This document shows positions 1 through 64,000 of a stretch of DNA of 64,000 nucleotides, in pieces. This DNA is from an uncultured Pelagibacteraceae bacterium (GTDB taxonomy: Bacteria > Pseudomonadota > Alphaproteobacteria > Pelagibacterales > Pelagibacteraceae), in assembly GCA_902590465.1 (NCBI GenBank), contig CACIWX010000003.1:1-64000 (forward strand), in the 5' to 3' direction. Made by a program: the position numbers and the translations under genes. How positions within the stretch are numbered: the first letter of the stretch is position 1; each line of letters begins with the position of its first letter. The notes beneath the pieces are model-generated. The model saw only the letters and a list, made by a program, of their open reading frames with translations. It had not been told where the DNA came from and did not search any database.

Positions 1-733
1 TGAATTAGCTCACGGTGTTGGTGCGTTAGGTGTGGGACAGGACTATGCATCTCCAGCATCTTTCGTAACTCACTATGATGTATCAGACTACAACAACATT
101 CAGTATCACACACCAGCAGACTTATTACCTTTCGGTATTGGTCTTAAAGTTGGTTATGTGCCAAACATGAGTGCTAACACACAATTATCAGCTAAAGAGT
201 CAGACTCTACTTTAACTACACAAAGTGAAGGTAGAACTTTAACTATGGGACAAATAAAAGCAGCTCCGATCGATGGTTTAACTATCCAAGGATCTGTAGC
301 AGTTCCAGATGGTGAAGGTGGAGACGCAAATGGTGACGATGGTGTATCAGCTAACGTAGGTGCTAAGTACACGCTAGGCCAAATATCTGTAGGTTACACT
401 GAAGGTGGATACCAAGCAGCAACTGGTGCAGCGGGTAATGATGAGACTCTTTACTACGAAAACCAAATGTACGGTGTACAATTTGATGTAAATGATTCTT
501 TATCAGTGTCTTACAACATCGATAAATCAGAACAAAACCAAAGAGTTGCAGTAGCTCAAGCTGCTACAGCTGGTACTAAAACTGTAACTGAAATGGAACA
601 GGAAACTATCCAATTAGCTTACACAGTTGGTGGTGCTACTCTAGGTATATCTGATATCGAAGTAACGAACTCTGATTACACAGCTTCTAAAGACGAAACA
701 CAAACAGTTATTTCATTAGGAATTTCTTTCTAA
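1..733 (+). CDS. Outer-membrane porin-like beta-barrel protein, C-terminal part (5' end lies outside the window)
   Basis: The reading frame is open upstream of the listed GTG (32) back to the window edge (ELAHGVGALGVGQDY...). Alternating beta-strand pattern, acidic composition and a C-terminal ...VISLGISF ending in Phe (BAM-type terminal strand). Confidence 0.8.
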   Translation, partial: ELAHGVGALGVGQDYASPASFVTHYDVSDYNNIQYHTPADLLPFGIGLKVGYVPNMSANTQLSAKESDSTLTTQSEGRTLTMGQIKAAPIDGLTIQGSVAVPDGEGGDANGDDGVSANVGAKYTLGQISVGYTEGGYQAATGAAGNDETLYYENQMYGVQFDVNDSLSVSYNIDKSEQNQRVAVAQAATAGTKTVTEMEQETIQLAYTVGGATLGISDIEVTNSDYTASKDETQTVISLGISF

Positions 734-747
734 TTAAATTAATTGAA

Positions 748-1320
748 TTAAAAAAGCCGGTTAATAATATTAGCCGGCTTTTTTTTTATTTCTGATAAAA
801 GAGCAAATCCCTCACCATAAGTTCTATTTAATTGGTTTAAATTATTAATTTTAATTCCCCCAAGTGGAATTAATTTTTTAAATATTTTTGAAATAAAATT
901 AAATTTTACAACACCTAAAAATGGTGATTCTTTATCATAATCTACTAAAAATAATTTTGACAATAAAATTGTATTACATCCTTGCTTTATTTTAGTTGAA
1001 ATTTCTCTGAAATTATGAGCCGAGCCAATAATATCAAAATTCAAATTTTTATAATTTAAAAATTTTAAATTTTTATTGTATGAAGAAAGATATATCCCAT
1101 CTGATTTAATTGAAATTGCCAGATTTATATTATTTGAAACATAAAATTTAATTGCTTTTGCCTTACATTTTCGTCTGAACCTCATTATATCATCTAATTT
1201 ATCTACTCTGTTATTATTTCTGTAAATAATTAAAAATTTCTTACGTTTTTTTATGTTTTTTAAATCTATATCTTTGATACTTTCAATAATTAAAAAATAT
1301 TTATTTTTTAAGATAAACAT
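748..1320 (-). CDS. Thiamine-phosphate synthase/TenI-like TIM-barrel protein (divergent)
   Basis: 190-aa ORF; ...FDIIGSAHNFREI...LIPLGGIKINNLNQL resembles ThiE/TenI beta-strand motifs; adjacent to yggS. Confidence 0.6.
   Translation of the reverse strand: MFILKNKYFLIIESIKDIDLKNIKKRKKFLIIYRNNNRVDKLDDIMRFRRKCKAKAIKFYVSNNINLAISIKSDGIYLSSYNKNLKFLNYKNLNFDIIGSAHNFREISTKIKQGCNTILLSKLFLVDYDKESPFLGVVKFNFISKIFKKLIPLGGIKINNLNQLNRTYGEGFALLSEIKKKPANIINRLF
750..790. terminator. Rho-independent terminator, probably bidirectional
   Basis: aaaaaaGCCGGttaataatattaGCCGGCtttttttt: A-tract, GC-rich stem, T-tract; directly downstream of the porin stop (731-733). Confidence 0.9.
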
Positions 1321-1977
1321 ATGAACACAATAGTTGATAGCTTTGAAAAAATAAAATTGAAAATTTCATCTCTTAAACCAGTGAAGCCAGTTAATATCAT
1401 AGCCGTAAGCAAAACTTTTCCATTAGACCACATAAATCCTTTGATTAAACATGGTCACCTCCATTTTGGAGAAAACAAGGTTCAGGAAGCTATTGCAAAA
1501 TGGTCAGATTCAAAAAAAGAAAACCCAACTATACAACTGCATATGATAGGCAAATTACAAAGTAATAAAGCTAAGGATGCAGTAAAACTTTTTGATTACA
1601 TTCACTCTGTAGACAACCAAAAATTGGCAGATGCTTTATCGAAACACCAATTAAATTTGAATAAAAAACTAAATTATTTTATTCAAGTAAATATAGGTAA
1701 TGAAATTCAAAAATCAGGAATACCAGTTAGTGAGCTAGAATCTTTTTACAATTATTGTGTAAATGAAATTAATCTCAAAATTTTAGGTTTAATGATAATA
1801 CCTCCCGTCGATGAAAATGCTGAAAAATATTTTAAATCATTAGCTGAACTTAATAAAACTTTAGCACTTGAGCATACAAGTATGGGTATGTCTTCTGATT
1901 ATATGGATGCAGTAAAATGTGGATCAACTTTTGTGAGGATTGGAAGTTCTATTTTCGGCTCTCGATTAAAACCATAG
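1321..1977 (+). CDS. yggS: YggS-family pyridoxal-phosphate homeostasis protein
   Basis: NIIAVSKTFP..., HFGENKVQEAIAKW, LHMIGKLQSNKAKDAV, GMSSDYMDAVKCGSTFVRIGSSIFG are diagnostic. Confidence 0.93.
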   Translation: MNTIVDSFEKIKLKISSLKPVKPVNIIAVSKTFPLDHINPLIKHGHLHFGENKVQEAIAKWSDSKKENPTIQLHMIGKLQSNKAKDAVKLFDYIHSVDNQKLADALSKHQLNLNKKLNYFIQVNIGNEIQKSGIPVSELESFYNYCVNEINLKILGLMIIPPVDENAEKYFKSLAELNKTLALEHTSMGMSSDYMDAVKCGSTFVRIGSSIFGSRLKP

Positions 1978-2446
1978 TCTTTTTTTTTAAATCTTTTGCA
2001 ATTTTTAAAAGATGTGCTTTTTTCACCGCTATACATCCTTCTGTTTTTTTGTAATTTTTTTTGGCAACATGGATAAAAATTGCACTGCCTTTATTTTTAA
2101 CTATTGGATCCATGTTATAATTTAAAACTATTATGATATCGTAAATATTTTCTTTTTTATAAAGTTTTTCATGTTTATATGAAGACGGTAGCTTAATAAT
2201 CTTGTTATAATGTCTTGAATTAGAATCATCACACCAACCCATTTCTTTTTTTATTATAATTTTTTTAATTTTTGATTGTATTTTAACTCTATCTTTTCTG
2301 TACATAATATACTTAATCTTATATTTACCTTTAGGAGTAATTAAATCACCCTCTTTTCTTTTAAGTCCAATTCCTCTTTTACCTACGGAGCATTTTGCTT
2401 TATAGTTGTTGAACGTTAGATATTTTTTATTAATTAAAATATGCAC
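1949..2446 (-). CDS. L,D-transpeptidase (YkuD-like) family protein
   Basis: GLKRKEGDLITPKGKY and IFIHVAKKNYKKTEGCIAV (HxxxxxxxxxGC catalytic motif); GTG start. Confidence 0.8.
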   Translation of the reverse strand: MHILINKKYLTFNNYKAKCSVGKRGIGLKRKEGDLITPKGKYKIKYIMYRKDRVKIQSKIKKIIIKKEMGWCDDSNSRHYNKIIKLPSSYKHEKLYKKENIYDIIIVLNYNMDPIVKNKGSAIFIHVAKKNYKKTEGCIAVKKAHLLKIAKDLKKKTMVLIESRK

Positions 2447-3046
2447 AATTTAAATGTTCGAATTCTTGGTCCTTCCTCATTTATTTCAACTTTAAATGAA
2501 TTGAAAATGTTTTTAAAGTTTAATTGTTTGTCAGATGATTTGGATAACAAATCTAGTATTATTCTTTTTCACGTTGATGTTTTATTGGATAAAAAACTAA
2601 AGGAATATATTCAGAACAATAAATCTATAAAAATTTGCGCAGGCAGCAGACAAGATCTTAAAGGTGACTATGATGCAATTTTGGAATTACCTGCCACTTT
2701 AAAAGAAATTAATTCTATTGTTGAGAATACTGCTGCAAAAAAAAAATTTAACTTAAATTCTTCAATAGCAGTCAAAAACTATTTATTAAATAAGAATGAA
2801 AAAAAATTATTAAGGTCTGGGAGTCATATAATACTTACTGAAAAAGAAGTGCAACTTCTTGAATTATTTTTAAATAGCAATAAGCCAATATCAAAAGATT
2901 ATATTTTATCATCAGTTTGGAACTATGCGTCCGATGCAGACACTCATACTGTCGAAACACACATATATAGATTAAGAAAAAAAATTATTGATAAGTTTAA
3001 AGACGATAAGTTTATTTTAAATAATAAAGATGGTTATTACCTGTGA
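2441..3046 (+). CDS. Winged-helix (OmpR/PhoB C-terminal type) DNA-binding regulator with degenerate receiver domain
   Basis: C-terminus ILTEKEVQLLELFLNSNKPISKDYILSSVWNY...THTVETHIYRLRKKI...GYYL is a Trans_reg_C winged helix; the N-terminal half lacks clear receiver acidic pair and Lys motifs. Confidence 0.8.
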   Translation: MHNLNVRILGPSSFISTLNELKMFLKFNCLSDDLDNKSSIILFHVDVLLDKKLKEYIQNNKSIKICAGSRQDLKGDYDAILELPATLKEINSIVENTAAKKKFNLNSSIAVKNYLLNKNEKKLLRSGSHIILTEKEVQLLELFLNSNKPISKDYILSSVWNYASDADTHTVETHIYRLRKKIIDKFKDDKFILNNKDGYYL

Positions 3047-3150
3047 AAAAAAGAAATAAGATAGCAAAAGATCTTTTTACATCGAAGTACAGAAAAAGAG
3101 TTGTAAAACCAAAAAAAGGTAAAGGAAGTTTTAAAAGAAGAAAAAAATAA
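3043..3150 (+). CDS. arfA: ArfA-like alternative ribosome-rescue factor (35 aa, absent from the supplied ORF track)
   Basis: GTG start overlaps the upstream stop (GTGA). Translation VKKRNKIAKDLFTSKYRKRVVKPKKGKGSFKRRKK; the (L)F...YRxRVVKxKKGKGSxKRK pattern matches the ArfA core (E. coli LFRQRVEKNKKGKGSYMRK, from memory). Confidence 0.8.
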   Translation: MKKRNKIAKDLFTSKYRKRVVKPKKGKGSFKRRKK

Positions 3151-3158
3151 ATTAATTG

Positions 3159-4085
3159 TTAAAGTCTTGCTCCAATTATTTGAATTACTTTCGAAGACAT
3201 ATCAGTTCCAGTTTCTAAACTTTCTTTTGTAGATTTTTTATTTATTAATCCGTGTAAAAAACCACCTGCAAATAAATCTCCTGCACCAGTTAAATCTTTA
3301 ATCTTGAGATTACTTTTGGCAGAACATTCCACAATATCATTTTCATTTATTGCAATTGCCCCTTTGTCACCACGAGTGATAACAATTAACTTATTTATCT
3401 CTTTTGCAAAATTAATTACTTCTTCAAATTTTTTAACATCAATTAAAGACATTATTTCTTGCTCGTTTGCAAACGTGATGTCTAATTTATTTTTAACTAA
3501 ATCTAAAAAGTGAGGCTTATGTCTCTCCACACAAAATAAGTCTGATAATGACATAGCGACTTTATTTGCATTACTTATAGCTTTTTCGAAAGCTTTTTTT
3601 GGCTCACCCTCATCCCAAAGATATCCCTCAAGAAATAAGATTTCACTATTCTTCACTGCATTAACATTAATGTCGTTTTCATTAATTTTTCCCGCAGTGC
3701 CAAGAAAAGTTACCATAGTTCTCTCAGAGTCGGGTGTTATTAATATTAAACAAGTTCCTGTTGGAATAGTTTCTTTTTTTTTTGAGTAAAAGAACTCTAC
3801 ATTTTCTTTTTTCAAACCTTCTTCGTACTTGTTGCCTAAATTATCATCACTTACTTTACCTATAAAACCTACTTTGTTTCCAAGTTGAGAAAGACCTACT
3901 ATTGAGTTTGCTACTGATCCACCAGAGACAGTTTCTTCTATTTTAAGAGTAGATAATAGTTTTTTAAATTCAGCTTCATCCACAAGCTTCATTGTACTCT
4001 TTGTTAAATTATTTTGAGTAATAAATTTGTCATCAACTTTACAAATTACATCAACGATAGCGTTGCCAATTCCTAAGATTTTCAT
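3159..4085 (-). CDS. PfkB-family carbohydrate kinase, likely adenosine kinase
   Basis: MKILGIGNAIVDVICKV, GGSVANSIVGLSQLG, LTGAGDLFAGGFLHGL (PfkB signatures). Confidence 0.88.
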   Translation of the reverse strand: MKILGIGNAIVDVICKVDDKFITQNNLTKSTMKLVDEAEFKKLLSTLKIEETVSGGSVANSIVGLSQLGNKVGFIGKVSDDNLGNKYEEGLKKENVEFFYSKKKETIPTGTCLILITPDSERTMVTFLGTAGKINENDINVNAVKNSEILFLEGYLWDEGEPKKAFEKAISNANKVAMSLSDLFCVERHKPHFLDLVKNKLDITFANEQEIMSLIDVKKFEEVINFAKEINKLIVITRGDKGAIAINENDIVECSAKSNLKIKDLTGAGDLFAGGFLHGLINKKSTKESLETGTDMSSKVIQIIGARL

Positions 4086-4739
4086 TTAAGCTTTCTTTGT
4101 TTTAATAGGTTTTTTTCTATTGGGATAACAGCTTTTACAAATTTTACAAGTTATTCCATAACAATCTCGGGCTTTACAATATTCTCTTCCATACCAAATT
4201 ATTTGTAAGTGAAGTTTATTCCAGTACTTTTTAGGAAAAACTTTTTTTAAATCTTTTTCTGTTTGAATAACATTTTTTCCATTAGTTAAACCCCATCTTT
4301 GAGCTAACCTGTGAATATGTGTATCAACTGGGAAAGCAGGAAAACCAAATCCTTGAGACATAACAACACTCGCAGTTTTGTGACCTACGCCCGGTAACTG
4401 TTCTAATTCTGCATATGTTTTTGGCACTTTGCCCTTATATTTTTCAATTAGTGTTTTTGATAAGTAAAAGATGCTTTTAGCTTTTACCCTAAATATTCCA
4501 ATTCTTTTAATTAACTTCTCAATTTTTTTTCTACCGAGTTTTACAAAATGTTGAGGTTTATTGTATTTTGGATATATATCTTTTGTTACATTGTTAACAT
4601 TTACGTCAGTACACTGTGCTGAAAGAAGAACTGAAACTAAAAGAGTAAAAGTATTTTTATAATTTAAAGGTATGGGAACTTTAGGATAAGTTTTATTTAA
4701 TATCCTTAAAATAACTTTAGCTTTTTCTTTATTGTTCAC
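4086..4739 (-). CDS. nth: Endonuclease III
   Basis: LLSAQCTDVNVN, ELEQLPGVGHKTASVVMSQGFGFPAFPVDTHIHRLAQRWGL (HhH-GPD), C-terminal Cys cluster. Confidence 0.95.
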   Translation of the reverse strand: MNNKEKAKVILRILNKTYPKVPIPLNYKNTFTLLVSVLLSAQCTDVNVNNVTKDIYPKYNKPQHFVKLGRKKIEKLIKRIGIFRVKAKSIFYLSKTLIEKYKGKVPKTYAELEQLPGVGHKTASVVMSQGFGFPAFPVDTHIHRLAQRWGLTNGKNVIQTEKDLKKVFPKKYWNKLHLQIIWYGREYCKARDCYGITCKICKSCYPNRKKPIKTKKA

Positions 4740-5512
4740 TTAAAGTTAAGAAGGTCTCTCATAGAATAAAGACCTGCTTTTTTTGACATTAGCCAGGCAG
4801 CGGCGGTTAATGCACCTTCAGAGTATAAAGCTCTATCAAAAGATTCGTGGTTAAGTTTTATAATTTCTTTTCCACTAGAAAATCTTACTTCATGCTCACC
4901 AATAACTTCACCTTTACGAATAGAGTTAAAGTTAATTTTTTTTGCATACGGAAATGTTTTTTTATTTAAATATTTCTTACCAATTAAATTATAAAAATTT
5001 TTATTTTTTCCATCAGCTATTCCTTTACCTAGCATTAAAGCTGTACCAGAAGGGTAATCAATTTTGTGTTTATGGTGTACCTCATAAATTTTACTCAAAA
5101 AATTATTTCCAAGAGATTTTGATGCGATTTCAGTTAAATACATGAGCAAATTTACACCTAAACTCATATTACCTGCTTTAAGTATAGGAATTTTTCTAGA
5201 AAACTTTTTTATTAAATTTTCCTCTTTTTTTGAGAAACCAGTTGTACCTATAACAACTTTTTTTTTTAATTTAGAAGCAATCTTAAGTATTTCTAAAGTG
5301 CATTTAGGAACAGTAAAGTCTATTATTACATTAGATTTCTTGAATGCATCAACGCTGTTTTTAGATGGTTTTAAACCAGCAATTTTTTTATTTATTAACC
5401 TATTTTCTGTTAAAGAAACTAATTTAAAATTTTTACTTTTTTTTGAGGATTGAATGAGTTGCTGACCCATTCTACCCATACATCCAGAAATAGATAAATT
5501 TATTTTTCTCAT
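4736..5512 (-). CDS. dapB: 4-hydroxy-tetrahydrodipicolinate reductase
   Basis: ISGCMGRMGQQLI, VIIDFTVPKCTLE, VVIGTTGFS, EVHHKHKIDYPSGTAL. Confidence 0.95.
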   Translation of the reverse strand: MRKINLSISGCMGRMGQQLIQSSKKSKNFKLVSLTENRLINKKIAGLKPSKNSVDAFKKSNVIIDFTVPKCTLEILKIASKLKKKVVIGTTGFSKKEENLIKKFSRKIPILKAGNMSLGVNLLMYLTEIASKSLGNNFLSKIYEVHHKHKIDYPSGTALMLGKGIADGKNKNFYNLIGKKYLNKKTFPYAKKINFNSIRKGEVIGEHEVRFSSGKEIIKLNHESFDRALYSEGALTAAAWLMSKKAGLYSMRDLLNFK

Positions 5513-5679
5513 AAACTAATAAAATACATGATTACAATAATAACTAGCGTAATTATAGCCCAAATAGATAAATTCCTTAAAAATTCTTTTAATTTATAGT
5601 TGGTGGAAAGAAAACTAGGTAAAATTAAAATTAATACTGCAACAAGAAAAATTGCAGACATTATTTGATCAGTGCTCAT
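5509..5679 (-). CDS. Small two-TM membrane protein, 56 aa (absent from the supplied ORF track)
   Basis: MSTDQIMSAIFLVAVLILILPSFLSTNYKLKEFLRNLSIWAIITLVIIVIMYFISL*; start 6 nt after the dnaJ stop, ATGA overlap with dapB start. Confidence 0.75.
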   Translation of the reverse strand: MSTDQIMSAIFLVAVLILILPSFLSTNYKLKEFLRNLSIWAIITLVIIVIMYFISL

Positions 5680-5685
5680 TATATA

Positions 5686-6807
5686 TTAGGAATTTCTCCA
5701 AAACTTTTTGGCTTTCTCAAAAAAACTTTTAATGACTGGATCAGGTTTATTGCTCTCAATTTCATTAAATTCTTCAAGAATTTCTTTTTGTTTTTTAGTT
5801 AATGAAGTTGGAACCTGAGTGTTTATTCTTATATATAAATCTCCAAAAGAGCTTCCCCTCAAAACTGGCATACCTTTTCCTCTTAGTCTGAATTGTTTGC
5901 CATGTTGTGTACCAGCAGGAATTTTTATTTTCGATTTACCCCCGTCAATTGATGGAACTTCAACTGCAGTTCCAAGTGCAGCGTCTGTAAAAGAAATTGG
6001 AAGTTCATAGTATAAATTCTCGTCAGCTCTTTTAAAGATGTCATGATTATCTATAGATATAAATAAATATAAATCTCCACTGGAGCCACCTTTTGATCCT
6101 GCCTCACCTTTGCCAGATACTCTTATTCTTGTGCCATCATCAACTCCTTTAGGAATTTTTACAGTTACATTTTCACTAGATTGTACTTTTCCGTTACCAC
6201 TACATTTACTGCATGGGTCGTTAATCATTTCTCCGTATCCGCTACATTGAGGACAAGTTTGTTGAACAGTAAAAAATCCTTGGTTAGTTCTTACTTTTCC
6301 TCTACCAGAACAATAGTCACACCTAACAGGTTTTGAACCTTTTGCAGCGCCGCTACCAGAGCAAGAAGAGCAAGCTTTGTAAGTTGTGTACTTAACGTTT
6401 TTTTGAATACCTTTATAAGCTTCTTCTAAATCGATACTAACATCGTACCTTAAGTCATTTCCTCTATTACTAGATCTTCTAGTGGAGCCACCTCCACCAA
6501 AATCGCTGAAGAAGTCTTCAAAAATATCTGAAAAGGATGAAGTATCGAAACCACCAAATCCTTGACCGCCTCCACCACCGCCTTCAAAAGCAGCGTGGCC
6601 AAACTGATCGTAATTAGCTTTTCTCTTTTCATCCGAAAGTATGTGGTAAGCTTCACTTGCTTCTTTAAATTTTTCCTCTGAAGCTTTGTCACCTTTATTT
6701 TTGTCGGGATGATATTTGAGTGCGAGTTTTCTATAAGCTTTTTTAATGTCGTCTTTGGATGCAGATCTTGGTACACCTAAGACATCATAACAATCTCTTT
6801 TAGCCAC
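5686..6807 (-). CDS. dnaJ: Chaperone DnaJ
   Basis: J domain HPD (KYHPDKNKG), G/F region, four CxxCxGxG-type zinc repeats. Confidence 0.98.
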
Positions 6808-6827
6808 AGGACGTCTCCTTTATTTTC

Positions 6828-8756
6828 TTAGGCGCTTTTTTCTTTATCTTCTTCTTTTTCTTTTACGTCTTCAAAATCAGCATCAACTACATTATCTTTG
6901 TCATTAGGTTTGGCATCTTTTGGTTCCTCAGACTTATCTGACCCAGGTTTTTGTTGGCTTTTGTAAACTGCTTCACCTAACTTCATAGAAACTTGAATTA
7001 AATTTTGTGTTTTTTTCTTAATATCTTCTGAGTCAGTGCCCTCCAAAGATTTTTTAAGATCAGCAATACCATTTTCGATAGCTTTCTTTTCCTCTGCTGA
7101 AATTTTATCTCCGTGCTCTTTCAAACTTTTTTCTGTAGAGAAAACAAGGCTATCTGCTTGATTTCTTGCATCAACAGTCTCTCTTTTCTTTTTATCAGCT
7201 TCTTTATTTGCTTCAGCATCCTTAACCATCTTGTTTATTTCTTCTTCAGATAGACCGCCAGAAGCTTGTATTTGAATTTTCTGTTCTTTACCGGTTCCTT
7301 TGTCTTTCGCTGAAACATTTACAATACCATTTGCATCGATATCAAATGTAACTTCGATTTGAGGAGTTCCTCTTGGAGCTGGAGGGATACCTACTAATTC
7401 AAAGTTTCCTAAAATTTTATTGTCTGCTGCCATCTCCCTCTCGCCTTGCAAAACTCTTATTGAAACAGCAGGTTGATTGTCTTCCGCAGTAGAGAAAACC
7501 TGACTTTTCTTAGTTGGTATAGTTGTGTTTTTTTCAATTAATTTTGTAGAAACACCACCTAAAGTTTCAATTCCTAAAGAAAGAGGTGTTACATCTAAAA
7601 GCAGAACATCTTTTACATCTCCTTGAAGCACACCACCTTGTATAGCTGCGCCCATAGCCACAACTTCATCAGGATTAACACTTTTATTAGGTTCTTTTCC
7701 GAAAAAGTTTTTAACAGTTTCAATAATTTTAGGCATTCTCGTCATACCGCCTACTAGCACGACTTCGTTTATTTCTGCTGCTGAAAAACCAGAGTCTTTT
7801 AAAGCTGTTTTACATGGTTCTAAAGTTCTATCTACTAGTCCTTGCACCAAAGCCTCTAGTTTTGCTCTAGTAAATTTTAAATTTAAATGTTTTGGACCAC
7901 TTTTATCTGCAGTGATAAACGGTAAATTGATTTCTGTTTGAGCTGCTGAAGATAGTTCTATTTTTGCTTTTTCTGCAGCTTCTTTTAATCTTTGAAGTGC
8001 AAGTTTATCAGATTTTAAATCTATTCCGTTATCTTTTTTAAATTCATTTGCAAGGTATTCAACGATAGCATCATCAAAGTCTTCTCCTCCTAGGAAAGTA
8101 TCTCCGTTAGTTGATTTTACTTCAAAAACTCCATCACCAATCTCCAAGATTGAAATATCAAAAGTACCACCACCTAAATCATAAACTGCTATTTTTTTAC
8201 CACCTTTCTTATCAAGCCCGTATGCCAATGAAGCTGCAGTTGGTTCATTAATAATTCTTAATACTTCAAGACCAGCAATTTTTCCTGCGTCTTTAGTTGC
8301 TTGTCTCTGAGAGTCATTAAAATATGCCGGTACTGTAATAACTGCTTTCGTAACTGCTTGACCTAAATATTTTTCTGCGGTTTCTTTCATTTTTTGCAAT
8401 ACAAAAGCTGAAATTTGAGCAGGTGAATATTTTTTTCCCTTACCCTCTACCCAAGCATCGCCATTGTCTGATTTGACAATTTTGTATGGAACTTTTGAAA
8501 TATCTTTTTGAACTGATGGACCATCGAATTTTCTACCAATTAATCTTTTAGCGGCAAATATCGTATCACCGGCGTTAGTAACAGCTTGTCTTTTTGCTGG
8601 TTGACCAACAAGTTTTTCCTCATTCTCCAAAAAAGCAACAACGGAGGGTGTGGTTCTCGCTCCTTCTACGTTCTCTAATACTTTAGCTTGCGAGCCATCC
8701 ATTATTGCTACACATGAATTTGTTGTTCCTAAATCTATTCCTATTACTTTGCTCAT
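6828..8756 (-). CDS. dnaK: Chaperone DnaK (Hsp70)
   Basis: [53 protein letters not shown]. Confidence 0.99.
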
Positions 8757-8806
8757 ATTATTTCCTTATCGTTGTTTATATGGGTGTTATTTCTTCATCT
8801 ACAAGG

Positions 8807-9412
8807 TCATTTTTGTTCTTTTTTACCTGTATTTTTATCATCTATAGTGGCTTTTTTCTTTGCAACACTTACTAGAGAAGGTCTTAATAACCTATCACCA
8901 AGCATATAACCTGCTTGAATTTCATGCAGGATAGAACCTGGTTCCTTTTCCTCGTGTTCTATTTCTGACATAGCTTGATGAAAGTTAGGATCAAATTTTT
9001 TATCTTTGACTTCAATTTTTTTAATTCTATTTTTTTCGAATATAGAAATTAGGTCTTTTTCAATGATCGTTATATTTTCTAAAAATCTGTCTAAGTCTTT
9101 ATTTATTTTAAGTTTTTCATCGTTTTTGATTGCTTCTTTGGCTCGTTGCAAATTATCTAATATAGCTAGATTTTCTTTAGCAAAATTAAATGAACCAAAA
9201 TCGAATGCATCTTTTATTTCCTTTTCGAATCGTCTTCTTTGATTTTCTATTTCTGCGAGGGATCTTAATAATTTCTCTTCAGACTCTAATAATTTTTCTT
9301 CAACTGTTTTTTCCTTTTTTTCATCAGTCTGAGACTTAGTTTCATTTTCTAAAGGTTTTTTAGCCTCTGGGTCAGTTTTTTTTATATTTTCTTCTTTATT
9401 TTTTTCACTCAT
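8807..9412 (-). CDS. grpE: Nucleotide exchange factor GrpE
   Basis: AEIENQRRRFEKEIKDAFDFGSFNFAKENLAILDNLQRA...PNFHQAMSEIEHEEKEPGSILHEIQAGYMLGDRLLRPSLVSVAKK. Confidence 0.96.
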   Translation of the reverse strand: MSEKNKEENIKKTDPEAKKPLENETKSQTDEKKEKTVEEKLLESEEKLLRSLAEIENQRRRFEKEIKDAFDFGSFNFAKENLAILDNLQRAKEAIKNDEKLKINKDLDRFLENITIIEKDLISIFEKNRIKKIEVKDKKFDPNFHQAMSEIEHEEKEPGSILHEIQAGYMLGDRLLRPSLVSVAKKKATIDDKNTGKKEQK

Positions 9413-9457
9413 TTAGCTTGCTATATAGTAAGTACTTATTAAATTACTAGATCTGTA

Positions 9458-10036
9458 ATGAAAAAAATTCTAATCGGCACACATAATAAGGGAAAATTTA
9501 AAGAAATTGCTTATTTAATATCAAGAAAATTTAAAAAGGTTTCACCTATTTCGCTAAGAATCAAAAGCCCAAAAGAGACAGGAACATCTTTTATTTCTAA
9601 TTCTAAACTCAAAGTTAAATTCTTTTCAAAGCATGTGGATTACGACGCAATATCAGATGACTCAGGTTTGTGTATAAAGGCTCTAAAAAATAGACCAGGA
9701 ATTTACTCAGCAAGATTAGCGAAAAAACATGGGAGTTTTCACAAAGCGATGAAGTTTATTTTAAAAAAAATGAAAAATAAAAAGAATAGAAATGCCGTAT
9801 TTGTTTGTAGTCTTTCATATAAAAAAAAAAATTCAAAAATAATCTCAGCAGTAGGAAAATTAAAAGGAAAAATATCTTATAGGATTTTAGGAAAAAAAGG
9901 ATTTGGATATGACCCCATTTTTATTCCACTAAAAAGTAAGTTTACATTTGGTCAAATGCAAAAAAATAAAAAAGTTAAAATGGACCATAGATTTTTAGCA
10001 TTTCAAAAGTTAAAAAAGAAAATTAAAATTTTATGA
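9458..10036 (+). CDS. rdgB: XTP/dITP diphosphatase (RdgB/Ham1)
   Basis: IGTHNKGKFKEI, ISDDSGLCIKALKNRPGIYSAR, GFGYDPIFIP. Confidence 0.95.
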   Translation: MKKILIGTHNKGKFKEIAYLISRKFKKVSPISLRIKSPKETGTSFISNSKLKVKFFSKHVDYDAISDDSGLCIKALKNRPGIYSARLAKKHGSFHKAMKFILKKMKNKKNRNAVFVCSLSYKKKNSKIISAVGKLKGKISYRILGKKGFGYDPIFIPLKSKFTFGQMQKNKKVKMDHRFLAFQKLKKKIKIL

Positions 10037-11177
10037 ACTTATTGTTCCTAGTCATGTAAATATCTAATTCTTGCGTAACTTTCCTATTTTTAAAACTAAA
10101 TGTACCAATTTTTCCTTTAATCTTATTTTTGAATATAAAATCATTTACAGAATTGATTTCACCATTTTTTTTCCATGCGTAATAAATTAGCCCTAAAGCA
10201 TCATAAGCTAAAATTGTAATTTCATTTGGATAAATTTGGAACTTGTTAAAAAATTTGTTATTATATTTTTTAAATTCGTTATAGTTCACAGATGGATAGT
10301 ATAGATTTTTGATAGAATTTTCATAAAATATACTTTCATCAAACCATTGGTTAATAGTTGTAAATAGAACTTTTTCTTGACTCACATCTGTATAAACTAA
10401 AGAAGTTAAAACACTTTTGAGATTATTACCAAAGTCAATTATTATAACGGAGTCAAAATTTACATCACCTAATGTATATAGTTGCTCTAAACGTTCCAAT
10501 TCTTTAATTGATTGATCATCTTCTTTATCTTCGAACATTTTCTTCCTTAATTTTAGATTTCTTTTTCTTTGGGAATAATTAGTCAGAGTCTCAATTTCGC
10601 CAGTAAGAACCTCCGGATTAGGAGTATATGGAAAAGTTTTGACATTTCTTAGATTTAAATTAATTATCTTTTCTTCAATCAATTTCGTATAATCATTTTT
10701 TGGATACATTATAATTGTCTTTGTTTTTTTTTGTTTATTTATAAATTTCGTTAAAGCTTCAAGTTGAGACTCTAAACTTACACCTATACTTATAATATTA
10801 TTTGTAAATTCAGGATCTACATTGGAAGGTGAAATAAATGTCATATTATTATATTTTTTTACAAACTCAAATTCATCATGAGTGACAGGTCCTATAATAA
10901 TTTTTATATTCTGTGATTTAAAGTTTTCGACTGCTAAATTAATTTTTTTTTCATCATTAAAACCTGAGTCTCTTGGAACTATTATAACATTTTCATCATT
11001 TATTTCTTCTAAGGCTAATTGCAATGAGTATAAGAGTGAATTTCCTATCTCACTATAAGGTCCTGTCAGGGGAGCCAACAAACCAACTTTGAGGGTTTTA
11101 TTATTTTCTTCACTTAATAGATTAGAATTAAATATAAATAGTATATAAAACAATAATAAAATAATTTTACATTTCAT
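10023..11177 (-). CDS. Penicillin-binding-protein activator / LpoA-like periplasmic-binding-fold protein
   Basis: Signal peptide MKCKIILLLFYILFIFNSNLLS, then LKVGLLAPLTGPYSEIGNSLLYSLQLALEEI; divergent from rsmI as in lpoA/rsmI loci. The listed start at 11312 reads through rsmI; ATG at 11177 is more likely. Confidence 0.8.
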   Translation of the reverse strand: MKCKIILLLFYILFIFNSNLLSEENNKTLKVGLLAPLTGPYSEIGNSLLYSLQLALEEINDENVIIVPRDSGFNDEKKINLAVENFKSQNIKIIIGPVTHDEFEFVKKYNNMTFISPSNVDPEFTNNIISIGVSLESQLEALTKFINKQKKTKTIIMYPKNDYTKLIEEKIINLNLRNVKTFPYTPNPEVLTGEIETLTNYSQRKRNLKLRKKMFEDKEDDQSIKELERLEQLYTLGDVNFDSVIIIDFGNNLKSVLTSLVYTDVSQEKVLFTTINQWFDESIFYENSIKNLYYPSVNYNEFKKYNNKFFNKFQIYPNEITILAYDALGLIYYAWKKNGEINSVNDFIFKNKIKGKIGTFSFKNRKVTQELDIYMTRNNKFIKF

Positions 11178-11178
11178 A

Positions 11179-12018
11179 ATGAAACTTTTTTCTAATAACA
11201 TATACATTGTTTCAACACCTATTGGAAATCTTGATGATATAACTTTAAGAGCGTTAAAGGTTTTAAAAAATTCAGACATAATCCTTTGCGAAGATACCAG
11301 AAGGTCAATCAAACTTCTAAATCATTATAAGATTAGAAAAAAATTGGTTTCCTATCATAAATTTAACGAAAAAAAAAAACTTAACGAAATTATTAAATAT
11401 TTCAAAGAGGGCAAAATTTTGTCTTTAATATCTGATGCTGGCACTCCTCTTTTATCTGATCCTGGTAGATTATTAATTAATAAATGTGCTGAAAATGAAA
11501 TACAAATAACTCCAATTCCTGGAGTTTCCTCTATTACTACGGCTTTAAGTGTTTCCGGATTTAAAGATCAGTTTTTATTTTATGGCTACTTACCTAAAAC
11601 TGAAAAAGAACTTAAAAAAGTTTTAACAACATTATCAAATTATCAATTCACACAAGTATTTTTTATAACATCAAAAAAAATAAACCAGTATATTAGGGAA
11701 TTTAAACTTTTTTTTTCGGGAAGAAAAATATTGATTGCTAGAGAATTAACCAAAATACATGAGTCATTTATAAGGGCAGATATAGATGATCTACAATTAT
11801 TTAAAACCCATATTAAAGGTGAATTAACAGTGATAATTTCTGAACAAATAAAAAAACCAAAAATTTTTGATGAACAAAAAATTGTGAATAAAATAAAAAA
11901 ATATTTAAAAAATTACAGTTTGAAAGATACTGTAAATTTAATTTTAGAAACAGAAAAAATAAATAAGAAAAAAATTTACGATTTATGTTTAAAAATAAAA
12001 AATGAAAAAAATTCTTAG
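11179..12018 (+). CDS. rsmI: 16S rRNA (cytidine(1402)-2'-O)-methyltransferase
   Basis: IYIVSTPIGNLDDITLRALKVLK, CEDTRRSIKLLNHY, ISDAGTPLLSDPG, PIPGVSSITTALSVSG. Confidence 0.96.
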   Translation: MKLFSNNIYIVSTPIGNLDDITLRALKVLKNSDIILCEDTRRSIKLLNHYKIRKKLVSYHKFNEKKKLNEIIKYFKEGKILSLISDAGTPLLSDPGRLLINKCAENEIQITPIPGVSSITTALSVSGFKDQFLFYGYLPKTEKELKKVLTTLSNYQFTQVFFITSKKINQYIREFKLFFSGRKILIARELTKIHESFIRADIDDLQLFKTHIKGELTVIISEQIKKPKIFDEQKIVNKIKKYLKNYSLKDTVNLILETEKINKKKIYDLCLKIKNEKNS

Positions 12019-12583
12019 TTTTATTTTATTTATAGTTTTAGTGTCTTGCACTTCCGCTGCTCAGTTTGGAGCTGGAGTGAATATTACTTTTGATCCAAGA
12101 ACAATCGGTATGCAAATTGACGATACAATAATGCAAAAAAACCTATCCGCAAGATTGGCGCTTGAAGATAAAAAGTATTTTTTATCAATTCAATCAGAAG
12201 TCCTTGATGGAAGAATTTTTTTATCAGGAAAAGTTGAAGAACCAGAGGAAAAAATAAAAATTACAAAAATGGCATGGGAGACGAAAGGTGTAAGATCAGT
12301 TAAAAATGCGATTACAATTAAAGGTCAAAGTAATTTTAAAAACACAGCAAAAGATATCCTGATTACCAGTCAATTAAGAAGTGCATTAATATTTAATAAA
12401 AAAACTAAAGCTAGAAATTATACTTTGGAAACTGTTAACAAAAATATTTATATTTTTGGTATTGCAATGGATGAAGAGGAAAAAAAAGAAGTCATGAATG
12501 AAGCAAACAAAATATATGATGTCGAGGAGATAATTCCTTCGATTTATCTTGCCACAGAGTTAAGTAGAACAAAAATTAATTAG
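12002..12583 (+). CDS. BON-domain lipoprotein (DolP/YraP-like)
   Basis: Lipobox-like VLVSCTS; two BON-like units (LDGRIFLSGKVEEPEEKIKITKMAWETKGVRSVKNAITI; ETVNKNIYIFGIAMDEEEKKEV). Confidence 0.8.
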   Translation: MKKILSFILFIVLVSCTSAAQFGAGVNITFDPRTIGMQIDDTIMQKNLSARLALEDKKYFLSIQSEVLDGRIFLSGKVEEPEEKIKITKMAWETKGVRSVKNAITIKGQSNFKNTAKDILITSQLRSALIFNKKTKARNYTLETVNKNIYIFGIAMDEEEKKEVMNEANKIYDVEEIIPSIYLATELSRTKIN

Positions 12584-14858
12584 AATAATCAATCACGTCA
12601 GAAGAGTAAGCAGCAATAGAAGCTAAGTTTAAAATTTCTGAGGTGCTAGCACGTAAAGGAGCTACCTCAATAGGTTGACCCAAGCCAATCAATAAAGGTC
12701 CAATATTTTTTCCGCCACCAAAAACTTTCATTAGTTTTGTTGATATAGCAGCACTGTGCAATGCTGGCATAATTAAAACATTTGCGTTACCTACTATCTT
12801 AGAGAATGGATAAATTTCTTGATATGTAGGGTTTAAAGCCACATCTGGTTGCATCTCACCATCAAAATCAAAATCAACTTTTTCTTTTTTAAGTTTTTCA
12901 ATTGCATCTCTTACATGTCTAGTGTTTCTAGACAAAGGTTTTCCAAAAGTTGAGTGTGATAAAAAAGCTACTTTTGGTTCAAAGCCAAATAAACGCGCAA
13001 TTCGCACGCACGATTTAGAAATATTCACCAGTCTTTCCGCAGAAGGTAACTCTGTTACGTTGGTGTCTGCTACGAGAATAGTTTTTCCTTTAGAAACAAT
13101 CATGGTCATACCAAAAATTTCCTCTCCTGGTCTTGCTTCTACTACTTTTTTAAGTTTTTCAATTGAGGCTGCGTAGTGTCTGATATTTCCGGTAACCATT
13201 GCATCAGCATCTTTGCATGCAATCATAGATGAACCCCATGCTATCCTATCATTCCTGACTAAACGATCTACGTCTCTTTCTAGTTGACCCTCCCTTTGAA
13301 GTTTTTTGTATAAATGTTTGACGTATTTATCTCTTTTATTTTTATCTGTAGAGTTTACTATTTCAATTTTGTAATTTTCATCTAATCCTATCTTTCTTAA
13401 TTGTTCTCTAACCCTATTTTCTGCTCCTATAACTATTGGAACTCCCAATTTATTTTTTCCGAATTCAATTGCTGCTTTAAGCATGTTTTCATCTTCACCT
13501 TCTGCAAAAATAACTCTTTTAGGATTTTTTCTTATTTTTGCATTTATTCCTTGCATGATCGACATTGATGGATCTAATCGATTTGATAACTGATCTTTAT
13601 AAAGATCAATATCTTCTATTTTTTTTCTTGCAGCGCCACTTTTAATTGCAGCTTCTGCAACTGCAGCAGGAATTACACTTATTAACCTTGGATCAAAAGT
13701 TGATGGAATAATATAATTTTTTCCATATCTTGGGCGGTCTCCACCATATGCAGCAACAACTTCATCAGGAACATTTTCTCTAGCCAAAAGTGCAATCGCA
13801 TTTGCTGCTGCCACTTTCATTTCTTCATTAATTGCTTTGGCTCTTACATCTAGAGCACCTCTAAAAATGTATGGAAAACCAATTAAATTATTTACTTGGT
13901 TAGGGTAGTCAGAGCGACCTGTAGCAATGATTGCATCGTTTCTAACTTCTTCAATTATTTCAGGTTTTATCTCAGGATCAGGATTCGCACATGCAAAAAT
14001 AATTGGGTTTTTAGCCATGGACTTAACCATTTCTTTATTCACCACATCTTTTGCTGACAAACCTAGAAAAACATCCGCATCTTTCATTGCCTCTGCAAGA
14101 GTCCTATGCTTTGTATCAATGGCAAAAGCAGATTTAAATTGATCAATATTTTTTCTTCCTTTGTAGATGACACCTTTGCTGTCACACATAATTATGTTTT
14201 CATTTTTAACTCCAGAACTTTTAAATAAATTTGCGCAGGCTTGAGCTGATGCCCCAGCTCCGTTTACAACAATTTTTACTTTTGAAATCTTTTTCTTAGA
14301 TATATCTAATGCATTTATTAAAGCTGCAGTGGTTATGATTGCTGTACCATGTTGATCGTCATGGAACACAGGTATATCTAGAATTTCTCTTAATTTTTGT
14401 TCAATTATAAAACAGTCTGGTGCAGCAATATCTTCAAGGTTTATTCCTCCAAACGTTCCACTTATATTTTTTATTGTTTCGATGATCGAGTTTGTATCTT
14501 TGCTATCTATTTCAATATCGATTGAATCAATATCAGCGAAACGTTTAAATAAAACTGACTTTCCTTCCATGACAGGTTTTGATGCTAGAGATCCAAGATT
14601 ACCCAAACCTAAGATTGCTGATCCATTACTTATCACAGCTACCAGATTACCTTTACTAGTATAATCATATGCCAGATCTGGATTTTTTGAAATTTCTTTT
14701 ACAGGCGCTGCAACACCAGGTGAATACGCCAGAGAAAGGTCACGTTTGGTTGTAAGAGGCTTAGAGGATCCTATCTCAATTTTGCCTGACTTCCCCTTTA
14801 TATGAAAATCAAGAGCTTCTTTATCTGTGTAGTGGTCAATTTCTGTTTTTTTTGGCAT
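12576..14858 (-). CDS. maeB: NADP-dependent malic enzyme with C-terminal phosphotransacetylase-like domain
   Basis: LSLAYSPGVAAPVKEI, VFHDDQHGTAIITTAAL, FACANPDPEIKPE; C-terminal PTA-type domain. Confidence 0.95.
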   Translation of the reverse strand: MPKKTEIDHYTDKEALDFHIKGKSGKIEIGSSKPLTTKRDLSLAYSPGVAAPVKEISKNPDLAYDYTSKGNLVAVISNGSAILGLGNLGSLASKPVMEGKSVLFKRFADIDSIDIEIDSKDTNSIIETIKNISGTFGGINLEDIAAPDCFIIEQKLREILDIPVFHDDQHGTAIITTAALINALDISKKKISKVKIVVNGAGASAQACANLFKSSGVKNENIIMCDSKGVIYKGRKNIDQFKSAFAIDTKHRTLAEAMKDADVFLGLSAKDVVNKEMVKSMAKNPIIFACANPDPEIKPEIIEEVRNDAIIATGRSDYPNQVNNLIGFPYIFRGALDVRAKAINEEMKVAAANAIALLARENVPDEVVAAYGGDRPRYGKNYIIPSTFDPRLISVIPAAVAEAAIKSGAARKKIEDIDLYKDQLSNRLDPSMSIMQGINAKIRKNPKRVIFAEGEDENMLKAAIEFGKNKLGVPIVIGAENRVREQLRKIGLDENYKIEIVNSTDKNKRDKYVKHLYKKLQREGQLERDVDRLVRNDRIAWGSSMIACKDADAMVTGNIRHYAASIEKLKKVVEARPGEEIFGMTMIVSKGKTILVADTNVTELPSAERLVNISKSCVRIARLFGFEPKVAFLSHSTFGKPLSRNTRHVRDAIEKLKKEKVDFDFDGEMQPDVALNPTYQEIYPFSKIVGNANVLIMPALHSAAISTKLMKVFGGGKNIGPLLIGLGQPIEVAPLRASTSEILNLASIAAYSSDVIDYSN

Positions 14859-14928
14859 TTAGCTTTATGAGTATGTAATATAAAAAATGATAATTCACTA
14901 AAAATTTATGGCTTAATTAAGAATATTT

Positions 14929-16455
14929 ATGAACCTGTTATCTTCAGCATCTGTATTTAGTTTTTTTACCTTAATCAGTAGAATTTTAGGCTACCTTAGA
15001 GATATTTTAATAGCAATTTTTCTCGGAGCATCAGTTTTTGCAGATGCTTTTTTTGTGGCTTTTAGATTGCCGAATACTTTCAGAAGGTTATTTGCAGAAG
15101 GTACATTTAATGCAGCGTTTATTCCTAGTTATACTTCTGCCAAAGTTGAGGATAAAAAAAAAGGAAAAAGATTTGCTGACGATGTTTTAAATTATTTATT
15201 GTTAATTTTGTTGTTAATAGTTACTATAGTGGAGATTTTTACTCCATACTTCATTTACATTATCGCGCCAGGTTTTTTAGAAGATCAAATCAAATTTAAT
15301 TTAGCTGTTGAATTAACAAGGATTACATTTCCGTTTTTATTATTTGTAAGTCTATCGTCATTTTTTGCAGGAATACTTAATTCTAACAATAAGTTTGCAG
15401 CAGCAGCTGGTGCACCTATAATTTTAAATGTAGTTTTAATTATAAGCTTAATCTTCTCTTTTGTGCAAGGTTTAGATTATGCAAAGCAGCTTTCTTATGG
15501 TGTTACCATAGCGGGTGTAATTCAATTATTTTTTTTAATTTACGTAGCTAAAAAATTTTATAAGCCTGCATTGTATTTTACTTTAAAATTTAGCAACAGA
15601 GTAAGATTTTTTTTCAAAAAACTCTTACCAAGTATTTTATCTTCAGGTGTTACACAAATAAATATTTTAGTTGGTACAATTATTGCTTCTTTTCAATCAG
15701 GCGCAGTATCTTACCTTTATTATGCTGACAGAGTTTACCAAATAAATCTTGCGGTAGCAGGAATAGCTGTCGGAACTGTTTCTTTACCAGTTCTTTCCAA
15801 AGCTTTTAAAATGAAAAATTTTAAAAAAATTTCTAATATTCAAAATAAATCTTTTGAACTTTCACTCTTATTTTCAATACCTGCAAGTTTTGGATTAATT
15901 ATAGCGTCGAGTGAAATAGTTAATGTATTATTTGGATATGGATCTTTTTCTACAAAAGATGTTGAAATGACAGCAGCTGCTCTAAAGTTTTTTGGATATG
16001 GAGTGCCAGCATTTGCATTGATCAAAATTTTATCAAACTTTTATTTTGCAAGAGATAACACCAAAACACCTTTCTATATTTCTTTATTAGTTGTTTTTTT
16101 AAATATTTCAATTAGCGTAATTTTTTTTAATAAAATTGGGTTTGTAATTATTCCTATCGCTACATCAATCTCAACTTGGGTTGGGGTTTTTATTTACATC
16201 TATTTGTTAAATTATAAAAAAATTTTATTATTAAAAAATCAATTAATGATAAATTTTATCAAGATATTGATTTCGACAATCATTATGTCGTCTATATTGC
16301 TATTTTTTTTAAAAAGGTTCTCAAATTATTTAGACTATAGTTACGATTATAAAGCTGTTACTTTAATATCAATTGTTAGCTTTGTGGGTATGTTTTATTT
16401 AATATCATGTTATTTATTTGGAATATTAAAACTTAAAAATTATAAAACGAACTAA
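14929..16455 (+). CDS. murJ: Lipid II flippase MurJ (MviN)
   Basis: FTLISRILGYLRDILIAIFLGASVFADAFFVAFRLPNTFRRLFAEGTFNAAFIPSY. Confidence 0.97.
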   Translation: MNLLSSASVFSFFTLISRILGYLRDILIAIFLGASVFADAFFVAFRLPNTFRRLFAEGTFNAAFIPSYTSAKVEDKKKGKRFADDVLNYLLLILLLIVTIVEIFTPYFIYIIAPGFLEDQIKFNLAVELTRITFPFLLFVSLSSFFAGILNSNNKFAAAAGAPIILNVVLIISLIFSFVQGLDYAKQLSYGVTIAGVIQLFFLIYVAKKFYKPALYFTLKFSNRVRFFFKKLLPSILSSGVTQINILVGTIIASFQSGAVSYLYYADRVYQINLAVAGIAVGTVSLPVLSKAFKMKNFKKISNIQNKSFELSLLFSIPASFGLIIASSEIVNVLFGYGSFSTKDVEMTAAALKFFGYGVPAFALIKILSNFYFARDNTKTPFYISLLVVFLNISISVIFFNKIGFVIIPIATSISTWVGVFIYIYLLNYKKILLLKNQLMINFIKILISTIIMSSILLFFLKRFSNYLDYSYDYKAVTLISIVSFVGMFYLISCYLFGILKLKNYKTN

Positions 16456-17459
16456 TGAGTAAAAAAAAATTAGTATTTTCTGGTGTGCAACCAACAGGTA
16501 ATCTTCATTTAGGAAATTACTTAGGAGCGCTTAAGAATTTTGTTACATTACAAAAAGAGATGAAATGTATATATTGCGTTGTTGACTTACATGCTATTAC
16601 TGTTTTTCAAGATCCCAGTCACTTACATGATAACGTTTTAGAAACTACAGCGAGTTTTTTAGCAACCGGTTTAGATTATAATAAAAGCATAATTTTTAAT
16701 CAATCTTCAGTTGCCGGTCATGCAGAACTTGCCTGGATCTTAAACTGTGTTTCAAGAATTGGTTGGTTAAATAGAATGACTCAATTCAAGGATAAAGCTG
16801 GAACAGATAAAGAAAAAGCTAGTGTTGGTCTCTATATTTATCCCAATCTTATGGCTGCAGATATTTTACTTTACAAAGCTACTCATGTTCCAGTCGGCGC
16901 AGATCAAAAACAGCATTTAGAATTATCACGTGATATAGCTCAAAAATTTAATAAGGATTTTAATTGTAAAGATTTTTTTCCTCTCCCAGAACCATTAATA
17001 TCTAAAAATATTTCTAGAATTATGAGCTTAAGAGACGGAACTAAAAAAATGAGTAAATCTGAAGAATCTGATTATGCGAGAATAAATTTAAAAGACACTG
17101 CAGACGAAATAAATAAAAAAATAAAAAAAGCTAAGTCTGACTCAGAATCAATTCCTGGAGAGATAAAATCATTAGAGAACAAACCAGAAGCTTTAAATCT
17201 TTTAACTATGTATTCTGAATTAACTAAAAGCAATTTAGAAAAAACTATTTCAGAAATGGCTGGAAAAGAGTATTCTCTTTTAAAAACAAAATTAGCAGAA
17301 GTTATAATTAATGAAATAACGCCAGTAGGTAAAGAGATTCAAAAATTGCTTAAAGACAAGTCTCATTTAAAAAATATTCTAAAAAAAGGCACTGAAAAAG
17401 CTAACATTATTGCTGAGGAAAACCTGAAAAATATACGTGAAAAAGTAGGCTTGATATAA
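16455..17459 (+). CDS. trpS: Tryptophanyl-tRNA synthetase
   Basis: VFSGVQPTGNLHLGNYLGALKNF (HIGH-like), PVGADQKQHLELSRDIA, KKMSKSEE (KMSKS). Confidence 0.97.
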   Translation: MSKKKLVFSGVQPTGNLHLGNYLGALKNFVTLQKEMKCIYCVVDLHAITVFQDPSHLHDNVLETTASFLATGLDYNKSIIFNQSSVAGHAELAWILNCVSRIGWLNRMTQFKDKAGTDKEKASVGLYIYPNLMAADILLYKATHVPVGADQKQHLELSRDIAQKFNKDFNCKDFFPLPEPLISKNISRIMSLRDGTKKMSKSEESDYARINLKDTADEINKKIKKAKSDSESIPGEIKSLENKPEALNLLTMYSELTKSNLEKTISEMAGKEYSLLKTKLAEVIINEITPVGKEIQKLLKDKSHLKNILKKGTEKANIIAEENLKNIREKVGLI

Positions 17460-17471
17460 TATAAAGCCTTA

Positions 17472-18023
17472 ATGATACAAATAGAAACTACACCAAACCC
17501 GGACTCCATTAAGTTTTTGTCAGATAAGACATTATCTTCAATAGGAAGCGAGGAATTTAAAAAAGAGAAAAAGAATGAAATTAGCATTCCGTTCGTAAAA
17601 GAATTGCTAAATTTTAAAGGCGTGGAATTGATATTATTATCAAAAAATTTTCTTTCAGTAAAAAAAACTAAAGAAGTTTCATGGAACGAACTTAAACCAA
17701 TGATAATTTCTCATTTGAATGATTATTTCGAGAAAAATGATGAGCCAATACTCAAAGAAAGTAAAAAAAATAAGGAAAATAGCGAAATTGACAATGAAAC
17801 TGTTAATAAAATTATCGAAGTTTTAGATACCAAAATTAGACCAGCTGTGGCAAGAGATGGTGGAGATATTAAGTTTAAATCCTTTGAAAATGGAGTTGTT
17901 AAAGTGCAATTACAAGGAAGTTGCTCAGGTTGCCCAAGTTCCTTAATGACACTGAAACAAGGGGTTCAAAATCTTCTAAAACATTATGTTAAAGAAGTTA
18001 ATTCAGTAGAGGCCGTACAATGA
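17472..18023 (+). CDS. NifU/Nfu-family Fe-S scaffold protein
   Basis: N-terminal Nfu domain (IQIETTPNPDSIKFL) and C-terminal NifU domain (IRPAVARDGGDIKF...GSCSGCPSSLMTLKQGV). Confidence 0.93.
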   Translation: MIQIETTPNPDSIKFLSDKTLSSIGSEEFKKEKKNEISIPFVKELLNFKGVELILLSKNFLSVKKTKEVSWNELKPMIISHLNDYFEKNDEPILKESKKNKENSEIDNETVNKIIEVLDTKIRPAVARDGGDIKFKSFENGVVKVQLQGSCSGCPSSLMTLKQGVQNLLKHYVKEVNSVEAVQ

Positions 18024-19534
18024 AAAAAAAATTAAGTTATAGAGATAAGCTAATAGAATTAGCATATATTTATGATGTTAAAGAAATTAAAGATTATGAA
18101 AAAAGTAGAAAAAATTTAACTTCAGGTCAATTAGAGCTTATTTTAAAAAAAAATAAAATCACAATTCCAAAAGATTTCAAATCTAATTTTTTAAGGGATA
18201 ATTTCATAAAACCTGTTGGAAAAATTAAAACTAGTTTAGTAGAATTTAAAGAAAATAAAATAAAAGATAAAAATAGAGCGTTAAGAAAAATTGAAAACTT
18301 CAAACTTGACACAAATAGAAAAATTAGTCGGGCGTTTAAAGATTTATGGACACAACTTGGTAAAATTGGCTTAAACTTTTTAAATATAATACCAAAGCTA
18401 GGAACAGTAATATTCGAATTTTTTGCTAATTTATTTACTGATTTATTCCACGGAATATATAAACAGCAAATAGAGCCGCAAAAAGCCAAACGAGTAATGA
18501 TTGCCATTGCTTCCGTAGCAGTTGTAGCAACGATTTCTTTTAGCGGAATTAATTATTTTTCTGATGGGGAAACAGTTAAAAAACCTGAGATTAAAAAAGA
18601 AATTAAAAAAGAAGTAAAAAAACCTGAAATAAAAAAAGAGGTAAAAAAACCTGAAATTAAAAAACCAAAAGTTAAAAAAGAAACAAATAAATCTAAAGAA
18701 AAAAAGCCTAAGCTTGAAGTAAAAAGAAAAAGTGTAGACGAAGTAATTTTGCCTAATTTAAATTTAAAAACGGAGACAGTTTTAAATCTCTTCAAAGATG
18801 TAGAATATGATTTAGGTAAAGTGCGATCACAAAAATTAGTAAAACCTATTTATTTTACTCAGTTTCCAAGAGATCTTGATGCTCTTCAAAGTACCAAACT
18901 AAAAAAAGAGACTTTTATTAAAATAGTCTTACCTCTGATTGTTGCTGAAAATGAGAGAATATTAGCTGATAGAGAAAAATTATTAACATTATCAGACAAA
19001 AAATTTACTACAGATTTAGAAAAGCAATGGATAAGACAAAAACTTTTAGAGTACAAAGTCAAAAAAGGTGACTTGAAAGAACTAGTAGTTCGAATGGACA
19101 TAATTCCAACATCTATTGCATTAGCTCAAGCAGCAAAAGAAAGTGGATGGGGAACTTCCAGGTTTGCTTTAGAGGGAAATGCTATTTTCGGACAATGGAC
19201 ATGGAGTGGACAAGGAATAGCTCCTTTAGATAGAGAAAGTAATAAAAATCATAAAATTTTAAAATTTCCAATTTTAAGAGCTTCGGTAAAAGCATATCAG
19301 AACAATCTTAATACTCATAAAAGTTATAATAAATTTAGACAAAAAAGATTAGCTCTTAGGGATAAAAAAAAAAGAATTAAAGGTTTAGAATTAACTGAAA
19401 CTTTAAATAACTATGCACAAACAGGAACTGAATATACAAAAATATTAAATCAGATTATTAAACAAAATAGATTAATGGATTTTGAGTCAGTAAGATTAGT
19501 TAATTCAGTTAAAAAAATTGAATTATCTTCATAG
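18020..19534 (+). CDS. Bax-like protein: glucosaminidase domain behind a TM anchor and Lys/Pro/Glu-rich linker
   Basis: Central TM segment, KKPEIKKEIKKEVKKPEIKKEVKKPEIKK repeats, C-terminal SIALAQAAKESGWGTSRFALEGNAIFGQWTW. Confidence 0.8.
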   Translation: MKKKLSYRDKLIELAYIYDVKEIKDYEKSRKNLTSGQLELILKKNKITIPKDFKSNFLRDNFIKPVGKIKTSLVEFKENKIKDKNRALRKIENFKLDTNRKISRAFKDLWTQLGKIGLNFLNIIPKLGTVIFEFFANLFTDLFHGIYKQQIEPQKAKRVMIAIASVAVVATISFSGINYFSDGETVKKPEIKKEIKKEVKKPEIKKEVKKPEIKKPKVKKETNKSKEKKPKLEVKRKSVDEVILPNLNLKTETVLNLFKDVEYDLGKVRSQKLVKPIYFTQFPRDLDALQSTKLKKETFIKIVLPLIVAENERILADREKLLTLSDKKFTTDLEKQWIRQKLLEYKVKKGDLKELVVRMDIIPTSIALAQAAKESGWGTSRFALEGNAIFGQWTWSGQGIAPLDRESNKNHKILKFPILRASVKAYQNNLNTHKSYNKFRQKRLALRDKKKRIKGLELTETLNNYAQTGTEYTKILNQIIKQNRLMDFESVRLVNSVKKIELSS

Positions 19535-19535
19535 G

Positions 19536-20597
19536 CTATTTTTCACTTATTACAAATTGAATTCCAAGCCATCTCCATAAACCACTAGGGTCTCTCAAAG
19601 AACAATTAATTCTTCCTCTTTCACCAATAAACTTTTCGTTTATATTAATTAAAATAGTGTTTGAATTTTCAAATTTAATATCAGATTGTCTCCATTTATC
19701 ACCTTCGTTTGAGTAACAATTCAAGGACTTAAGATTTTTTATGTTATTGTAAAACTCGATTTTTACGTTGGGCGGATTATCAGCCTGCAAAAGATATTTT
19801 TCTTCAGGATAAATCTTTTTAAACTTCAAAGGCAAAGTTTTAGTTATAGATTTGAATCTTTTAGTTTCCCCATATTTCTCATTGATAGGATATCTAGGCA
19901 ATTCATAAAAATCTTTAGTTTCATCCATAACTCCAGAATGTTGTCCAAAAGCATATTTAAAACCAAAATTCTTAATTATATTTTTAAAACTATTACTGTA
20001 TTCACCAAAAGGATAAGAAAAAAATTCAGAATTTTTACCAAGATTTTTATTAAAAATAGAAATAGATTTAGAAATATCTTCTATAATTAGTTCATCACTT
20101 TCATCGACTAGATATTCATGAGTATGACTATGGTTCCCAATTTCTACAAAATCTTCTTTGCTTATTTCTTTAATCTGATCCCAAGACATGTAATTAAATG
20201 CCCCAACTTCACGAGTGCTTACAAATAAAATAAAAGGTATTTTTCTTTTCTTTAGTATTGGCCAAGCATTCTGATAAAATGATAAAAATCCATCATCGAT
20301 AGTTAATAGGATTTTTCTTTGTAATTTATTATTTACTAATTCGTTTTTAAAATTTTTTGGGTTAATAAATTTAATATTATTTTTTTCAATGATATTTAAA
20401 TGTTCCTTGAATTTATCTATCTTAACATTTGTAGATGGATACTTATTTTCTTCAAAGCGATGATACATTAATGAAATAATACCATAATCATCAATTTCTT
20501 GATCGGCTAAACACGAATTGAAATTGTTTTGAAATAGTAAAATAGTTATAACAAGACTAATGATTAAAGATTTTTTAATATTAAATTGCATAGGCAA
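19536..20597 (-). CDS. Polysaccharide deacetylase (NodB-like) family protein
   Basis: GIISLMYHRF, ILLTIDDGFLSFYQNAWPIL, EIGNHSHTHEYL motifs; N-terminal signal peptide. Start may be the ATG at 20591. Confidence 0.88.
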   Translation of the reverse strand: MPMQFNIKKSLIISLVITILLFQNNFNSCLADQEIDDYGIISLMYHRFEENKYPSTNVKIDKFKEHLNIIEKNNIKFINPKNFKNELVNNKLQRKILLTIDDGFLSFYQNAWPILKKRKIPFILFVSTREVGAFNYMSWDQIKEISKEDFVEIGNHSHTHEYLVDESDELIIEDISKSISIFNKNLGKNSEFFSYPFGEYSNSFKNIIKNFGFKYAFGQHSGVMDETKDFYELPRYPINEKYGETKRFKSITKTLPLKFKKIYPEEKYLLQADNPPNVKIEFYNNIKNLKSLNCYSNEGDKWRQSDIKFENSNTILININEKFIGERGRINCSLRDPSGLWRWLGIQFVISEK

Positions 20598-20943
20598 AAA
20601 CGATAAAATAGGTTTAAAAATTAATACTAAATTTTATACTCATAATTTTGATCATCAATTAAAAAGTAACGATATATTAGTTTCAAACATATTAAATCTA
20701 ATAAAAAAACACAAAATAAATATTAATAATAATTTCTCTATTCTTGTAAATATAGGGCCGGGAAGCTTTTCTTCGTTGAGAGCATCCATTGCTATCGCTA
20801 AAGGAATAAAAATATCAAAAAAAATTAATTTGTTTGGATATAAAAATTCTGATTTAGGGCAATTTAACCTTGCAAATATTGAATTTTTAATTGATAAAAA
20901 ATTAATACAAAAAAATTTGATTAAACCTATATATTTGAGTTAA
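20560..20943 (+). CDS. TsaB-like protein, strongly shortened (127 aa)
   Basis: VNIGPGSFSSLRASIAIAKGI matches the TsaB GPGSFTGLRIG..AKGL motif; C-terminal KPIYLS resembles the TsaB P-x-Y-L tail. Confidence 0.7.
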   Translation: MIKDFLILNCIGKNDKIGLKINTKFYTHNFDHQLKSNDILVSNILNLIKKHKININNNFSILVNIGPGSFSSLRASIAIAKGIKISKKINLFGYKNSDLGQFNLANIEFLIDKKLIQKNLIKPIYLS

Positions 20944-20952
20944 GTTAATTTT

Positions 20953-21360
20953 ATGAGTTCAATCGAGGAGAAATGTAAAAATAAAGGTGTAAGACTGACT
21001 GACCAAAGAAAAGTTATTGCAAAGATTATGTCAGAGTCCAAAGATCACCCGGATGTAGATGAATTGCACAAAAGAGTAAGTTACGTGGATAAAAAGATTA
21101 GTATAGCGACTGTATATCGTACTGTGAAACTTTTTGAGGAAGCTGGTATTTTAGAGAAGCATGATTTTAAAGGCGGAAAAGCAAGATATGAACAGTCACC
21201 AGATGAACACCATGACCATTTAATTGATATAAATAGCGGTGAAATAATTGAATTTGTAGATAAAGACATTGAGAAACTTCAAAATGAAGTTGCAAAAAAA
21301 TTAGGATATAAATTAGTTGATCATAAATTAGAACTTTATGGTTCAAAAATAAAAAAATAA
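20953..21360 (+). CDS. Fur-family transcriptional regulator
   Basis: GVRLTDQRKVIAKIMSES...VSYVDKKISIATVYRTVKLFEEAGIL...HHDHLIDINSGEIIEF. Confidence 0.93.
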   Translation: MSSIEEKCKNKGVRLTDQRKVIAKIMSESKDHPDVDELHKRVSYVDKKISIATVYRTVKLFEEAGILEKHDFKGGKARYEQSPDEHHDHLIDINSGEIIEFVDKDIEKLQNEVAKKLGYKLVDHKLELYGSKIKK

Positions 21361-21361
21361 T

Positions 21362-22696
21362 TTGCATAAAAAAATTTTCATTAAAACTCTTGGTTGTCAG
21401 ATGAATGAATACGATAGTAATCGTATTAAAGATTTAATAAAAAAAATAAATTATACTCCAACAGAGAGTCTAGATGAGGCTAACTGTTATATTCTTAACA
21501 CTTGTCATATTAGAGAAAAAGCTACAGAAAAAGTTTATCATGACATTGGTAGATTAAAAAAAAAATTCAGAAATAAAATAAAACCGATTGTAATAGTAGC
21601 AGGTTGCGTAGCTCAAGCAGAAGGAGATATTTTATTAAAAAAAGAAAAATATATTGATGCTGTCATTGGTCCACAATCATATCATCAAATTAATGATTTA
21701 ATATTGTCAGCGGAAAAGAATTCAAAACATTTAAATTTTACTGAATTTGATGTTGTAGAAAAATTTGATAGTTTAAATTTTTTTAAAAATTCAAATAATA
21801 AAATTTCGTCATTTCTAACTATTCAAGAAGGTTGCGATAAGTTTTGTAAATTTTGTGTTGTGCCATACACACGCGGTGCTGAATTTTCTCGTTCTATTAA
21901 AGAACTAATTGTAGAAGCAAATCAATTAGTAGAAAATGGAGCAAAAGAAATCACACTTCTAGGACAAAATGTTAATGCTTATAATTTTAAAAAAAAAAGA
22001 ATTTCAGATTTAATATATGAAATTTCTAAAATAAAAAAACTACTAAGAATTAGATATACAACTTCTCATCCACTTGATTTCACAGAAGATTTAGTTGAAG
22101 CTCATAAAAATTTTACTAAACTTATGCCTTTAATTCATCTTCCTGTACAAAGCGGATCAAATAAAATTTTAAATGCAATGAATAGAAAGCATACTATTGA
22201 AGAATATTTAGAAACTATTAAAAAACTTATTAAAGCTAAGCCTAATATAAAATTTTCTAGTGATTTTATAATTGGATATCCAGGTGAAACCCAAGATGAT
22301 TTTGAACAAACTTTGAAACTTATTAAAAAAATTGAATTTATCAATTCATATTCTTATATTTATAGTGCAAGACCAGGAACACCTGCATCTTTTTTGCAGG
22401 CTATAAAACTTGATGAAGCAAAAAAACGATTAAAACTATTTCAGAATAATGCTGATAAAATAAAATTGAAATATAAAAAAACTCTTATAAACAAAATATC
22501 CAAAGTACTTATTGAGAATAAAGTTAAAAATGAAAACAAATACTTTGGAAGAGATGAATATTTTAATTCAGTAATTGTAAAAAGTGATAATAATATAGTA
22601 GGTCAAATTAAAGATGTTCAAATTTTACAAATTAATACAAATACTATGTTTGGAGAAATTAGCTCAAACATTAATCAAAAAGATTATGCAGCTTAA
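21362..22696 (+). CDS. miaB: tRNA-2-methylthio-N6-dimethylallyladenosine synthase
   Basis: KTLGCQMNEYDSNRI; radical-SAM CDKFCKFCVVPYTRG; LHLPVQSGSNKILNAMNRKHT. TTG start. Confidence 0.96.
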   Translation: MHKKIFIKTLGCQMNEYDSNRIKDLIKKINYTPTESLDEANCYILNTCHIREKATEKVYHDIGRLKKKFRNKIKPIVIVAGCVAQAEGDILLKKEKYIDAVIGPQSYHQINDLILSAEKNSKHLNFTEFDVVEKFDSLNFFKNSNNKISSFLTIQEGCDKFCKFCVVPYTRGAEFSRSIKELIVEANQLVENGAKEITLLGQNVNAYNFKKKRISDLIYEISKIKKLLRIRYTTSHPLDFTEDLVEAHKNFTKLMPLIHLPVQSGSNKILNAMNRKHTIEEYLETIKKLIKAKPNIKFSSDFIIGYPGETQDDFEQTLKLIKKIEFINSYSYIYSARPGTPASFLQAIKLDEAKKRLKLFQNNADKIKLKYKKTLINKISKVLIENKVKNENKYFGRDEYFNSVIVKSDNNIVGQIKDVQILQINTNTMFGEISSNINQKDYAA

Positions 22697-22700
22697 ATAA

Positions 22701-23705
22701 ATGTCAGAAATAAGCAAATTAGAACAGAATATTTTAATTAAAAGAATAGATAGTGAGACTATAAATATTTCAATAAATGATAATGAAATGTTAATGGCTA
22801 TCGTTGGCCAGTTTGATCAGAATTTAAAAAATTTATCAAATCTAACAAAAATTAATGTTTTTTTTAGAGGCAATTCAATTACCTGTAAGGGAGAAAAAGA
22901 AAAACTGTCTTTATTTTGCGATGCTATTAAATTTTTAATGAACAAGTATTTTTTAACGAATATAATTGAAAAAGAAGATATAATTTTATCTGTGAAAAAA
23001 AATTTAGAAATTGAAAAATCTAATATTAAAAGCTTTAAACAGTTAATAAAAACTCCAAAAAAATCAGTTATAGCTAGGTCTGAAAAGCAATCAGATTACA
23101 TTAAAGCTTTAAAAGAAAACGATATTGTAATGTCCCTAGGGCCTGCAGGAACTGGTAAAAGCTTCCTAGCTGTCTCAGTTGCTGTAACTTTATTGATGGA
23201 AAAGAAAATTGATAGGGTAATTTTATCAAGGCCAGCAGTTGAGGCTGGAGAAAAATTAGGTTTTTTACCTGGAGATATGAAAGAAAAAGTTGACCCTTAC
23301 TTGAGACCACTTTACGACGCATTGTATGAACTTTTTGGCGCAGATAAAATAGATAAAAAAATTGAAACAGGAGAAATCGAAATTGCACCACTAGCTTTCA
23401 TGAGAGGTAGAACGCTAAAAAATAGTTTTGCCATTTTAGATGAAGCACAAAACGCAACCGAAACCCAAATTAAAATGTTTTTAACAAGAATAGGAGAAAA
23501 TTCCAAATTAGTTGTTAATGGAGATCCTAGTCAAGTAGATTTAATTAACAAAAAAGATTCAGGACTTATTAAATCAAAAAATATCTTAAAAGAATTAAAG
23601 GAAATCAAAATAATAGAATTTGACCACAATGATGTTGTAAGACATCCGTTAGTCTCAAAAATCATTAAAGCTTATCAGAACAAAAGCATTGATGATAAAA
23701 ATTAA
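22701..23705 (+). CDS. PhoH-family ATPase
   Basis: MSLGPAGTGKSFLAVSVA (Walker A), ILSRPAVEAGEKLGFLPGDMKEKVDPYLRPLYDAL, AILDEAQNAT. Confidence 0.96.
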   Translation: MSEISKLEQNILIKRIDSETINISINDNEMLMAIVGQFDQNLKNLSNLTKINVFFRGNSITCKGEKEKLSLFCDAIKFLMNKYFLTNIIEKEDIILSVKKNLEIEKSNIKSFKQLIKTPKKSVIARSEKQSDYIKALKENDIVMSLGPAGTGKSFLAVSVAVTLLMEKKIDRVILSRPAVEAGEKLGFLPGDMKEKVDPYLRPLYDALYELFGADKIDKKIETGEIEIAPLAFMRGRTLKNSFAILDEAQNATETQIKMFLTRIGENSKLVVNGDPSQVDLINKKDSGLIKSKNILKELKEIKIIEFDHNDVVRHPLVSKIIKAYQNKSIDDKN

Positions 23706-24159
23706 TGTAATTACGAAAAATATTAACTGGCTTCATTATATAAAAGACCCAAGTAAGTATCTTGATCGTAATATTAAAAAGATAAATTTAAAAAATAAAT
23801 TATATAAAAAAAAATTACTTTCTCTCTCTTTATTATTAGCTGGCAACAAGGAAATTACAAATCTCAATAAAAAATTTAGAAAAAAAAGAAAATCAACTGA
23901 TGTTTTATCATTTCCATTTCAAACAAAAAATAATTTAAAAAAAAAGTTAATGACTGAAAAGGAAATTTATCTTGGAGATATAATTGTTAACCTAGATAAA
24001 ATAAAAAATAAAACTCCTCAAAAGAAATTCAAAAATGAATTTAATTCTCTGTGGATACATGGTTTAGTACATCTATTAGGATACGATCACAAGACGAATA
24101 AAGATTTTGTAAAAATGACCAAAATTGAAAAAAATTATTTTAATATTGTTAATGATTGA
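23689..24159 (+). CDS. ybeY: Endoribonuclease YbeY
   Basis: STDVLSFPF, LGDIIVNLDKI, LWIHGLVHLLGYDH metal-binding motif. Confidence 0.94.
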   Translation: MMIKINVITKNINWLHYIKDPSKYLDRNIKKINLKNKLYKKKLLSLSLLLAGNKEITNLNKKFRKKRKSTDVLSFPFQTKNNLKKKLMTEKEIYLGDIIVNLDKIKNKTPQKKFKNEFNSLWIHGLVHLLGYDHKTNKDFVKMTKIEKNYFNIVND

Positions 24160-25711
24160 AAAGTATTTAACAAATAGATTCATAATTTTGTATTTTATAC
24201 CTTTATTACTTGGTTCGTTTACAATTTTTACCTTTGAACCTTTTAATTTATTTCTACTTAATTTTATCATTTTTCCTTTATTCTTTTATTTAGTTGCTTT
24301 CATTAATAAAAAATCTAAATCTATTTATAGAAAGAAACCCTTAAAAAAAAATTTATTTATATTTGGATTAACATTTGGTTTTGGATTTTATGTAAGCGGC
24401 ATATCTTGGATTACTAATGCCCTAACATTTGACGAAAATTTTAAAGGCTTAATTCCGTTTGTAATGATTTTATTACCTCTATTTTTAAGTTTATTTACTG
24501 CTCTAGTAATAACTGTTGTTGGGCCGTATTTAAAATTTGACTTCCCTTCTCTAATTTTATTTTCTGCAAGTTTGGCTGTTTCAGATTATATACGCGCAAT
24601 ATTATTATCAGGTTTCCCATGGAACCTTTGGGCTTACAGCACTGTTAAAGCTAATGAGATGTTACAAATAATAAATACTATAGGGTTATATTCTTACAAT
24701 TTAATTGTAATAACTTTTTTTACTTTACCAATTATTTTTTTTTTTAATATAAGTACTGTTAAAAAAATTTTAAGCTTTATTACAGTAATTTTTTTAATAT
24801 TAAGTTTGTATGTTTATGGAAATTTAGAAATCAATAAAAATAAAGCTTTTTTGCAAGAGATAAATGATAAAGAATTTATAAAGATTATTTCTCCAAACTT
24901 TGATTTAGAATATGGCCTTAGCAATTTTCAAATAGAGGAGAGATTTAAAAAATTAATTAGATATAGTGACCCTGATAAGGATAAAAAAACACTATTTATA
25001 TGGCCTGAGGGAATTTTCAGTGGTTATAGTTATAATGATATTTTAGCTTTTAAAAATTTATTATTAAAAAATTTTTCAGAAAAACATCATATAGCATTTG
25101 GTATAAATATATTAGAAACCAAAAGTGGAAATTTCTATAATAGTATGATTATTGTAAATAATCGATTAGAAATAATTCAAAGATACAACAAAAGAAAACT
25201 TGTTCCATTTGGGGAATTTTTACCTTTAGAGAGTTTATTAAGTAAATTAGGCTTCAAAAAAATTACAGAAGGATACGGATCTTTCTTAAAAGGTCGTGAA
25301 AACAATAATCTTAAGATTGATAAATTTAATATTCTACCTTTGATTTGTTATGAGGTTATATTTACAAATTTAATTCAAAATTCTGAAAAAAATACTAATC
25401 TAATTATCAATATTTCTGAAGATGGATGGTTTGGCAATACAATAGGACCAGACCAGCATTTTTCTAAATCAATTTTTAGAGCAATAGAAAATAATACTTT
25501 TTTTCTAAGATCGGCGAATAAAGGTGTAAGTGCTATAATTGATAATAAGGGCGATATAATTAAACAATTAAATAGAAATGAAGCTGGAAATATAGAATTA
25601 GAAGTACCATTAATAAAATCAAAAAAAAATAAAAATGATTTGATATTTTATCTACTTTTAATTACATATTGCGTATTCTTTTTAATTTACAAAAAAAAAT
25701 ATGGAAAATAA
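24152..25711 (+). CDS. lnt: Apolipoprotein N-acyltransferase
   Basis: Multi-TM N-terminus plus nitrilase domain ([44 protein letters not shown]). ATG at 24152 preferred over the listed 24125. Confidence 0.93.
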
Positions 25712-26864
25712 CAAACATTTATTTACTAGTGAGTCTGTTTCGGAGGGACATCCAGATAAAGTTTGCGATAGAATTTCAGATATGGTTGTAGACTCATATT
25801 TGTCAAAAGATCCTGTTTCAAGAGTTGCATGCGAAACACTAACAACAACAAACAAGGTTGTACTTGCTGGAGAAACAAGAGGTCCCAAAATTGAAAAGGA
25901 AGAATTAATTTCTAAAGTGAGAAATTGCATTAAAGATATTGGATATGATCAAGATGGCTTCAGCTGGAAGACAGCTAATATTGAGACATTTCTTCACGAA
26001 CAATCTTCAGACATAGCCATGGGTGTTGATTCAAGAGACAATAAAGATGAAGGTGCTGGAGATCAAGGAATTATGTTTGGTTACGCATGCAAAGAAACCG
26101 AAGATTTAATGCCAGCTCCAATTCATTATTCACATAAAATTTTAAGATTAATGGCAGAAGATAGAAAAAAAGGAAATCTTAAGGGGATAGAGCCAGATTC
26201 TAAAAGTCAGGTAACAATGTTGTATGAAAACGAAAGACCAGTGAAAGTTACTTCTGTTGTAATTTCAACTCAACATTCTAAAGATCTTAATCAAGAAAAA
26301 GTAAGGGAAACAATCATTCCATATATTAAGAAATCAATTCCAGAAAATTTTCTAACTGATTTAAGCCCAAAAGAAATTTATATTAACCCTACCGGACAGT
26401 TTATTATTGGTGGCCCAGATGGAGATACTGGATTGACTGGAAGAAAAATTATAGTTGATACCTACGGAGGTGCCGCACCACATGGTGGTGGAGCATTTTC
26501 TGGAAAAGATCCAACCAAAGTTGACAGATCTGCAGCTTATGCATCTAGATATTTAGCAAAAAATATTGTTGCTGCTGGTGTTTCTGAAAAATGTTTAATT
26601 CAGTTAGCTTACGCAATTGGAGTATCAAAGCCTTTATCTATTTTTATTAAGTTAGCTAATGAAGATCAGAACAAAGTGAATAAGATTAAAAAAATTATTG
26701 AAGATAATTTCAATTTGTCTCCTAGGGGAATAAGAGAAATGCTAAAACTAAACAACCCTATCTACGAAGTTACCTCCGCATATGGTCACTTTGGAAGAAA
26801 GCCTAATAATAAGGGTGAATTTACATGGGAAAAGACAGATAAAACAGATTTATTTAAGTTGTAA
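25701..26864 (+). CDS. metK: S-adenosylmethionine synthetase
   Basis: [51 protein letters not shown]. Confidence 0.98.
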
Positions 26865-26916
26865 TCTTGAAAAAACCATATTTTTCTTCTAAATAAACTA
26901 TATAGAATTGACTTTC

Positions 26917-26943
26917 AAAATGGGCTCTGGCCCATTTTTTTTT
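26917..26943 (+). terminator. Intrinsic terminator/attenuator-like hairpin in the metK-nusA gap
   Basis: AAAATGGGC-tctg-GCCCATTTTttttt: 9-bp perfect stem, 4-nt loop, T-run of 9; directly followed by the nusA SD (aggagag) and ATG at 26956. Confidence 0.85.
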
Positions 26944-26955
26944 AGGAGAGACAAA

Positions 26956-28506
26956 ATGTTAAATAGAGGATTAGATAAACTAGAACTGTTAAGAATAGTC
27001 GAGGCAGTAGCAAATGAAAAATCTATAGATAAAGAGCTTGTTTTGGGCTCGATGGAAAGCGCTATACAAAAGGCGGCACTCACAAAATTTGGAAATGATA
27101 ATAATATTGAAGTTATTATCGATAGAGAAACTGGTGATATAAAAATTCAAAAAGTTTTGGATATAGTTGAGAAAGTAGAAGACTCCGCTAGAGAGATAAC
27201 TTTAGAAGAAGCTCAAAAAAATGATCCAAAAAACAAAACATTAAAAATTGGAGAAAAAATTTTTGAAGAATTACCTCAGATTGATTTTGGACGTATCGCG
27301 GCTCAAAGTGCAAAACAAGTAATTAGTAGCAGAGTGAGAGAAGCTGAAAAAAATAGGCAATATGAGGATTTTATAGACAAGCAAGGCCAGATACTAAGTG
27401 GTATTATTAAAAGATTAGAATATGGGAATGTAATAGTTGATTTAGGAAAAGCAGAGGGAGTAATTAAAAAAGATGAATTAATTCCAAGAGAAATTCTAAA
27501 AACTGGGGAACGAGTGAAAGCATATTGTTATGAAGTTAGAAAAGAATTAAAAGGTCATCAAATTTTTTTATCAAGAGCGCACCCACAGTTTCTTGCAAGA
27601 CTATTTTTTCAAGAAGTCCCAGAAATTTATGAAGGTACAATAGAAATAAAGTCTGTGGCAAGAGATCCAGGAAGTAGAGCCAAAATTTGTGTGCATTCAC
27701 AAGACTCATCCATTGATCCTGTTGGTGCATGTGTTGGTATGAGAGGAAGTAGAGTTCAAACAATTGTGAACGAGCTACATGGTGAAAAAATTGATATTAT
27801 TAAATGGACAGAAGATTTACCTACTTTGATTTCAGAGTCTTTATCTCCTGCGGAAATACAAAAAGTTCTTATTGACCAAGACAACAAAAGAATTGATATA
27901 ATATTGACAGAGGAAAATTTAAGTAAAGCAATCGGCAGAAGAGGGCAAAATGTTAGGTTAGCTTCTAAATTAACTAACTACGAAATAGACATTCTAACAG
28001 ATAAAGAGGACTCTGAAAGAAGACAAGCTGAATTTAAAGAAAGAACAGAAACGTTAATTAAAAATTTAGAAGTAGATGAAACTTTAGGCCAACTTTTAGT
28101 TTCAGAGGGATTTATTTCAATAGATGAGATTGCTCAATCTAGCCCGGAAAATATTTCTAAAATAGATGCTATAGATGAAGAAACAGCTAAAGAATTGATT
28201 AATAGATCAAAAGAAACTCTGGTAAAAGAAAAAGAGGCCGTAGCACTTAAACTTAAAGAATTAGGAGTAGAAGAAAAATTAATTAATATTAAAGGAATGA
28301 CCCAAGGCATGTTGGTGATATTAGGCCAAAAAAATATTAAAAAACTGAGTGATTTTGCTGACTTATCATCAGATGAGCTTATAGGTGGATATGATGAGAT
28401 AAAAGGAAAAAAAATCAGGATCGATGGTTACCTCGAAGAATTCTCTTTATCTCGCAAAGAAGCTGATGAGTTAATAATGGCCGCAAGAGAGATAGCTTAC
28501 AAGTAA
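26956..28506 (+). CDS. nusA: Transcription termination/antitermination factor NusA
   Basis: ELLRIVEAVANEKSIDKELVLGSMESAIQKAA; S1/KH regions (VGACVGMRGSRVQTIVNELHGEKIDI). ATG 26956 follows the SD; the listed 26908 start lies before the hairpin. Confidence 0.97.
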   Translation: MLNRGLDKLELLRIVEAVANEKSIDKELVLGSMESAIQKAALTKFGNDNNIEVIIDRETGDIKIQKVLDIVEKVEDSAREITLEEAQKNDPKNKTLKIGEKIFEELPQIDFGRIAAQSAKQVISSRVREAEKNRQYEDFIDKQGQILSGIIKRLEYGNVIVDLGKAEGVIKKDELIPREILKTGERVKAYCYEVRKELKGHQIFLSRAHPQFLARLFFQEVPEIYEGTIEIKSVARDPGSRAKICVHSQDSSIDPVGACVGMRGSRVQTIVNELHGEKIDIIKWTEDLPTLISESLSPAEIQKVLIDQDNKRIDIILTEENLSKAIGRRGQNVRLASKLTNYEIDILTDKEDSERRQAEFKERTETLIKNLEVDETLGQLLVSEGFISIDEIAQSSPENISKIDAIDEETAKELINRSKETLVKEKEAVALKLKELGVEEKLINIKGMTQGMLVILGQKNIKKLSDFADLSSDELIGGYDEIKGKKIRIDGYLEEFSLSRKEADELIMAAREIAYK

Positions 28507-28510
28507 TGTT

Positions 28511-30688
28511 ATGGTTAAAGATAAAAAAAAAACACTTACAATTTCATCTGATCTAAAAAAGAAAATTGACACAACTTCCATCTCCACTTCAGGTAAAAAA
28601 TCTTTTTCAGTTGAAAAAAAAAGACCGGTAAGATTAGGTAAACCAATAAAAAATACAACATTGGGAAAAGCAAATTTTATTCCAGATAATAAGAAAAAAA
28701 ACTTTACTAGAAAATTTGTAGAACAACAAGCAACTAAAGATTTTATTAAAAAGGAAAATAAACCTGCAGGAAAAAGTAAGTTAAAGCTTAAGGGACCTGT
28801 CGATAAACGCGATTTTAAACTAACAGTATCTAGAGCATTAAACGTTGAAGAAATAGAGATAAAACAGAGAAGTTTAGCGTCTGTGAAGAGAGCAAGATTA
28901 AAAGAGAAAAAAAAGCCAGATGGAGAAGAAAAGAAAGAATTTAAGAAAGTATTTAGAGAGGTGAAAATACCTGAGCAAATTACCATTCAAGAACTGTCAA
29001 ATAGAATGGCAGAAAAATCGAGCGATATAATTAAATTTTTATTTAATATGAAAGTAGTTGCGACTATTAATCATAATATCGATAAAGACACCGCAGAATA
29101 TATAGTTAAGGAATTTGGCCACAAACCAATTGTAGAAGAAGCACCTTCAATAGTTACTGATAAATCGAAAGAAAAATTTAAAGGGGAAGTTAAAAGTAGA
29201 CCACCTGTGGTTACAATCATGGGACATGTAGATCATGGAAAAACATCACTATTAGATTCTCTTAGAGATACAAATGTTGTATCAGGTGAACACGGGGGCA
29301 TTACACAACATATTGGTGCATATCAAATTAAAACTGAAGATAATAGATTAATCACTTTTATAGATACACCTGGCCACGCAGCATTCACAGAAATGAGAGC
29401 AAGAGGGTCAAAAATAACAGACATTGTAGTTTTAGTTGTTGCGGCAGATGATGGTATAAAACCGCAGACAATCGAAGCTATCAAACACGCTAAAGCTGCG
29501 AAAGTACCAATAATTGTAGCAATTAACAAATGTGATTTACCAGAAAAAAAAATAAGTAAAATTAAAAACGAGATGATGCAATACGAGTTAATTTCTGAAG
29601 ATTTAAGTGGTGATACATTATTTGTAGAAGTTTCAGCTTTAAAAAAATTAAATTTAGATAAATTGAAAGAGAGCATTCTTCTCCAATCTGAAATTTTAGA
29701 TTTAAAAGCTTCTTTTACAGATAAAGCAAAAGGAGTTGTTATAGAGTCAAAAATAGACAAAGGTAAAGGTCCTGTTTCAACAATACTTATTAGTAATGGA
29801 AAATTAAAGCGTGGTGATCATTTTATTTGCGGTGATACTTGGGGAAAAATAAGAGCGATGATTGATTGTGAAGGAAAAATTGTTAATGAGGCTTTACCAT
29901 CTATGCCAGTAGAAATTCTAGGTATGAATAGCTCTGCTTATGCAGGAGCAGAATTTATTGTAACTGAGGATGAAGATGAAGCTAAAAAACTTGCAGAATT
30001 TAAAAAAAATAATTCAACACAAAATAAAATTATAGCAAAAGATAAAACAACTTTATTTGAAAACGGTAAAGATAAAGATGAATTAAATATAATAATTAAA
30101 TCTGATGTTCAAGGCTCAAACGAGGCATTGAAAATGGCTATAAATAAAATTGATCATAATGAAGTGGAGGCTAAAATAATTTTATCTGATATAGGTATGA
30201 TTAATGAGACAGATGTATCATTAGCAAAAGCATCAAATGCTATACTTATTGGTTTTAATGTAAAGCCTAATAGAGAAGCAAAAAAATTAGCAGATGAGCA
30301 AAAAATTGACATCAAATATTTTAATATAATTTACGAAGCTATAGACTATGTAGAAAAATCATTATCCGGTTTATTAGAACCTGATATTAAAGAAACACTC
30401 CTAGGAAGTGCTGAAATTCAAAAAATTTTTAAAGTTTCTAATGCAGGAAAAATTGCTGGCTCTAAAGTCATTAGCGGTGAAATAAAAAGTAAATCAAAAG
30501 CAAGAATTATAAGAGATGGCGTCGTTGTATACAGTGGAGAAATCTTATCCATCTATAGAGAAAAAAATCAAGTTAAAGAGGTTGGCACTGGCTTAGAGTG
30601 CGGTATAAGCATAAAAGATTTTATCGATTTTAAGGAAAAAGATGTAATCGAATCTTATTTAGCTGAAAAAATTCAACGATCAATCTAG
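28511..30688 (+). CDS. infB: Translation initiation factor IF-2
   Basis: VVTIMGHVDHGKTSLLDSLR, DTPGHAAFTEMRARG, INKCDLP. Confidence 0.98.
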   Translation: MVKDKKKTLTISSDLKKKIDTTSISTSGKKSFSVEKKRPVRLGKPIKNTTLGKANFIPDNKKKNFTRKFVEQQATKDFIKKENKPAGKSKLKLKGPVDKRDFKLTVSRALNVEEIEIKQRSLASVKRARLKEKKKPDGEEKKEFKKVFREVKIPEQITIQELSNRMAEKSSDIIKFLFNMKVVATINHNIDKDTAEYIVKEFGHKPIVEEAPSIVTDKSKEKFKGEVKSRPPVVTIMGHVDHGKTSLLDSLRDTNVVSGEHGGITQHIGAYQIKTEDNRLITFIDTPGHAAFTEMRARGSKITDIVVLVVAADDGIKPQTIEAIKHAKAAKVPIIVAINKCDLPEKKISKIKNEMMQYELISEDLSGDTLFVEVSALKKLNLDKLKESILLQSEILDLKASFTDKAKGVVIESKIDKGKGPVSTILISNGKLKRGDHFICGDTWGKIRAMIDCEGKIVNEALPSMPVEILGMNSSAYAGAEFIVTEDEDEAKKLAEFKKNNSTQNKIIAKDKTTLFENGKDKDELNIIIKSDVQGSNEALKMAINKIDHNEVEAKIILSDIGMINETDVSLAKASNAILIGFNVKPNREAKKLADEQKIDIKYFNIIYEAIDYVEKSLSGLLEPDIKETLLGSAEIQKIFKVSNAGKIAGSKVISGEIKSKSKARIIRDGVVVYSGEILSIYREKNQVKEVGTGLECGISIKDFIDFKEKDVIESYLAEKIQRSI

Positions 30689-30689
30689 A

Positions 30690-31091
30690 ATGATGTCTAA
30701 TCAATCAAACCATAAACCATTTAGTCAGAGACAATTGAGAGTTGGAGAGCTTATAAAACAAAATTTAGGAGAGCTTTTTATTCGTAACGAGGCTAAAATT
30801 CCGTCAATAAACTCAAAATTGATTACTGTAACTGAAGTAAGAATGACACCAGATTTAAAAACAGCTAGAGTTTACGTTATTCCTTTAGGGGGGGCAGATA
30901 CCAAAGAAATAGTTAAAATCTTGACGGAGAACTCACATCTTGTTAGAAGAGCTTTGTCTAAAAGATTAGATATAAAGTTTCTTCCTAAACTCATATTTGT
31001 TGAAGATAATTCATTCGAATATGCTGAAAAGATTGAAAAGATTATAAAAAAGAATAAGGAAAATGATAAGCAAAAAAAAAGATACAATTAA
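30690..31091 (+). CDS. rbfA: Ribosome-binding factor A
   Basis: RQLRVGELIKQNLGELF, ITVTEVRMTPDLKTARVYVIPLG. Confidence 0.94.
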   Translation: MMSNQSNHKPFSQRQLRVGELIKQNLGELFIRNEAKIPSINSKLITVTEVRMTPDLKTARVYVIPLGGADTKEIVKILTENSHLVRRALSKRLDIKFLPKLIFVEDNSFEYAEKIEKIIKKNKENDKQKKRYN

Positions 31092-31323
31092 ATCATTAGC
31101 CATTCATAATAAGGATGTTGGCTCTACGGAAATACAAATTGGACTGCTTACTGATAAAATAACTAAATTATCGGAGCATTTTAAAAAATTTAAAAAGGAT
31201 AAACATTCAACTTTAGGTTTGACAAAATCTGTTAATAAAAGAAAAAAACTTCTTACTTACCTTAAAAAGAAAAATGTTGAGTCCTATCAGAAGGTCATCA
31301 AACAATTAAATTTAAGGAAATAA
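31063..31323 (+). CDS. rpsO: 30S ribosomal protein S15
   Basis: [50 protein letters not shown]. Confidence 0.97.
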
Positions 31324-33395
31324 TGTTCAAAATACATAAAGAAGAATTAGAAGTTAATGGTAAAAAATTAACTTTAGAGACCGGCAAAATAGCACGTCAA
31401 GCAGATGGAGCGATAATCGCCTCTTTGGGAGAAACTGTAGTGATAGCAACAGCAGTAGGTGCAAAAAAATTAAATGAAGGACAAGATTACTTTCCATTAT
31501 CAGTTAATTACCAAGAAAAATATTATGCTGCAGGAAAAATTCCAGGAGGATATTTTAAAAGAGAAGCAAGGCCTACAGAGGCAGAAACTTTAATATCAAG
31601 ATTGATAGATAGACCTATCAGACCTCTATTTCCCTCAAGCTTTATGAATGAAGTTCAATTACTACCAACTGTTTTATCATATGATGGGGAAAACCAACCT
31701 GATATACTTTCTATAATTGCTTCATCAGCGGCACTTGCAATATCCGGATTACCATTTCAAGGACCGATTGCTGCTAGTAGAGTTGGATATAAAGACGGAA
31801 AATATTTATTAAATCCATCAATTGAAGAGTTGAAAGAATCAAAGTTAGATTTAGTAGTTGCTGGTACAAAGGATGCAGTTTTAATGGTTGAGTCAGAAAC
31901 ATCGGGATTATCTGAAAAAATAATGTTAGATGCAGTAAAATTTGGTCATGAGAAATTTATACCAGTTATTGAAGCCATTGAAAAATTAGCAAAAAAAGCC
32001 GGTAAGTCTAAGTGGGAGGTTGAAGAGATTGATCATTCTGAGATTAAAAAGAAAATATCTAATAAATTTGAAAAAGGTTTAAGAATTGCTTTTGGGGAAA
32101 TCGACAAGAAAAAAAGGTCAACAGCTATTTCTGAAATAGAGACTCAATGTAAAGAAATGTTTGCAGAAGACGAAAACGTAACTGAAAATCAAGCAATGGC
32201 TCAATTAAAATCTCTTGAAAAAGATATAGTTAGAACTGCAATTTTAAAAGACAAAAAAAGAATCGATGGTAGAGGTCTTGCTGATGTAAGACAAATTAAG
32301 TGTGAAGTGGGTGTGCTTCCTAGAACTCATGGGTCAGCTCTCTTCACGAGAGGAGAGACGCAAGCTTTAGTGGTCACAACTTTAGGAATGTCAGATGATG
32401 AGCAAAGATTAGAAAGTCTTGATGGAATGCAAAGGTCAAACTTTATGTTACATTATAATTTTCCGCCATTCTCAGTAGGAGAATGTGGAAGAATAGGCAC
32501 TGGAAGAAGAGAGATAGGACACGGTAAATTAGCTTGGAGAGCAATTAACTCTTCATTACCTTTGAAAGAAAATTTTCCTTATACATTGAGAGTTGTTTCA
32601 GAAATAACGGAGTCTAACGGGTCTTCATCTATGGCCACAGTTTGTGGAACCTCACTTTCACTAATGGATGCAGGAGTTCCAATTAAAGAACCAGTAGCTG
32701 GGATAGCAATGGGGTTAATTAAAGAAGGTGATGATTTTTCTGTTCTTTCAGACATTTTAGGGGATGAGGATCATCTAGGTGATATGGATTTTAAAGTTGC
32801 GGGCACTAAAGATGGTATTACCTCTCTTCAGATGGACATAAAGATTACAGGCATTACTTTTGAGATCATGGAAAAAGCTTTAAATCAAGCTAAAGATGGA
32901 AGGGAGCACATCCTTGGTGAGATGAACAAAGCGATCAAAACATCAAGAAAAGAATTTTCAAAGCACACACCTAAAATGGAAACAATAAAAGTTGATAAGA
33001 AAGATATTGCAACAGTAATTGGCAAGGGAGGGGCAACTATAAGAGAAATTGTTGAAACATCCGGAGCAAAAGTCGATGTCAAAGATACAGGCGAAGTAAC
33101 AGTTGCTGCACCAGATGAAGCCTCAAGGAACAAAGCTATAGAGTTTATTAAAAATTTGATTGCTAAACCCGAAATGGGAAAAATTTACAAAGGCAAAGTC
33201 GTAAAAATCATGGAGTTCGGAGCATTTGTTAATTTTTTGGGTAAACAAGACGGACTAGTTCATATTTCTGAATTAGCTAACAAAAGAGTTGCTAAAGTAG
33301 GCGACGTGGTAAAAGAGGGTGACGAAGTTTCTGTTAAAGTTGTTGGATTTGATAGAGGGAAAGTAAAATTATCGATGAAACAAGCTTCCGCTTAG
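31323..33395 (+). CDS. pnp: Polyribonucleotide nucleotidyltransferase
   Basis: Two RNase PH domains, KH ([14 protein letters not shown]) and S1 domains. Confidence 0.98.
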
Positions 33396-34177
33396 GCCAT
33401 ATTTTTAGGATCAGGCATTCCCACTTTATTGTATCCAGCATCGACATAGTGAATTTCACCAGTTACACCAGCAGCAAGACTGCTTAGCAAATATAGAGCA
33501 GAATTTCCAACATCGTGAATATCTACATTCCTTTTTAAAAATGAGTGATCCTCATTCCATTTATATAAAAATTTTGCATCTCCTATTGCTGATGCCGCTA
33601 AAGTTTTAATCGGTCCTGCGCTTATAGCATTTACTCTTATTCTTTTCCCCCCAAGATCTCTTGCTAAATATTTGACACTTGCTTCTAATGCAGATTTACA
33701 AACACCCATAACATTGTAATTAGGAATAGCTTTAGTTGACTCGTAAGTAAGTGTTAACAAACTCCCACCTTCTTTCATTACTTTAGATGCCTCTTTAGAA
33801 ACTTCTGTGAATGAAAAACATGATATAAGCATACTTTTAAGAAAATTTTCTCTTGTAGTGTTCAAATATTCTCCAGATAGTTCAGATTTGTCAGAGAAAG
33901 CTACCGCATGAACAACAAAATCAATCTCACCCCAATTAGATTTAATATCCTCAAAAAGTTTTACAATTTCTTCTTTTTTTTCTACATCACAACTAAAAGT
34001 GGTCTTTGAGTTCAGTTTTTCTGCTAAGGGTATTACTCTTTTTTTAAGAGCATCACCAAGGTAGGTAAAAGCTAGATCAGCACCAGCTTCAGCAAGTTTT
34101 TGAGAAATTCCCCAGGCAATTGACCTTTCGTTGGCTACTCCCATAATTAATCCTTTTTTTCCTTTCATTAAACTCAT
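33392..34177 (-). CDS. fabI: Enoyl-[acyl-carrier-protein] reductase (NADH)
   Basis: [40 protein letters not shown]. Confidence 0.97.
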
Positions 34178-34179
34178 AA

Positions 34180-35391
34180 TTATACCTTTTCAAAAATTAG
34201 TGTAGCATTTGTACCACCAAACCCAAAACTATTAGACATGACTGTATTTAGTGAGGCTCCTTTTTCAGTTTTAGTTACTATGGGAAATTTTTTTGCTTCA
34301 TCATCCATTTCATTAATATTTGCTGAACCAGTAATAAAATTATTTTTCATCATAATTAAACAATAAATAGCTTCATGCACTGATGCTGCACCTAAGGGGT
34401 GTCCTGATAATGATTTAGTTGAGCTAATTTTAGGTATGTTTTCTCCAAAGGTGTTTTTTACTGCGTTAAGCTCTGTTATATCTCCTACAGGAGTAGAAGT
34501 TCCATGGGTATTTATATAATCAATTTTATTTTTTGAAGTTGCCAATGCCATTTTCATACATCTAACAGCTCCTTCGCCTGAGGGTGCTACCATGTCATAA
34601 CCATCAGAAGTTGCTCCGTAACCCGTAAGTTCAGCATATATTTTTGCACCTCTTGCTTTAGCGTGCTCATATTCCTCGAGAACTAGGACACCAGCACCAC
34701 CAGCTATAACAAATCCATCCCTAGTTTTATCGTAAGCTCTTGATGCAGTCTCTGGCTTATCATTATACTTTGAAGATAAAGCCGTCATAGCGTCAAACAT
34801 TGCAGTCATTGCCCAATGAATTTCTTCGCTACCACCGGCAAAAACGATATTTTGTTTACCCATTTGAATTAGCTCCATTGAATTTCCAATACAGTGTCCA
34901 CTTGTTGCGCATGCAGAGCTCATTGTGTAATTAGTTCCTTTAATTTTAAAAGGGACAGCAAGTGTTGCTGAAGCTGTACTGCCCATTGTTCTTGGTACAA
35001 TAAAAGGTCCCATAAGTTTTGGTGTTTTAGCCCTAGTTTTGTCAGCTGCAAGAATTACATTTTCAATTGAGGGTCCACCAGATCCCATGATAATACCAGT
35101 TTTAAAGTTACTTACTTCTTTATCTTCTAATCCGGAGTCTTTAATAGCTTCTTTCATTGCAATATAATTGTATGCAGACCCAGAACCCATAAATCTTATT
35201 GTTTTTCTATCTACGAAATCTGAAAGTTTTATATTTGGTTTTCCATGAACATGACTTTTTAGATTATGCTCTTTATATTCTCCAGCAAAAGAAATTCCTG
35301 ATTTTGAATTAAGTAGAGATTGATGAACTTCCTCTTGGTTATTACCAAGACATGATACAATTCCTAAACCTGTTATTACAACTCTTCTCAT
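34180..35391 (-). CDS. fabB: Beta-ketoacyl-ACP synthase I
   Basis: [44 protein letters not shown]; adjacent to fabA. Confidence 0.96.
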
Positions 35392-35891
35392 TATTTGAAT
35401 AATCCTACTTTTAAATTTTCAGCTTTATAAATAATTTTGCCGTCTGCACCTAACACTCCGTTAGCTAATCCAACAGTTGTTCCCTCTTTTTTAAGAATTC
35501 TTTTCATATTTATTTCATAAGTAGCCATTTTAGCATTTTTAAGAACTTCTCCAGTAAATTTTACAGAATTCACTCCTAAAGCTCTGCCCTTTCCAGGTTC
35601 ACCAGTCCAACCTAAAAAAAAACCAACTAATTGCCACATTGCATCCAACCCTAGGCAACCAGGCATAACGGGATCACCTTGAAAGTGACAATCAAAAAAC
35701 CATAAATTATCCTTAATATCAAGCTCTGCTTTAATAATTCCTTTTTTAAATTCGCCACTTTTATTATCTATTTTAGTAATTCTATCAAACATTAACATAG
35801 GGGGTAGAGGGAGTTTAGCGTTTCCTTCTCCAAACAAATCGCCTTTACCACACGCAATTAATTCCTCATATGTAAAACTGTTTTTTTGCAT
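35391..35891 (-). CDS. fabA: 3-hydroxydecanoyl-ACP dehydratase/isomerase
   Basis: [32 protein letters not shown]. Confidence 0.97.
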
Positions 35892-35941
35892 AATTAAAAA
35901 TAACTTTTACTTGATTTATGAATTTAATTATATATATATAG

Positions 35942-35958
35942 TTTAGAACGATTATAAA
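35942..35958. promoter_or_regulatory. Irr box (ICE)-like palindrome in the fabA/irr intergenic region
   Basis: TTTAGAAcgaTTATAAA; one mismatch to TTTAGAAnnnTTCTAAA. Confidence 0.65.
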
Positions 35959-35981
35959 TTATATATTAAAAATTTGATATA

Positions 35982-36410
35982 ATGGATAAAAAGAAAGATT
36001 TTGCAGATATATTAAGAAGCTCAGGATTAAGACCAACAAAACAAAGATTAAAGTTGGCGGAATTTTTATTTAACAGAGATAAAACTTTCCATTTTTCCGT
36101 AGAAAACTTAAACAAGTCAATTAATAAAAAAAATTCAGAAGATAAAATAGCACTAGCTACTATTTATAATACTGTTCATGCATTTAAAAAAGCTGGCCAT
36201 TTAAAAGAAATCTTAATAAAAGATGGTAAAAATTATTTTGATACTAACACATCTTCTCATCACCATTTTTACGACGAAGCAAACAATGAGCTAATAGATA
36301 TTGAAAACAATAAAATAGAATTAAAAAAATTTCCGATCCCACCTAGAGGAAAATCTATTAAAGATGTTAATGTAATCATTAGCGTTGATAATGATAATCA
36401 AAATCACTAG
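35982..36410 (+). CDS. irr: Fur-family iron response regulator Irr-like
   Basis: LRSSGLRPTKQRLKLAEFLF...ALATIYNTVHAFKKAGHLKEI...SHHHFYDEANNELIDI; divergent from fabA as in other alphaproteobacteria. Confidence 0.88.
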   Translation: MDKKKDFADILRSSGLRPTKQRLKLAEFLFNRDKTFHFSVENLNKSINKKNSEDKIALATIYNTVHAFKKAGHLKEILIKDGKNYFDTNTSSHHHFYDEANNELIDIENNKIELKKFPIPPRGKSIKDVNVIISVDNDNQNH

Positions 36411-36427
36411 TTTATAATCATTCTAAA
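36411..36427. promoter_or_regulatory. Irr box (ICE)-like palindrome between irr and rubrerythrin
   Basis: TTTATAAtcaTTCTAAA; one mismatch to TTTAGAAnnnTTCTAAA. Confidence 0.65.
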
Positions 36428-36431
36428 GTAC

Positions 36432-36461
36432 TTGACATGCAGTTTAGAATCATTATATCAT
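36432..36461 (+). promoter_or_regulatory. Sigma70-type promoter of rubrerythrin with Irr-like half-site in the spacer
   Basis: TTGACA (36432-36437), about 16-18 nt spacer containing TTTAGAA (36443-36449), then tatcat/tatatc. The listed ORF start at 36432 is inside the -35 element. Confidence 0.7.
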
Positions 36462-36482
36462 ATTAAAAACAAAGGAGATAAC

Positions 36483-36899
36483 ATGGCACTTAAAGGTTCA
36501 AAAACAGAAGAAAATTTAAAAGCTGCTTTCGCTGGTGAAAGCCAAGCTAACCGAAGATATCTTTACTTCGCCCAAAAAGCTGACGTAGAAGGTTACAACG
36601 ATGTTGCATCAGTTTTTAGGTCAACAGCAGAAGGTGAAACTGGTCATGCTCATGGTCACTTAGAATATTTAGAGGAAGTAGGTGATCCAGCAACTGGTAA
36701 ACCAATCGGTGAAACAAAAGCAAATTTAGCTTCAGCTGTTGCGGGAGAAACGCATGAATATACAGATATGTATCCCGGTATGGCAAAGACAGCTAGAGAT
36801 GAAGGTTTTGATGAAATAGCAGACTGGTTTGAAACGCTTGCTAAAGCAGAAAAATCACATGCTGGAAAATTTCAAAAAACTTTAGAGTCAATTAAGTAA
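36483..36899 (+). CDS. Rubrerythrin
   Basis: TEENLKAAFAGESQANRRYLYFAQKADVEGYNDVASVFRSTAEGETGHAHGHLEYL; SD aggag upstream of ATG 36483. Confidence 0.95.
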   Translation: MALKGSKTEENLKAAFAGESQANRRYLYFAQKADVEGYNDVASVFRSTAEGETGHAHGHLEYLEEVGDPATGKPIGETKANLASAVAGETHEYTDMYPGMAKTARDEGFDEIADWFETLAKAEKSHAGKFQKTLESIK

Positions 36900-36906
36900 T
36901 CAACAA

Positions 36907-36938
36907 TTTTGCGGTGGAACTTTTGTTCCACCACAAAA
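36907..36938 (+). other. Strong intercistronic hairpin between rubrerythrin and Fe-S oxidoreductase
   Basis: ttttgcGGTGGAACttttGTTCCACCacaaaa: perfect 8-bp core, extended by TTTTG/CAAAA around one C-A mismatch; no U-tract on + strand. Confidence 0.8.
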
Positions 36939-36952
36939 ATCAAAGAAATCAA

Positions 36953-38281
36953 ATGTCTAAAGAAGGAAGCACAGAAGCACCAATAAGACACCCTGTAGAT
37001 TTCAATCATCCAGATTTTTTAGATCCAAAAAAACTCGATGATGAAATGAGACGTGTGTTTGATATCTGTCATGGATGTCGAAGATGTTTTAATCTTTGTG
37101 ACTCATTTCCTAAGCTATTTGATATGATTGATGAGTCAAAAGACGAAGATGTTGAAAGTCTTAAAAGTGAACAATTTAAACCAGTTGTAGACGCTTGTAC
37201 GCTTTGTGACATGTGTTTTATGACAAAATGTCCTTATGTACCGCCACATGATTTCAATTTAGATTTTCCACATTTGATGCTTAGGTATAGAACAGCGCAA
37301 AGAAAAAATAAAGAACTACCTAGAATGCCATATCAACTCGCTCAATTAGATAGAAATGGTAAAATTGGAGTTTTTTTATCCAGCATCATTAATTGGGTAA
37401 CGAATATTAAAAACAGTTTTTTTAGAAAAATCATAGAAGCACTAACTCAAATCGATAGGAGAGTTAGGTTGCCAAAATATAATTCTGAAACATTTACAAA
37501 TTTTTTTAAAAACAATGCTAAAAAAATTGATCTTGAAAGATCAATTGATAGAAAAGTAGTTATTTATTCAACTTGTTTTGTAAATTTTAATAAAAAAAAT
37601 ACTGGTGTAGCGGCTCTTAAAGTCCTTAAAAAAAATGGTGTTGAAGTTGAACATGCATACCCAGGATGTTGTGGGATGCCATTTTTAGAGCAAGCTGATC
37701 TACCTAAAGTTGTTAAGCAAGCAAAAGAAGTTTCAAGTGAACTTTTAAAATGGATAGATAAAGGTTATGAGGTAGTTACACTTACGGCAAGCTGCGGATT
37801 AATGTTAAAGTTTGAGTGGCCTTTATTATTACCAGATAATGAGAACATAAAAAAACTGTCTAAACATGTTTTTGATATTGATGAGTATATCGTAGATATT
37901 GCAAATAAAGAGGGACTAGCTCCAGGTCTTACAGAAATAGATGGAGGTGTAACAGTACACAATGCATGCCACGCAAGAGCTCAAAATATGGGTATCAAAG
38001 CAAGAGATATGTTGAAGAATATTCCAAATGTAAAAATAGATGTAGTAGAAAGATGCGCAGGACACGGCGGCACCTTCGGCGTTATGAAAGAAACGCATGA
38101 TCTTGCAATTAAAGTTGGAAGACCAACTGCTAGACAAATTGATAATAAAAAAAATAAATATATGGCGTCCGATTGTCCTTTAGCAGGCAAACACTTAAAT
38201 CAACTCTCAAAAGATACCGAGATCAAACACGATGAGGCATTACATCCTATCGAAATAATGGCAAAGGCATATAAATTATAA
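36953..38281 (+). CDS. (Fe-S)-binding oxidoreductase, GlpC/HdrD-like with CCG domains
   Basis: CHGCRRCFNLCDSFP and CTLCDMCFMTKCPYVPP clusters; AYPGCCGMPFLEQ and VVERCAGHGGTFG Cys motifs. Confidence 0.9.
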   Translation: MSKEGSTEAPIRHPVDFNHPDFLDPKKLDDEMRRVFDICHGCRRCFNLCDSFPKLFDMIDESKDEDVESLKSEQFKPVVDACTLCDMCFMTKCPYVPPHDFNLDFPHLMLRYRTAQRKNKELPRMPYQLAQLDRNGKIGVFLSSIINWVTNIKNSFFRKIIEALTQIDRRVRLPKYNSETFTNFFKNNAKKIDLERSIDRKVVIYSTCFVNFNKKNTGVAALKVLKKNGVEVEHAYPGCCGMPFLEQADLPKVVKQAKEVSSELLKWIDKGYEVVTLTASCGLMLKFEWPLLLPDNENIKKLSKHVFDIDEYIVDIANKEGLAPGLTEIDGGVTVHNACHARAQNMGIKARDMLKNIPNVKIDVVERCAGHGGTFGVMKETHDLAIKVGRPTARQIDNKKNKYMASDCPLAGKHLNQLSKDTEIKHDEALHPIEIMAKAYKL

Positions 38282-38283
38282 TC

Positions 38284-38877
38284 ATGAATAAACAAGCTAG
38301 AGAAGTTACAAAATCAGATCTTATACCAGCAGATGAATATGCAAAAAACAGAAAAGCTTATAGAAAAGAAATAGTTTCTTATAAAAAAGACAGAAGAGTT
38401 TCATTAGGACCTTACGCAAATTTTTACTTTGAGTCTTATGAAACAATGAAAGCACAAATTCAAGAAATGCTTCATATCGAAAAGGGTGGAGACGAACAAT
38501 TGAAAGATGAACTGGCCGCCTACAATCCTTTAATACCAAAAGGTAAAGAACTAGTAGCTACATTGATGTTCGAAATAGATAATCCTCTGAGCAGAGCAGA
38601 GTTTTTAAATAAAGTTGGGGGAATTGAAGAGAAGATATTTTTAAAGATTGGTAATGAAAAAATTAAATCTATACCAGAACAAGATGTCGACCGAACTTCT
38701 GCTGAAGGAAAAGCTTCTTCAGTTCAATTTGTACACTTTGAATTTAATGATAGCCAGATAGAGAAATTTAAAGATCCATCAAGCGATGTGATCATTGGAA
38801 TTGATCATATTATGTACGCTCATACCTCAAAGCTTACTGATGCAAATAAAAAAGCATTAGCTTTAGACTTTGATTAA
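38284..38877 (+). CDS. DUF3501 family protein
   Basis: Position after rubrerythrin and Fe-S oxidoreductase; sequence ...LIPADEYAKNRKAYRKEIVSYKKDRRVSLGPYANFYFESYETM resembles DUF3501. Confidence 0.75.
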   Translation: MNKQAREVTKSDLIPADEYAKNRKAYRKEIVSYKKDRRVSLGPYANFYFESYETMKAQIQEMLHIEKGGDEQLKDELAAYNPLIPKGKELVATLMFEIDNPLSRAEFLNKVGGIEEKIFLKIGNEKIKSIPEQDVDRTSAEGKASSVQFVHFEFNDSQIEKFKDPSSDVIIGIDHIMYAHTSKLTDANKKALALDFD

Positions 38878-39314
38878 AGCAATCCCCAAAGACTTTTTTT
38901 TTGCAACCATCCTTTATATTCTCCAGATTTAATTTTGCACCATTCATTCTTACATTTATTTATTCTCACTAACCTTCCCTTTTTGAGTATTGCTATTGGA
39001 TTTGAATAAATTGTGGAATTGCTAAATAAAACCAAATCATCGTCTATGGTAATCGCTGCTTTTTTTTTTGAGAGTTGAGAGATATGTATCCATCCAGAAT
39101 TATTTTCATGATCTCTAATTTTCCTAAAATTATCTGATTTATCCTGAATGAGTACAGGTAAAAACTTTTTTTTATAAAAAATTTTCACAGGATAATCAAA
39201 AGAAGGTCCTTGCCGTAAGTTTACTTTGTCATTTCTTAGCGTAAGAAAATATTCGTCCATAGAATGCAAATTTCCATACGGTAATAAAAGAAATAAAAAT
39301 ACAATTAAGCGCAT
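38874..39314 (-). CDS. SH3-domain protein (secreted)
   Basis: Signal peptide; DKVNLRQGPSFDYPVKIFYKKKFLPVLIQDKSDNFRKIRDHENNSGWIHISQLS. Confidence 0.82.
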   Translation of the reverse strand: MRLIVFLFLLLPYGNLHSMDEYFLTLRNDKVNLRQGPSFDYPVKIFYKKKFLPVLIQDKSDNFRKIRDHENNSGWIHISQLSKKKAAITIDDDLVLFSNSTIYSNPIAILKKGRLVRINKCKNEWCKIKSGEYKGWLQKKSLWGLL

Positions 39315-40051
39315 TTATTTAAACATTTTTTATTTTTGTTAATTCTTATTTTGCGTAGCGACATAGATAAAGAATTGAAAACTAAAATATTATTATTCAG
39401 ATCATCTTTTAAATTTAAAACTGTCTTTAAAACTTCATTTGCTTGTAAAGTGCCAATTATACCTGCTACTGGAGAAAAAATTCCATCTGTCTCACAATTA
39501 TTTTCCTCAAGTGGTTGTTCAGGCATAAAACATCTTAAGCAAGGTCCCTTTTTCTTAAAATTATATTTAAATAAATGACCATCAAATTTACTAATAGCAG
39601 CAGATATAAGAATCTTTTTATTTTTTTTACAATAATCATTTATTAGGTACCTCGTATTAAAGTTATCGGTTCCATCACAAATAATATCAAAATTTTTAAT
39701 AATATTTTCAATATTTTTCTTTGAGATCTTTATTTTAAAAGTTTTAATTTTTATTTTTTTATAAATTTTACTAATTTTATATTTTGCTTGTACGACTTTA
39801 AATTTTCCAATATCAGACGAGTTAAATAAAATTTGCCTATTCAAGTTACTTAATTCAACCTTGTCATGGTCTACTATTCCTATATTGCATACACCTGATG
39901 AGGCAAGATAAGTAAGGAGGGGACAACCTAAACCTCCCATTCCAATAATTAAAACTTTTGCATTATTAATTTTTTTTTGACCAGAAAATCCAATTTTTTT
40001 TAAAATAATTTGTTTTTCAAATCTTTTATAGTCTTTTACATCAGGTTTCAT
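39305..40051 (-). CDS. ThiF/MoeB/HesA-family adenylyltransferase
   Basis: AKVLIIGMGGLGCPLLTYLASSGVCNIGIVDHDKVELSNLNRQILF, CDGTDNFNTRYLIND. Confidence 0.93.
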   Translation of the reverse strand: MKPDVKDYKRFEKQIILKKIGFSGQKKINNAKVLIIGMGGLGCPLLTYLASSGVCNIGIVDHDKVELSNLNRQILFNSSDIGKFKVVQAKYKISKIYKKIKIKTFKIKISKKNIENIIKNFDIICDGTDNFNTRYLINDYCKKNKKILISAAISKFDGHLFKYNFKKKGPCLRCFMPEQPLEENNCETDGIFSPVAGIIGTLQANEVLKTVLNLKDDLNNNILVFNSLSMSLRKIRINKNKKCLNKCA

Positions 40052-40054
40052 AAA

Positions 40055-40498
40055 CTACTTCACTCCAGTAGACCCAAATCCACCCGATCCTCTCTCGGTA
40101 TTTTCAAGAGACTCTACCTCTTTAAGCTTAGCTTTTACTACTGGACATAAAACCATTTGAGCTATTCGCAGACCTTTTTCCACCATAAAACTTTTATCAC
40201 TGAGATTAATTAAAATTACTTTAAGTTCCCCTCTATAATCTGCATCAATTGTTCCAGGAGTATTTAATACACTAATTTGATTTTTAGCAGCTAAACCAGA
40301 TCTCGGTCTTATTTGAATCTCAAAATTTTTTGGTATTGCAACAGCTAAACCAGTGGGGATTATTTTAGATTTACCTGGTTTTATCTCAATATTTTTATCT
40401 ATAAATGCTGCTAAATCTAATCCTGAAGATCCATCAGTTTCGTATTTAGGTAAAGTAACTTCTTTTGATAACCTTTTAATTAATATTTCTGTCATCAA
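40055..40498 (-). CDS. dut: dUTP diphosphatase
   Basis: IRPRSGLAAKNQISVLNTPGTIDADYRGELKVILINL, ERGSGGFGSTG. Confidence 0.97.
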   Translation of the reverse strand: MMTEILIKRLSKEVTLPKYETDGSSGLDLAAFIDKNIEIKPGKSKIIPTGLAVAIPKNFEIQIRPRSGLAAKNQISVLNTPGTIDADYRGELKVILINLSDKSFMVEKGLRIAQMVLCPVVKAKLKEVESLENTERGSGGFGSTGVK

Positions 40499-41702
40499 TT
40501 AATTTGTCCAATAAAATTTGAGCAATTTTATTAGCAATAAAACTTTTTTTATTTTTTGATATTATTTTTATATTTCCTTTTTGATCTATTACAGAAACTT
40601 TGTTGAAGTCGGAATTAAAACCAATATCTTTTTTAGAAACATCATTAGCAAATATTATATCGCAATTTTTATTTTTCATTTTTAATGTAGAATTTTTAAT
40701 AACATTTTTAGTTTCTGCAGAAAAACCAGCGACTATTTTAGGCCTATTTCTATTATTTTTTGATAAAAAATCTAGAATATCATTATTTTTGATGAAATTT
40801 ATTGTCTTGAAATTCAATTTGTCTTTTTTAATTTTATTTTTACTTTTTTCAGCAGGCTTAAAATCAGCTACTGCTGCTGTGCACACAGCTAAATCTACAG
40901 GCAAAGTTTTTTTAACTTCCCTTAACATTTCATCAGCTGATATTATTTTTTTTACCTTTACACTTTTTGGGAAAGATATCTTGGAGGGCCCAGTTATTAA
41001 TGTTGTTTTTATTCCTAATTTACTAAGTGCTAATGCAATTTCATAACCTTGTTTTCCACTTGACTCATTGGAAATATATCTGATTGGATCAATGTACTCC
41101 CGTGTAGGCCCTGCAGTCACTAAGGCTTTAAGGTTTTTCCCCTTAACAATATTTTTTTTGTCAAAGTAGTTTTTTAAATATGCAAAAATTTGTCTTGGAC
41201 TTGACATTTTACCTTCACCAAACTCTCCGCACGCCATTTCACCTTTTTCAGGTCCTATAAATAAATAACCAAAGTCCTGTAAAATTTTTAGATTTGATTG
41301 AGTAGCTTTGTGCAACCACATCCTTACATTCATAGCTGGAACCAAAAGAATATCTTTATCCGCAGCTAACAAAACAGTTGTAGCTAAGTCTTCAGCTTTT
41401 CCTATTGATAGTTTACTCATGAAGTTAGCGGTAGTAGGTATTACTAGAATTATATCAGCCCATCTAGAAAGTGATATATGATCTATTTCTGCTTCTGTCT
41501 CACTATCAAACATATTCTCATATGTTGTTGAATTAGTTAAAGTTGATAGGGACAATGGAGTAACAAATTCTCTTCCACTTTTCGTAAGAATAGTTTTTAT
41601 TTGTACATCATTTTTTCTAAGCAACCTAATTAGATCTAATGATTTATAGGCGGCTATACCACCTCCAATGATTATTAAAATTTTTTTATTTTTTAAAGTC
41701 AT
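40476..41702 (-). CDS. coaBC: Bifunctional phosphopantothenoylcysteine decarboxylase/synthetase
   Basis: IIGGGIAAYKSLDLIRLL, PAMNVRMW, ACGEFGEGKM, VTAGPTREYIDPIRYISNESSGKQG. Confidence 0.96.
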   Translation of the reverse strand: MTLKNKKILIIIGGGIAAYKSLDLIRLLRKNDVQIKTILTKSGREFVTPLSLSTLTNSTTYENMFDSETEAEIDHISLSRWADIILVIPTTANFMSKLSIGKAEDLATTVLLAADKDILLVPAMNVRMWLHKATQSNLKILQDFGYLFIGPEKGEMACGEFGEGKMSSPRQIFAYLKNYFDKKNIVKGKNLKALVTAGPTREYIDPIRYISNESSGKQGYEIALALSKLGIKTTLITGPSKISFPKSVKVKKIISADEMLREVKKTLPVDLAVCTAAVADFKPAEKSKNKIKKDKLNFKTINFIKNNDILDFLSKNNRNRPKIVAGFSAETKNVIKNSTLKMKNKNCDIIFANDVSKKDIGFNSDFNKVSVIDQKGNIKIISKNKKSFIANKIAQILLDKLIDDRNIN

Positions 41703-41711
41703 TACCTTAGA

Positions 41712-43271
41712 TTAAAATACTAACAGGAAGACAATTACAATACCAAAAAAACTTATTACGACATTATTCCTAAAATTTTTTAATTTCATCTGTTCTATTT
41801 CTAAGTTTTTGTTGTTTGTACCTAGATTTAATTTACCCTCAGCTACAAGTTTTAATGCATATTCCGCCTTATCCATCAAGCCAGGAAAATCAGGTATTCG
41901 TTTTATTATTTCAGCAGATGTATTTAAAGCTGTATCAATTGTTGATTTGGGACTTTTTAAGTTTTTAAGCCAATCTTCCAAAACAGGTTTAGATACTTCC
42001 CAAATATTTGTTTCCGGGTATAATTTTCTGGCAACTCCCTCCACTACCACCATTGTTTTTTGAAGTAATAGTAATGGAGGCTGTGTAGCCATATTGAATT
42101 TTTCTGTAATCTCAAACAATTGAGCAAGCAAATTTCCACCAGAAATATCCTTTATAGATTGACCAAAAATTGGCTCACCTACTGAACGTAATGCTTGAGC
42201 AAATTCATCTTTTGATGCATTTTGGGGAACCAGTCCAGCTTGAAAGTGAACTTCAGCAACTTTAACATAATCCCGTTGTATAAACCCATATAGAATTTCA
42301 GCTAAAAATTTTCTATTGTTTTTATCAAGTCTACCCATAATTCCAAAATCAACAGGAACAATATTACCTTTTGGATCTACAAAAAGATTACCTTGATGCA
42401 TGTCGCCATGAAAAAAACCATCCCTAACAGCCTGTTTTAAAAAATGTTGAATTAAATTTTCGGCTAAATATTTTAAATTTATACCTTGTTCTTCTAATTT
42501 TTCTTGTTCTCTAATTGAAACACCATTTACTTTGTCCAAAGTAAGTATTTTTTTTGTAGTATAATTCCAATAAATCTTAGGAACATTAAACCCTTTATCT
42601 AATTTAGTATTTTCATATAATTCGTTTGCAGCTGCAGCCTCAAATCTTAAATCCATTTCGATATTGGTAATTTCTCTTAAAAGATGAACAACTTCTACCA
42701 GCTTCAATCTCTTAGCTTTTGAAATTGTATTTTCAACGATATAAGCAAATAACATTAGAGCATCTAATTCCTCATTAAATAGCTGTTCTATATCTGGCCG
42801 TAAGATTTTTATTGCCACCTGTTTTTCTTGATTTTCATTTTTAATTTTCGCAAAATGAACTTGAGCAATTGATGCTGCAGCTATTGGCTCACCTATTTCA
42901 ATAATATTTTGATATTGTTTTTCACCAATTTCTTTTTTAATGACTTTTTTTGCTTCATAAAGTTCAAAGGCAGGAACTTTGTCTTGAAGCTTTTCTAAAT
43001 CTTTTGCCATCTCCTCACCGATTATATCTGGTCGAGTAGCTAAAAATTGTCCAAGTTTTATAAATGTAGTACCCATTCCTTGAAGCGCTTCACAGAGATT
43101 TTGACCTGGATTATTATTTTGCAAACGAGTATTTTTTGAACCAATAGAAATCAAACTAAAAAATAAATTTATTGATATTGGTATTTGATGAACTTGGTTT
43201 ATCGTATCAATCGCACCCGAGGTAGACAGTTTCCTAGCGATTTGAAATAACTTAAAAACTCTTTTCAACAT
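41712..43271 (-). CDS. ubiB: UbiB-family atypical kinase
   Basis: QGMGTTFIKLGQFLATRPDII, AAASIAQVHFA, GFFHGDMHQGNLFVDPKGNIVPVDFGIMGRL. Confidence 0.95.
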   Translation of the reverse strand: MLKRVFKLFQIARKLSTSGAIDTINQVHQIPISINLFFSLISIGSKNTRLQNNNPGQNLCEALQGMGTTFIKLGQFLATRPDIIGEEMAKDLEKLQDKVPAFELYEAKKVIKKEIGEKQYQNIIEIGEPIAAASIAQVHFAKIKNENQEKQVAIKILRPDIEQLFNEELDALMLFAYIVENTISKAKRLKLVEVVHLLREITNIEMDLRFEAAAANELYENTKLDKGFNVPKIYWNYTTKKILTLDKVNGVSIREQEKLEEQGINLKYLAENLIQHFLKQAVRDGFFHGDMHQGNLFVDPKGNIVPVDFGIMGRLDKNNRKFLAEILYGFIQRDYVKVAEVHFQAGLVPQNASKDEFAQALRSVGEPIFGQSIKDISGGNLLAQLFEITEKFNMATQPPLLLLQKTMVVVEGVARKLYPETNIWEVSKPVLEDWLKNLKSPKSTIDTALNTSAEIIKRIPDFPGLMDKAEYALKLVAEGKLNLGTNNKNLEIEQMKLKNFRNNVVISFFGIVIVFLLVF

Positions 43272-43976
43272 TTAAATTTTCCATCCAGAATGTATAGCCG
43301 AGATACCATTAGAAAGATTTCTATATTCCACATTGGTAAACCCATTTTTAGTTATGAGTTCTAAAAGTTGTTCTTGATTATAAAAAGAATCTATACTGCT
43401 AATTAAATACTCGTAAGGCTTTGATGATCCAACAATATATTTTCCTAAAGTAGGGATAGCTTTTGAGTAATTTTTATATAAAAAATTAAGTATTTCATTA
43501 TCTATTTTTGAAAACTCTAAACACATAAAGCGACCACCTGGTTTTAAAACTCTGTAAGCTTCCTTAAGAGTTTTGTTAATATCAGAAACATTCCTTATTC
43601 CATAGCTAATTGAATAAAAGTCGAACATATTATCTGCAACAGGTAAAATTTCAGCTTTAGATTTGATCCATTTAATATTCTTGAACTTTATTAAATTGCT
43701 TTTCCCTTTCTTAAGCATACCATCATTAGGCTCTACGCAAGTGACATTCGAAAAATTTTTATTTCTTAAAGAAAACAGTTTTGCTATATCCCCGGTACCT
43801 GATGCGACATCAATTAGTGACGAATAACGAGAAGGATTCATCCAGTCTATTAATTTATCTTTCCAAATACGATGTATTCCTAAGGACATAACATCATTCA
43901 TTAAGTCGTATTTATTGTAAACCTTCGAAAATACAGAATTGACTAATTTTGCTTTATCTTGAATAGTGTTTTTCAT
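43272..43976 (-). CDS. ubiE: Ubiquinone/menaquinone methyltransferase
   Basis: VFSKVYNKYDLMNDVMSLGIHRIWKD, DVASGTGDIA, SYGIRNVSDINKTLKEAYRVLKPGGRFMCLEFS. Confidence 0.96.
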   Translation of the reverse strand: MKNTIQDKAKLVNSVFSKVYNKYDLMNDVMSLGIHRIWKDKLIDWMNPSRYSSLIDVASGTGDIAKLFSLRNKNFSNVTCVEPNDGMLKKGKSNLIKFKNIKWIKSKAEILPVADNMFDFYSISYGIRNVSDINKTLKEAYRVLKPGGRFMCLEFSKIDNEILNFLYKNYSKAIPTLGKYIVGSSKPYEYLISSIDSFYNQEQLLELITKNGFTNVEYRNLSNGISAIHSGWKI

Positions 43977-43987
43977 ACGCTAATTAT

Positions 43988-44857
43988 ATGCCAGAATTAC
44001 CAGAAGTTGAAGTTGTTAAAAGGTCTTTAATTAATAAAACGCAAAATTTAATTGTAAAAGCAGTCAAAATAAATGATGGAAGATTAAGATACAAAATTAA
44101 TCGAAATAAAGTTAAAAAAATTATTGGGCTTAGGTTTAAAAAAATTTCTAGAAGATCCAAATATTTATTATTCTTTTTTAGTAGAAATATCGTAATGTTA
44201 GTTCATTTAGGCATGACTGGTAAATTTTTTTTTGTTAACCACAAAAGCAAAAAATATAAAACGAGTTTTTATTACGATATTAATGAGGAAAAAGACAAAA
44301 AACATGATCGTATAATCTTTGATTTATCAAATAATCAAAAATTAATTTATAATGATATAAGAAAATTTGGTTTTATAAAGTTTATAGAACAAGCCAATCT
44401 TAGTCAAAATGTCCATCTTAAACATTTAGGACCAGAACCATTAAGTGTTAAATTTAATATTAAATATTTTAAAAATTATATTTTTGGAAAAAAAAGGACT
44501 ATAAAAGACTTATTAATGGATCAAAAATTTGTATCTGGTCTTGGTAACATTTATGTTAACGAAATTCTTTTTTTTAGCGGGGTAAGACCTACAAAAAAAA
44601 TAAAAAAACTTGAAAATTTTGAGATTCACAAAATTATAAATTTTTCAAAAAAAATAATTTCTAAAGCAATTAAATTCGGAGGTTCATCTATAAAAGATTT
44701 TTCTAGTAGCAGTGGAAAAAAGGGTTCATTTCAGCAATATTTCAGTGTTTATGGAAAAAAAGGTGAAAATTGCTCTAAGGTCAAATGCATTGGCAAAATT
44801 CAAAAAATTATAATAGCTAACCGAGCATCATTTTTTTGTAGAAAATGCCAAAAATAA
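43988..44857 (+). CDS. mutM: Formamidopyrimidine-DNA glycosylase
   Basis: MPELPEVEVVKRSL N-terminus; LMDQKFVSGLGNIYVNEILF; C-terminal zinc finger. Confidence 0.97.
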   Translation: MPELPEVEVVKRSLINKTQNLIVKAVKINDGRLRYKINRNKVKKIIGLRFKKISRRSKYLLFFFSRNIVMLVHLGMTGKFFFVNHKSKKYKTSFYYDINEEKDKKHDRIIFDLSNNQKLIYNDIRKFGFIKFIEQANLSQNVHLKHLGPEPLSVKFNIKYFKNYIFGKKRTIKDLLMDQKFVSGLGNIYVNEILFFSGVRPTKKIKKLENFEIHKIINFSKKIISKAIKFGGSSIKDFSSSSGKKGSFQQYFSVYGKKGENCSKVKCIGKIQKIIIANRASFFCRKCQK

Positions 44858-44862
44858 TAAAG

Positions 44863-44893
44863 TTGACCGTATTTAAATGCACATATATATAAT
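44863..44893 (+). promoter_or_regulatory. Putative sigma70-type promoter of rpsT
   Basis: TTGACC then about 17-19 nt then TATATA/TATAAT; ATG at 44902 is 8 nt beyond the -10. Confidence 0.65.
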
Positions 44894-44901
44894 CCTAAAA
44901 A

Positions 44902-45162
44902 ATGCCAAATACTAAATCAGCAATTAGACGAGTAAGAAGGGTAAAAAAACAAACCCAGGTAAATAGAGTCAGAAAAAGCAAGTACAAGACTGCTGTAAAA
45001 CAGATGGAACTTCATTTAAAAGCAAAAGAAAAAGAGAAAGCAAAAAAATATTTTTCGAAGTTTCAATCAATTCTAATGCAGGTTGCCAAATCTGGCATCA
45101 TCAGCAAAAATACAGCAGCTAGAAAAATTTCTAGAATTTCAAAAAGAATTTCAGTCAAATAA
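44902..45162 (+). CDS. rpsT: 30S ribosomal protein S20
   Basis: MPNTKSAIRRVRRVKKQTQVNRVRKSKYKTAVKQ...SGIISKNTAARKISRISKRI. Confidence 0.97.
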   Translation: MPNTKSAIRRVRRVKKQTQVNRVRKSKYKTAVKQMELHLKAKEKEKAKKYFSKFQSILMQVAKSGIISKNTAARKISRISKRISVK

Positions 45163-45232
45163 TCAATTTCAAGTTGATCACTTAAAAAAAATTAAACTAT
45201 ATTTAGTGTCGTCTTACCAAATATAGAAACTT

Positions 45233-45260
45233 AATTCAGTGAGTTGAATTTTTTTTTTAT
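45233..45260 (+). terminator. Possible AT-rich terminator in the rpsT-dnaA gap
   Basis: taATTCAgtgagTTGAATtttttttttatt: short inverted repeat then a T-tract of about 10. Confidence 0.5.
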
Positions 45261-45375
45261 TCTATCTGAACGATAATTGCACAACCAATTTTTAATTTTA
45301 TTTTTGATTACAACCTCTACTTGGTTGCAAATAATTTGCAAAAGGCGTTTAAAGGGATCTCTTTAAGAAATCTAC

Positions 45376-46767
45376 ATGGAAAATAATATTACAAAAAAAC
45401 CTAACGCTTTTATTTCAGAAGAAGAAAAAATTTTAGATTGGGCAGAAATACAAGATGCGTTTAAAAAAACATTTGGAAGTGAAGTTTATAATAGCTGGTT
45501 ACAAAAAATCTCCTTAGAAAAAGAATATAATGATTACCTAATTCTAGGTGTGCCTACTAGATTTTTTAGAGATTGGATAGTTTCAAGGTATTTAGACAAA
45601 ATTCTTGAACAAGTAAAAAGTTTTAAACTTAGCTTAAACAGGATCGAGTTTAAAATTATTGAGGAAAATAGGCAAAACAAAGAATTTATAAAAATAAATG
45701 AACTTGAGAAAGTTACAGAAATTAAAGACTCAATTCTCAATTATAATAGATTAAATCATAATCTTAGTTTCAGCACCTTTATCAAGGGAAAAAGTAATGA
45801 TATTGCTTTGTCTTACTCAAAAAAAGTTTGCGAGCATATCTCTCGATACAATCCTTTGTATATCTGTGGGGGTGTAGGATTAGGAAAAACACATCTTTTA
45901 AACGCAATAGGCTTAGAACTTCAAAATAACAATAATGTTATGTTTATCTCCGCAGAGCGATTTATGTACCATTTTATAAAATCAATAAAAAAAAATGACA
46001 TGGTCAACTTTAAGGACTTTTTTAGAAAATCTTCTGTTTTTATAATTGATGATATTCAATTTATAAGTGGCAAAGAAAGCTTGCAGGAAGAGTTTTTTCA
46101 CACATTTAATAGTTTAATGGATAAAGGATCTCAAATAATAATTTCCTCAGATCGCGCACCTATGAAATTAGATAGAGTTCAAGATAGATTAAAATCACGT
46201 TTATCGGGCGGACTAGTAGTAGATATCGGCTCTCCGGATACAGAATTAAAAATAAAAATAATCAAAAAGAAAATAGAAGATATACAAAATCAATTCAAAG
46301 AAAATATTTGTTTAAGTGATGAAGTTATCAATTATATAGCAAATGAAAGTAAAACTAATATTAGAGAACTTATAGGAGTACTAAATAGAGTAATAGCATT
46401 TAGTAGGGTTCACAATAAAAATCTTACAATAAATGATTGTAAAAATATTTTAAAAGATATTTTTAATCAAATTCGTGTAATAACAGTTGACAAAATTCAA
46501 AATGTCGTTTCAACCTATTTTAATATCGCTTTAAGTGAAATGTTGTCACAAAGGAGATCACGCCCTCTAGCTAGACCTAGACAAATAGCTATGTATTTAG
46601 CAAAAAAAATGACAACAAGATCATTGCCAGAAATTGGTAGAAGGTTTGCAAATCGAGACCACACAACTGTAATTCATGCTGTTAAAACAATTACCAGGTT
46701 ATCGGAACAGGACGATGAGATGAAAAAAAATATTAGTCAGATCAAAATCTTATTACTTGAGCAGTAA
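45376..46767 (+). CDS. dnaA: Chromosomal replication initiator DnaA
   Basis: YICGGVGLGKTHLLNAIG, FIIDDIQFISGKES, RPLARPRQIAMYLAKKMTTRSLPEIGRRFANRDHTTVIHAVKTI. Confidence 0.98.
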   Translation: MENNITKKPNAFISEEEKILDWAEIQDAFKKTFGSEVYNSWLQKISLEKEYNDYLILGVPTRFFRDWIVSRYLDKILEQVKSFKLSLNRIEFKIIEENRQNKEFIKINELEKVTEIKDSILNYNRLNHNLSFSTFIKGKSNDIALSYSKKVCEHISRYNPLYICGGVGLGKTHLLNAIGLELQNNNNVMFISAERFMYHFIKSIKKNDMVNFKDFFRKSSVFIIDDIQFISGKESLQEEFFHTFNSLMDKGSQIIISSDRAPMKLDRVQDRLKSRLSGGLVVDIGSPDTELKIKIIKKKIEDIQNQFKENICLSDEVINYIANESKTNIRELIGVLNRVIAFSRVHNKNLTINDCKNILKDIFNQIRVITVDKIQNVVSTYFNIALSEMLSQRRSRPLARPRQIAMYLAKKMTTRSLPEIGRRFANRDHTTVIHAVKTITRLSEQDDEMKKNISQIKILLLEQ

Positions 46768-46771
46768 ATAA

Positions 46772-47887
46772 ATGCAGTTTGTTATAAAAAGAGATATTTT
46801 ACTTAAATCATTAAATTTTGTTCAGGGAGTAGTAGAAAAAAAAAATACCTTACCAATATTATCTAATGTTCTATTACAATTAAAAGACAAAAAATTATCT
46901 ATTATAGCAACAGACCTGGATATTATTTTTTATGATGAAGTAAGTGATGTAAAAATAATAAACGAAGGAAGCACAACTACATCAGCTGCTATATTATTTG
47001 ATATTTTAAGAAAAATTTCTTCTGACTCAGAATTAAATTTTGAATTAAAATCTGAGAATAAACTAAGTTTAAAAAGCAAAAATGCAGATTTCAACCTTCT
47101 TTGTCTCCCAACAGATAACTTCCCGACTTTTGCAGATGAGTTTGAAGGACAAGAAGTTAAGTTAAATAATAATAGGTTTTTAAAACTTTTGAATAAGGCA
47201 AAAATTTCCATATCAAACGACGACACAAGACACTATTTGAATGGTATTTTCTTACATCTCACAGAAGCTCATGGAAGGAACTTTCTTACTGGTGTGGCCA
47301 CAGACAGTCATAGATTGTCTTCAAGCAGCTTAGAAATTGATAATATTACTGACTTTAACTCCTTAATTTTGCCAAGAAAGACAGCCTTTCAACTATGTTC
47401 TTTGTTAGCCGAGTCAGCCAGTCAACTTACTATGCAAACTAGTGATAATAAAATCAAATTTACTCTTGGAAGTATAAAATTGATATCAAAAGTAATTGAT
47501 GGAAAATTCCCAGATTATAAAAAAGTTGTTCCCACTGCTAATGATAAAATTTTAACTGTAGCATCAAAAGATTTCATAGACTCAATTGAAAGAGTCACTA
47601 GTGTTTCCCTTGATAGAAAAGAAGGTGTTAAACTTGCCATAAGTAAAGACAATGTTCAACTTTCCGTAAATAGTGCAAATTCTGGTGAAGGAAATGAAAA
47701 AATTAATGCTGAATTTAATTCCGAAAACATAAACATAAGTTTTAATTCAAAATATTTAATTGATATAGCCTCAGAAGTAGAAAATAAAAATCTGAAAATG
47801 AATTTAAAAGACTCTGTTTCGCCAGTTTTAATAGAAGATCTGTCTGATAAAAATAGTTATTTTGTAATAATGCCTATGAAAATCTAA
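46772..47887 (+). CDS. dnaN: DNA polymerase III beta sliding clamp
   Basis: Follows dnaA; three-fold clamp repeats; C-terminal SYFVIMPMKI. Confidence 0.96.
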   Translation: MQFVIKRDILLKSLNFVQGVVEKKNTLPILSNVLLQLKDKKLSIIATDLDIIFYDEVSDVKIINEGSTTTSAAILFDILRKISSDSELNFELKSENKLSLKSKNADFNLLCLPTDNFPTFADEFEGQEVKLNNNRFLKLLNKAKISISNDDTRHYLNGIFLHLTEAHGRNFLTGVATDSHRLSSSSLEIDNITDFNSLILPRKTAFQLCSLLAESASQLTMQTSDNKIKFTLGSIKLISKVIDGKFPDYKKVVPTANDKILTVASKDFIDSIERVTSVSLDRKEGVKLAISKDNVQLSVNSANSGEGNEKINAEFNSENINISFNSKYLIDIASEVENKNLKMNLKDSVSPVLIEDLSDKNSYFVIMPMKI

Positions 47888-47988
47888 ATTTAGTAGTTTT
47901 TAATTTTTTTTTTATTTTTAGCTCTATAATTGTTGATACTAAATAGTTTTAGGTCATTTTGGTCATGGCCGATTTTATATTCGTATGA

Positions 47989-50079
<2,091 letters not shown>

Positions 50080-50082
50080 TTT

Positions 50083-51369
50083 ATGAATTTCTCTACTCTC
50101 TTTCGAATAAAAGAGAACCTAAATTTAGACAAAAATACTCTTACAATTTTGAGGTATATAGCCATATTTGGCCAATTTTTAGCAATAAATATTGTTTATT
50201 TCTATTTAGAATTACCTTTTCCACTCGAGCTGAGTTATGCAGTTGTGTTCGTTGGATTGTTAACAAATTTTTATCTTCAATTTGGAATTAAAATTAATCA
50301 ACTAAGAGATTTCTATGCTCTAGTATTTTTAATATATGATCTAATTCAATTAAGTATTTTACTTTATTTAACAGGAGGAATTTTTAATCCGTTCTGTTTT
50401 CTGCTAATTATACCAGCAATTGTATCCTCTACGTTCTTAAGCATGGGTTCGACTATAATTTTAGGAATTATTACATCACTGCTTTTATTGATTATTTCAT
50501 TTTATCATCTTCCACTGCCAGGTGAGAATATGGCATTATTACATTTTCCAGATTTCTATAAAATAGGAATTATAATTTCTATCTTAATCGGCTTAATTTT
50601 TTTGAGCTACTTTGGTATAAGATTTGCGGGCGAAACAAAAAAAAGATCTGAAGCTCTAAATAAATTACAAGAAGTAATCTCAAAAGAATATGAATTGGAA
50701 TCTCTTGGAGGTCAAGCAGCTGCAGCAGCGCACTCCTTGGGAACACCTTTAGCAACTATTAGTGTAGTTGCAAAAGAATTAAAAAAAGAAATTGGAAATG
50801 ACAAAGAATTTTCTAAAGATATAGATCTTTTGATAAGTCAATCTAAAAGGTGTAGTGAGATATTAAAACAGATATCAAAAAAACAAATTGAAGAAGATAT
50901 TTTTTTAAGTTTTATTAAATTTGAAGATCTTTTAGAAGAAATTATTAATTCGTTTAAAGAAACATCTTCGAAAAAGATTGAACTGATAGCTGATAATGAT
51001 CAAAATAAAATTGCAATACAACGAACACCAGAAATAATTTATGGTTTAAGAAATTTTATAGGTAACGCTGTTAAATTTTCAAAAAGTAAAGTTGAAATTA
51101 ATCTCAAAAGTGACCAAAAAGATATTGAAATAAGAATCAGTGATGATGGGCCGGGGATACCTGAAGATATTATTAATAAAATTGGTGAGCCTTATATTAA
51201 ATCAAAATCTAGGGAGATAAGTTCTAATTCAGGTCTGGGTTTAGGAACTTTTTTAGGAAAAACTTTACTAGAGAGACAAAATGCAAAATTATTATTTAGA
51301 AGAAATAGTAATCTGGGAGGGGCATTGGTAATTATTTCATGGAGTTCAAAAAATTTTGTTAATTCTTAA
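50083..51369 (+). CDS. regB: RegB/PrrB/ActS-family redox-sensing histidine kinase
   Basis: Six TM-like segments, quinone-site-like GGIFNPF, H-box AAAAHSLGTPLATISVVAKEL, RCSEIL cysteine, C-terminal HATPase. Confidence 0.92.
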   Translation: MNFSTLFRIKENLNLDKNTLTILRYIAIFGQFLAINIVYFYLELPFPLELSYAVVFVGLLTNFYLQFGIKINQLRDFYALVFLIYDLIQLSILLYLTGGIFNPFCFLLIIPAIVSSTFLSMGSTIILGIITSLLLLIISFYHLPLPGENMALLHFPDFYKIGIIISILIGLIFLSYFGIRFAGETKKRSEALNKLQEVISKEYELESLGGQAAAAAHSLGTPLATISVVAKELKKEIGNDKEFSKDIDLLISQSKRCSEILKQISKKQIEEDIFLSFIKFEDLLEEIINSFKETSSKKIELIADNDQNKIAIQRTPEIIYGLRNFIGNAVKFSKSKVEINLKSDQKDIEIRISDDGPGIPEDIINKIGEPYIKSKSREISSNSGLGLGTFLGKTLLERQNAKLLFRRNSNLGGALVIISWSSKNFVNS

Positions 51370-52240
51370 ATTCAAAAGTATATGCTAAAATCTTATAAGC
51401 GAGTTTAGCAACAAGAAAATTATAAGAGTTAAAATTTTTGATAGGTGCCAACTCATTAATATCTGCGCCTACCACCTTAGAAATTTGACAAACTTTTTTT
51501 ATAATTGGCAAAACATCCTCCCACATCAGTCCACCTGGCTCAGGTGTGCCTGTAGCCGGCATTATACTAGAGTCAAAACCATCTACATCAAAAGTGATGT
51601 AAACAGTTTCATTCTTGAAAGACTCCTCAATTTGAGAAAAATCCCAATTTTTTTTATCTTTACCCCAAAAAATTTTAATTCTATCTCTATTATTTTCATA
51701 AAAATCCATTTCTGGTTTTGATAGATTTCTTATACCAAATGAAACTACTTTAACATTTTTATAATCTAAACATCTTTTGATAGCTGAAGCATGAGAAAAT
51801 TTTTCTCCTTGATAACTTTCTCTTAAATCAGCGTGAGCATCAAAATGTAAAAGTGTTAAATCACCGTACTTACTTAATATTGGCTCTATAGATCCAGGGG
51901 TAATAGAATGTTCACCACCTAATACCAACGGAAATTTATTATCAGTTATTATTTTTTTATTGATTTGTGATAGTTGACTCAAAGCTTTCTTAATATCTTT
52001 TTTTATGGAAAATGGTTTTAAAGTTTTAATACCTATCTCTTTGTATGGTTCTTTATTTAATTCCTCATCAAATAATTCTACCTGATGAGATGCCTTAATT
52101 ATTTCTTTAGGCCCATTTTTTGTACCTCCACCGTAACTTACCGTTTTTTCAAGTCCGAAGGGAACAACTATAACCTTAGGATTCAGATTATGATTTGCGT
52201 CATAACCCAAAAAACCTTTTTTTTGACTTAAATATTTCAT
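51359..52240 (-). CDS. Agmatinase/arginase-family ureohydrolase (SpeB-like)
   Basis: GGEHSITPG, LLHFDAHADLRESY, ITFDVDGFDSSIMPATGTPEPGGLMWED. Confidence 0.93.
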   Translation of the reverse strand: MKYLSQKKGFLGYDANHNLNPKVIVVPFGLEKTVSYGGGTKNGPKEIIKASHQVELFDEELNKEPYKEIGIKTLKPFSIKKDIKKALSQLSQINKKIITDNKFPLVLGGEHSITPGSIEPILSKYGDLTLLHFDAHADLRESYQGEKFSHASAIKRCLDYKNVKVVSFGIRNLSKPEMDFYENNRDRIKIFWGKDKKNWDFSQIEESFKNETVYITFDVDGFDSSIMPATGTPEPGGLMWEDVLPIIKKVCQISKVVGADINELAPIKNFNSYNFLVAKLAYKILAYTFEFKN

Positions 52241-53290
52241 TTAAGAATTAAAAATTTTAGAAAAATTTTTTTTATCTCTTTTTTCCCAATTTTTTCGATG
52301 GTATGCATCACTAGCTATTAGAGGAAGTACGCTCGTAGCCTCTGCAAAAACCATCTGTTCTTTTGTAACATCAACTTTCCCCCAAGAACTAGCTTCTTTA
52401 AGAGTTGAACTACTGCAAGCTCCATCTCGAGTATCAGCAACAGTTATTTGTATAGCGTATTTGTGCATGTTGACCTTTTTTCCCAATAATTCAGCACAAA
52501 CAACGGTATCTTGTATAAAGTTTTTGGGTACTCCGCCACCTATCATAAGCAAACCAGATTGCTTAGATTGTATTTTGATTTCCGTAAGTTCTCGAAACTC
52601 ACGTATTGAGTCTATTGTAATATGACTATTGGGATTCTGTTCTTGATGCATAACTAGACCAAATCCAGCGGAGCTATCAGTAAATGCAGGGCAAAATATA
52701 GGAACATTGTTATCGTAAGCAGTTTCAATTAAAGAATTTTTTTTCTTACTATTTGATTTTAAATATTTACCCAATTCATTGATAAATTCTCTTGAGGTGT
52801 AAGTTTTTGGTTTTAAGGAATTTGCTATATCGCAAATAGTTTGGTCGCAGGCTTGTAGTTCTTCTTCATCAATATAAGTGTCATATATTCTATCTATATA
52901 GTTTTTACGAAGCTCAGTGTCATCTTGAAACTGAGAACCTTGATAATGTTTAAAACCTAAAGCTTCAAAAAAATCCATATCAATTATAGATGCCCCAGTG
53001 GCAACAATAGCATCAACCATATTATTTTTAACTAACTCGGTGTAAAGGTTCATACATCCACCCGCTGAGGTTGACCCAGCTAAAGTTAAGAAAATAGAAC
53101 AATTTTTATCAGCTAACATTTCATTGTAAATACCAGCTGCCCTCGCCGTATCCCTTGAGGTGAAAGACATTTTGCTCATCCCTTCGATGATTTTTCTCGC
53201 ATCAAAGGATTTTATGTCAATGTGTTCTACAGCATTCTCAAGAAGTGACTTTTTATTGTGTCCAATTTTTGGACCATTATCTTTGACCAT
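52241..53290 (-). CDS. Deoxyhypusine synthase-like protein
   Basis: FLTLAGSTSAGGCMNLYTELVKNNMVDAIVATGASIIDMDFFEALG; PAFTDSSAG; ITVADTRDGACSSSTLKEASSWGKV retains the W-G-K motif carrying the DHS active-site Lys. Confidence 0.88.
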   Translation of the reverse strand: MVKDNGPKIGHNKKSLLENAVEHIDIKSFDARKIIEGMSKMSFTSRDTARAAGIYNEMLADKNCSIFLTLAGSTSAGGCMNLYTELVKNNMVDAIVATGASIIDMDFFEALGFKHYQGSQFQDDTELRKNYIDRIYDTYIDEEELQACDQTICDIANSLKPKTYTSREFINELGKYLKSNSKKKNSLIETAYDNNVPIFCPAFTDSSAGFGLVMHQEQNPNSHITIDSIREFRELTEIKIQSKQSGLLMIGGGVPKNFIQDTVVCAELLGKKVNMHKYAIQITVADTRDGACSSSTLKEASSWGKVDVTKEQMVFAEATSVLPLIASDAYHRKNWEKRDKKNFSKIFNS

Positions 53291-54471
53291 TAAGCTACCA
53301 AAGAATCAACTTTATCGTTTGATCCTTCATGAATAGACATAATCGGTTTATCATTTACTTCAAATATTTCATTAGAGTAGAAGCCATTAAAATTAGTTCT
53401 AAAGGTTAAACCGTAAGCTCCAAGTTGACCTAATTCTATATAATCACCCTCTTTGATGTTGTTTGGGAGAAGGAAAGGGCCTTTCATATAATCTAAACTA
53501 TCACAAGTTGGACCAAAAAAACTAAATGAGGTTAATTTTTTTGATTGTATTCTTCCGTCAGTTATCATTTTTGTAGGAAATATAAAATTCGGAACTCCGG
53601 CATCAAATAAAGAACCGTAAGTTCCATCATTAATGTAAAGATTTTGTTTTTTTCGAAGAATTACTTTTACTATTGTAGAACCGCTTTCCGCAACTATTGC
53701 TCTGCCTGGCTCACATATTATTTCAGGAATTTTATTTAATCTTAAATTTTTCAAAGCTTTCTTAATTTCATCCAAATAGTTAATAAGCGGCTCAGGTTTT
53801 AAATCAGGATAAGCAGAAGGGAATCCTCCACCGACATTAATTATATCTGGAATAATTTTTGTCTTTTTAATTATATTTCCTATTTCTCTGATACCTTTAG
53901 AATAGGAAATTTTTTCCATACACTGAGATCCAACATGAAAACTTATACCTAACTTTTTAGAATGTTCCTTACATAGTCTTACTAGACCTAAGGCTTCTGA
54001 TGGTAGCGCTCCAAATTTTCTTGATAAGTCTATTTCAGCATGTTCATTGGAGATGGCTATTCGGACAAATAATTTCAAATCCTTTGCTTGATTTGTTGCT
54101 TCAAGAATTTTTCTTAACTCATCTTTATTGTCTAATGAGAAACTTTTCACTCCATAATCAAAGTAAGCAGAAGAGATACTTTCTTTGCTTTTAACAGTAT
54201 GCATAAAGTGAAGCTTAGCATCTGAATTAATTTTTTTAATTAGCTTTACCTCATTAAGAGATGCAACGTCAAAATCTTTTATCCCATTAGCTAAAATTTG
54301 TTTAATAATTTTTTCATGGGGATTAGTTTTCACAGCGTAAAGTATTTTTCCTGGAAAGTTGTTCTTAAAAAACTTTATAGATTTTTTAATCTCTTCAATC
54401 CGTATACAATATACGGGATAATCTGGTTTTAGAAAGTTAACTAATTCGTTAACCGATTTAAATTTTCGCAT
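53290..54471 (-). CDS. Alanine-racemase-fold (type III) ornithine/lysine decarboxylase-like enzyme
   Basis: KILYAVKTNPHEKIIKQI, FDVASLNEV, VGGGFPSAYPDLKPEP, CEPGRAIVAESG, FFGPTCDSLD. Confidence 0.92.
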   Translation of the reverse strand: MRKFKSVNELVNFLKPDYPVYCIRIEEIKKSIKFFKNNFPGKILYAVKTNPHEKIIKQILANGIKDFDVASLNEVKLIKKINSDAKLHFMHTVKSKESISSAYFDYGVKSFSLDNKDELRKILEATNQAKDLKLFVRIAISNEHAEIDLSRKFGALPSEALGLVRLCKEHSKKLGISFHVGSQCMEKISYSKGIREIGNIIKKTKIIPDIINVGGGFPSAYPDLKPEPLINYLDEIKKALKNLRLNKIPEIICEPGRAIVAESGSTIVKVILRKKQNLYINDGTYGSLFDAGVPNFIFPTKMITDGRIQSKKLTSFSFFGPTCDSLDYMKGPFLLPNNIKEGDYIELGQLGAYGLTFRTNFNGFYSNEIFEVNDKPIMSIHEGSNDKVDSLVA

Positions 54472-54630
54472 TTCATGTGTCCCCCGTTAGTTTACACAAG
54501 GGTTTTTTAAAAAATTTAGTAAAAAAAACCCTAATTAATTTGCGTTTAAGGTTTTTTTGACTTTATGTAAAGAAAAAAAAGACGATTTCATCTGTTGAAA
54601 ATATGTCCAAAACACCCATATATTACCATT

Positions 54631-55203
54631 ATGAGGACACAAAAAAATATACCTGAGCAGCTAAAACTGTCTGATTTTACCGATAAATCATTGCTTATTT
54701 TAGATGATGATGACCCTCTAAGAAGTAGGTTGGCAAGAGCTATGGAAAAGAAGGGTTTTCAGGTAAAAGAGGCCAAGACAGTGGCTGAAGGACTTAATAT
54801 TGTAAAAACCGCACCTCCTGGCTTTGCCTGTGTAGATCTCAGGCTTGAAGACGGCAATGGATTAGATGTTGTAAAGGAGCTCTCTAAAGTTAAAAATGAT
54901 TGCAGAATAGTTATGTTAACGGGATACGGGAATCTACCAACAGCTGTAGCGGCTGTTAAAGCAGGTGCGATTGACTACATAGCTAAGCCTGTTGATGCAG
55001 ATGATGTCGAGTCAGCTTTACTAGCATCCCCTGAGTCAAAAGCAAAGCCTCCTGAAAATCCTATGTCAGCTGATAGAGTTAAGTGGGAACATATACATCG
55101 AGTATTTGAACTTTGTAATAGAAACGTTTCCGAAACAGCAAGAAGACTTAAGATGCACAGAAGAACTCTTCAAAGAATTCTTTCTAAAAGATCTCCAAGA
55201 TAA
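54631..55203 (+). CDS. regA: RegA/PrrA/ActR-family response regulator
   Basis: LLILDDDDPLRSRLARAMEKKGF, CVDLRLEDGNGL, HIHRVFELCNRNVSETARRLKMHRRTLQRILSKRSPR (Fis-type HTH). ATG 54631 preferred over the listed 54595. Confidence 0.94.
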   Translation: MRTQKNIPEQLKLSDFTDKSLLILDDDDPLRSRLARAMEKKGFQVKEAKTVAEGLNIVKTAPPGFACVDLRLEDGNGLDVVKELSKVKNDCRIVMLTGYGNLPTAVAAVKAGAIDYIAKPVDADDVESALLASPESKAKPPENPMSADRVKWEHIHRVFELCNRNVSETARRLKMHRRTLQRILSKRSPR

Positions 55204-55205
55204 AA

Positions 55206-55757
55206 TTATATAAATTTATTAATTTTTTTGATTTGATTAATTGCAAAGGTAGCAATTAGAATTTTGAAAAGTTCTGCGAGCAAAAATGGTTGAGCCCCTA
55301 ATTGAAAAATAGGCTTGTCCCAACCAATTAAACTACCTAGCCAAGACATACCTAAAATATAAATAAAACTTGTGGCTAGCATAAGTTTTAAAAAGTTTTT
55401 AACTAAATTATTGTCGTAATTGAATTTCCCAGATATATAAACAGCAATCAAGAAGCCTAAGAGATAACCCATCGTAGGACCAGTAAAGTAAATTAATCCT
55501 ATACCTTTTTCCGGAGTTCCTGAAAATACAGGTAGTCCAATTATTCCTTCGAATAAATATAAAGAAACAGTTGCTAAACCAAGCTTCCATCCAAAACCAA
55601 TACCTATCACTAAAACTATTAAAGTTTGCATTGTCATTGGAACAGGATAGAAAGGGATTTTAATCTTTGAAGAAACAGCTAGGATAATACTTCCAATTAA
55701 AGCTAAGAAAACATATTTTAGTAATTTGGATTGTCTAAAACTTTTTACTAATTCCAT
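55206..55757 (-). CDS. bioY: Biotin transporter BioY
   Basis: KIPFYPVPMTMQTLIVLVIGIGFGWKLGLATVSLYLFEGIIGLPVFSG...GPTMGYLLGF. Confidence 0.95.
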   Translation of the reverse strand: MELVKSFRQSKLLKYVFLALIGSIILAVSSKIKIPFYPVPMTMQTLIVLVIGIGFGWKLGLATVSLYLFEGIIGLPVFSGTPEKGIGLIYFTGPTMGYLLGFLIAVYISGKFNYDNNLVKNFLKLMLATSFIYILGMSWLGSLIGWDKPIFQLGAQPFLLAELFKILIATFAINQIKKINKFI

Positions 55758-55788
55758 ATGTCTAAATAAACATTTTTTTCATTAAAAT

Positions 55789-56718
55789 CTAGTGCTTTGT
55801 TAATTGGACAAATACATCTTCTAAGTCGCCATCATCTGTAGAAATATCCTCAATTTTAATGTTGTTTTGATTAAAATAATTAATTATTTCACCAAAATTT
55901 AATGAATTTTTTTCATATATTGCGGAAATTTGATTTTTTGAAATAATTTCAAATTTGATCTCTTTCATAACTAAAGAGAGATTTAAATCTACATTTTTAA
56001 CTTTAAAATTAATTTTTTTAAATTTAATTCTCTCTAAAAGTTTTTCCGTTGTATCTAAAGCAACTAAATTACCTTTATCAATGATAGCTATACGATCACA
56101 CATTTCTTGTGCCTCCAAAAGATAGTGAGTTGTCAAAATTATTGTTACACCCTCTTTGTTAAGTTTTTTTACATTATTCCAAAGGTTATTTCTAAGTTCT
56201 ACATCCACTCCTGCTGTTGGTTCATCCAAAATTAATATTGGAGGCTGGTGAACCATTGCTTTTGCAATTAAAAGTCTTCTTTTCATACCACCAGACAAAC
56301 TTCTTGAATACGCATTAGCCTTACCTTCCAAGGAAACCATTTGGAGTATTAAGTCTGTTATTCTATCTCTTTTGGCTATTCCATAAAGACCAGCTTGAAG
56401 TTCTAGTAATTGTTTTGGACTGAAAAAAGCATCTAAGTTTACTTCCTGCGGTACTATTCCTATAGAAGCTTTAACTTGTCTTGGGTTTTTGTCTATATCG
56501 AAACCCCAAACATTAATATTTCCAGATGTTTTAGTTACTGTTCCTCCTAAAATATTTAAAAAAGTTGTTTTGCCTGCACCATTTGGTCCAAGCAGTCCGA
56601 ACACTTCTCCCTCTTTAACTTCAAAATTTAAATCAGTTATAGCTTTAGTTTCTTTTTCTGTTTTGGAATTCGAATAGATTTTATTAAGATTTTCAACAGT
56701 TAAAGCATTATTAGACAT
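55789..56718 (-). CDS. ABC-2-type transporter ATP-binding protein
   Basis: FGLLGPNGAGKTTFLNILGG (Walker A), SRSLSGGMKRRLLIAKAMVHQPPILILDEPTAGVD. Confidence 0.94.
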   Translation of the reverse strand: MSNNALTVENLNKIYSNSKTEKETKAITDLNFEVKEGEVFGLLGPNGAGKTTFLNILGGTVTKTSGNINVWGFDIDKNPRQVKASIGIVPQEVNLDAFFSPKQLLELQAGLYGIAKRDRITDLILQMVSLEGKANAYSRSLSGGMKRRLLIAKAMVHQPPILILDEPTAGVDVELRNNLWNNVKKLNKEGVTIILTTHYLLEAQEMCDRIAIIDKGNLVALDTTEKLLERIKFKKINFKVKNVDLNLSLVMKEIKFEIISKNQISAIYEKNSLNFGEIINYFNQNNIKIEDISTDDGDLEDVFVQLTKH

Positions 56719-56760
56719 AATTTTTTAATCTAAGTTAAGAATTCAATGTAATATGTATAT

Positions 56761-59526
56761 ATGAGTTCAATAAAAAAAACAGATCATTTTTATTTAATAG
56801 ATGGATCAGGTTATATATTCAGAGCTTATTATGCTCTACCGCCTTTATCTAGAAAAAGTGACGGTTTGCCTACAGGAGCCGTTAGTGGTTTTTGTTCGAT
56901 GCTTTTTAAACTTTTAGAGGATGCTAGATCAGATGACTCTAAAAACAAACCTACTCACTTTGCTGTTATATTTGATTCAGCAAGAAAAAATTTTAGAAAT
57001 GAAATTTACAGCGATTATAAAGCAAACAGGGCAGAAGCACCAGATGATTTAGCTCCTCAGTTTGAATACATAAGAAAATCTGTTGAAGCTTTTAATTTAC
57101 CATCAATTGAACTTTTAAATTATGAAGCAGATGACCTTATAGCAACTTATGCAAAAAAAATTACAGAAGCAGGTGCAAAGGTAACCGTAATTTCATCGGA
57201 TAAAGATTTGATGCAGCTAGTATCAAATAAAGTCAGACTATTTGATCCTATGAAAAGTAAAGTAATAGGTGAAAAAGAAGTAATCGAAAAATTTGGAGTT
57301 AAACCAGACCAGGTAATTGACGTACAATCGCTTGCTGGAGACAGCTCAGATAACGTTCCAGGAGTTCCTGGCATTGGAATAAAAACAGCATCAGAACTTA
57401 TCAATAAATACAAAACTTTAGAAAATTTATTGAAGAAGGCATCAGAAATACCTCAGAATAAAAGAAGAGAAACATTATTGTCTAACAAAGATAAAGCCAT
57501 GATTAGCAAGCAATTAGTTACTTTGAAAGATGATGTCCCACTCAAGAATGATGCTGCTGATTTTATCATTAAAGACATAAATAAAGATAAATTGTATGAT
57601 TTTCTAAGAGACATGGAGTTTAATAGACTGCTAAGCCAAGCAATTAGTTTTTATGGTGAGCCAACACAAAAAGATTTTAAAGATAAAACTTTAGTAAAAA
57701 AAAATAATAAGATAAATACAAAGACCTACAAAACTATTTCAAAAGAAAAACAACTTGACGAATTAATAAAAAAACTTAATGAAAAATCAGTTATAGCGGT
57801 TGATACTGAAACTTCTTCTTTAAATCCACAAGACGCCGATCTTGTGGGTATATCAGTATGTTATGAAGCCAATGAGGCTTTCTATATTCCAGTAGGCCAT
57901 AAAAAGAGAACAGAATTAAAAAAGGATTTAGTTTTAAAAAAGCTTAAACCAATTTTAGAAGACCCAAGTATAAAAAAAGTCGGCCAAAATATAAAATACG
58001 ATTTTATTATATTCAAAAATAACGGCATCGAATTAAGCTCGGTAGAAGACACGATGTTACTTTCATATACATTAGATGCTGGGAATAATAGACACAATAT
58101 GGATACTCTATCTGAATTGCATCTTGGCCATAAAACTATTTCGTATAAAGATTTAGTAGGATCTGGAAAAAAACAATTAAATTTTGCAGACGTAGATATT
58201 AAACCTGCTACTGAATATGCTGCAGAAGATGCAGATGTAACTCTAAGATTATATGAAGTTTTATCTGAACGAGTATCTGAGGAAAAGTTAGAAAGAGTTT
58301 ATGAGGAATTTGAAAAACCAATGATCAAAATCCTTTCAAGGCTTGAGATGATCGGTATAAAAGTTGATGACGCTTATCTTAAAAAACTCTCTAAGAAATT
58401 TGAGGAAAGATTGATGACTATTGAAAAAGAAATTTACGAAATATCAGGTAAAAAATTCAATATCGGTTCACCAAAACAACTAGGAGAAATTATTTATAAT
58501 GATCTTAAAATAGCTAAGTTAAAAAAAACAAAAAAAGGTAGTTTAGCTACGAGTGCTAAAATCTTAGAAGATTTAGCTTCAACAGGACATAAATTTCCTA
58601 ATTTAGTTTTAGAATGGCGGCAGGTTTCAAAACTAAAAAGCACTTACACAGATGCTTTGCAAGAGCATATAAATAAAAAAACAAAAAGAGTTCACACTTC
58701 CTTCTTACTCGCAGCAACTAATACTGGTAGGCTAGCATCGAGTGATCCAAATTTACAAAATATTCCTATAAAAACTTCAGATGGAAAAGAAATAAGAAAA
58801 GCATTTGTAGCTGATAAAGATAATTTACTCATTTCAGCGGACTACAACCAAATAGAAATGAGAATTCTTGCTGATATGGCTGATGTCAAGGAATTAAAGA
58901 AAGCTTTTAAAAACAATCAGGATATCCACTCTTTAACAGCGAGCCAAGTCTTTGATGTTCCAATTGCTAAAGTGACAGATGATTTTAGACGAAAAGCAAA
59001 GGCCATTAATTTTGGAATTATTTATGGAATAACACAATATGGATTAGCAAAACAAATATCGGTGTCAAACGAAGAAGCTTTAAGTTTCATTAATTCGTAT
59101 TTTAAAAAATTTCCTGAGATTAAAGATTATATGAATACAACAATTAAAACTTGTAGGAAGCAGGGTTTTGTAACAAATATTTTTGGAAGAAGAATTCATT
59201 TAAGAGGAATTAATGATAAAAATTTTAGCGTTCGAGCATTTCAGGAAAGAGCAGCAATTAATGCTCCAATACAAGGATCGGCTGCAGATATTATTAGGTT
59301 GGCAATGATTAAAATTGATAAGGTTCTTGAAGAAAAAAATAAAGCAAAAATGCTTTTACAAATACATGATGAACTTATTTTTGAGTGTTTAAAAAAAAAT
59401 GAGAATGAAGTAAAAAAAATTGTTAAAGAAGCAATGACGTCAGTTTCAAGTTCGGATCATCATATGTTTTCTATACCTTTAGAAGTCAGTATTAACTCTG
59501 GAAACAATTGGGGAGAGGCCCATTAA
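56761..59526 (+). CDS. polA: DNA polymerase I (5'-3' exo, 3'-5' exo and polymerase domains)
   Basis: YLIDGSGYIFRAYYALPPL; VIAVDTETSSLNP (exo I); RRKAKAINFGIIYGITQYGLAKQI; LLQIHDELIFE. Confidence 0.98.
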   Translation: MSSIKKTDHFYLIDGSGYIFRAYYALPPLSRKSDGLPTGAVSGFCSMLFKLLEDARSDDSKNKPTHFAVIFDSARKNFRNEIYSDYKANRAEAPDDLAPQFEYIRKSVEAFNLPSIELLNYEADDLIATYAKKITEAGAKVTVISSDKDLMQLVSNKVRLFDPMKSKVIGEKEVIEKFGVKPDQVIDVQSLAGDSSDNVPGVPGIGIKTASELINKYKTLENLLKKASEIPQNKRRETLLSNKDKAMISKQLVTLKDDVPLKNDAADFIIKDINKDKLYDFLRDMEFNRLLSQAISFYGEPTQKDFKDKTLVKKNNKINTKTYKTISKEKQLDELIKKLNEKSVIAVDTETSSLNPQDADLVGISVCYEANEAFYIPVGHKKRTELKKDLVLKKLKPILEDPSIKKVGQNIKYDFIIFKNNGIELSSVEDTMLLSYTLDAGNNRHNMDTLSELHLGHKTISYKDLVGSGKKQLNFADVDIKPATEYAAEDADVTLRLYEVLSERVSEEKLERVYEEFEKPMIKILSRLEMIGIKVDDAYLKKLSKKFEERLMTIEKEIYEISGKKFNIGSPKQLGEIIYNDLKIAKLKKTKKGSLATSAKILEDLASTGHKFPNLVLEWRQVSKLKSTYTDALQEHINKKTKRVHTSFLLAATNTGRLASSDPNLQNIPIKTSDGKEIRKAFVADKDNLLISADYNQIEMRILADMADVKELKKAFKNNQDIHSLTASQVFDVPIAKVTDDFRRKAKAINFGIIYGITQYGLAKQISVSNEEALSFINSYFKKFPEIKDYMNTTIKTCRKQGFVTNIFGRRIHLRGINDKNFSVRAFQERAAINAPIQGSAADIIRLAMIKIDKVLEEKNKAKMLLQIHDELIFECLKKNENEVKKIVKEAMTSVSSSDHHMFSIPLEVSINSGNNWGEAH

Positions 59527-59565
59527 TCGCCTAAATTTTGACAACATAATTAAGAGAATAAAAAT

Positions 59566-60264
59566 ATGGCTCAAACAATTGCTTTAGTAGATGATGATAG
59601 AAATATACTAACAAGTATAAGCATGGCTTTGGAAAGGGAAGGTTTCAAAGTTCAAACTTATATCGATGGAGAGTCTGCTTTAATTGGATTAACTAGAAAT
59701 CCACCTGATCTAGCAATATTAGATATCAAAATGCCCAGGATGGATGGAGAAGAGCTACTTAAAAAACTTAAAAAAAAAATGTCTATTCCAATAATTTTTT
59801 TAACATCAAAAGATGATGAAGTCGATGAACTGCTTGGTTTGAAATTAGGTGCTGATGACTTTGTTAAAAAATCTGGAGGCTTTTCTACTAAAGTTTTAAT
59901 AGAAAGAATAAGAGTTCAATTAAGAAAAAAAACCAATACTATTGATGATACAAAAAATATAATTAGTCATGGTAAATTAAAATTAGATCCTGCCCAGTTA
60001 GAATGCGAATGGAATGGGAAAGCTCTGCCAGATAAGTTGACAACTACAGAATTTTTAATTGTCAAAGAATTAGCTAAAAGACCAGGGGTTATAAAGGAAA
60101 GAGCTCACTTAATGGATATAGCTTATAAGGAAAATACAGAAATTGAAGACAGAACAATTGATAGCCATGTAAAAAGAATAAGAAAAAAGTTTAAAAAGGT
60201 AGATGAAAAATTTTCTGCAATTGAAACTAGATATGGAAGTGGGTATAGATGGAATGTTAGCTAA
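59566..60264 (+). CDS. chvI: ChvI-like OmpR-family response regulator
   Basis: IALVDDDRNILTSISMALEREGFKVQTY; LAILDIKMPRMDGEELL; C-terminal winged helix; ChvG-like kinase follows. Confidence 0.87.
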   Translation: MAQTIALVDDDRNILTSISMALEREGFKVQTYIDGESALIGLTRNPPDLAILDIKMPRMDGEELLKKLKKKMSIPIIFLTSKDDEVDELLGLKLGADDFVKKSGGFSTKVLIERIRVQLRKKTNTIDDTKNIISHGKLKLDPAQLECEWNGKALPDKLTTTEFLIVKELAKRPGVIKERAHLMDIAYKENTEIEDRTIDSHVKRIRKKFKKVDEKFSAIETRYGSGYRWNVS

Positions 60265-61784
60265 TGAAACAAAAAAAATCAGCTTCTATTCTAAAGAAGT
60301 TTTTAATAATCAACCTTACAGTTTTTTCTGTTTTAGGACTTTTTACAATTATATACCTTGAAGCAATCCAACCAACCTTAGTAAAAGAAAGATCAGATAA
60401 TCATAAAATAGTTATTAATAATACTAAGGATAATCTCGAACGACTTAATATAGAATATACTAAAGAAGGAATTAGAGATTTCTTGCTTTCCACAAGATTT
60501 TTATTTCAAAGTTTAGACCGTGTTCAATTTTATGATTTATCTGGAAATCTCATTGGAGACACAAATATTCTAGATTTAGATCAAAGTGTTTTTACAGGCT
60601 CAGATATAATTTTTGAGGAAGCTTTGGGTGGTGAAACAATAACACCAGAAATTGAAGAGAGACTTGAAGAAGAGGAGATAGATGAAATTAAAGATATCAT
60701 TACTAACAAATATAATGATGAAGTAATGACATTAACTAACGATGAAAAAAATAATTTTTTTGTAAGCACATTAAGTAAAATTAAATTTAAAAATAACGAT
60801 ATTGGATATGTTGTAGTATCAGAGCAAGCGAATGACATCACTACTGCCGTAAGAGAGAGAAAAGCATTTATAATAAGAACTATGATCGCTGTTGTAATTG
60901 TGATTTTAATTTTTTCTTTATTTTTAAATAAATATATTCTTAAACCAATTGGGCTTCTTGTAAAGTTTAGCGATGGAATTAAAAAAAAATCTAATCAAAC
61001 AATTGATATTAATAAAGTTTTTGTAAGAGATGATGAGATTGGAAAATTAACACAATCAATTGATGAAATGACTAAAGAGTTACAACAACGAACTAATAGA
61101 GCAGAAACATTCTCAAATGATTTAGCTCACGAGATAAGAAATCCACTCGCGTCTTTAAAAAGTGCTTCAGAACTTTTAGACAAAACTACTGAAAAGAATG
61201 AAGGTGATAAACTGTTAAAAATAATAAATCATGATGCTGAACGGATAGAAAGATTAATAACGGATTACACTCAAATGTTAAAAGACGAGGCATCTTTATC
61301 TCGTGAGAAAATGAGTAAAATAAACTTAATTGAAATTATTAATGATGTAGTGGAGGATTTTAACCAAGATCTAATTAACCAAAATAAAAAAATCGAGATA
61401 ATAGTTATAAATAAAATTAAAAGTAAAAATGGATATTTTATATTTGGTATTAGTAATAGAATAGAACAGGTTATCGCGAATCTTTTAGATAACTCTATTT
61501 CCTTCAGTAAAGATAATCAAAAAATTGAAATTGGTCTTGAAGAAACCACAAGAAATCTATTACTATCCGTTAAAGATGAGGGCCCCGGTTTTGCTGAAAC
61601 ATCACCTCAGAAAATCTTTAAACGTTTTTACAGTAACAGGCCCACGAGATTTGGAAAACATTCTGGTCTAGGCTTGAATATTGTAAAAAATATTGTCCAA
61701 TTACACAAAGGCACAATAGCAGCTTCAAATAGGCTGAATGCAAAAGGAGCACAGGTTGAGGTTTTACTCCCTAAATTGTCCTAA
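60264..61784 (+). CDS. chvG: ChvG/ExoS-like sensor histidine kinase
   Basis: Two TM segments, HAMP, H-box FSNDLAHEIRNPLASLKSASELL, HATPase DNSISFS/GLGLNIV. Confidence 0.87.
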   Translation: MKQKKSASILKKFLIINLTVFSVLGLFTIIYLEAIQPTLVKERSDNHKIVINNTKDNLERLNIEYTKEGIRDFLLSTRFLFQSLDRVQFYDLSGNLIGDTNILDLDQSVFTGSDIIFEEALGGETITPEIEERLEEEEIDEIKDIITNKYNDEVMTLTNDEKNNFFVSTLSKIKFKNNDIGYVVVSEQANDITTAVRERKAFIIRTMIAVVIVILIFSLFLNKYILKPIGLLVKFSDGIKKKSNQTIDINKVFVRDDEIGKLTQSIDEMTKELQQRTNRAETFSNDLAHEIRNPLASLKSASELLDKTTEKNEGDKLLKIINHDAERIERLITDYTQMLKDEASLSREKMSKINLIEIINDVVEDFNQDLINQNKKIEIIVINKIKSKNGYFIFGISNRIEQVIANLLDNSISFSKDNQKIEIGLEETTRNLLLSVKDEGPGFAETSPQKIFKRFYSNRPTRFGKHSGLGLNIVKNIVQLHKGTIAASNRLNAKGAQVEVLLPKLS

Positions 61785-61832
61785 CATTATTTCTTGCTAT
61801 GGTTTATTTATGTTGATAATAACTCCTTCATT

Positions 61833-63122
61833 ATGGCTCAAGATTATAAAGTAAAAGACATCAGTCAGGCAAATTTCGGTAGAAAAGAAATTTCTCTGGC
61901 AGAAACTGAAATGCCAGGACTTATGGCTTTGAGGAAAGAATATAAAGGTAAAAAACCTTTAAAGGGTGCAAGAATTCTAGGTTGTCTTCACATGACAATA
62001 CAAACCGCAGTTTTAATTGAAACTTTAGTTGAACTAGGAGCAGAGGTTAGGTGGTCTTCATGCAATATTTTTTCAACGCAAGATCACGCTGCAGCAGCAA
62101 TAGCGAAAGCCGGTATTCCGGTATTTGCTTGGAAAGGTGAGACCGAAGAAGAGTACTGGTGGTGTGTTAAACAAACCATTGAAGGAAAGAAAGATTGGAA
62201 ACCAAATATGATTTTAGATGATGGTGGCGATCTTACTGCCTTAATGCACAAAGAATATAAAAATTTATTAAAAGATGTAAAGGGAGTTTCAGAAGAAACT
62301 ACAACTGGAGTTTTAGCACTTAAAAAAATGGAGTCAGATAAAGAATTATTAGTACCTGCTATAAATGTAAATGACTCAGTTACAAAATCTAAATTTGACA
62401 ACCTCTATGGTTGTAGAGAAAGTTTAGTAGACGGTATAAAAAGAGCTACTGATGTTATGATGTCAGGTAAAGTAGCCATTGTAGCTGGATTTGGGGATGT
62501 TGGTAAAGGAAGTGCAGCTTCATTACGTCAAGCAGGTGCAAGAGTTATGGTTACCGAGACAGACCCTATATGTGCGTTACAAGCTGCTATGGAAGGTTAC
62601 GAAGTTGTTGTTATGGATGAAGCTATTAAAGACGCTGATATAGTTGTAACCGCTACAGGAAATAAAGATATAGTCACAGCAGATCACATGAGAAATATGA
62701 AAGACAGAGCAATACTTTGTAACATTGGTCACTTTGACAACGAAATTCAAGTTGAAGCATTGAAAAATTATAAGTGGGACGAAATAAAACCTCAAGTTCA
62801 TGAAATTGAGTTGCCTAGTAAAAAAAGGATTATACTTCTAGCTGAAGGAAGATTAGTAAATTTAGGATGTGCTACAGGGCATCCTAGTTTTGTGATGAGC
62901 GCATCATTCACAAATCAAGTTATTGCTCAAATTGAATTATGGAATAATTCAAATAAATATGAGAAAAAAGTTTATGTACTTCCCAAACATCTTGATGAAA
63001 AAGTTGCAATGCTTCATTTAGAAAAAGTAGGAGCTAAACTAACAAAAATGTCAAAAGAGCAAGCCGATTATATTAGCGTTAAACCATCAGGACCATTTAA
63101 ACCAGATACTTATCGCTACTAA
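61833..63122 (+). CDS. ahcY: Adenosylhomocysteinase
   Basis: [64 protein letters not shown]-terminal KPDTYRY. ATG 61833 preferred over 61794. Confidence 0.98.
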
Positions 63123-63131
63123 CAGTAGCTA

Positions 63132-63584
63132 ATGATTGTTAAATCTTTAGACCATTTAAATCTAATATCTAAATCAATTTCAAAAAGGTTAGAAAATGGA
63201 GATTGTATTTTCTTAATTGGAGAAATCGGTGTAGGGAAGACTACATTCACAAGATTTTTAATTAATAACTTACAAAATCAAAAAGGACTTAAAGAAACAG
63301 AAGTGTTGAGTCCTACATTTAACTTACTTTATGAATATGAAATTAAAGATCTTAAGATTATGCATTATGATCTTTACCGAATTAATAAAGCCAATGAATT
63401 AGATCATCTTGGTATTTTTTTAGAAAATAAAAAAACAATTAAAATTATAGAGTGGCCAGACTTAATTAAAACACCATTAATTAATAAATTAGAAATTCAT
63501 TTAGAGTACGGAGAAAATGATAAGGAAAGAAAAATGATGATAAATGGGGTAAACAAATGGGAAGATCTTGAAAATGAAATATAA
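63132..63584 (+). CDS. tsaE: tRNA threonylcarbamoyladenosine biosynthesis ATPase TsaE
   Basis: CIFLIGEIGVGKTTFTRFLI, VLSPTFNLLYEYEIKDLKIMHYDLYRI, IIEWPDLI. Confidence 0.94.
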   Translation: MIVKSLDHLNLISKSISKRLENGDCIFLIGEIGVGKTTFTRFLINNLQNQKGLKETEVLSPTFNLLYEYEIKDLKIMHYDLYRINKANELDHLGIFLENKKTIKIIEWPDLIKTPLINKLEIHLEYGENDKERKMMINGVNKWEDLENEI

Positions 63585-64000
63585 ATTGAAAAAAATTTCA
63601 GGAGATGCCTCATTTAGAGAATTTTATAGATTAAAAAAAAACAACAAAACCTCAATCATTGTCTTTGCTAAAAAAGAAAAATTTAAAAATCTTGCAGTAT
63701 ATATGGTGATAAATAATATTCTTAACCATAACAGGATAAATGCTCCAAAATTATTGAGCAATCATTATAAAAACGATATGATCGAAATATCTGATTTAGG
63801 CGAAAAATCCTTCTACGATCACGTAATTTTAAAAAAAAATAAACTTAATAGTTATAAATCATTAATAAAATTATTAATTAAGATACAAAAAATAAAAGTA
63901 AAAAAACTTTATAAATTTGAAAAACTAAAAATTAAAATACCAAATTATACATTATCCAATCTTCACAAAGAATCTGATTTGTTTTTTGATTGGTACTTAA
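63574..64000 (+). CDS. Aminoglycoside phosphotransferase-fold kinase, AmgK-like (truncated by window end)
   Basis: MKYKLKKISGDASFREFYRLKKNNKTSIIVFAKKEKFKN...; overlaps the tsaE 3' end by 11 nt; no stop before 64000. The GDASFRxYxRL motif is typical of tsaE-adjacent kinases. Confidence 0.75.
   Translation, partial: MKYKLKKISGDASFREFYRLKKNNKTSIIVFAKKEKFKNLAVYMVINNILNHNRINAPKLLSNHYKNDMIEISDLGEKSFYDHVILKKNKLNSYKSLIKLLIKIQKIKVKKLYKFEKLKIKIPNYTLSNLHKESDLFFDWYL

Follow-up and report, generated by a model that had tools for sequence, protein, structure and literature searches.

Three palindromes around the irr gene of a SAR11 bacterium are probably operators for the irr product, which would sit on the -10 elements of irr itself and of the adjacent peroxidase module and so repress both. 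Sequence comparison provides the sites, their overlap with promoters, their conservation, their co-loss with irr and the exchange of the downstream cassette. What stays constant in the slot downstream of irr is the removal of peroxide, either by rubrerythrin (rbr) or by katG.

Gene order and predicted operators of the irr locus

The window covers 64 kb of a partial Pelagibacteraceae (SAR11) genome (706 kb, 66% complete). SAR11 are ocean bacteria of very high abundance and dominate among the heterotrophs of the surface ocean. The gene order is fabA, irr, rbr, RFO and DUF3501, with fabA on the reverse strand and the other genes on the forward strand. The fabA gene (35391..35891; TIGR01749 with 260.6 bits, above cut-off) is divergent from irr, an arrangement present at nearly all SAR11 irr loci. 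A Fur-family regulator of 142 residues with an HHH motif is encoded by irr (35982..36410; NF045678 IrrA, PF01475 with 73 bits). The product of rbr (36483..36899; PF02915) is an aerobic-type rubrerythrin of 138 residues that has no rubredoxin domain and is close to the rubrerythrins of PDB entries 9onm and 4di0. The next genes encode RFO, a GlpC-like CCG protein (36953..38281; PF02754, PRK11168 below cut-off; PMC5114695), and a DUF3501 protein (38284..38877; PF12007 with 204.8 bits). On the reverse strand, a gene for an SH3-like protein (38874..39314) borders the exchangeable slot on its right; this flank is conserved and is found beyond both rbr-type and katG-type slots.

As the rubrerythrin lacks a rubredoxin domain and its gene neighbours those for RFO and DUF3501, these genes constitute an aerobic-type rubrerythrin cluster. 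It resembles the rubrerythrin-RFO-DUF3501 cluster of Cardenas et al. 2016 (PMC5114695), which comprises the same three genes and likewise has no rubredoxin domain. Irr is absent from the main text of that paper, whereas the cluster in the window is tied to irr and its predicted operators and is exchangeable with katG.

The original prediction placed three Irr-box-like palindromes at this locus, and direct reading of the forward strand confirms their positions. Predicted operator site 1 (TTTAGAAcgaTTATAAA / TTTAGAACGATTATAAA, 35942..35958) has one mismatch to TTTAGAANNNTTCTAAA and lies in the fabA/irr gap, as proposed. This assignment can be refined, as the site covers the likely irr -10 (TATAAA, 35953..35958). 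The predicted operator at site 2 (TTTATAAtcaTTCTAAA / TTTATAATCATTCTAAA, 36411..36427) has one mismatch to the same pattern; its first base is the one after the irr stop, and the site ends just upstream of the rbr -35. Site 3 (TTTAGAAtcaTTATATC / TTTAGAATCATTATATC, 36443..36459), likewise a predicted operator, has three mismatches to it and fills the spacer and the -10 of the rbr promoter, between TTGACA and rbr. Its position in the promoter spacer downstream of TTGACA had been predicted correctly. The -35 hexamer TTGACA (36432..36437) is read directly in the sequence and its TTGAC is conserved in relatives; the likely -10, TATATC, follows after 16 bp (36454..36459). By their mismatches, promoter overlap and conservation, the sites correspond to the Irr box or ICE palindrome (TTTAGAA-N3-TTCTAAA near a target promoter).

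Rarity, conservation and geometry of the sites

Many equal matches across the genome had been named in advance as a finding that would speak against the sites. Pattern scans allowing mismatches across the 706-kb partial genome gave only four places with at most one mismatch to TTTAGAANNNTTCTAAA, namely sites 1 and 2 and two positions inside long ORFs; sites 1 and 2 are thus not refuted. The exact TTTAGAANNNTTATAAA, with the right arm TTATAAA of the SAR11 form, occurs in this partial genome only at sites 1 and 2. In dinucleotide shuffles, the observed best score was matched in 3 of 5000 cases for the fabA-irr gap and in 1 of 5000 for the irr-rbr gap, and the pair of sites 2 and 3 arose in none of 5000 shuffles of the latter. 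Scan and shuffles together reject chance AT-rich palindromes as an explanation of sites 1 and 2. Site 3 is unremarkable by sequence alone, since matches with up to three mismatches number in the hundreds genome-wide; its support is conservation and promoter position.

For comparison, 109 irr loci were taken from SAR11 genomes; removal of duplicates and addition of the window gave 107 non-redundant loci. A site was considered conserved with at most two mismatches. Such a site is present between fabA and irr at 95 of the 107 loci (1.1% in shuffles of the same gaps) and downstream of irr at 106 (1.4% in shuffles), in raw locus counts that ignore kinship and span several genera. The SAR11 operator consensus is TTTAGAAYNATTATAAA. 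Its "N3" spacer is constrained at positions 8 and 10 (Y-N-A), and the core is therefore TTAGAAT-N-ATTMTAA. In 89 cases TTGAC precedes site position 12 with a spacer of 15–17 bp. The right arm carries A instead of C because the site overlaps the -10.

In the window, the distance from site 2 to site 3 is 32 bp. A distance of 31–32 bp is also the commonest in relatives, among which a second spacing class of 23 bp occurs. The position of site 3 is conserved before rbr or katG. At four loci (L255, L258, L259 and L261) site 3 is degenerate and site 2 is retained, which counts against the proposed operator function. At most SAR11 loci, L037 and L075 among them, the irr ATG comes 5–6 nt after the site and its -10 in the fabA/irr gap. 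The irr mRNA is therefore probably leaderless in most SAR11; the leader in the window would be longer. In one SAR11 clade (L031-L036, L108-L126), a palindrome-like string, TTGACAGTTTGTCGC, is conserved between irr and the katG operator, about 20–40 nt upstream of the latter. It is possibly the site of another regulator or an mRNA end signal.

In an AT-rich genome, the sites might be conserved merely as promoter elements (-10), or they might be a product of chance. TATAAA alone would indeed be kept as a -10 in such a genome, and site 3 taken alone has three mismatches. This explanation is highly improbable: besides the genome scan and the shuffles, the conservation data already largely contradict it. 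Site 2 lies outside the core promoter, and the left arm TTTAGAA is nearly invariant, more than any -10 requires. Furthermore, perfect or near-perfect boxes are also present in genomes of 54–66% GC.

Among the 30 best class-wide IrrA loci, rbr (usually with RFO) is downstream in nearly all. An Irr box is often present in their irr-rbr gap, with no mismatch at L195, L197 and L211 and one mismatch at several others. These boxes are unlikely to arise by chance, because the box is AT-rich and the genomes are GC-rich. Among remoter loci, a pair of perfect boxes with a distance of 32 bp precedes rbr at L221, and L217 and L230 contain irr-katG pairs with boxes; at a number of remote irr loci neither rbr nor katG is present. 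The occurrence of irr-rbr and irr-katG pairs with boxes across Alphaproteobacteria indicates that the link between irr and a peroxidase is old and not an oddity of SAR11.

A large Irr regulon in SAR11 found no support when further exact matches of the motif in other SAR11 genomes were examined. Some of these are again irr or katG promoters; others lie inside genes or in a context shared with an irr-less genome. Four loci (L264-L267, in G070, G124, G052 and G118) carry the exact TTTAGAANNNTTATAAA between genes, in surroundings that are conserved but have no relation to irr; the same surroundings also occur in a genome that yielded no Irr. In SAR11, Irr appears to act as a local switch and not at the top of a large regulon.

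The regulator and the loss of irr

The window Irr scores 144.1 bits against NF045678 (IrrA; cut-off 150) and 128.7 bits against NF045677 (cut-off 170). Both values are under the curated cut-offs, yet Irr is by far the best family, and therefore only an Irr-type protein is claimed. PerR models reach at most 62 bits compared with 144 for IrrA, so that PerR is not the closest family. The HHH motif (H91-H92-H93) is present together with H37, D85 and D104, as in 30 class-wide Irr proteins. The N-terminal haem regulatory motif with Cys-Pro is absent, and the window Irr has no cysteine at all. This motif is known from Bradyrhizobium and is absent in several other Irr proteins. The Irr of R. sphaeroides also lacks it and still binds haem (PMC3413700).

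Alignment with 2fe3 and Fur chains showed that all five PerR ligands (H37, D85, H91, H93 and D104) are present, whereas the window Fur has Glu at both acidic ligand positions. This second Fur-family gene, of the Fur type, is located at 20953-21339, about 15 kb from irr; in many SAR11 genomes a Fur-like gene is found at a roughly similar distance. D104 was dropped as proof of peroxide sensing by SAR11 Irr, as 30 of 30 class-wide Irr proteins have it. PerR-like sensing would be chemically possible for Irr proteins generally, and the ligands are not specific evidence for it here.

Irr/ICE systems of Rhizobiales and Rhodobacterales likewise combine an Irr-family protein with boxes of the TTTAGAA-N3-TTCTAAA type that overlap promoters. 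In R. sphaeroides, peroxide-defence genes are among the targets, for example ccpA and the rubrerythrin-like mbfA (PMC3413700), and peroxide defence is also the predicted target in SAR11. The SAR11 sites differ in the right-arm A at the -10 overlap. Compared with these orders, Irr in SAR11 seems to have a regulon that goes no further than irr and the adjacent gene or operon, which is katG or the aerobic-type rbr operon.

Bacillus PerR shares with SAR11 Irr the five metal ligands and, on the predicted side of SAR11, control of peroxide scavengers and autoregulation. The Bacillus Per box is TTATAATNATTATAA, and its 7-1-7 operator core is near-identical to TTAGAAT-N-ATTMTAA. The sequence of SAR11 Irr is, however, clearly closer to Irr models, and unlike PerR it has no Cys4 zinc site, as it contains no cysteine.

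Six SAR11 genomes lack irr at its usual place, with fabA and katG directly adjacent (L235-L240, in G001, G049, G077, G073, G006 and G062, respectively). These fabA-katG gaps represent a natural irr-loss series. A site with fewer than four mismatches before katG was not found in five of the six. G006 has lost irr but kept an intact site before katG, which counts against Irr as the binding protein. The site before katG is also absent in irr-less lineages of the SAR11 family. Fur is retained in most irr-less genomes, and the loss of the site despite its persistence speaks against Fur as the binder.

Binding of the sites by another Fur-family protein, either Fur or a third paralogue, is thus improbable. 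The genome has three Fur-family genes and operators are alike across the superfamily, but in addition to the decay of the site upon irr loss, the sites specifically flank irr and match the form of the Irr box. Most likely, Irr itself is the binding protein.

The exchangeable slot and the direction of regulation

Of 116 SAR11 irr loci, 78 have katG and 37 have rbr as the gene next to irr; at the remaining one the contig ends there. All 37 rbr-type slots contain rbr-RFO-DUF3501. In SAR11 genomes without rbr at this position, katG (identified with the family model) is located behind the same operator-promoter. Across 118 genomes, katG is present in 76 and rbr in 17, and both together in none. The flanks of both slot types are alike, with fabA-irr on the left and SH3-like, moeB and dut genes on the right. 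In katG-type slots a further conserved-looking gene is found between katG and the right flank (at L031, an ORF beginning MSEQIYSDFYKV).

The katG label must have changed at least six times to fit the well-supported branches of the Irr tree, and the exchange was therefore repeated. The exact number of changes is uncertain, as the tree draws on few alignment columns and irr may have been transferred together with the adjacent gene. The neighbour gene thus appears to have been exchanged repeatedly, with the switch of regulator and operator retained. Irr boxes and Irr autoregulation are already known, and part of the irr-rbr link may have been predicted already in Rodionov et al. 2006, reportedly the main published Irr regulon prediction. 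As far as the literature consulted shows, a conserved, exchangeable and mutually exclusive katG/rbr slot under one predicted Irr operator is undescribed.

The predicted operators lie on the irr -10 and, at the rbr or katG promoter, on both spacer and -10. From this position we infer binding, repression by occlusion and a releasing signal. Irr on site 1 would cover the irr -10 and limit its own transcription. On site 3 it would mask the next promoter from spacer to -10 and repress the H2O2-scavenging module, which is rbr-RFO-DUF3501 in the window and katG in other SAR11. Site 2, about three helical turns away, may help Irr at site 3. Inactivation of Irr by haem, iron status or peroxide would derepress the module. 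Control of fabA is no more than a possibility. A predicted Irr box at iscR of R. sphaeroides showed no Irr binding in vitro (PMC6956336), which counts against operator function inferred from a box.

Irr-box operators, irr autoregulation and control of rbr-RFO-DUF3501 thus stand as predictions. The iron/haem signal that was part of the original proposal is more doubtful, as rbr of P. ubique changes opposite to the classical direction in the single published experiment on iron limitation. Genome G026, presumably that of P. ubique HTCC1062, has TTGACTTACAGTTTAGAATGATTATATG before rbr. Irr is reported as a repressor under iron depletion in the species studied (PMC3413700). In iron-limited P. ubique, rbr is up 1.57-fold and suf about 2-fold; irr and fur transcripts cluster with stationary-phase genes, and the Irr protein shows no significant change (PMC2864753). 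Low-iron repression, as known from Rhizobiales and Rhodobacterales, is unsupported by these data. The rise of rbr is small and may be indirect; it misfits the classical Irr direction, and its sign is better explained by a metal-dependent, PerR-like repressor.

Accordingly, the same sites and the same Irr might work with a metal-loaded repressor that is released by H2O2 or iron loss, the metal direction being opposite to that of classical Irr. This variant deserves tentative consideration. The targets are peroxide scavengers only, the five PerR ligands are in place and the core resembles the Bacillus Per box; the P. ubique locus with the raised rbr presumably has the same operator. The ligands are not diagnostic, however, being common to all class-wide Irr proteins compared, the change in expression could be indirect and the HHH haem-type motif is retained. 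Repression of irr and its neighbour by Irr remains the preferred reading.

P. ubique is cited as having no catalase (PMC3033426), and katG is reported to be common to most offshore SAR11 genera (PMC12636525). One predicted Irr-operated slot, holding katG or the rubrerythrin operon and never both, joins these facts. It names a concrete, testable candidate regulator of SAR11 peroxide defence. It also suggests that Irr, mostly presented as an iron/haem regulator, has long been connected with the removal of H2O2. Somewhat speculatively, its old job in SAR11, and probably in wider Alphaproteobacteria, might be that of a PerR-like, metal-dependent local repressor of a peroxidase module. This module would have a single slot, filled by the haem enzyme KatG or by rubrerythrin, which has no haem, and would be exchanged as a cassette while regulator and operator stay. 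The exchange of output genes under a fixed operator would show with particular clarity how modular regulation can be in streamlined genomes.
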